25,260 nt of DNA from a virus: the IMG/VR virus record IMGVR_UViG_3300046501_000109, positions 1 to 25,260 of that record. One strand, written 5' to 3'. Shown here in pieces: positions 1-25,260 of this stretch. Numbering within the stretch: the stretch's first letter is position 1; each line of letters begins with the position of its first letter. The notes under the pieces are model-generated. The model saw only the letters and a list, made by a program, of their open reading frames with translations. It was not told where the DNA came from and did not search any database. A program made the translations under genes and the position numbers.

Positions 1-88
1 AGCCGGCGTTTGGGCCCTTTCAAGCCACGCGGCAAATGTATCACCACTGCATGTCGCGCGGCACTGGCAACTTACAAGGATTAATGCC

Positions 89-607
89 ATGAGCCGTATC
101 GCTCTGAGTTCTGTTGAGCGGGCGCAGCGGGAAGTTTTGCCGCTCGATCTCGCGCTTTACCATGCCGCGCGGGACTACCCCGGCGGCGCCGCAGCCATCG
201 CCGCCACCACCGGCCGTAATGCGACCACGCTGCAACACAAGCTGTCCCCAACCCACCCAAGTCACACGGTGAATATTCAAGAGTTCGGCGAGATTTTGGA
301 GTTGACCAAGGATCGCCGCATTCTGGATGCGGTGCATGCGTTGGTCGGTGACACGACTTGGCAGGAACTGGCGGAGGCGTACACCAACGATATGCCCGAG
401 ACGTTGACCACGGGGATTGCCGAGTACTTCCGACAGGTCGCGGATCTGGCGGATACCTGGGCCAAGAGCATTGGCGATGGTGTGGTTTCTGATGAAGAAC
501 TGGCCGCGATTCGCCTGCAGGTGTTTCGAGGCATTCAAGGGCTGTTGGGGTTGTTCAACCGCGCCACCTACGTCAATCAGACGACGCGGGGTACTGATCG
601 TGGTTGA
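89..607 (+). CDS. Phage regulatory protein, CII family
   Basis: This 172-residue protein resembles the phage regulatory CII (CP76-type) family, DNA-binding regulators that influence the lysis-lysogeny decision and often precede the replication genes in temperate Pseudomonas phages. The N-terminal half (about residues 20-75) reads as a helix-turn-helix-like domain: an Ala-rich helix after ALYHAARDYPGG, then TTGRNATTLQHKLSP and INIQ-like FGEILEL segments. The C-terminal half is helical and acidic, typical of oligomerisation regions. The ATG at 89 was chosen because AAGGA lies at 76-80 at good spacing; the frame is also open upstream to the window edge, so a longer form cannot be excluded. Its TGA overlaps the GTG start of the next gene, which indicates translational coupling. 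The family call is from recognition of the sequence style; the target operator is not known. Confidence 0.8.
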   Translation: MSRIALSSVERAQREVLPLDLALYHAARDYPGGAAAIAATTGRNATTLQHKLSPTHPSHTVNIQEFGEILELTKDRRILDAVHALVGDTTWQELAEAYTNDMPETLTTGIAEYFRQVADLADTWAKSIGDGVVSDEELAAIRLQVFRGIQGLLGLFNRATYVNQTTRGTDRG

Positions 608-830
608 TATCGTCGACTTCGCTAATGACCTGGTGCAGGAGCGTATTGATCAAGCGCTCGCCGCACGTCTCCTCGCCGCCAAGCCAGCTTTGGCGGCGCA
701 TTCGTTTCTGTTCTGTGAAACCTGCGATGGCCCGATCCCCGAGGCGCGCCGTTTGGCGCAGCCCGGCTGTACGCAGTGCGTGGACTGCCTTTCTCTCATA
801 GAACTGAAAGGGGCGCGCCATGCTCGATGA
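600..830 (+). CDS. TraR/DksA-type C4 zinc finger protein
   Basis: This is a 76-residue protein starting at GTG 600, which overlaps the stop of the CII gene; a GCGGGG stretch about 8 bases upstream can serve as ribosome-binding site. A longer reading from an ATG at 417 lies inside the CII gene in another frame and is unlikely. The N-terminus is a short helix (VDIVDFANDLVQERIDQAL). The second half carries the C4 zinc knuckle, CETC followed by PIPEARR and CTQCVDC, the hallmark of the TraR/DksA/YbiI family. Phage members are short, lack the long DksA coiled coil, and may bind RNA polymerase in its secondary channel to alter promoter choice, as F-plasmid TraR does. Its stop overlaps the start of the next gene (ATG at 820), so it belongs to the early operon. 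The role in this phage is inferred. Confidence 0.85.
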   Translation: MVDIVDFANDLVQERIDQALAARLLAAKPALAAHSFLFCETCDGPIPEARRLAQPGCTQCVDCLSLIELKGARHAR

Positions 831-3036
831 GGTACTGGGGCAATTCGCGGACTATGGCCTTGAGCCTGCGCAGCCATTGGTATTCGGCAAGCTGACCCGC
901 TGCAAGACGATACAAGACAAGGGCAAGGAAAAGAACGGCTGGTATGTCGTTCATGAGCAGCGCACCGAGAAAGGCGAGACGCTGATCTTCGGTGCGTTCG
1001 GTGACTGGCGTTCGGGTGAGTCTCAGAAGATCAAAGTCAAGGCCGGGCGGATGTCGCCTGAAGAGCGCGAGGTTATGCGCGCTCGACAGGAAGAGGCCAA
1101 GCGCCGGGCGGTTGAGATCTCTGCAAGCGCGGCACGCCGTGCGGCAAAGCGGGCGGCTGGCATGTTTAAGCGCATGCCGGAGAAGGGCCGTAGCGACTAT
1201 CTGGATCGAAAGCAGATTGTCGGCTTCGGCGTTCGGTATGCGCCGCGCTCCGGTGCGTTTCTGGTGCCGATGAGCAATGTGCGTGACGAGATTGTCGGCC
1301 TGCAGGTGGTGTTCCCGACCAAGCAAGAGGACACCGGTCGGGACAAGTCCTATTGGCCTTACGGCATGTCGAAGGAGGGCGCTTTCCATCTGATCGGGCC
1401 GCACCCGGATCCGGGCGAGCCGGTGCTGGTGTGTGAGGGCTACGCGACCGGCGCAAGTCTGCATATGGCCACGTCATTGACCGTGGCCGTTGCGTTTGAT
1501 GCGGGCAATTTGCTGGTGGTTTGCAAGGCCATGCGCGAGCGTTTCGCCGGTTGCCCGCTGATCGTCTGCCGAGATGATGACTGGAAGACCACGAAGCCGA
1601 ATGGCGATGCGTGGAACCCCGGTGAAGAGAAAGCGAACAACGCGGCGCTGATTGTCGGTGGCCAAGTGGTCGCGCCGATCTTTTCCGGGGAGCGGGAAGC
1701 CAAGTGGACCGACTTCAACGACCTGCATGTGGCTGAGGGTTTGGAGGCGGTGCGCCGTCAGGTGCTAGCAGTGGTTAAGCCGCCGGCTGCTGGTGGTTGG
1801 AAGGACATGCTGGCCAGAAGTGAAAGCGGTGCGCTGATTGCGCACATGCAGAACGTTGAGCTGATTCTGGCCAACGATGAGCGTTGGGCAGGGGTGATCA
1901 GTTACAGCGCGTTCAGTTCGAAGATTGTGAAACTGCGTGCTGCCCCGTATGGCGGTGGCACGGGCGATTGGGCGGATATCGATGATGTGCGGGTGATGAA
2001 GTGGCTCGCGCAGCAGTACAACTTGCGGGTCAAGGCCTCGCATGTGATCGAGGCGGTGAGTGTGGTTGCGCATGACCATGCGTTTCATCCAGTAAGGCAG
2101 TACCTGCGCAAGCTGGAGTGGGATCGGGTGCCGCGCCTCGAAAGTTGGCTAACGGATGTCATGGGCGTCAAGGCGACTGATTACTCCTCGAAGGTCGGCA
2201 AGCGCTGGATGTTGTCGGCCGTCGCGCGAGTGATGAAGCCGGGTTGCAAGGCTGACTCGGTGATGATTCTGGAAGGTGCGCAGGGCGCCGGTAAGTCGAC
2301 GGCGATGAGCATTCTTGGCGGCGAGTGGTTCATGGACACGCCGTTTGCGCTGGGCGACAAGGACGGCTTTCAGGCGATCCGGGGCAAGTGGATCGTTGAG
2401 CTGGGCGAGTTGGACAGTTTCAACAAGGCTGAGAGTACGAAGGCCAAGCAGTTCTTCTCGGCGTCCACCGACACCTACCGCGAGAGCTACGGCCGCAGAA
2501 CGATGGATGTGCCACGCCAGTGTGTTTTCGTGGGGACGACCAACCAAGACGAGTACCTGAAGGATGCCACCGGCAACCGGCGTTATTGGCCGGTCGCGTG
2601 TACCAAGGTGGATCTGGAGCTGCTGCGTTCGATGCGCGATCAGCTGTGGGCTGAGGCGGTGTTCTGTTACGACGCGGGCGATCTTTGGTGGGTGACGCTG
2701 GATGAGGCTGCGATGTTCGGCGAAGAGCAGGACGAGCGTTTTGTTGTGGATGAATGGGAAGGGCCGATTCTGACCTGGTTGGAAGAGTCGCAGATCGGTG
2801 AGACCACCACCGGGAGCGAGGTGCTGGCCAATGCGCTTAAGTTGGACTTTGGGCATTGGGGCAAACCTGAGCAAATGCGGGTCGGGGCGATCATGCATCG
2901 GCTAGGTTGGCGGCGCGTGCGGTTGCCTGCATTGGTGAAGAGTGGACAGCGACCTTGGGCTTACAAGAAGCCGGCAGGGTGGGGCGGTGCATCGGCATTG
3001 CAGCGCGAAGCGTTCGAGGAGCCTTGTTTTGATTAA
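820..3036 (+). CDS. Phage primase-helicase: toprim-like domain plus VapE/VirE ATPase
   Basis: This 738-residue protein probably primes and unwinds phage DNA during replication, comparable in layout to P4 alpha-type and VapE-type proteins. An N-terminal region (1-140) is followed by a toprim-like domain with E206 in EGYATGA and D252-D254 in the CRDDD motif, the expected acidic metal-binding residues of bacterial and phage primases, closing with TDFNDLH. The C-terminal half is a virulence-associated E family SF3-like ATPase: Walker A GAQGAGKS at 486-493, Walker B-like WIVELGELD at about 524-532, and a sensor-like GTTNQDEYLKD segment followed by GNRRYWPV. The start at 820 overlaps the upstream stop and is preceded by GAAAGGGG. 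The fusion of both activities is common in Pseudomonas and Burkholderia prophages. Function is inferred from motifs; no origin is proven, though the repeat-rich region at 3389-3700 is a candidate. Confidence 0.88.
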   Translation: MLDEVLGQFADYGLEPAQPLVFGKLTRCKTIQDKGKEKNGWYVVHEQRTEKGETLIFGAFGDWRSGESQKIKVKAGRMSPEEREVMRARQEEAKRRAVEISASAARRAAKRAAGMFKRMPEKGRSDYLDRKQIVGFGVRYAPRSGAFLVPMSNVRDEIVGLQVVFPTKQEDTGRDKSYWPYGMSKEGAFHLIGPHPDPGEPVLVCEGYATGASLHMATSLTVAVAFDAGNLLVVCKAMRERFAGCPLIVCRDDDWKTTKPNGDAWNPGEEKANNAALIVGGQVVAPIFSGEREAKWTDFNDLHVAEGLEAVRRQVLAVVKPPAAGGWKDMLARSESGALIAHMQNVELILANDERWAGVISYSAFSSKIVKLRAAPYGGGTGDWADIDDVRVMKWLAQQYNLRVKASHVIEAVSVVAHDHAFHPVRQYLRKLEWDRVPRLESWLTDVMGVKATDYSSKVGKRWMLSAVARVMKPGCKADSVMILEGAQGAGKSTAMSILGGEWFMDTPFALGDKDGFQAIRGKWIVELGELDSFNKAESTKAKQFFSASTDTYRESYGRRTMDVPRQCVFVGTTNQDEYLKDATGNRRYWPVACTKVDLELLRSMRDQLWAEAVFCYDAGDLWWVTLDEAAMFGEEQDERFVVDEWEGPILTWLEESQIGETTTGSEVLANALKLDFGHWGKPEQMRVGAIMHRLGWRRVRLPALVKSGQRPWAYKKPAGWGGASALQREAFEEPCFD

Positions 3037-3388
3037 GGAGATCGATTCGCTGCTTCGGTTATGGGCGCAGGAGCTGCATTCAGAACATTCGAAAGGAGGG
3101 CTGGCTGGTGGAAATATGGTTGCCATGATGATGGAGAGCAACGGGCAACTGATCAGGGGGCGGCGTGCTTTCCGTGCGCCGCTGGAGAGTTCGTTGGACA
3201 TTGAGCTGATCGTGACAAAGCACCTCGCGCCGGAGCTGGTGACGGTGGTGCGTGAGCATTACTGCACGCTCGATGTGGATATGCGCTTGCGGTATGCCCA
3301 TTGCGGTTGTGGCCGCGACACGTACTACCAGCGTTTGCATGATGCGCATCTGCAGATCTTCGGCGTGATGATGGGGCTGGCTGCGTGA
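3029..3388 (+). CDS. Putative late antitermination protein (Q-like), TTG start
   Basis: This is a 119-residue protein translated in the frame that overlaps the end of the primase gene. The chosen start is TTG at 3029, with GAGGAG at 3016-3021 at ideal spacing and an 8-base overlap with the upstream gene; the ATG at 2942 lies deep inside the primase gene and has no comparable RBS. The C-terminal part (VREHYC, then LRYAHCGCGRDTYYQRLHDAHLQI) has the look of the sigma-region-4-like helix-turn-helix of phage antiterminators of the Q/RusA-neighbour type, including a Cys-x-Cys that could bind metal. Its position, last gene of the early operon and directly ahead of the terminator and lysis/late genes, matches that of Q in lambdoid phages. 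The presence of several terminators inside the late operon fits this role. Family assignment is tentative; Holliday-junction resolvases also occur at this position, but no such motif is seen. Confidence 0.5.
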   Translation: MIKEIDSLLRLWAQELHSEHSKGGLAGGNMVAMMMESNGQLIRGRRAFRAPLESSLDIELIVTKHLAPELVTVVREHYCTLDVDMRLRYAHCGCGRDTYYQRLHDAHLQIFGVMMGLAA

Positions 3389-3413
3389 CCCCAGGTATTC
3401 GTCCGGTTGTGGT

Positions 3414-3461
3414 TGTCCCACTGGCCCGTCTTGTCTCGCTGCGTTTTGATGCAGTGGGACA
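3414..3461. repeat. 10-bp perfect inverted repeat (TGTCCCACTG / CAGTGGGACA)
   Basis: The arms are 3414-3423 and 3452-3461, separated by 28 bases; within the loop a shorter CTGC/GCAG pair can extend the fold. A third copy of the core, TGTCCCACC, lies at 3487-3495. The arms are exact complements, so this may be a hairpin or paired binding sites for a dimeric protein. Confidence 0.7.
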
Positions 3462-3610
3462 GGTGCGGGCCTTGTCCTTGTTGGGTTGTCCCACCGTCCC
3501 GCCTAGTTGTGCCTCCCGCCCGTGTGAGCGTAGTGGACAAGCAGTACGCGCTTACGCGCGAACGCGTGTTCTTTAAATTTCTTCCTTTACACGAGAAAGT
3601 AGAAAGATTA

Positions 3611-3660
3611 GTAGGACAGTGGGGCGAGGCCCCGAATTCAGGCGCTCTCAGGTGTCCTAC
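3611..3660. repeat. 8-bp inverted repeat with nested GC-rich hairpin (GTAGGACA / TGTCCTAC)
   Basis: The outer arms are at 3611-3618 and 3653-3660. Nested inside is GGGGC-GAG-GCCCC at 3621-3633. The outer arms are a variant (C to T) of the TGTCCCAC core found in the neighbouring inverted repeat, which suggests both are instances of one recognition element. Confidence 0.65.
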
Positions 3661-3872
3661 TTCGACTCTGAATAGTGGCGCGTATGGGACACCGCCGAGG
3701 CAAGAGAATGCCGGGGAGGTGTATTCGCCGACATTCGCTAGACGTTCACCCTGCGTTACCCACTTATTCACCGGGTGGCATTAAAACAGGGTTGCTGCCA
3801 CCGGAATCGACCTGTAAAAAGTAGTCATCTTCGATAGGTGCGACCGCAGAGAGCGGCAGGCACCACACCACC

Positions 3873-3898
3873 AAACCCGGCCATTGCGCCGGGTTTTT
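3873..3898 (+). terminator. Rho-independent terminator ahead of the holin gene
   Basis: A 9-bp perfect stem, AAACCCGGC (3873-3881) and GCCGGGTTT (3888-3896), with a 6-base loop and a T run. It lies 18 bases before the holin ATG and separates the early/control region from the late genes, where a Q-type antiterminator would be needed to pass it. Confidence 0.85.
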
Positions 3899-3916
3899 GC
3901 GTTCATGAGGTAGGCG

Positions 3917-4255
3917 ATGACAAGCGAGCAACAAGCACTGGCAGAAATGCCGATCTGGTTAGTGATCGTCCTGGCTCTGGTCGGTGGCGTATCGGGGGAG
4001 ATGTGGCGGGCCGACAAGGATGGGGCGCGGGGCTGGGCGTTGTTGCGCAGGCTCGCGCTTCGGTCGGGTGCCTGCATTGTCTGCGGGGTGACGGCGATGA
4101 TGTTGATGATTGCGGCCGGCATGACGATCTGGACGGCGGGCGCCTTAGGTTGCCTTACAGCGATGGCCGGCGCCGATGTTGCTATCGGGTTGTACGAACG
4201 CTGGGCTGCCAAGCGGCTTGGCCTTTCCGAATCGGCATCGACCGACCGCACCTAA
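3917..4255 (+). CDS. Holin, LydA / holin superfamily III type
   Basis: This is a 112-residue small membrane protein with three hydrophobic segments: about residues 12-26 (MPIWLVIVLALVGGVSG), 50-71 (SGACIVCGVTAMMLMIAAGMTI) and 73-92 (TAGALGCLTAMAGADVAIGL), the last followed by a basic YERWAAKR tail. The third segment matches the LydA-type phage holins (superfamily III) common in Pseudomonas prophages. Holins form lesions in the inner membrane at a set time and so release or activate the endolysin. The ATG at 3917 has GAGGT at 3907-3911. The gene sits alone between a strong terminator and the packaging genes; no endolysin or spanin is adjacent, and the endolysin is probably beyond gene D, outside the window. 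The polar N-terminus and charged C-terminus fit holin topology. Confidence 0.85.
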   Translation: MTSEQQALAEMPIWLVIVLALVGGVSGEMWRADKDGARGWALLRRLALRSGACIVCGVTAMMLMIAAGMTIWTAGALGCLTAMAGADVAIGLYERWAAKRLGLSESASTDRT

Positions 4256-4390
4256 GAGGCGGGGGCGGAGCGGGGGCACCGGTTTTTCCGGGTCCTCCCC
4301 GAGGGCCGCCCCCTACACGGGTTAGCGAACTCGCGGGATCTCTGCAGCTGAGAATTCTGCAGGTATGTCCGTCTTTTCAAAGGATTAGAT
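4256..4390. other. Candidate cos / packaging-initiation region upstream of terminase
   Basis: A non-coding, strongly GC-rich spacer directly upstream of the Nu1-like gene, the place where lambda-type cos sites lie. It contains the hairpin GGTCCTC-CCC-GAGGGCC at 4291-4307, GCGA-AC-TCGC at 4325-4334, and two CTGCAG sequences at 4342-4347 and 4357-4362. No sequence match to lambda cosN could be made by eye, so the assignment rests on position and structure only. Confidence 0.4.
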
Positions 4391-4915
4391 ATGGGCAGGG
4401 CAGTTAGCAAGGCCGACTTAAGCGAGATCGTCGGTCGTGATGAACGCACCCTGACCCGATGGCAGAACGACGGCATGCCTGTGACCGAGTTCGGCCTCGG
4501 TCGGGGCAACGAAAACCAATACGACACCGAAGCCGTGATCCAGTGGCTGATGCATCAAGCTGCACTCAACGGCAAAAAAGAATCTTCCCGTGACCGTCTC
4601 GACCGGATCCGCGCTGATCGTGAAGAACTCGCGATGGCCAAGGATCTTGGCGAGGTGGTCATCGCTGCTGATTTGATCGAACGCTTCGAAGCAATGATCA
4701 CCGCTGCAAAAGTGGAGCTGCTCAACTCTTTCCCCGATGTACTGGCCGCCGAACTCTCAGCGCGCTACGACGTGGAAGTCGACGAGCAACTGATTCGCGA
4801 CCCCATTGAAGCCATCCTGAGGAGGCTTTCTGACTATGACAAGGATGATGCCGCGTCAGATGGATATTCTGACGAACCGGACGATACGGAGGGCTTTGAG
4901 GAAGACGGCGACTAA
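4391..4915 (+). CDS. Terminase small subunit, Nu1 family
   Basis: This 174-residue protein (lambda gpNu1 has 181) probably binds the cos region and recruits the large terminase subunit to start DNA packaging. The N-terminus (about 5-35: SKADLSEIVGRDERTLTRWQNDGMP) is the winged helix-turn-helix of the Nu1 family, which contacts cosB in lambda. The middle (about 65-115) is a charged helical dimerisation region (RDRLDRIRADREELAMAKDLGE), and the C-terminus is very acidic (DDAASDGYSDEPDDTEGFEEDGD-like), where the large subunit would dock. AAAGGA lies at 4379-4384 before the ATG. The 3' end overlaps the large subunit gene by 80 bases in another frame, a tight coupling typical of terminase pairs. 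The preceding spacer is the likely binding target. Confidence 0.88.
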   Translation: MGRAVSKADLSEIVGRDERTLTRWQNDGMPVTEFGLGRGNENQYDTEAVIQWLMHQAALNGKKESSRDRLDRIRADREELAMAKDLGEVVIAADLIERFEAMITAAKVELLNSFPDVLAAELSARYDVEVDEQLIRDPIEAILRRLSDYDKDDAASDGYSDEPDDTEGFEEDGD

Positions 4916-6848
4916 AGCGCTGCGCGGCGCTTGCCGCAAATGGGCGCCGCCGCCTCGCATGAGCATTATCGAGTGGGCGGACAAGTACCGCTGGCTCGCA
5001 CCGGAAGAGGCTGCGCGCCCCGGAAAATATCGCTTTGACGTTACTCCTCACCTGATCTGGCCCGGCGGTCCATTGGAAGCGCTGGATGATCCCGCTGTCA
5101 GTGAGATCGTCGGACGCAAGTCGGCGCAGGTGGCATGGACGTCGGGTGTTCTGGGTAACGCCCTGGGCAAGTGGATCGACATTGATCCGTCACCGATTCT
5201 GGTTCTGTTTCCCAAGGCCGAAGCGGCCAAGCAGTACGTTGGTGAAAAGCTTGAGCCGATGATCGAAGCCACGCCGCGGCTGCGCAAGAAAGTCGACCTG
5301 CGAAGCCGCAAGTTGCAGCAGCGACAGGACTTCAAGCGTTTCCCCGGCGGCTTCCTGAAAATGGTGGGTTCAAACAGCCCGGCCAGTGTGAAGTCCACGC
5401 CGGTGCCACGCGTTGCCATTGAGGAGCCGGACGACTGCAACCTCAACCTGCGCGGTCAGGGCGATAGTATCAAGCTGGCCAAGGAACGTCTGAAAACGTT
5501 CCGCCGCTCGAAGATCATCATCGGCGGTACACCGACCATCAAGGGCTTGTCCGCCATCGATGCGGAGCTGGAACTTTCGGATAAGCGCGTCGGCCTGGTG
5601 CCATGTCACGAATGCGGCCAAGAACACGCGTTGAGCTTCGACAACCTGCACTGCGACGAGGATCCGGAATACCTGCATGAGGTATACGGCAAGAAGCGGC
5701 CGGAGAAAACGTTCTACTCCTGCCCGCATTGCGGTGGAGTCTGGGATGACAACCAGAAAAACGCCAACCTCAAGCACGGTCGCTGGTCGGCTACGGCAGA
5801 GTTTCGTGGCATCGCTGGTTACATCCTCAACGAGCTGTATGCGACGTTTTGGGGATCGCGTTTCCAGGTGCTGATGGAGAAAAAGCTCCAGGCCGAACAC
5901 GCGGCCTCACAAGGCAACATCGGACCGATGATCGCTTTCGTCAACAGTTCCAAGGGCGAAAGCTACGAGTATCAGAGCGATGCACCGAAGACCGATGAGC
6001 TGGAAAAGCGTGCGGAGCCTTATGCGGAGCTGACAGCGCCGAAAGGTGTCCTGCTGATCACCGTTGGCGTTGACGTCCAAGGCGACCGCCTCGCTCTCAC
6101 CATCATCGGTTGGGGACGAGGCGAAGAGTCGTGGCGCTTGTACTGGGGTGAGCTTCACGGCAACCCCATCGATCCCCATGACGCCGTTTGGCAAGAACTG
6201 GATCGGGTTATTTCTCAACCCATACCGGTCGAAAGCGGTGCACAACTGGCGGTATCGGCGGTCAGCATCGACAGCTCTGACGGCAATACCAGTGACGCTG
6301 TGTATGCCTACGTGCGGGATCGTCAACGCTACAACGTTATGGCGATCAAAGGCGCCTCTATCGACAGTCGCGACAAGGAGATCTTTACCAAGCCTCCGCA
6401 GTCGGTGGATACCTCACAGGACAACACCAAGGCTGCGAAATACGGCCTGCGAGTCCACATCGTCGGTACGCACAAAGCGAAGACGCTCATTGATGGGCGG
6501 CTGCGCCTCAAAGGTGCTGGACCGGGGCGCATGCATTGGTACAGCGAGATCCGCTCGGACTACTACGAGCAACTCACCAACGAAGTCCTGGCACCGCACC
6601 CACGTAACCCCAGCAAAATGGTTTGGCAAAAGAAAGCCGGCCGTCGCAACGAAGCGCTGGATTGCGAGGTGTATGCCTTGCACGCGGCTCGCAGCCTGAA
6701 AACTCATCTGTTACGCGATCACGAATGGGACCAGTTGGAGCAGCAGTTGCTGCAGCCAACCCTGTTCAGTACCGAACAACCGGTCGCACCGGTACCGCGC
6801 CGAGCTGTCGCTCGTGGGCGGGGCACCCGCAGTCGCGCGGGCTATTAA
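4836..6848 (+). CDS. Terminase large subunit, GpA family (packaging ATPase/nuclease)
   Basis: This 670-residue protein (lambda gpA has 641) cuts concatemeric DNA at cos and pumps it into the prohead. Near the N-terminus is the adenine/Walker A-like motif K95-SAQVAWTSG, equivalent to KSARVGYS in lambda; the Walker B acidic pair is E196-E197 in RVAIEEPDD. A probable zinc ribbon has C257/C260 (CHECG) and C296/C299 (CPHCGG). The C-terminal nuclease domain begins with VGVDVQGDR, where D413 and D417 are candidate metal ligands, and ends with a basic tail (RRAVARGRGTRSRAGY) that could contact DNA or portal. The start ATG at 4836 has GAGGAGG about 9 bases upstream; ATGs at 4845, 4848 and 4860 are alternatives. 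It follows the Nu1-like gene and precedes gpW, as in lambda. Confidence 0.93.
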   Translation: MTRMMPRQMDILTNRTIRRALRKTATKALRGACRKWAPPPRMSIIEWADKYRWLAPEEAARPGKYRFDVTPHLIWPGGPLEALDDPAVSEIVGRKSAQVAWTSGVLGNALGKWIDIDPSPILVLFPKAEAAKQYVGEKLEPMIEATPRLRKKVDLRSRKLQQRQDFKRFPGGFLKMVGSNSPASVKSTPVPRVAIEEPDDCNLNLRGQGDSIKLAKERLKTFRRSKIIIGGTPTIKGLSAIDAELELSDKRVGLVPCHECGQEHALSFDNLHCDEDPEYLHEVYGKKRPEKTFYSCPHCGGVWDDNQKNANLKHGRWSATAEFRGIAGYILNELYATFWGSRFQVLMEKKLQAEHAASQGNIGPMIAFVNSSKGESYEYQSDAPKTDELEKRAEPYAELTAPKGVLLITVGVDVQGDRLALTIIGWGRGEESWRLYWGELHGNPIDPHDAVWQELDRVISQPIPVESGAQLAVSAVSIDSSDGNTSDAVYAYVRDRQRYNVMAIKGASIDSRDKEIFTKPPQSVDTSQDNTKAAKYGLRVHIVGTHKAKTLIDGRLRLKGAGPGRMHWYSEIRSDYYEQLTNEVLAPHPRNPSKMVWQKKAGRRNEALDCEVYALHAARSLKTHLLRDHEWDQLEQQLLQPTLFSTEQPVAPVPRRAVARGRGTRSRAGY

Positions 6849-6858
6849 GGAAACACAC

Positions 6859-7074
6859 ATGACAGACGCACAACAGCGCCTCGCGGAAGTCCGGGCGGCG
6901 ATCTCTGACGTCCTGAAAAAAGGCCAGCGCCTGCGCCGTGCGGATCGCGAGCTTTATCGCGCTGAGCTGAACAGCTTGCGTCTTCTGGAGCAGCAGTACG
7001 CCAGAGAGGTCGCGTTGGAACAGGCTCAACAACAGGGACGTGGCCGCAACCGCGTCTCCTACATGAAGATCTGA
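6859..7074 (+). CDS. Head-to-tail joining protein, gpW family
   Basis: This is a small protein of 71 residues (lambda gpW has 68) that plugs the portal after packaging and makes the surface to which FII and the tail bind. The family signature is the N-terminal helix (TDAQQRLAEVRAAISDVLKKGQ), a short beta hairpin region (RLRRADRELYRAELNSLR), and a second helix (LEQQYAREVALEQAQQ). The ATG at 6859 follows AAGGAAACAC, 10 bases after the terminase stop; a more upstream start in the same frame would lie inside the terminase gene. Position between terminase and portal is exactly that of lambda W. The basic Gly/Arg tail is typical. Confidence 0.9.
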   Translation: MTDAQQRLAEVRAAISDVLKKGQRLRRADRELYRAELNSLRLLEQQYAREVALEQAQQQGRGRNRVSYMKI

Positions 7075-7076
7075 CT

Positions 7077-8687
7077 ATGGGATTTTTTCGAAAAGACCCG
7101 GCCGAGCTGCTGATGCGCGAGGCCCTCAAACTCGCCAAGTCGGCAAACGAGTCCAAGCCTATCGTCGCCCAAGGGGGCGGAGGCGGTGTTGAGACGAGAT
7201 GGCGCGGGGCTTCTCGCGTACTGCGCAGCATGGCCAGCTGGATTCCCGGTCTTGGCAGTCCGCGTCGAGATCTCGACCAAAACGAGCGTCGAATGCTGGT
7301 TGCTCGCTCGCGAGACGCCATGCGCAATCACTTGATAGCCCGTGCGGCGATCACGCGCTTGCGCACCAATGTTGTAGGAACCGGGCTGGTTTGCCGGTCA
7401 CAGATCGATCATGACGCATTAGGTCTCGACGAGGCGCAGGCTGAGAAAATCAACAATCAGCTTGATCGCTTGTGGTCGTTATACGCCGATGATCCACGCG
7501 AATGCGATGCCGAAGCGACACTCAACCACTACCAGTTACAAGCACTGGTATTGATCTCGTCCATGGTGGGTGGTGACGTGCTGATTGCCAGTCCTGACGA
7601 TGAGCGCTCCGGCTGCATTTTCAGCACGCGCTTGCAGTTGATCGAATCGGACCGGGTCTGCAATCCAGCCGGGCAACTGGACAGTGCAAACCTCGTGGAC
7701 GGTGTCGAGTTCGACCGGCTGGGGGCGCCGCTGGCGTATCACGTCTGTACCGGATACCCCAACGAATACACCGCCGGCCAGGCGCTTAAATGGGAGCGTC
7801 TGCCAGCCTTTGGCGAGGCCACGGGCCGGCGCCGCGTCATGCACGTCATGGCCGACAAGGAGCGTCCGGGACAAAAGCGCGGAGCGCCTTACCTGGCACC
7901 GGTACTGGAACCGTTGCAGAAGCTGGAGCGCTATAGCAGCGCCGAGCTGATGGCGGCGGTGATCTCCGCAATGTTCACGGTGTTCATCAAAAAGACCAAC
8001 GACTTTCAAGTCGGGAATCTCCCGCTGACCGCATTAGCCAACGAAGGCGACGGTCCCGCAGGTGACACAACGGCTGACGGCGAACTGGCTCTGGGCGAGG
8101 GGGCAATTGTTGACCTGGGCCAAGGTGAGGAACCGGTAATCGCCAATCCCGCGCGGCCTAATGCGCAGTTCGATCCGTTCTTTACGGCAGTGGTGAAGGA
8201 AATCGGCGCCGCTTTAGAGCAACCGATGGAAGAGCTGTTGCTCCACTACAGCAGCAGCTACAGCGCAGCCCGTGCGGCGATGTTGCAGGCGTGGCGCTTT
8301 TACAGCCTGCGACGCTGGTGGTTGATCTGTGACTTTTGCCAGCCCAGTCGTGAATTGCTGATCGATGAGGCAGTGGCCCGAGGACTGATCAATTTGCCGG
8401 GTTATGCGGATCCTGCGAAACGCAAAGCCTACTGCCAGGCCATCTGGATCGGCCCCGCGCGGGGCGCCATTGATGAGCTGAAGGAAGCCAACGCTGCCGG
8501 TAAGCGCATCGAGATTGGCGTCAGCAACGAAACGCTGGAAACCGCCGCAATGACCGGCGAGCCGTGGCAGCAGGTGTATCGGCAGCGCGTGCGCGAAGTC
8601 ACCCAGCGGCGCAACGATGGCCTGCACGTTTTACCCAAAGGGCGGGAGCAGGAAACACCGCCGTCCGCCAACCCCAACGAGGAGTAA
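7077..8687 (+). CDS. Portal protein, lambda gpB family
   Basis: This 536-residue protein (lambda gpB has 533) forms the dodecameric ring at one vertex of the prohead through which DNA enters and leaves. It shows the lambda portal family pattern: conserved N-terminal block NERRMLVARSRDAMRN with AAITRLRTNVVGTG, the IESDRV motif about residue 195, and the C-terminal helical block with EELLLHYSSSYSAARAAMLQAWR. The C-terminus is polar and probably disordered; in lambda the homologous N-terminal part is trimmed by the gpC protease. It starts 3 bases after the gpW stop and ends 2 bases before the protease start, in the canonical W-B-C order. I see no frame disruption. Confidence 0.94.
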   Translation: MGFFRKDPAELLMREALKLAKSANESKPIVAQGGGGGVETRWRGASRVLRSMASWIPGLGSPRRDLDQNERRMLVARSRDAMRNHLIARAAITRLRTNVVGTGLVCRSQIDHDALGLDEAQAEKINNQLDRLWSLYADDPRECDAEATLNHYQLQALVLISSMVGGDVLIASPDDERSGCIFSTRLQLIESDRVCNPAGQLDSANLVDGVEFDRLGAPLAYHVCTGYPNEYTAGQALKWERLPAFGEATGRRRVMHVMADKERPGQKRGAPYLAPVLEPLQKLERYSSAELMAAVISAMFTVFIKKTNDFQVGNLPLTALANEGDGPAGDTTADGELALGEGAIVDLGQGEEPVIANPARPNAQFDPFFTAVVKEIGAALEQPMEELLLHYSSSYSAARAAMLQAWRFYSLRRWWLICDFCQPSRELLIDEAVARGLINLPGYADPAKRKAYCQAIWIGPARGAIDELKEANAAGKRIEIGVSNETLETAAMTGEPWQQVYRQRVREVTQRRNDGLHVLPKGREQETPPSANPNEE

Positions 8688-8689
8688 CC

Positions 8690-9922
8690 ATGCCCCGTGC
8701 ATTCGAGCTGGCTGCATCGCAGCCGTGGCTGATGCTGCCCGGCGCCCTGGATAATTTGCTCACCATTGCAGACCGCATGGGCGATCCGGCGGCGCTGGAA
8801 ACACGCACCGGCATGCGACTGGATAACAGCCGCACTGTCAGCGTACGCAATGGTGTGGCGATCATCCCGGTAGTCGGTCCGGTGTTTCGCTATGCCAACC
8901 TTTTCACCGAGATCAGCGGCGCGACCAGCACTCAGGTGCTGGCCACCGACCTGCAGACCGCGCTCGATGATCCCAAGATCAGCGCGATCATCCTCAACAT
9001 CGATAGCCCAGGCGGCGTTGCCGCCGGCATTAACGAACTGGCTGACCAGATCCATGCGGCCCGTGACCGTAAACGCATCGTTGCCTACATCGGCGGCACT
9101 GGTGCAAGCGCGGCCTATTGGATTGCGTCAGCTGCCAGCGAAATCGTCATCGACGAAACGGCGCTCGCCGGGAGTATCGGTGTGGTCGTTGAAGCTGTGG
9201 TCGGCGGCGAGGAAAGCAACGGCCGCAAGCGCTATCAGATCGTCAGCCGCAATGCTCCGAACAAGCGTGTAGATCTCTCTACCGAAGAAGGGCGGGCCAA
9301 AGTCGGCGAAACGGTCGATGCCATGGGCGATGTGTTCGTCGCCAAGGTAGCTCGCAACCTGGGCGTGGAGCCGGAGCGTGTCCCAGAGATGGGCGACTTC
9401 GGCGGCCTGCGCGTTGGCGCCGCGGCTGTCGAGTCCGGCTTGGCCCACCGTCTGGGGTCGCTTGAAACATTGATTACCGAACTGGCCAAACCGGCCGCCA
9501 CTCAACCGAGGAAATACAACATGACCACCGTCAGCAGCACGGCGGAGTTGCGTGAGGCGCTGGCCGCCGGCACGGATCCGCAATCCATCGAAATCGCTCA
9601 GGCGAGCCAACCGGATCTCGAAAGCATCCGCACCCAAAGTCGCGAGGAAGGCGCTACTGCAGAGCGGCAACGCATCACTGGCATCAATGCCATGGCCAGC
9701 AAGGGTTTCGAAACTGAAATCGCCGCTGCCATCGAATCAGGCACCACAGTTGAAGCTACAGCGCTACAGCTGTTCAAGGCTGCGCAGGATCGCGGCATTT
9801 CCCTTAACGCCATCAAGGCCGACGCCACTGGCGCGTCGACGTCCACTCCAGTGGGCGATGCCGCTCAGGGTGAGCGCAAGGCCGTCGTAAACGCCATCGT
9901 CGAGGGCGCCTCGCGCCGCTGA
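8690..9922 (+). CDS. Capsid maturation protease, S49 family (gpC-like), with C-terminal scaffold
   Basis: This is a 410-residue protein (lambda gpC has 439). The first 270 residues form an S49 (SppA-like) serine protease domain: DSPGG at 105-109, the nucleophile S140 in GGTGASAAYW, and a likely general base K192 in NAPNKRVD. The 52-residue spacing between Ser and Lys equals that reported for lambda gpC (S166/K218) and Bacillus SppA, which supports the dyad. The remaining 130 residues are a helical, charged scaffold domain (residues 278-410) that also has its own start. The enzyme should process scaffold and portal in the prohead. The ATG at 8690 has GAGGAG just upstream. A different, longer reading from 8564 lies inside the portal gene and is rejected. 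Confidence 0.92.
   Translation: MPRAFELAASQPWLMLPGALDNLLTIADRMGDPAALETRTGMRLDNSRTVSVRNGVAIIPVVGPVFRYANLFTEISGATSTQVLATDLQTALDDPKISAIILNIDSPGGVAAGINELADQIHAARDRKRIVAYIGGTGASAAYWIASAASEIVIDETALAGSIGVVVEAVVGGEESNGRKRYQIVSRNAPNKRVDLSTEEGRAKVGETVDAMGDVFVAKVARNLGVEPERVPEMGDFGGLRVGAAAVESGLAHRLGSLETLITELAKPAATQPRKYNMTTVSSTAELREALAAGTDPQSIEIAQASQPDLESIRTQSREEGATAERQRITGINAMASKGFETEIAAAIESGTTVEATALQLFKAAQDRGISLNAIKADATGASTSTPVGDAAQGERKAVVNAIVEGASRR
9521..9922 (+). CDS. Nested in-frame scaffolding protein, Nu3-like
   Basis: An internal ATG at 9521, in frame with the protease gene, has GAGGAA at 9508-9513, an ideal ribosome-binding site. It would give a separate 133-residue protein identical to the protease C-terminus, as lambda Nu3 does within C. 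The product is polar, Ala/Glu-rich and helical (TAELREALAAG, EEGATAERQRITGI), as expected of a scaffold on which the capsid assembles. The call rests on the start signal, gene arrangement and family precedent; expression is not shown. It ends with the protease gene and is followed by the decoration protein. Confidence 0.72.
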   Translation: MTTVSSTAELREALAAGTDPQSIEIAQASQPDLESIRTQSREEGATAERQRITGINAMASKGFETEIAAAIESGTTVEATALQLFKAAQDRGISLNAIKADATGASTSTPVGDAAQGERKAVVNAIVEGASRR

Positions 9923-9934
9923 TTGGAGAATTTC

Positions 9935-10285
9935 ATGAGCAACCCAGAACGCCAAACCTATGTCCCGGACCAACTGTCCGCCGGTGCCTTCCCGGTGATG
10001 ATCGACACCGCCGTGATCGCTTCCGGCCAGAAGCTCAGTCGCGGCGCCGTCCTTGGGCAAATAACGGCCAGTGGCGAATACGTGCTGTGCAAGGCCGCAG
10101 CAACCGATGGCTCCGAAGCTCCTGCGGCGGTACTGGATCAGTTCACTGATACGACCTCAGGCGCGCAGGTAGCGCCAATCCGCCTGACCGGTGAAGTGCT
10201 GGCCAGTCAACTCACACTCGGCGAGGGTTTTACTTTGGCGCAGGCAAAAGCTGCGCTGCGTTCCCTGTGCCTGTTCGTTCGTTAA
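9935..10285 (+). CDS. Head decoration protein, gpD family
   Basis: This is a 116-residue protein (lambda gpD has 110). Trimers of this family sit on the outside of the expanded capsid and stabilise it against DNA pressure. The sequence shows the family pattern: flexible N-terminus, then a beta-rich fold with LSRGAVLGQITASGEYVLCK, EAPAAVLDQFTD and VAPIRLTGEV. The ATG at 9935 is preceded by TGGAGAA; a TTG 12 bases upstream in the same frame is less likely. It lies between protease/scaffold and the major capsid gene, as in lambda. Confidence 0.92.
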   Translation: MSNPERQTYVPDQLSAGAFPVMIDTAVIASGQKLSRGAVLGQITASGEYVLCKAAATDGSEAPAAVLDQFTDTTSGAQVAPIRLTGEVLASQLTLGEGFTLAQAKAALRSLCLFVR

Positions 10286-10298
10286 TTCGGAGTCTTTG

Positions 10299-11327
10299 AT
10301 GGATATTTTTGATACCCGCACCATGCTTGAAGCGGTTGAGCAGATGCCAACCGCGCGGCGCTTTTTGCTGAACACCTTTTTCAACGGCGGCAGTCCTGTC
10401 ACGTTCCCGACCAAAACCGTGGACATCGACATCATCAAGGGCAAACGCAAAATGGCGCCGTTTGTTAATCCGCGCCTGCCGGGCAGTGTGTCGTTGCGTG
10501 AAGGCTATACCACCAGCACTTACAGCCCGCCGTACATTCAGCCAAAACGTGAGACCACCGCCGAGCTGGTGCTCAAACGTTCGGCCGGCGACAACCCGTT
10601 TTCCTCACGCACACCGCTGGAGCGTGCCGGGCAATTGCTCGGTAAAGACCTGCGCGATCTGGACGACGAAATCATCCGCCGGGAAGAGTGGATGTGCGCC
10701 CAGGCACTCACCACCGGAAAGGTTCGCGTCGTGGGAGAAGGGGTGGATGACACCATCGACTTCCTGATGGCCAGCGATCACAAGATCAGCCTGGGCAGCG
10801 GTCAGTGGGGCACCGAAGGCGGCGACCCGATTGCCAATCTTCGTAGTTGGAAGCGCAAGATCGCCAAGGATTCCGGCCGCACGGCAAACACCGTAGCCAT
10901 GAGCGGCGAAGCGCTGGACGCATTTCAATCCAGTGCTGCAGTGATGAAACAACTCAACACTCGCCGCGTTGACATGGGCTTGATCAAGCCCGAAGAACTC
11001 CCGGACGGTGTGACCTATCTGGGTTACCTGAACGATCCCGGTGTCGATCTCTATGGTTACGACGAGTGGTATCTGGACGACGAGGATGACGAGCAGCCAA
11101 TGATTCCGGCAGGTGGCTTGATTCTCGGCTCGACGTCCACGCGTAACGCCATGCTGTACGGGGCGATTCAAGATCTGGAAGCCGTGGAAAGCGGCTTGGT
11201 CGAAGCGGCGCGCTTCCCGAAGAGTTGGGTGACCCAAGAGCCGAGCGCTCGTTGGCTGAAGCTGCAGAGTGCGGCATTGGCTGGCCTGCTTGAACCGGAT
11301 GCGTTCATTTACGCCAAGGTGGTGTGA
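10299..11327 (+). CDS. Major capsid protein, lambda gpE family
   Basis: This 342-residue protein (lambda gpE has 341) builds the HK97-fold icosahedral shell. The N-terminus (FDTRTMLEAVEQMP with RRFLLNTFF) and the following block (TVDIDIIKGKRKMAPFVNP, SLREGYTTSTYSPPYIQPKR) are the conserved lambda E-family signatures, including the E-loop segment. The C-terminus (PSARWLKLQSAALAGLLEPDAF) is likewise typical. The ATG at 10299 has CGGAG upstream; an upstream ATG at 10191 lies within the decoration gene and would not be used. Unlike HK97, gpE-type shells rely on decoration protein instead of covalent cross-links, consistent with the gpD gene upstream. Confidence 0.94.
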   Translation: MDIFDTRTMLEAVEQMPTARRFLLNTFFNGGSPVTFPTKTVDIDIIKGKRKMAPFVNPRLPGSVSLREGYTTSTYSPPYIQPKRETTAELVLKRSAGDNPFSSRTPLERAGQLLGKDLRDLDDEIIRREEWMCAQALTTGKVRVVGEGVDDTIDFLMASDHKISLGSGQWGTEGGDPIANLRSWKRKIAKDSGRTANTVAMSGEALDAFQSSAAVMKQLNTRRVDMGLIKPEELPDGVTYLGYLNDPGVDLYGYDEWYLDDEDDEQPMIPAGGLILGSTSTRNAMLYGAIQDLEAVESGLVEAARFPKSWVTQEPSARWLKLQSAALAGLLEPDAFIYAKVV

Positions 11328-11328
11328 C

Positions 11329-11547
11329 ATGGCCAAGAGAGCCGATTTTCTGGTGATCGACGGTTGCGTGCAGGATGGCCGCGTCGTTGTTGTGAAGGGC
11401 GAGCCTTACAGTCCTCCAAGTAAAGGGATTGAGGAAGCGTTACTCGCCGAAGGGCGTATCGCTCCGCTCAAGGACCCCCGAGCCCAAGAATTGCTGCGCC
11501 AGAAATCGGGCGTTGCCAATGAGGACGACGACAGCGGCGGTGAGTGA
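11329..11547 (+). CDS. Small protein at the FI position, function unknown
   Basis: A 72-residue protein I do not assign to a family. It starts 1 base after the capsid stop and its own stop overlaps the ATG of the next gene, so it is translated as part of the head operon. It has a basic N-terminus, a beta-rich first half (RADFLVIDGCVQDGRVVVVKGEPY), a short helix and a very acidic tail (EDDDSGGE). Its place between E and FII is that of lambda FI, a head assembly factor, but no sequence similarity to FI is apparent to me. A structural or assembly role in the head is likely from context alone. Confidence 0.75.
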   Translation: MAKRADFLVIDGCVQDGRVVVVKGEPYSPPSKGIEEALLAEGRIAPLKDPRAQELLRQKSGVANEDDDSGGE

Positions 11548-11861
11548 TGGGTTTTCGCGAATTGAGCGACGACATGGACGCCCTGGTGTTGGATGGCTTG
11601 GGCGACATGGCAACGGTCGGCGGTCGAGAGATCGCCGGTTTCTTTTCCGCGCCATGGCTGCAGCCGCGAATGGGGCGGATCAACACCGCATTGCGCGAGC
11701 CGCAATTTGAGATTCGCGTCGTCGATGCGGCGGGTGTTGAGCCGGGGCAACTGGTCGTTGTAGATCTGGCAAAGCAGGACGGGGGAGGCCAGTACGATCT
11801 GGTCAAGCTGGAGCCAGATGGTTCAGGCTGGGTGGCATTGCTTTTGAGGGCTAAAGCATGA
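11547..11861 (+). CDS. Head-tail attachment protein, FII-like
   Basis: This is a 104-residue protein (lambda gpFII has 117) that probably binds to gpW on the filled head and provides the site at which the tail attaches. The N-terminus is helical and acidic (FRELSDDMDALVLDGLGDMATVGG), followed by a beta-rich core (FEIRVVDAAGVEPGQLVVVDL and QYDLVKLEPDGSGWVALLL), which fits the phage_attach family fold. The ATG at 11547 overlaps the preceding TGA; a GTG one codon earlier is possible. The next gene overlaps its stop, and it follows the lambda order E-(FI)-FII-Z. Confidence 0.75.
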   Translation: MGFRELSDDMDALVLDGLGDMATVGGREIAGFFSAPWLQPRMGRINTALREPQFEIRVVDAAGVEPGQLVVVDLAKQDGGGQYDLVKLEPDGSGWVALLLRAKA

Positions 11862-12514
11862 GCGTCGGCAGCTATTTCAAACCCTCAGCCAGTGGCGGGA
11901 TGATCTCGCTGCAAACCTCGGCGGCAGACTTGAAAGCTTTTCAGGACTTTGCCGCCCTGGTGCCGAAAGCAGCATCCAATGCCCAGCGTCGCGCGATCAA
12001 TAAAACCTTGCGCTGGCTTGCTACCCACATCGCTCGCGCCGTCGGCCGGCAGGAACGCATTGCGGTCGCCGCTGTGCGGCAACGTCTGCGGGCCTACCCG
12101 GTCAGCGGCGGCGCGAACAGCGGCAAATTGTGGTTCGGCCTCAACGCTATGGAAGCCAGCCGCATAGGCCGGGCACGGCAAACCCGATCCGGTGTGTCAG
12201 TCGCGGGGCGACGCTTCCAGGGCGCGTTCCACAAGCGAGTCTATGGGAGCAGCGCAGATGTCTGGATCCGCGTCGGCAGCAAGCATTTCAAATCTTCGGA
12301 TTACCCCGATAGCGATGTCAGTGCAGCCGGCGGCGCGAGTTCGGGCTGGATTGCCGAACATGACAACCGCTTCCCGCTGGCCAAGGCCAAGGTGTCGCTG
12401 GAGCAAGCCCGACCGCACTTCGATAGCTGGGTGCGTAAAGCAGACGAACACCTGGTGCATGTCCTGCAGCAGGAACTCAATTTTGAAGTGCAGAAGTACT
12501 TGAAGGGGAAATGA
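11858..12514 (+). CDS. Minor tail protein Z family (tail completion)
   Basis: This 218-residue protein (lambda gpZ has 192) belongs by sequence style to the prophage minor tail Z family. Such proteins take part in tail completion or connection of DNA to the head-tail junction. The visible signature is the N-terminal basic helix (AQRRAINKTLRWLATHIAR), followed by AVRQRLRAYPV, a beta segment with LWFGLNAMEA, the RFQGAFHKRVYG block, and a helical C-terminus (LEQARPHFDSWVRKADEHLVHVLQQELNFEV). The ATG overlaps the FII stop by four bases. It is the last gene of the lambda-like head module; beyond it the tail is P2-like. Confidence 0.82.
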   Translation: MSVGSYFKPSASGGMISLQTSAADLKAFQDFAALVPKAASNAQRRAINKTLRWLATHIARAVGRQERIAVAAVRQRLRAYPVSGGANSGKLWFGLNAMEASRIGRARQTRSGVSVAGRRFQGAFHKRVYGSSADVWIRVGSKHFKSSDYPDSDVSAAGGASSGWIAEHDNRFPLAKAKVSLEQARPHFDSWVRKADEHLVHVLQQELNFEVQKYLKGK

Positions 12515-12518
12515 CGTG

Positions 12519-13037
12519 ATGGATTCAGTCGACGAACCATTCAGTCTTGAGCAGCTGTATCGAGCCATCGAAAGACATCTTCATGTTCATTTGCCGGGCG
12601 TTCAGACGGTCGCGGTCTGGCCCAACATTGATGATCGCATCGCCTTGCCGGCGGTGCTGGTGGAACTGGCAGAAATGGAGCCGGGCGTGGATCCGGGGAC
12701 GGGAGAAACCTGCTTGGCCTGCAAGTTTGAGGCGCGGGTGATCACCGATCCCATCCAGCTCGACCATCATCAGCAAGCAGTGTTCTTGGCGGGCCAGTTG
12801 GCCGTTCTACTACGGGCTCAGTCCTGGGGCGTAGAGGTCGAGCCGGCCGAGTTCGTTCAGGCCATGCAGGACTGGACCAAACCCGAACTGGACGGCTACA
12901 CGGTCTGGGTCGTGGAATGGACACAGCAGATCTACCTCGGTGAAACCTGCTGGCCTTGGCCGGACGAACCGCCGGGAACGTTGGTGTTTGATGTTGAACC
13001 TGGTGACGGCCCATTCAGGCCCGAGGATCTGTCATGA
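12519..13037 (+). CDS. Probable tail terminator/completion protein at the module junction
   Basis: This is a 172-residue protein that I cannot place in a named family with certainty. It has an N-terminal helix (SLEQLYRAIERHLHVHLPGVQTVAVWP), an ALPAVLVELAEMEPG beta strand, a FEARVITDPIQLDHHQQ segment and a helix (FLAGQLAVLLRA), an alpha-beta order like that of lambda U and related tail terminators. The C-terminus is Pro- and Asp-rich. Its position matches lambda U (after Z) and also P2 R/S (before V). ATG at 12519 follows Z by 4 bases; GTG at 12516 is an alternative. The stop overlaps gene V. A role at the top of the tail is inferred from order and secondary-structure pattern. Confidence 0.55.
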   Translation: MDSVDEPFSLEQLYRAIERHLHVHLPGVQTVAVWPNIDDRIALPAVLVELAEMEPGVDPGTGETCLACKFEARVITDPIQLDHHQQAVFLAGQLAVLLRAQSWGVEVEPAEFVQAMQDWTKPELDGYTVWVVEWTQQIYLGETCWPWPDEPPGTLVFDVEPGDGPFRPEDLS

Positions 13038-13600
13038 GTTATGCCAGCGCCCAGCATGACCGCATGATCGCGGGGGCGGTAAAGGCTTGCTACGTGGTCG
13101 CGGTGGATCTGTCCGCATCCCCGCCGGTATGTCGCGTGTCGGATGGCAGTGAATGGGTCAGCGCTTGGGTGCGCTGGCACAGCATCGCAGCGGGCAAGGC
13201 CAGGCACTGGCGGGCACCTTCTTTGGGCGAGCAGGGCAGTTTGATCAGTCCCAGCGGTGACGTGTCGCAAGGCACGTTTGTCCCTGGCCTGTATGGCAAT
13301 GCCGGACCGCCGCCAGATAATCGCGATCACGTCGAGGTCTGGCGTTTCGATGATGGCGGGTCGCTGGTCTACGACTGGCAGGCCAAGAGCTACAGCATCA
13401 CGCTCCCGAGCGGTACGGTCACCATCAAAGTGGCCAGCACCGAAGCGGTCGTGACCGATGCCGCCGTGAGCGTGACCACCGGCAACATCAATCTGAAAGC
13501 GGCGGTGATGATCGACGGTGCGCTACACGTTACCAAGGGCATCACCAGCGCCGGCGCGATCATTGACACCACCGGAAACAGTAATCACCACACGCATTAA
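13034..13600 (+). CDS. Baseplate assembly protein V (central spike), P2 gpV-like
   Basis: This 188-residue protein (P2 gpV has 211) forms the trimeric membrane-piercing spike under the tail tube. The N-terminal half is an OB-fold region that docks to the baseplate hub (VCRVSDGSEWVSAWVRW, SLGEQGSLISPSGDVSQGTFVPGLY). The C-terminal half is a beta-helix (SGTVTIKVASTEAVVTD, SVTTGNINLKAAVMIDG, LHVTKGITSAGAIIDT), and it ends NSNHHTH, whose HxH motif binds an iron ion at the tip in P2 and phi92-type spikes. The ATG at 13034 overlaps the upstream stop by four bases. A strong terminator follows. It opens the P2-type tail module. Confidence 0.92.
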   Translation: MSYASAQHDRMIAGAVKACYVVAVDLSASPPVCRVSDGSEWVSAWVRWHSIAAGKARHWRAPSLGEQGSLISPSGDVSQGTFVPGLYGNAGPPPDNRDHVEVWRFDDGGSLVYDWQAKSYSITLPSGTVTIKVASTEAVVTDAAVSVTTGNINLKAAVMIDGALHVTKGITSAGAIIDTTGNSNHHTH

Positions 13601-13612
13601 TTCATTCACGAC

Positions 13613-13635
13613 AGCCCGCCAAGTGCGGGCTTTTT
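13613..13635 (+). terminator. Rho-independent terminator between V and the next small gene
   Basis: The stem AGCCCGC (13613-13619) and GCGGGCT (13625-13631) has a 5-base loop and a run of five T. It lies 17 bases before the ATG at 13653, with GGAGAA in between. It is inside the late operon, so transcripts must read through it or use a new promoter. Confidence 0.8.
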
Positions 13636-13652
13636 CATGCCTGGAGAAATAC

Positions 13653-13898
13653 ATGGCCAAGATCGATACCGTCACCGAGGTGCAAGCGTCCTCGGAGCTG
13701 GCAATTGCATCCTCACCGTTCTCATCGCCCGAACTCTTGAAATACCGCGACAAGCTCTACACGTCGCGACTGTTGATCGTACCGGGCACAGACCGTTCCT
13801 ATCCGGTCGACAAGGCGACGGTCGTGGTGCCGGCCTCCGACATCGAGGCGGTCAAGTTCCTGAAAGCCAGCGAAGAATACGAGCCGTTCAAGGAGTGA
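13653..13898 (+). CDS. Small protein between V and W, function unknown
   Basis: An 81-residue protein I do not recognise. The ATG at 13653 has GGAGAAATAC upstream, immediately after a terminator hairpin; an upstream ATG at 13518 in the same frame lies inside gene V and is unlikely. The N-terminus is polar and Ser-rich (VTEVQASSELAIASSPFSSPELLKYRD), the middle has a beta-hairpin look (RLLIVPGTDRSYPVDKATVVVPASD) and the C-terminus is acidic. P2 itself has V next to W, so this is an added gene, possibly a baseplate or host-interaction accessory. No membrane segment or signal peptide is present. Confidence 0.75.
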   Translation: MAKIDTVTEVQASSELAIASSPFSSPELLKYRDKLYTSRLLIVPGTDRSYPVDKATVVVPASDIEAVKFLKASEEYEPFKE

Positions 13899-13903
13899 CA
13901 TCG

Positions 13904-14230
13904 ATGATCGGAATGGATCGCCAGACCGGCCTACCCATATCCGGCATCGAGCACCTGCGGCAATCCATTGCCGACATCTTGAGCACGCCGCTGGGCAGTC
14001 GCCGGCACCGTATGGAATACGGCAGCAAGCTACGGCGGTTTGTCGATTTGCCCATCAACGAAGGCTGGAAAAGCGCCGTACAGGCCGAGGTTGCCCGCGC
14101 ACTGGGGCGCTGGGAGCCGCGTTTGAAGTTGAATCAGGTGCGCGTCATTTCCGTCATTGGCGGGCAAATCAATTTGCAAATCGTCGGGACGTACCTGGGC
14201 GACAGCGTCACGTTGGAGGTTGCCGCATGA
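13904..14230 (+). CDS. Baseplate wedge protein W (gp25-like lysozyme family)
   Basis: This is a 108-residue protein (P2 gpW has 115). It belongs to the GPW/gp25 family, whose members sit at the sheath-baseplate boundary and start sheath polymerisation; it has the lysozyme-like name but no known enzyme activity. The signature is IADILSTPLGSRRHRMEYGSKLRRFVD with LINEGWK-like PINEGWKSAVQ, and a beta end (LQIVGTYLGDSVTLEV). The ATG at 13904 follows the previous stop by 5 bases and AAGGAG is upstream. Its stop overlaps gene J. The order W-J-I is that of P2 and of R-type tailocins. Confidence 0.93.
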   Translation: MIGMDRQTGLPISGIEHLRQSIADILSTPLGSRRHRMEYGSKLRRFVDLPINEGWKSAVQAEVARALGRWEPRLKLNQVRVISVIGGQINLQIVGTYLGDSVTLEVAA

Positions 14231-15108
14231 GTACCGTAGATCTGTCGTCGCTGCCAGCGCCGACCGTGCTGGAGCCTCTGGACTTCGAAGAGGTTTATCA
14301 GGACGGTTTAGGCGTCTTTCGCGGGTACATGGGTGGCAACTGGACGGCCGCGTTGGAAAGCGATCCAGTGGTCAAAGTGCTTGAGGTCGGGGCTTATAAC
14401 AAGGTCAGCAACCGCGCCCGGGTCAATGACGCCGGCAAGGCGCTATTGCTGGCCCACGCCATTCGCGGCGACCTCGATCACTTGGGGGCCAACGTCAATC
14501 TGCAGCGCCTGGTCATTCAGGCCGAGGATCTGCTGGCAGTGCCGCCGGTGCCCAAGGTCATGGAAGACGACGACCCGTTTCGCGAACGCATCCAATTGGC
14601 CTATGAGGGTTTGACCACGGCCGGCCCGCGCAACAGCTACATCCTGCATGCGCGTAACGCTTCTGGGCTGGTGGCAGACGCCACGGCCGAAAGCCCGGCG
14701 CCTTGCTACGTTACGGTAACGGTGCTGGGGTTTGATGGGGAGGGTGAGGCGACGCCGGAGCTGCTGGCGACGGTGGCCGCTGCGCTGAATGACGATGACG
14801 TGCGCCCGGTCGGTGATCGTGTGACCGTGCAGAGCGCGCAGGTGATCCGCTACGAGATTGACGCCATCTTGCACATGGCCGGCGCCGGCCCCGAAGCAGA
14901 TGCCAGTTTGGCCGAGGCGAAAAGTCGCTTGGCAGCCTGGATCAATCCACGCAAGCGGCTGGGCGTAGAGGTCGCCCGCTCCGCTGTTGACGCTCAGTTG
15001 CATGTGGCCGGCGTTGCCCGGGTTGAGTTGGTCGGGTGGCAGGATCTGGCCCCGACCAAGGCGCAGGCGGCGTTCTGTACGCGCTACAACGTGAGGCTGG
15101 CGGGCTGA
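14227..15108 (+). CDS. Baseplate assembly protein J
   Basis: This 293-residue protein (P2 gpJ has 302) is the main baseplate wedge component that links the hub to the fibre-bearing protein I. Family features are the N-terminal segment with LEPLDFEEVYQD, the block EVGAYNKVSNRARVNDAGKALLLAHA, DHLGANVNLQRLVIQ, DDPFRERIQLAYEG, and NSYILHARNASGLVADA, then the beta-rich C-terminus ending LAPTKAQAAFCTRY. The start overlaps the W stop (ATGA type) and the stop is one base before the start of I, so translation is coupled throughout. Confidence 0.94.
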   Translation: MSTVDLSSLPAPTVLEPLDFEEVYQDGLGVFRGYMGGNWTAALESDPVVKVLEVGAYNKVSNRARVNDAGKALLLAHAIRGDLDHLGANVNLQRLVIQAEDLLAVPPVPKVMEDDDPFRERIQLAYEGLTTAGPRNSYILHARNASGLVADATAESPAPCYVTVTVLGFDGEGEATPELLATVAAALNDDDVRPVGDRVTVQSAQVIRYEIDAILHMAGAGPEADASLAEAKSRLAAWINPRKRLGVEVARSAVDAQLHVAGVARVELVGWQDLAPTKAQAAFCTRYNVRLAG

Positions 15109-15109
15109 T

Positions 15110-15718
15110 ATGAAAAGTCTACTGCCGCTCAACAGCACACAACTGGAACGGGCCATGGAGGCCGCGTTTTTCGAAAAGACGATTGTCCCGCTGCGTGACC
15201 TCTACAACCCTGACACCTGTCCTGTGCATCTGCTGCCGCATCTGGCGTGGGCGTGGTCGGTCGATCGCTGGGACTACCGATGGTCTGAGGCGACCAAGCG
15301 CGGGGCTATCAAGGCGTCGTACTTCATCCATAAGCACAAGGGCACGATCGGCGCGATACGTCGTGTGGTCGAGCCGCTGGGTTACCTGATCGAGATTGTC
15401 GAGTGGTTCCAGACGGTGCCGGAAGGCGTGCCGGGCACCTTCGCGCTGAAGGTCGGCGTGCTGGACACCGGCATCACCGAAGAAATGTATCAGGAGCTTG
15501 AACGCCTGATTGACGACGCCAAGCCTGTCACCCGGCACCTGACGGGGCTGGCGATCAGTCTGGAAACCCAAGGCAATTTAGATATCGCCGTATCCCTTTA
15601 CGACGGCGACGAGATCGACGTTTACCCGCCCGTTATGCGTGACATCGAGGTCACCGGCAGTTTCGGCGTAGTCGGCCGCGAACACACCATAGATACCCTG
15701 GACGTTTATTATGATTGA
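15110..15718 (+). CDS. Tail protein I (baseplate, fibre attachment)
   Basis: This is a 202-residue protein (P2 gpI has 176) that connects the baseplate to the tail fibre. The family pattern is clear: LLPLNSTQLERAMEAAF near the N-terminus, LYNPDTCPVHLLPHLAWAWSVDRWDYRWSE-type block about residues 30-60, then IKASYFIHKHKGTIGAIRRVVEPLGY. The C-terminal 60 residues beyond the usual end (LAISLETQGNLDIAVSLYDGDEIDVYPPVM) may contact the fibre N-terminus. The gene starts at ATG 15110 and its end overlaps the fibre gene start by eight bases. Confidence 0.92.
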   Translation: MKSLLPLNSTQLERAMEAAFFEKTIVPLRDLYNPDTCPVHLLPHLAWAWSVDRWDYRWSEATKRGAIKASYFIHKHKGTIGAIRRVVEPLGYLIEIVEWFQTVPEGVPGTFALKVGVLDTGITEEMYQELERLIDDAKPVTRHLTGLAISLETQGNLDIAVSLYDGDEIDVYPPVMRDIEVTGSFGVVGREHTIDTLDVYYD

Positions 15719-17690
15719 TGCGAATTCGCAGTTTTTTGCGATCCTCACGAACGTGGGGATGGCCAAGCAGGCGAATGCCGACGCGCTCGGCATTGCCTGG
15801 AAACTCACGGAAATGGGCGTTGGTGATGCCAACCCCGGCGGGCTGGCCGATCCGCCTAACCCGATTCCGTCGGCCACACAAAACAAGCTGCTCAATGAGT
15901 GGCGTCGCAAGCCGTTGAATCAGTTGCGGGTTGACCCTGTCAACCCGGCGGTGATCATCGCCGAGCAGATCATCCCGGCCGATGAGGGCGGTAAGTGGAT
16001 TCGCGAAATCGGCCTCTACGATGCAGACGGCGACCTGGTCGCGGTGGCCAACTGCGCGCCGAGTTTCAAGCCGTTGCTGTCGCAAGGCTCGGGCCGCACG
16101 CAAGTTGTGCGGATGAACTTCGTGGTCAGCAGTACGGGCAACATCACGCTCAAGATTGATCCGTCGGTGGTGCTGGCGACGCGTGAGTATGTCGACTCGC
16201 GCATTCTGGAAGAGCTGAGCAAGCTCGACATTAAGCAGTCAGTGCGCGCGGCGACCACGGCCAATATCGCCCTGGTCGGTTTGCAGGTCGTGGACGGTGT
16301 TTCGCTGAATGCCGGCGACCGCGTGCTGGTGAAGAATCAGGCGGCCGCCAAGGATAACGGCCCGTATGTGGTGGCTGTGGGTGCTTGGGCGCGGGCCAAG
16401 GATGCCGACAACAACGCGAAGGTCACGCCCAATCTGACGGTCGCGGTCGAAGTGGGTGCGACGCAGGCCGATACGATCTGGCAACTGGTGACCGATGGCC
16501 CGATTGTCGTGGGCACCACGGCGCTCACGTTCAAGGACATTACAGACGGCTTTGCCCGGCTGCTGTCGCCAAGCTTTGCCGGCAATCCCACGGCCCCGAC
16601 GCCGGCGCAATTCGACGGCAGCAAGTCGATCGCTACGGCGGAGTTTGTAAAGCGGAGTGGTGTCGAGTTCTCGGGCTTCACCTCGAACGCCGTAAATCTG
16701 GTTATGACCGCTGCACATGTCGGCGGGCTTCACAGCTTCTCCGACGCTGCGCAGCTTACGGCGACGCTCCCGCCTACCGTCGGGGTGGCGCAGGGTGCGA
16801 CCGTCACGCTGTCTTGCGCCGGTTCTGGTGGCCTGAAAATTGTAGGCGCAGGCACTGACGTCGTTTACACCTCGACTGGCGTGTCTGGCCCGTTGGTGCT
16901 GGCCTTGGGCGACACGGCTGAATTTATTCGTCTTGAGGCGCAATGGCGATTGATCGGCGGCACGGTGGCGCTACGTTATGCCGGAACAATGAGTGGGTCC
17001 CACTTCATCACGCCGCCGAAATTCGATAGCAGCCAGCGTCTCGCTACAACTGAGTTTGCGCAGCGGGCGCAGGGTAGTTATGCCGATTCGGTCGCGTACA
17101 CCGGCAACGCCACGCTGACTGCGGCAGATGTCGGGCGTTTGGTTGCCATCGGAGGGACTACTGCGACGGTCACCCTGCCCGATGCTGGTCCCGTTCCGAT
17201 GGGTTCGGTGATCACCGTGCTGGCGAGTACGACGGCGGGGCTGACGATTCAGGCCAAGGCTGGCCAGTCTCTGGTCAGCCTTTCCAGTGTGGCCGGTCCG
17301 CTTGCGGTGTTGCCGGCGAGCATGTCGGTTTTCAGGCGGATAAATGACGGTACTGGCTGGGTGCTTGAGGATGGTGATTCCGCGCTGAAGTACTCGCCGC
17401 TCTTTGCCTCAAATCTCGGCGCGTCAGGGTGGGCCAAGCGCCCTGACGGTTTGATTGAGCAGTGGGGGTCTGGCATTACCGACGCCAACGGGTACGTTTA
17501 TGTTACCTACCCTATCCCGTTCCCTAGTACGGTGCGCAATATTATGCCAGCGCACCTTGGTTCGTCGGCCTTGATGCACGCGGTCATGGATACCAACTAC
17601 ACGCAGACCGGTTGTAAGCTTCGCGTGCAAAATGCGGCGGGGGTTGCGTCGGCTGGGTGGTATGTTCTTTGGCGAGCTTTGGGGTATTGA
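15711..17690 (+). CDS. Tail fibre protein (P2 gpH-like) with repeated shaft domains
   Basis: This 659-residue protein (P2 gpH has 669) recognises the host surface. The N-terminal 160 residues form the phage tail-collar fibre domain that docks to protein I (NSQFFAILTNVGMAKQANAD, GGKWIREIGLYDADGDLVAVAN). Residues about 175-290 are a frequently shared linker module (KQSVRAATTANIALVG, GDRVLVKNQAAAKDNGPYVV). Two related shaft units follow, at about 293-420 and 430-555, each beginning with QFDGSKSIATAEF or KFDSSQRLATTEF. The C-terminus (WAKRPDGLIEQWGS to WYVLWRALGY) is the Gp53-like receptor-binding end. Fibre tips vary fast between phages, so host range cannot be read. The ATG at 15711 overlaps gene I. 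Confidence 0.92.
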   Translation: MIDANSQFFAILTNVGMAKQANADALGIAWKLTEMGVGDANPGGLADPPNPIPSATQNKLLNEWRRKPLNQLRVDPVNPAVIIAEQIIPADEGGKWIREIGLYDADGDLVAVANCAPSFKPLLSQGSGRTQVVRMNFVVSSTGNITLKIDPSVVLATREYVDSRILEELSKLDIKQSVRAATTANIALVGLQVVDGVSLNAGDRVLVKNQAAAKDNGPYVVAVGAWARAKDADNNAKVTPNLTVAVEVGATQADTIWQLVTDGPIVVGTTALTFKDITDGFARLLSPSFAGNPTAPTPAQFDGSKSIATAEFVKRSGVEFSGFTSNAVNLVMTAAHVGGLHSFSDAAQLTATLPPTVGVAQGATVTLSCAGSGGLKIVGAGTDVVYTSTGVSGPLVLALGDTAEFIRLEAQWRLIGGTVALRYAGTMSGSHFITPPKFDSSQRLATTEFAQRAQGSYADSVAYTGNATLTAADVGRLVAIGGTTATVTLPDAGPVPMGSVITVLASTTAGLTIQAKAGQSLVSLSSVAGPLAVLPASMSVFRRINDGTGWVLEDGDSALKYSPLFASNLGASGWAKRPDGLIEQWGSGITDANGYVYVTYPIPFPSTVRNIMPAHLGSSALMHAVMDTNYTQTGCKLRVQNAAGVASAGWYVLWRALGY

Positions 17691-17692
17691 AT

Positions 17693-18136
17693 ATGGACAA
17701 AATTGTATATTTCAGTCCATCCATGTGTGGGGCTTATCGCTCCGAGATCCATGGCGCGGACATGCCGGCGGACGTGGTCGAGGTCTCGGAAAGCGTTTGG
17801 CAATCGCTGCTCAATGAGCTGTCGACCAGTCCAAAAATGATGTCGTCACGGCCCAACGGTCAACCGGTGTTGATTGACCCGCCGGCACTGGATGCCGAGG
17901 CGCTGGCCGCTGTCGAGCGCGGTTGGCGTGATGGGCAATTGGCGCTGACTGATCCGCTGGTTTCCCGTCACCGCGACGAGATCGAGGAGGGCGGCGCAAC
18001 CTCGCTCACGGCAGACCAATACGCGGAGTTGCAGGCCTACCGCCGGCAGTTGCGCGACTGGCCGCAAGGGGATCAATTCCCCCTCGCCGAACACCGACCG
18101 CCGGCGCCGACCTGGCTGTCAGCACAACCCAACTAA
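17693..18136 (+). CDS. Tail fibre assembly protein (tail assembly chaperone type)
   Basis: This is a 147-residue protein that probably helps the fibre fold and trimerise or attach, as tfa-type proteins do. The C-terminal 40 residues (TADQYAELQAYRRQLRDWPQGDQFPLAEHRPPAPTWLS) are the diagnostic phage tail assembly chaperone region, with the conserved YRRQLRDW helix. The N-terminal part (IVYFSPSMCGAYRSEIHG, ADVVEVSESVWQSLLNEL) fits the same family and would bind the fibre tip. The ATG at 17693 is 2 bases after the fibre stop. The stop codon forms the first bases of a terminator stem, which closes this sub-operon. Confidence 0.88.
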   Translation: MDKIVYFSPSMCGAYRSEIHGADMPADVVEVSESVWQSLLNELSTSPKMMSSRPNGQPVLIDPPALDAEALAAVERGWRDGQLALTDPLVSRHRDEIEEGGATSLTADQYAELQAYRRQLRDWPQGDQFPLAEHRPPAPTWLSAQPN

Positions 18137-18163
18137 ACGCCCCGCACTGACGGGGCGTTTTCT
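18136..18163 (+). terminator. Rho-independent terminator after the fibre assembly gene
   Basis: The stem AACGCCCCG (18136-18144) and CGGGGCGTT (18151-18159) has a 6-base loop and is followed by TTTTCTTTT. It is the first of two terminators in this gap. Confidence 0.85.
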
Positions 18164-18168
18164 TTTCC

Positions 18169-18180
18169 GTTACGCGTAAC
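18169..18180. repeat. Perfect 12-bp palindrome GTTACGCGTAAC, copy 1
   Basis: A perfect palindrome placed between two terminators and 59 bases before the sheath start. The identical 12-mer occurs once more at 24438-24449 in the same kind of setting. This suggests a binding site for a dimeric protein; the protein is unknown. Confidence 0.7.
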
Positions 18181-18194
18181 ACGAACACCCTCAC

Positions 18195-18218
18195 AGCCTC
18201 GCTTATGCGGGGCTTTTT
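18195..18218 (+). terminator. Rho-independent terminator ahead of the sheath gene
   Basis: The stem AGCCTCGC (18195-18202) and GCGGGGCT (18207-18214) contains one T-G pair, a TTAT loop and a run of five T. It is 21 bases before the sheath ATG with CTGGAGA in between, the same plan as the hairpins at 3873, 13613 and 24467. Confidence 0.75.
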
Positions 18219-18239
18219 CGTTTCTGGAGACTGACCCTT

Positions 18240-19406
18240 ATGAGTTTTTTCCACGGCGTCACGACCACGTCGGTCGACACTGGCGCGCGCACCATCTCGC
18301 TGCCGTCGTCATCGATTATCGGCCTGTGCGCCACTTTCACCCCGGGCATTCTCGGCGGCGGTACGGCGAAGGCCGGCGAACTGAAGTTGATCACCGCCGA
18401 GCGCGAAGCCATTGCCGCCTTCGGCCCTGACTCGGCGATCACCAAGGCCTGTCAGGCGATCTACGTCAAAGCCAAAGCGGTGATCGTCGCTATCGGTGTG
18501 GCCAAGCTGGAAGACGCCGCGCTGCAGACCTCGGCGATCATCGGCGGTGTTCTGGAGTCGGGTCAGCGTACTGGCTTGCAGGCGCTGCTCGATGGTAAGA
18601 GCCTGTTCAACGCGCAGCCGCGGCTGTTGATCGCGCCGGGCCATACGGCGACTCAGGCGGTGGCCACGGCCATCGACAGCGTGGCGCAGAAGCTGCGCGC
18701 TATCGGCATCATCGACGGACCAGGTACGACCGACGAGGCCGCTATTGCCTACGCCGAGAACTTCGGCAGTCGCAACCTGTTCATGGTTGACCCAGGTGTG
18801 AAGTACTGGGACACCGTCACCAGCTCGACGGTCGACGCGCCCGGCTCGGCTTGGGCAGCAGGCCTGTTTGCGTGGACGGATGCTGAGTACGGTTTCTGGG
18901 CCTCGCCATCGAACAAGGAGCTGACCGGCATCACCGGCACCGGCCGCGCGGTCGAGTACCTGGACGGCGACGAGACGTGCCGGGCCAACCTGCTCAACAA
19001 CGCCAATATCACCACGATCATTCGCGATGACGGTTATCGCCTGTGGGGCAACCGCACGCTGTCGAGCGATCCGAAGTGGGCCTTTGTTACTCGCGTCCGA
19101 ACGCTGTTCATCCTCATGGATGCGGTGCAGGCGGGGCACAAATGGGCGGTCGACCGCTCGATCACCAAGACCTACGTGACCGATGTCACCAACGGTCTCG
19201 ATGCGTTCATGCGCGACCTGAAAGCCCAGGGCGCAATCATCAACTTTGAAGTGTTCCCCGACACCGAGCTGAACACGGCCAGCCAGATCGCCCAAGGCAG
19301 GGTGTATTGGCGCATCCGTTTCACCGACGTGCCGCCGGCAGAAAACCCGAATTTCCTTTTTGAAGTCACCGATCAATGGATGACCGAAGTGCTTGAAGCA
19401 GCCTAA
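18240..19406 (+). CDS. Tail sheath protein FI
   Basis: This 388-residue protein (P2 gpFI has 396) forms the contractile sheath. It has the family pattern of the sheath FI proteins: N-terminal FFHGVTTTSVDTGARTI and SSSIIGLCATF, a variable outer domain (LLIAPGHTATQAVATAIDSVAQKLRAIGIIDGP), and the conserved C-terminal domain that locks neighbouring subunits (GYRLWGNRTLSSDPKWAFVTRVRT, WAVDRSITKTYVTDV, FRLWEVTDQ-type FLFEVTDQWMTEVLEA end). The ATG at 18240 has CTGGAGACTG upstream. It begins the sheath-tube-chaperone-tape measure block and is preceded by two terminators and a palindrome. Confidence 0.95.
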   Translation: MSFFHGVTTTSVDTGARTISLPSSSIIGLCATFTPGILGGGTAKAGELKLITAEREAIAAFGPDSAITKACQAIYVKAKAVIVAIGVAKLEDAALQTSAIIGGVLESGQRTGLQALLDGKSLFNAQPRLLIAPGHTATQAVATAIDSVAQKLRAIGIIDGPGTTDEAAIAYAENFGSRNLFMVDPGVKYWDTVTSSTVDAPGSAWAAGLFAWTDAEYGFWASPSNKELTGITGTGRAVEYLDGDETCRANLLNNANITTIIRDDGYRLWGNRTLSSDPKWAFVTRVRTLFILMDAVQAGHKWAVDRSITKTYVTDVTNGLDAFMRDLKAQGAIINFEVFPDTELNTASQIAQGRVYWRIRFTDVPPAENPNFLFEVTDQWMTEVLEAA

Positions 19407-19419
19407 GGGGGCGTAGCAA

Positions 19420-19923
19420 ATGATTCCTCAGACTTTGTACAACACCAACCTGTTCGTCGACGGCGTGAACTTCTCCGGCGACGTGCCCAGCCTGACGCTG
19501 CCCAAGCTGACCACCAAGACCGACGAATATCGCGGGGGCGGCATGGCCGGCCCCATCGAGATGGATCAGGGGCTTGAGAAAATGGAAGCCTCGTTTGTCA
19601 CCAAGGGCGTGCGCCGCGAGTCGCTGAAGTACTTCGGCCTGGCTGACGGCACGGCGTTCAACTCCACGTTCCGTGGTGCCTTCAAGGGCCAAAAAGGTGC
19701 GGTGACAGCGGTCGTTGCCACCCTGCGCGGTCGCCTCAAAGAGGTCGATCTTGGTGATTGGAAAGCTGGTGATGCTGCCGAGATCAAACACGCCGTAGCG
19801 GTCACTTACTACAAGCTCGAAATCGACGGGCGCCTGATGTACGAAATCGACATGGTCGCCGGCATTCAGGTGATCGAAGGCACAGACCAACTGCTCGAAG
19901 TGCGCAACGCGCTCGGCCTGTAA
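19420..19923 (+). CDS. Major tail tube protein FII
   Basis: This is a 167-residue protein (P2 gpFII has 172) that stacks as hexamers to form the rigid inner tube. Family features: LYNTNLFVDGVNFSGDVPSLTLPKLT at the start, the EYRGGGMAGPIEMDQGLEKMEASF block, a beta-rich middle, and the end KLEIDGRLMYEIDMVAGIQVIEGTD. The gene starts 13 bases after the sheath stop with AAGGGGG upstream, and the next gene begins 13 bases after its own stop. The order FI-FII-E-T is that of P2. Confidence 0.95.
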   Translation: MIPQTLYNTNLFVDGVNFSGDVPSLTLPKLTTKTDEYRGGGMAGPIEMDQGLEKMEASFVTKGVRRESLKYFGLADGTAFNSTFRGAFKGQKGAVTAVVATLRGRLKEVDLGDWKAGDAAEIKHAVAVTYYKLEIDGRLMYEIDMVAGIQVIEGTDQLLEVRNALGL

Positions 19924-19936
19924 GGAATAGATCCAG

Positions 19937-20536
19937 ATGACTCAAGCAATCGCTAAAAACCTGCCGGCCTGGCTGTCGCTCAGTGCAGTCGGTGCCGTCG
20001 TAACGCTGACCCGCCCAAGCCAAGCCAACAGCATCGACGTCGAGACGTTGAACCTGCGTAACCCGACCGTGCGTGAAGTGCGCGCGGCTGATCGTGCTGC
20101 CAACGGCGATGATGAACAGCGCGAACTGATGCTGTTCGCCGGTCTGGCCGAAGTCGGACTGAAGGATCTGGAAGGCCTCAAACTGACGGATTATCGCCGC
20201 GTGCAAACGGCGTATTCGCACCTGGTACCGAAAACCGATTATTCGGACTCGATGCCGGCGTGGTTGTCGCTGACCACCGATCAGGTGCTGGTAACGCTGT
20301 CGTGTCCGAGTGAAATCAACGGCGTGACCGTCGACAAGCTGCCCTTGCGTTCGCCGACTGTGGGCGACGTGCGAGCGGCAAACCGTGAAGTGGGTGGCGA
20401 TGATGAGCAGCGCGAGCTGGTGTTGTTTGCTGCATTGTCCGGTGCGCCTGTCGCGGATCTGGAGGGGCTGAAGCTGGTGGATTTTAACCGCTTGCAGGCC
20501 GGCTATTTTCGCATGGACAACGACGACGGGCTTTAA
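19937..20536 (+). CDS. Tail assembly chaperone E (P2 E / Mu gp41 family), tandemly duplicated
   Basis: This is a 199-residue protein, about twice the usual size of the family (P2 gpE has 91). It keeps the tape measure protein soluble and guides tube assembly. The protein is two copies of one domain: residues about 10-94 (AWLSLSAVGAVVTL, LRNPTVREVRAADR, DDEQRELMLFAGL, DLEGLKLTDYRRVQTAY) and about 110-193 (AWLSLTTDQVLVTL, LRSPTVGDVRAANR, DDEQRELVLFAAL, DLEGLKLVDFNRLQAGY). Both copies look intact. The gene ends at CTT-TAA-C, a possible slip site into a following open frame (E'). It lies between the tube and tape measure genes, the position that defines these chaperones. Confidence 0.88.
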   Translation: MTQAIAKNLPAWLSLSAVGAVVTLTRPSQANSIDVETLNLRNPTVREVRAADRAANGDDEQRELMLFAGLAEVGLKDLEGLKLTDYRRVQTAYSHLVPKTDYSDSMPAWLSLTTDQVLVTLSCPSEINGVTVDKLPLRSPTVGDVRAANREVGGDDEQRELVLFAALSGAPVADLEGLKLVDFNRLQAGYFRMDNDDGL

Positions 20537-20648
20537 CCCCAGCGTGATCAAGTCGGCAGCAAAACGTCTGGCGGCGGAAACCGGATTTTCCGCCGCTGAG
20601 ATCCAGTCGATGCCGTTCGCGGATATGGTGTGGTGGCTCACGGATTGA
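20531..20648 (+). CDS. E' extension, probably made by ribosomal frameshift from E
   Basis: After the E stop codon an open frame in the +1 (equal to -2) register runs to TGA at 20646-20648 and encodes 37 residues from 20535 (SVIKSAAKRLAAETGFSAAE, then QSMPFADMVWWLTD). The second half resembles the short GpE' tail family (AEL..MPL.EL..W type). The -1 frame closes at 20547, so it cannot be used. No ribosome-binding site precedes the only internal start (GTG 20544). The likely product is a 236-residue E-E' fusion made by slippage of CTT to TTT at 20531-20536. In P2, lambda and Mu an extended chaperone is made by frameshift at this place; the site here is inferred. Confidence 0.6.
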
Positions 20649-20686
20649 GCCGCCACCGGTAGTGCTGGGCACATGAGGTCCATGAC

Positions 20687-23368
20687 ATGGCAAACAAAAT
20701 CGCCCTCGGGCTGGTGATCGGCGGTGCCGTCAGTTCCACGGTCGGCGCCGCGTTCAAGGACGTGACCGGGCGCATTAAGCGCCTCGAGGCAGAAGGCAAC
20801 AAAGCGCGCGTGCTGCAGCGCACGATTGGCGACACCATCCGCCTGCGCGAAGAATGGAAAAAGGCTCACGACACCGGCGCGGCTGGTGCGTCCAAATTAC
20901 TCAACCGGTTGAACTCGAACCTCGACAGCCTGAAAAAGCAGGGGATCGAGGTCGGCCGGCTGGAAAAAGCCTATCGCTCTATGGGGCAGACGGCCAACAA
21001 GGCCGAGCTGAAAGCCAAGGGTCATCAGCAGATTGATTCTGGCGTAAAGGGCATGAAGGGCACTGTCGGTGCGGCGGTGGTCGGTGTCGGTGCCATGGCG
21101 GTACCGACCAAGGTCAGCGCTGATTTTGGCGCGATTGTGCGTGACATCGCGATCAAGGCCGGCATTGCCAACAAGCCGCAAGAACAGGAAATGTCGCGAA
21201 AGATCATCGACACTTCACGCGATACCGGCATGGCGCGCAACGATGTGGCCGACGTGATCAATCAGTTGGTCGGCGCCGGCATGGACTTGAGCAAGGCGCT
21301 GGAATACGCGCCTGTCGCGGCCAAGTTTGTCGTGGGGCAGGGATCCAGCGGTGTCGACACGGCGAAGATGATCAACGCCCTGGGGCAGAACGCCAAGATC
21401 ACCGACCCCAAGCAGATGCAGCAGGCGCTGGAGGCGATTGCCTACCAAGGGCAGGCGGGCAGCTTTGAAGCGGCCGACATGGCCAAGTGGTTCCCGGAAC
21501 TGCTGGCCAACATGGCCAGCAACGGAATCACCGGCTTGGATGCGGTGACCCAACTGGGTGCCATGCTGCAGGTGCAGATGAAGCAGGCCGGCAGTTCGGA
21601 CGAGGCGGCCAACAACCTGAAAAACTGGATGGGCAAAATCGGTTCGACCGATACCGTCAAGGCTTACGAAAAAGCCGGGATTGATTACAAGGGATCGATG
21701 CAGACCGGTTTGCAAAACGGCATGTCGACGCTTGAGACCAGCATGGCGCTGGCTCAGAAATACATTCAGGCGACCGATCCGAAGCGTGCGGCGAAAATGG
21801 CTGAGGCCACGGCAAAAATCAGCAAGGAAGCCGACCCGGAGAAGGCCAAGGCCATGATGGCCTCGCTGGAAGAATCCCTGCGCACCGGCGACCTGTTCGC
21901 CGACATGCAGGTCAAGGCCGCACTGTCGGCCTACATGCAGAACAAGGCGCTGTACAGCCAGCTCAAAAACGATTCGCGTGACGCGACCGGGATCCTCGAC
22001 AAAAACCTCGCCGAGCGGCGCGAGTCGTCATCGCAGAAATGGGCGGAAATGGCCCAGTCGATGGATGACGCCATGCGCAGCATCGGTGATGCGCTGCGCC
22101 CGGTGACGGACACCGTGGCCGAGTCGTTGACCAAGGTTACTAAAGGCATTACGTCGCTGACGGATAGCGCGCCCGGGGTGGTTGCCGGTATCGCCACGGT
22201 CGGGGCGGGGCTGATCGCCTTAAAGGGTATCTTCAGCACGATCAAGATCAGCAAGGGGCTGCTAAACCTTGCGCGTGGGGCGCGCGGTGGCAGGAATGGG
22301 AGCGAAGCCCCAAATAAAAACCCCGGGGAACTTGATCTGGTAGCGACTGGCCTGGATGTTGTTTCACGGGTGAAAGACGCGGCAACAGGCGGTGGCCTTG
22401 GTACTGAAAGTGGTGCAGGTAACGATGGCGTCAAGAAGGTTTTCGTCGTCAATGCCGGCGCTATGGGTGGCGGTGTGGATGCGTCGGGCGAATCGCGCCG
22501 ACGTGGACGTGGGTCAAGGCGCAGCGCTCGGCGCCGGTCGTTGCCGAGTTCGAGAGGTCCTCGCCCATCTGTGCCTCGTCCACCTGTTCCGGTTTCACAT
22601 CCATCTGTTCCGGTTTCACGGCCACCCGTTCCGGCTTCGCGTCCCCCTGTTTCGATCCCGGCGCCATTAGTCCCTTCTGTTCCAAGTGGGGCATTGTCCA
22701 AGCTCGGCGTCGTCGCCGAAACAGTCGGTAAGGTCAGCAAGGCGGCCAAGGTCATTCCTGGCGGCACGCTGCTGGAGTCCGGCGCGATGGCTTTTGAAAC
22801 CTTTCAAAACGCCAAAACCAAGAACGAAAAAGCCGAAGGTTACGGTTCGGCCGCTGGCAACCTGGCCGGCACCATGGCCGGCGCAGCAGCTGGGGCCACC
22901 ATTGGTTTGATGGTGCCGATTATCGGCCCGGCCATCGGCGGCTTGATCGGTGCTTACCTGGGCAGTCAGGGCGGTGCGGTGCTGGGCGGGTCGTTGGGTA
23001 AGTCGTTGTTCGGTGACGAGGATGAAAAGCCCGAACAAACGGCAAAGGCGCCGGTGCCGACCACGCCGCTCATGTTGATGTCAGCGGCGCAGCAAGGCCC
23101 GGTGTTGGGGGATGTCGCGCGCTCGATGGCGGTGACGGCGCCGCTCAAGTCGGCGGCGCTGGCCATCCAGCCCAAGGAGGCGGCGAAGCCGGAGCCGGCC
23201 AAGGTGGATCAGCAGTTTCAGTATTCACTGAGCATGCCGGTGACCGTGCAGGGCGATGTCAAAGATCCGCAAACCTTGGCGCAGGATCTGATGCCGCACA
23301 TGCAGCGAATGATGGCAGACGCGGCAAGGAGTAACGCCGCCAAGCTGTACGACGAACCCCATGTCTAA
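20687..23368 (+). CDS. Tape measure protein (gpT-like)
   Basis: This 893-residue protein (P2 gpT has 815) sets tail length and passes DNA into the cell. The N-terminal 120 residues are helical and charged (VTGRIKRLEAEGNKARVLQ, LREEWKKAHDTG). Residues about 140-440 contain the conserved tape-measure core (FGAIVRDIAIKAGI, NDVADVINQLVGAGMDLS, FEAADMAKWFPELLANMASNG, LGAMLQVQMKQAGSSDEAANNL). Hydrophobic segments lie at about 123-140, 495-515 and 728-770. Between them is an unusual Arg-rich stretch (about 604-620) followed by proline heptad repeats (626-658). The C-terminus is polar. The ATG at 20687 has GAGG upstream. It follows the chaperone E/E', as expected. Confidence 0.93.
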   Translation: MANKIALGLVIGGAVSSTVGAAFKDVTGRIKRLEAEGNKARVLQRTIGDTIRLREEWKKAHDTGAAGASKLLNRLNSNLDSLKKQGIEVGRLEKAYRSMGQTANKAELKAKGHQQIDSGVKGMKGTVGAAVVGVGAMAVPTKVSADFGAIVRDIAIKAGIANKPQEQEMSRKIIDTSRDTGMARNDVADVINQLVGAGMDLSKALEYAPVAAKFVVGQGSSGVDTAKMINALGQNAKITDPKQMQQALEAIAYQGQAGSFEAADMAKWFPELLANMASNGITGLDAVTQLGAMLQVQMKQAGSSDEAANNLKNWMGKIGSTDTVKAYEKAGIDYKGSMQTGLQNGMSTLETSMALAQKYIQATDPKRAAKMAEATAKISKEADPEKAKAMMASLEESLRTGDLFADMQVKAALSAYMQNKALYSQLKNDSRDATGILDKNLAERRESSSQKWAEMAQSMDDAMRSIGDALRPVTDTVAESLTKVTKGITSLTDSAPGVVAGIATVGAGLIALKGIFSTIKISKGLLNLARGARGGRNGSEAPNKNPGELDLVATGLDVVSRVKDAATGGGLGTESGAGNDGVKKVFVVNAGAMGGGVDASGESRRRGRGSRRSARRRSLPSSRGPRPSVPRPPVPVSHPSVPVSRPPVPASRPPVSIPAPLVPSVPSGALSKLGVVAETVGKVSKAAKVIPGGTLLESGAMAFETFQNAKTKNEKAEGYGSAAGNLAGTMAGAAAGATIGLMVPIIGPAIGGLIGAYLGSQGGAVLGGSLGKSLFGDEDEKPEQTAKAPVPTTPLMLMSAAQQGPVLGDVARSMAVTAPLKSAALAIQPKEAAKPEPAKVDQQFQYSLSMPVTVQGDVKDPQTLAQDLMPHMQRMMADAARSNAAKLYDEPHV
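22562..22660 (+). repeat. 21-bp tandem repeat encoding proline heptads in the tape measure gene
   Basis: The repeat has a 21-base period encoding RPPVPVS, HPSVPVS, RPPVPAS and RPPVSIP (22577-22660), preceded by a partial RPSVP unit (22562-22576). Units are similar but not identical at base level. It can change length by slippage and is in frame. Confidence 0.85.
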
Positions 23369-23377
23369 GGAGGTTTC

Positions 23378-24223
23378 ATGGCTTACATGGAGCAGATGCA
23401 ATCAAGTCTGAAGTATCTGGTGGATGCAGCGGAAACCGGGCGGCGTAGCGCGGATGGCATGCTGTCCCCGGTCAATGGCGCGATCCGCGAACTGACCGGC
23501 GCCGCGTCCGAGCTGGAAAACATCCCGTTCGTCGGGCCGGCCATCGGCGCCAAGCTTCAGCGGGTGATGCGCGGCGTCGACGCGGCTCAGGCCAAGGTCG
23601 GTCAGGTGGTAGCGGTGTACGGCCGCGCCACCCGGGCGGCGGCCGAAGTGCAGGAGCGGCTGGGCACATTGAAGGAACAGGCGGGCAAGGCGGCCACGGC
23701 GATTAACAACGTTGCCGGCAAGGTCAGTCCGTCGCTGGCCAACATCGTGCCCACCAGTTCCTTTGCCGTGGAGGCCACGCCGGCGCCGGAGGCGGTGAAG
23801 CCGTTCCCGCACCTGATGATCATTCAGCCGCGCGATCCGAAGATTGAGCCGTATTACTTCAACCTGGACACGGCGGCGTTCGACGAGCTGAGCCGTTCGA
23901 CCGAATTCCGCTGGGCTTCGCAGGAGCGGCTGACGCGCCGCCCGGCGAAGCAGGCCATCGGTATGGGCGATGAAAAGTTGACGCTCAAGGGCACGATCTA
24001 TCCGGGCTTCAAAGGCGGTTTAAAGCAGCTCGACACGCTGCGTTCCATCGGGGCCAGGCTGCAACCGCTGACCCTGACCACGGGCTATGGCGAGGTGATC
24101 GGGACGTGGTGCCTGAAAAACATCAACGAGGAACAGTCTGCACTGCTGCACGGCGGGATTGCTCGCAAACAGGGGTTCACTTTGGAGTTTGAGCGTTATG
24201 GCGACGACATGCAGGACGTCTGA
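23378..24223 (+). CDS. Tail protein U (P2 gpU-like) with long N-terminal extension
   Basis: This is a 281-residue protein whose last 135 residues (from about 147: FPHLMIIQPRDPKIEPYYF, TEFRWASQERLTRRPAKQAIGMGDEKLTLKGTIYP, LRSIGARLQPLTLTTG, GIARKQGFTLEFERYGDD) match the P2 gpU family, a tail protein of about 159 residues thought to act in tail completion. The first 145 residues are an extra Ala-rich helical region (SSLKYLVDAAETGRRSADGM, AQAKVGQVVAVYGRATRAAAEVQERL) with a Pro-rich linker. The ATG at 23378 follows AAGGAGG, a strong ribosome-binding site. The gene X ATG overlaps its end. Confidence 0.88.
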   Translation: MAYMEQMQSSLKYLVDAAETGRRSADGMLSPVNGAIRELTGAASELENIPFVGPAIGAKLQRVMRGVDAAQAKVGQVVAVYGRATRAAAEVQERLGTLKEQAGKAATAINNVAGKVSPSLANIVPTSSFAVEATPAPEAVKPFPHLMIIQPRDPKIEPYYFNLDTAAFDELSRSTEFRWASQERLTRRPAKQAIGMGDEKLTLKGTIYPGFKGGLKQLDTLRSIGARLQPLTLTTGYGEVIGTWCLKNINEEQSALLHGGIARKQGFTLEFERYGDDMQDV

Positions 24224-24404
24224 CGGCGACATGCTCGATGTCATTTGCAACAACGTTTACGGCCACCTGAATGGCAGCGTCGAGGCCGTGCTCGATGCCA
24301 ATCAGGGGTTGGCTGATGAGCCTCAGCCGTTCCGGTTGGGCGTGATCATCGTCCTGCCGGATCTGCCCAGCCCGACCAATGAAGGCGTCAGCTTGTGGGA
24401 TTGA
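24198..24404 (+). CDS. Tail protein X, P2 gpX-like
   Basis: A 68-residue protein (P2 gpX has 67). It is a small LysM-like tail protein needed for tail assembly, possibly at the baseplate hub. The pattern is TSDGDMLDVICNNVYGHLNGSVEAVLDAN, then GLADEP and LGVIIVLPDL, with a C-terminal VSLWD. The LysM-like helix-loop-helix is visible in DMLDVICNNVYG and VEAVLDANQGL. The ATG at 24198 lies 26 bases inside gene U in another frame, so the two are coupled. The order U-X-D is that of P2. A terminator follows in the gap before D. Confidence 0.9.
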   Translation: MATTCRTSDGDMLDVICNNVYGHLNGSVEAVLDANQGLADEPQPFRLGVIIVLPDLPSPTNEGVSLWD

Positions 24405-24437
24405 CCTGGGGCGATGCCTTCGCCGGCGCCGCGCCAC

Positions 24438-24449
24438 GTTACGCGTAAC
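24438..24449. repeat. Perfect 12-bp palindrome GTTACGCGTAAC, copy 2
   Basis: Identical to the palindrome at 18169-18180. It lies 17 bases before a terminator stem and 53 bases before the gene D start. The other copy is 14 bases before its terminator stem. No other exact copy was found by reading the window. Confidence 0.7.
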
Positions 24450-24466
24450 GACACCTTGTTTTTCTG

Positions 24467-24488
24467 ACCCGCCTTGTGCGGGTTTTTT
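24467..24488 (+). terminator. Rho-independent terminator ahead of gene D
   Basis: The stem ACCCGC (24467-24472) and GCGGGT (24478-24483) has a 5-base loop CTTGT and a run of six T. It is 14 bases before the gene D ATG. Confidence 0.8.
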
Positions 24489-24502
24489 ATTGGGAAAAAT
24501 CC

Positions 24503-25260
24503 ATGACACCGATGTTTCGCATTGTCGCCGATGGCGCCGATGTCACGGCCAAGATCAACGATCGGCTGTTGTTGCTGCGTACCTCTGACAAGCCGGGCAT
24601 GGAGTCCGACGAGTTTGAGTTGCGTATCGACGACCGTGACGGACAAGTGCAATTGCCACGGCGTGGCAGCTCAATCGAGATCTACCTGGGTTACGCCGAA
24701 ACGTCCTTGGCGCGAATGGGCAGTTACACCGTGGACACGGTCGAGGTATCAGGCCCACCCGATACCATCGTGATCAAGGGCAAGGCCAGCGACATGCGTG
24801 GCAGTGGCAAGACCATCCGTAGCGGAAGCTGGGAAGACGTGCCGCTGTCCAAGATCGTGGCTGACGTCGCCGCGCGCAATGGCTGGCAGCCGGTGTGCCC
24901 GGTGTCGACCAAGGTCGCCCGCGTCGACCAGCTCAACGAGTCCGACTTTAATTTCATCACCCGTCTGGCCAAGCAATACGACTGCACGGCCAAGGTCGCC
25001 GACGGCAAGCTGTTGGTGATGCCGCGCCAAGGTGGCCAGACGGCCAGCGGCAAAGCATTTGGCGCTATCACGCTGACCCGCAGTGATCTTAGCCGCTGGC
25101 AATTCAGTCTCGGAGATCGCAATTCGCACAAGGCGGTGGCCACCAAGCATCAGGACAAAAAGAACGGCAAGCTCGCGGTGGTTACCATCGACAACGATGA
25201 CGCTCCGGACGGATTGCCGGCAGTGCATACCGACCGCCATATCTACCCAGACAAGGGCGC
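24503..25260 (+). CDS. Tail protein D (P2 late control D-like, hub), partial at window end
   Basis: The reading frame from ATG 24503 stays open to the window end; 252 residues are visible of an expected 330-390 (P2 gpD has 387). It belongs to the phage late control D / gp27-hub family, which forms the baseplate hub on which the spike V sits. Visible features: MFRIVADGADVTAKINDRLL at the start, SDKPGMESDEFELRIDDRDG, RRGSSIEIYLGY, and the middle NESDFNFITRLAKQYDCTAKVADGKLLVMPR block typical of the family. The start follows a terminator hairpin; GGGAAAAA is a weak ribosome-binding site. The 3' end and any following endolysin gene are outside the window. Confidence 0.92.
   Translation, partial: MTPMFRIVADGADVTAKINDRLLLLRTSDKPGMESDEFELRIDDRDGQVQLPRRGSSIEIYLGYAETSLARMGSYTVDTVEVSGPPDTIVIKGKASDMRGSGKTIRSGSWEDVPLSKIVADVAARNGWQPVCPVSTKVARVDQLNESDFNFITRLAKQYDCTAKVADGKLLVMPRQGGQTASGKAFGAITLTRSDLSRWQFSLGDRNSHKAVATKHQDKKNGKLAVVTIDNDDAPDGLPAVHTDRHIYPDKG

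Follow-up and report, generated by a model that had tools for sequence, protein, structure and literature searches.

The window, i.e., the whole stretch of DNA analyzed here, is a virus record of 25,260 bases. Its head genes are lambda-like (terminase gpA, lambda-type portal, S49 protease, and capsid E), and its tail is of the P2-like contractile type, the tail module having the order sheath, tube FII, E, E', tape measure, gpU, and gpD. A lambda-type head module and a P2-type tail module are therewith combined within one element (window positions 4836–11336). The two chaperone domains of E form a tandem duplication, the halves being 48% identical; P. protegens-type relatives (L018–L026) have a single chaperone domain with the same junction. 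The tape measure protein contains a proline-rich repeat, RPPVPVSRPP, around residues 600–660, and its length is 893 residues, compared to 947 in one relative (L008). The features of the E/E' region are listed in Table 1.

Table 1. Features of the E/E' junction and of the adjacent tail genes (window coordinates)
Feature	Position	Strand	Details
Tail tube protein FII	19420..19923	+	PF04985, E=1.7e-58; neighbor upstream of E
Gene E, tail assembly chaperone, 199 aa	19937..20536	+	Two tandem Phage_TAC_7 domains, PF10109, E=1.1e-38
E-site codon TAT of the slip cassette	20504..20506	+	TAT 244 / TAC 32 among 276 junctions
Proposed +1 slip site TTT_C	20507..20510	+	tRNA-Phe from TTT (20507–20509) to TTC (20508–20510); TTT_Y in 277/277
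A-site codon CGC at the slip	20510..20512	+	CGC/CGT/CGA, or CTG/TTG in relatives
Doubly coding overlap	20511..20533	+	Frame 0, end of E; frame +1, AWTTTTGF of E'
E' extension, 45 codons and stop TGA	20511..20648	+	+1 frame; fusion E(1–191)–E' predicted to have 236 aa
E stop TAA	20534..20536	+	Ends the unshifted product; position differs among relatives
Tape measure protein	20687..23368	+	PF10145, E=3e-24; neighbor downstream, expected client of E/E–E'

Gene E ends with GGG-CTT-TAA-C (CTT at 20531–20533, TAA at 20534–20536), as given in the initial annotation, whose reading of the frames also holds: no stop interrupts the +1 (or -2) frame between 20472 and the TGA at 20646–20648, and the -1 frame is closed by a stop at 20545–20547. 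Its assignment of E and E' to a tail chaperone pair is borne out by the double occurrence of Phage_TAC_7 in E, and its suggestion that a shift to the +1 frame joins E to E' is supported by the conservation of that frame in relatives. Two overlapping frames lie between the tube (PF04985) and tape measure (PF10145) genes; the product of the upstream frame is a member of a known chaperone family (PF10109, Phage_TAC_7); and the downstream frame is coding and conserved, with no conserved start of its own. By the features tested, E/E' appears to be a tail assembly chaperone frameshift pair of the same kind as G/GT and E/E+E'.

A query with E only fetched 105 loci, 25 from genomes and 80 viral (two of them, L079 and L088, end early at a contig end); in these loci the +1-frame E' is retained, and the stretch from the E stop to E' contains no indel. 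Changes counted by parsimony on a single FastTree tree of 276 distinct aligned junctions amount, for the E' region, to 707 synonymous vs. 528 non-synonymous ones in the +1 frame; the corresponding ratios for the two alternative frames are 101:1169 and 150:1140. As the synonymous excess is confined to the +1 frame, E' appears to code in this frame only, and the substitution pattern confirms it as a real protein-coding extension, beyond what is expected by chance. Searches of Pfam, PHROGs, and NCBIfam with E' yield no real match. E' is present in 116 of the 400 genomes of Pseudomonas species searched, from which 80 further stretches were read; a class-wide search of 369 genomes finds E' in the seed genome only, so that, at this sensitivity, the +1 class does not seem to extend beyond Pseudomonas and close relatives. 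One locus (L330) was left out as a chimera: its positions 106–1647 hold an in-frame fusion of E' with a portal-like reading frame, which probably remains from a recombination event.

All 277 distinct Pseudomonas junctions have TTT followed by a pyrimidine in frame 0, either at the codon 24 nt upstream of CTT or at the one next to it. Many of the loci were gathered using a profile in which the first +1-frame residues are included, hence a mild ascertainment bias in the figure of 277/277; the 105 loci from the E-only query agree with it. The codon following TTT is CGC in 216 junctions, CGT in 47, CTG in nine, TTG in three, and CGA in two. TTC is seen at the slip codon in none of the 277 distinct junctions, while another column of conserved Phe has TTT 146 times and TTC 121 times, with 36 third-position changes. 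Synonymous frame-0 changes number 26, 28, and 15 at codons -3, -2, and -1, respectively, and zero at TTT. In some relatives (L236, L326–L333) the motif is shifted one codon downstream (ACC/AAC_TTT_CTG; TAC_ACC_TTT_CTG), and TTT_C is kept. The codon preceding the slip codon strongly prefers TAT (244 of 276), compared to 47 TAT and 130 TAC among 177 at another Tyr column, a bias suggesting that the E-site codon plays a role.

The conserved UUU with its pyrimidine stands where the +1 frame becomes conserved (277/277), i.e., 24 nt ahead of the CTT codon and before the E stop, a feature absent from the initial annotation. Directly after the slip codon, the +1 frame has an invariant Trp TGG (276/276), while the frame-0 codon over it varies between CTG, ATG, TTG, and GTG (Leu, Met, Val). 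The segment mean of synonymous frame-0 changes is 30.4 per codon upstream vs. 9.5 in the overlap. The share of GAT among frame-0 Asp codons decreases from about 51% upstream to 3–4% in the overlap; a GAT at these positions would alter the residue encoded in the +1 frame. Synonymous to non-synonymous changes in the +1 frame are 50:134 in the overlap vs. 202:1639 in the part preceding the site (Fisher p=1e-8, uncorrected for phylogeny). Dual coding by itself also lowers the amount of change in the overlap, hence, the exact slip codon is derived mainly from the onset of +1 conservation and from the invariance of TTT_Y. These two, combined with the dispensability of the stop described below, point to TTT (20507–20509), rather than the stop, as the place of the frame change.

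On comparative sequence evidence, which is the source of all support here, the Pseudomonas prophage very probably makes a second tail-assembly helper by a +1 slip at UUU_C, from UUU to UUC on tRNA-Phe. A single message would yield a P2-type tail assembly chaperone in two lengths, E being the short form and E–E' the long one. Most ribosomes would terminate at TAA 20534, yielding E of 199 aa; in a minority, with tRNA-Phe on UUU in the P site and the Arg codon CGC in the A site, the tRNA would slip +1 onto UUC, its pairing remaining perfect, and the ribosome would read the +1 frame to 20645. The product would be a 236-residue E–E' fusion with the tryptic junction peptide LQAGYFAWTTTTGFNPSVIK. By analogy with lambda G/GT and P2 E/E+E', the systems in which the function of this frameshift group was established, both forms may serve to coat the tape measure protein and to recruit the tube protein. 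We infer the slippage, its direction and rate, and the function of the fusion; what the relatives show is the conserved site, the +1 frame conserved from there on, and a stop that can be dispensed with.

The initial annotation placed the shift at the end of E, as a prfB-like slip at CTT-TAA-C, in which Leu-tRNA on CUU would move to UUU while the release factor is slow at UAA or UGA; the junction peptide would then be MDNDDGLNPSVIK. CTT with a stop is the commonest ending of E (185 of the 277 junctions), but across related junctions CTT-TAA-C is not strictly kept, though E' is. The last codon may be GTT, ATT, TTT, CTG, GTG, or others; the stop may be TAA, TGA, or TAG; and its distance from the +1-frame TTC is +26 nt in 263 junctions and +20, +41, +53, or +68 in others. 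Two relatives (L322, L323) have an earlier TGA, so that CTT-TAA would never be reached by ribosomes, and retain both E' and the upstream TTT_CGC. In another (L336; OQ658366, a P. aeruginosa tail-only cluster) there is no E stop at this place, and TAC_TTT_CGC and E' are retained. Judged by these relatives, the E stop is dispensable for E', and the prfB arrangement of a slip codon directly before an in-frame stop is not preserved. The +1-frame residues F-[ND] account for the NTT-TRA-C ending itself. Given also that +1 conservation begins upstream of CTT, a stop-triggered slip is not supported and seems very improbable.

The second element of the prfB type, a Shine–Dalgarno-like stimulator 3 nt upstream of the slip, is not seen either: anti-SD pairing upstream of the site (-3.7 kcal/mol vs. 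-4.3 kcal/mol for synonymous recodings, with -8.7 kcal/mol for a prfB-like control) gives no sign of selection or enrichment for such an element. No conserved RNA structure is found downstream of the site (z -0.87, no covariation). CGC constitutes 70% of Arg codons in these genes, which gives no obvious reason for a slow A site. The gene prfB (RF2) resembles the site described here in the +1 direction of the shift, and its codon before the slip is also UAU; the difference is that the putative site at TTT_C needs no stop codon and has no Shine–Dalgarno-like element.

The frame of E' could also be reached by a Mu-like -2 slip at or near TTT, with one extra residue and the junction peptide LQAGYFFAWTTTTGFNPSVIK, and Mu does use -2 in the equivalent gene (PMC5009743). 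In this case, however, tRNA-Phe would re-pair on ATT, ACT, CCT, or similar, and the codon before TTT varies (TAT, TAC, ACC, AAC, ACG, CGC), whereas re-pairing after a +1 step always meets a perfect Phe codon, TTY; we give the -2 slip only a slight chance. Similarly doubtful is translation of E' as an independent gene from a start such as GTG 20544, perhaps used by reinitiation after the E stop. This GTG is 7 nt past the stop in the window, and GTG is seen at the homologous position in 87 of 276 junctions, but most relatives, near-identical ones included, have GTT or another codon there. In 122 of 276 junctions the +1 frame has no ATG, GTG, or TTG before E' residue 13; a Shine–Dalgarno motif is in place in almost none; and conservation reaches upstream of any start. 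The initial annotation had itself named a separate E' gene with a start and ribosome-binding site in homologues as the case against a frameshift, and no conserved start is observed among the 276 junctions. Transcriptional slippage on the T run, yielding a shifted mRNA, can be practically dismissed, as the four T seen in most members (TATTTTC) are only three in 30 of 276 (TAC_TTT_C, ACC_TTT_C, and similar), which is too short.

Among known systems to be compared with the proposed +1 slip at TTT_Y, P2 E/E+E' has the same gene order, tube–E–E'–tape measure; its E' is similar in size and position and aligns weakly (hhalign E 1e-3), and E likewise belongs to PF10109 (Phage_TAC_7: E, 41 or 14), the family of P2 gpE. 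The differences are that P2 has an annotated -1 shift in a T run, as opposed to +1 at TTT_Y, and that P2 E' matches PF06528, while E' of the Pseudomonas +1 class does not. An X_XXY_YYZ site for a -1 shift, as in P2 and lambda, does not fit the junctions, with E' in the +1 frame in all 277 and, in the window, the -1 frame closed at 20547. Burkholderia phage Mica also has a tape measure chaperone E of PF10109 and a homologous E' (hhalign probability 95.6%), but there E' is in the -1 frame, as an annotated frameshift product, the likely site, read from the sequence, being A_AAT_TTT. With homologous E' reached by -1 in Mica and probably by +1 here, the frame seems to have switched while the product was kept. 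The same Pseudomonas genomes contain a second PF10109 class with a T run (TTTTTTC) at the end and E' in an open -1 frame, i.e., classical P2-like; it is seen at loci L453, L457, L463, L472, L474, and L478. One genome (G001) has both classes, the +1 type and the -1 T-run type.

Influenza PA-X has UUU_CGU as its established +1 site (PMC3498833). Influenza A PA-X and amalgaviruses share with the site here the identical P/A cassette UUU_CGN, the +1 step from UUU to UUC, and the lack of obvious stimulators (PMC3498833, PMC5052127); they differ in having eukaryotic ribosomes and unrelated genes, and CGU is rare there, while CGC is common here. Bacterial UUU_Y +1 sites, according to a review (PMC5009743), are those of argI, YopN–TyeA, and a rhizobial ICE, i.e., the same +1 site on bacterial ribosomes in different genes; the YopN–TyeA hybrid survived disruption of its UUU site (PMC3789692). 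The statement of the initial annotation that published tail chaperones use -1 or -2 only is correct for -2 in Mu, but incomplete, as +1 cases have been published for tail genes: HSTV-2 among the tail-product shifts in the same review (PMC5009743), and the tail shaft genes of Listeria phages, as well as SPP1 (PMC3498833).

Frameshifting in tail chaperones is thus already known, and so is UUU_Y itself, from bacteria and influenza PA-X; what would be new is the choice of UUU_Y for this purpose. The literature covered, largely journals readable without subscription, yielded no report of a phage tail gene with a UUU_CGN +1 site, and the site is probably new for phages. We lean slightly towards a broader generalization from the same junctions, namely, that a whole lineage of contractile tails in Pseudomonas, phages and tailocins, may use +1 at a minimal UAU_UUU_CGY in place of the usual -1, with no need for a stop, Shine–Dalgarno-like element, or RNA structure. 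If this is true, a programmed +1 site of the UUU_CGN type with deep conservation would be known for the first time from a phage, and the influenza cassette would have arisen independently on bacterial ribosomes. The switch between -1 and +1 would provide a natural system for studying how the direction and rate of a shift are set, and the natural variants in hundreds of relatives make the rules of +1 slipping on bacterial ribosomes testable.

Ordinary gene calling misses the predicted E–E' protein, which matters for work on engineered tailocins. An example is the P. aeruginosa tail-only record mentioned above, where the short frame alone is listed as a gene. The respective region (OQ658366.1, 5390–8659, "Pseudomonas phage sp.") carries tail, holin, and fiber genes, an unannotated E', and no annotated head genes; this cluster looks like an R-type tailocin.
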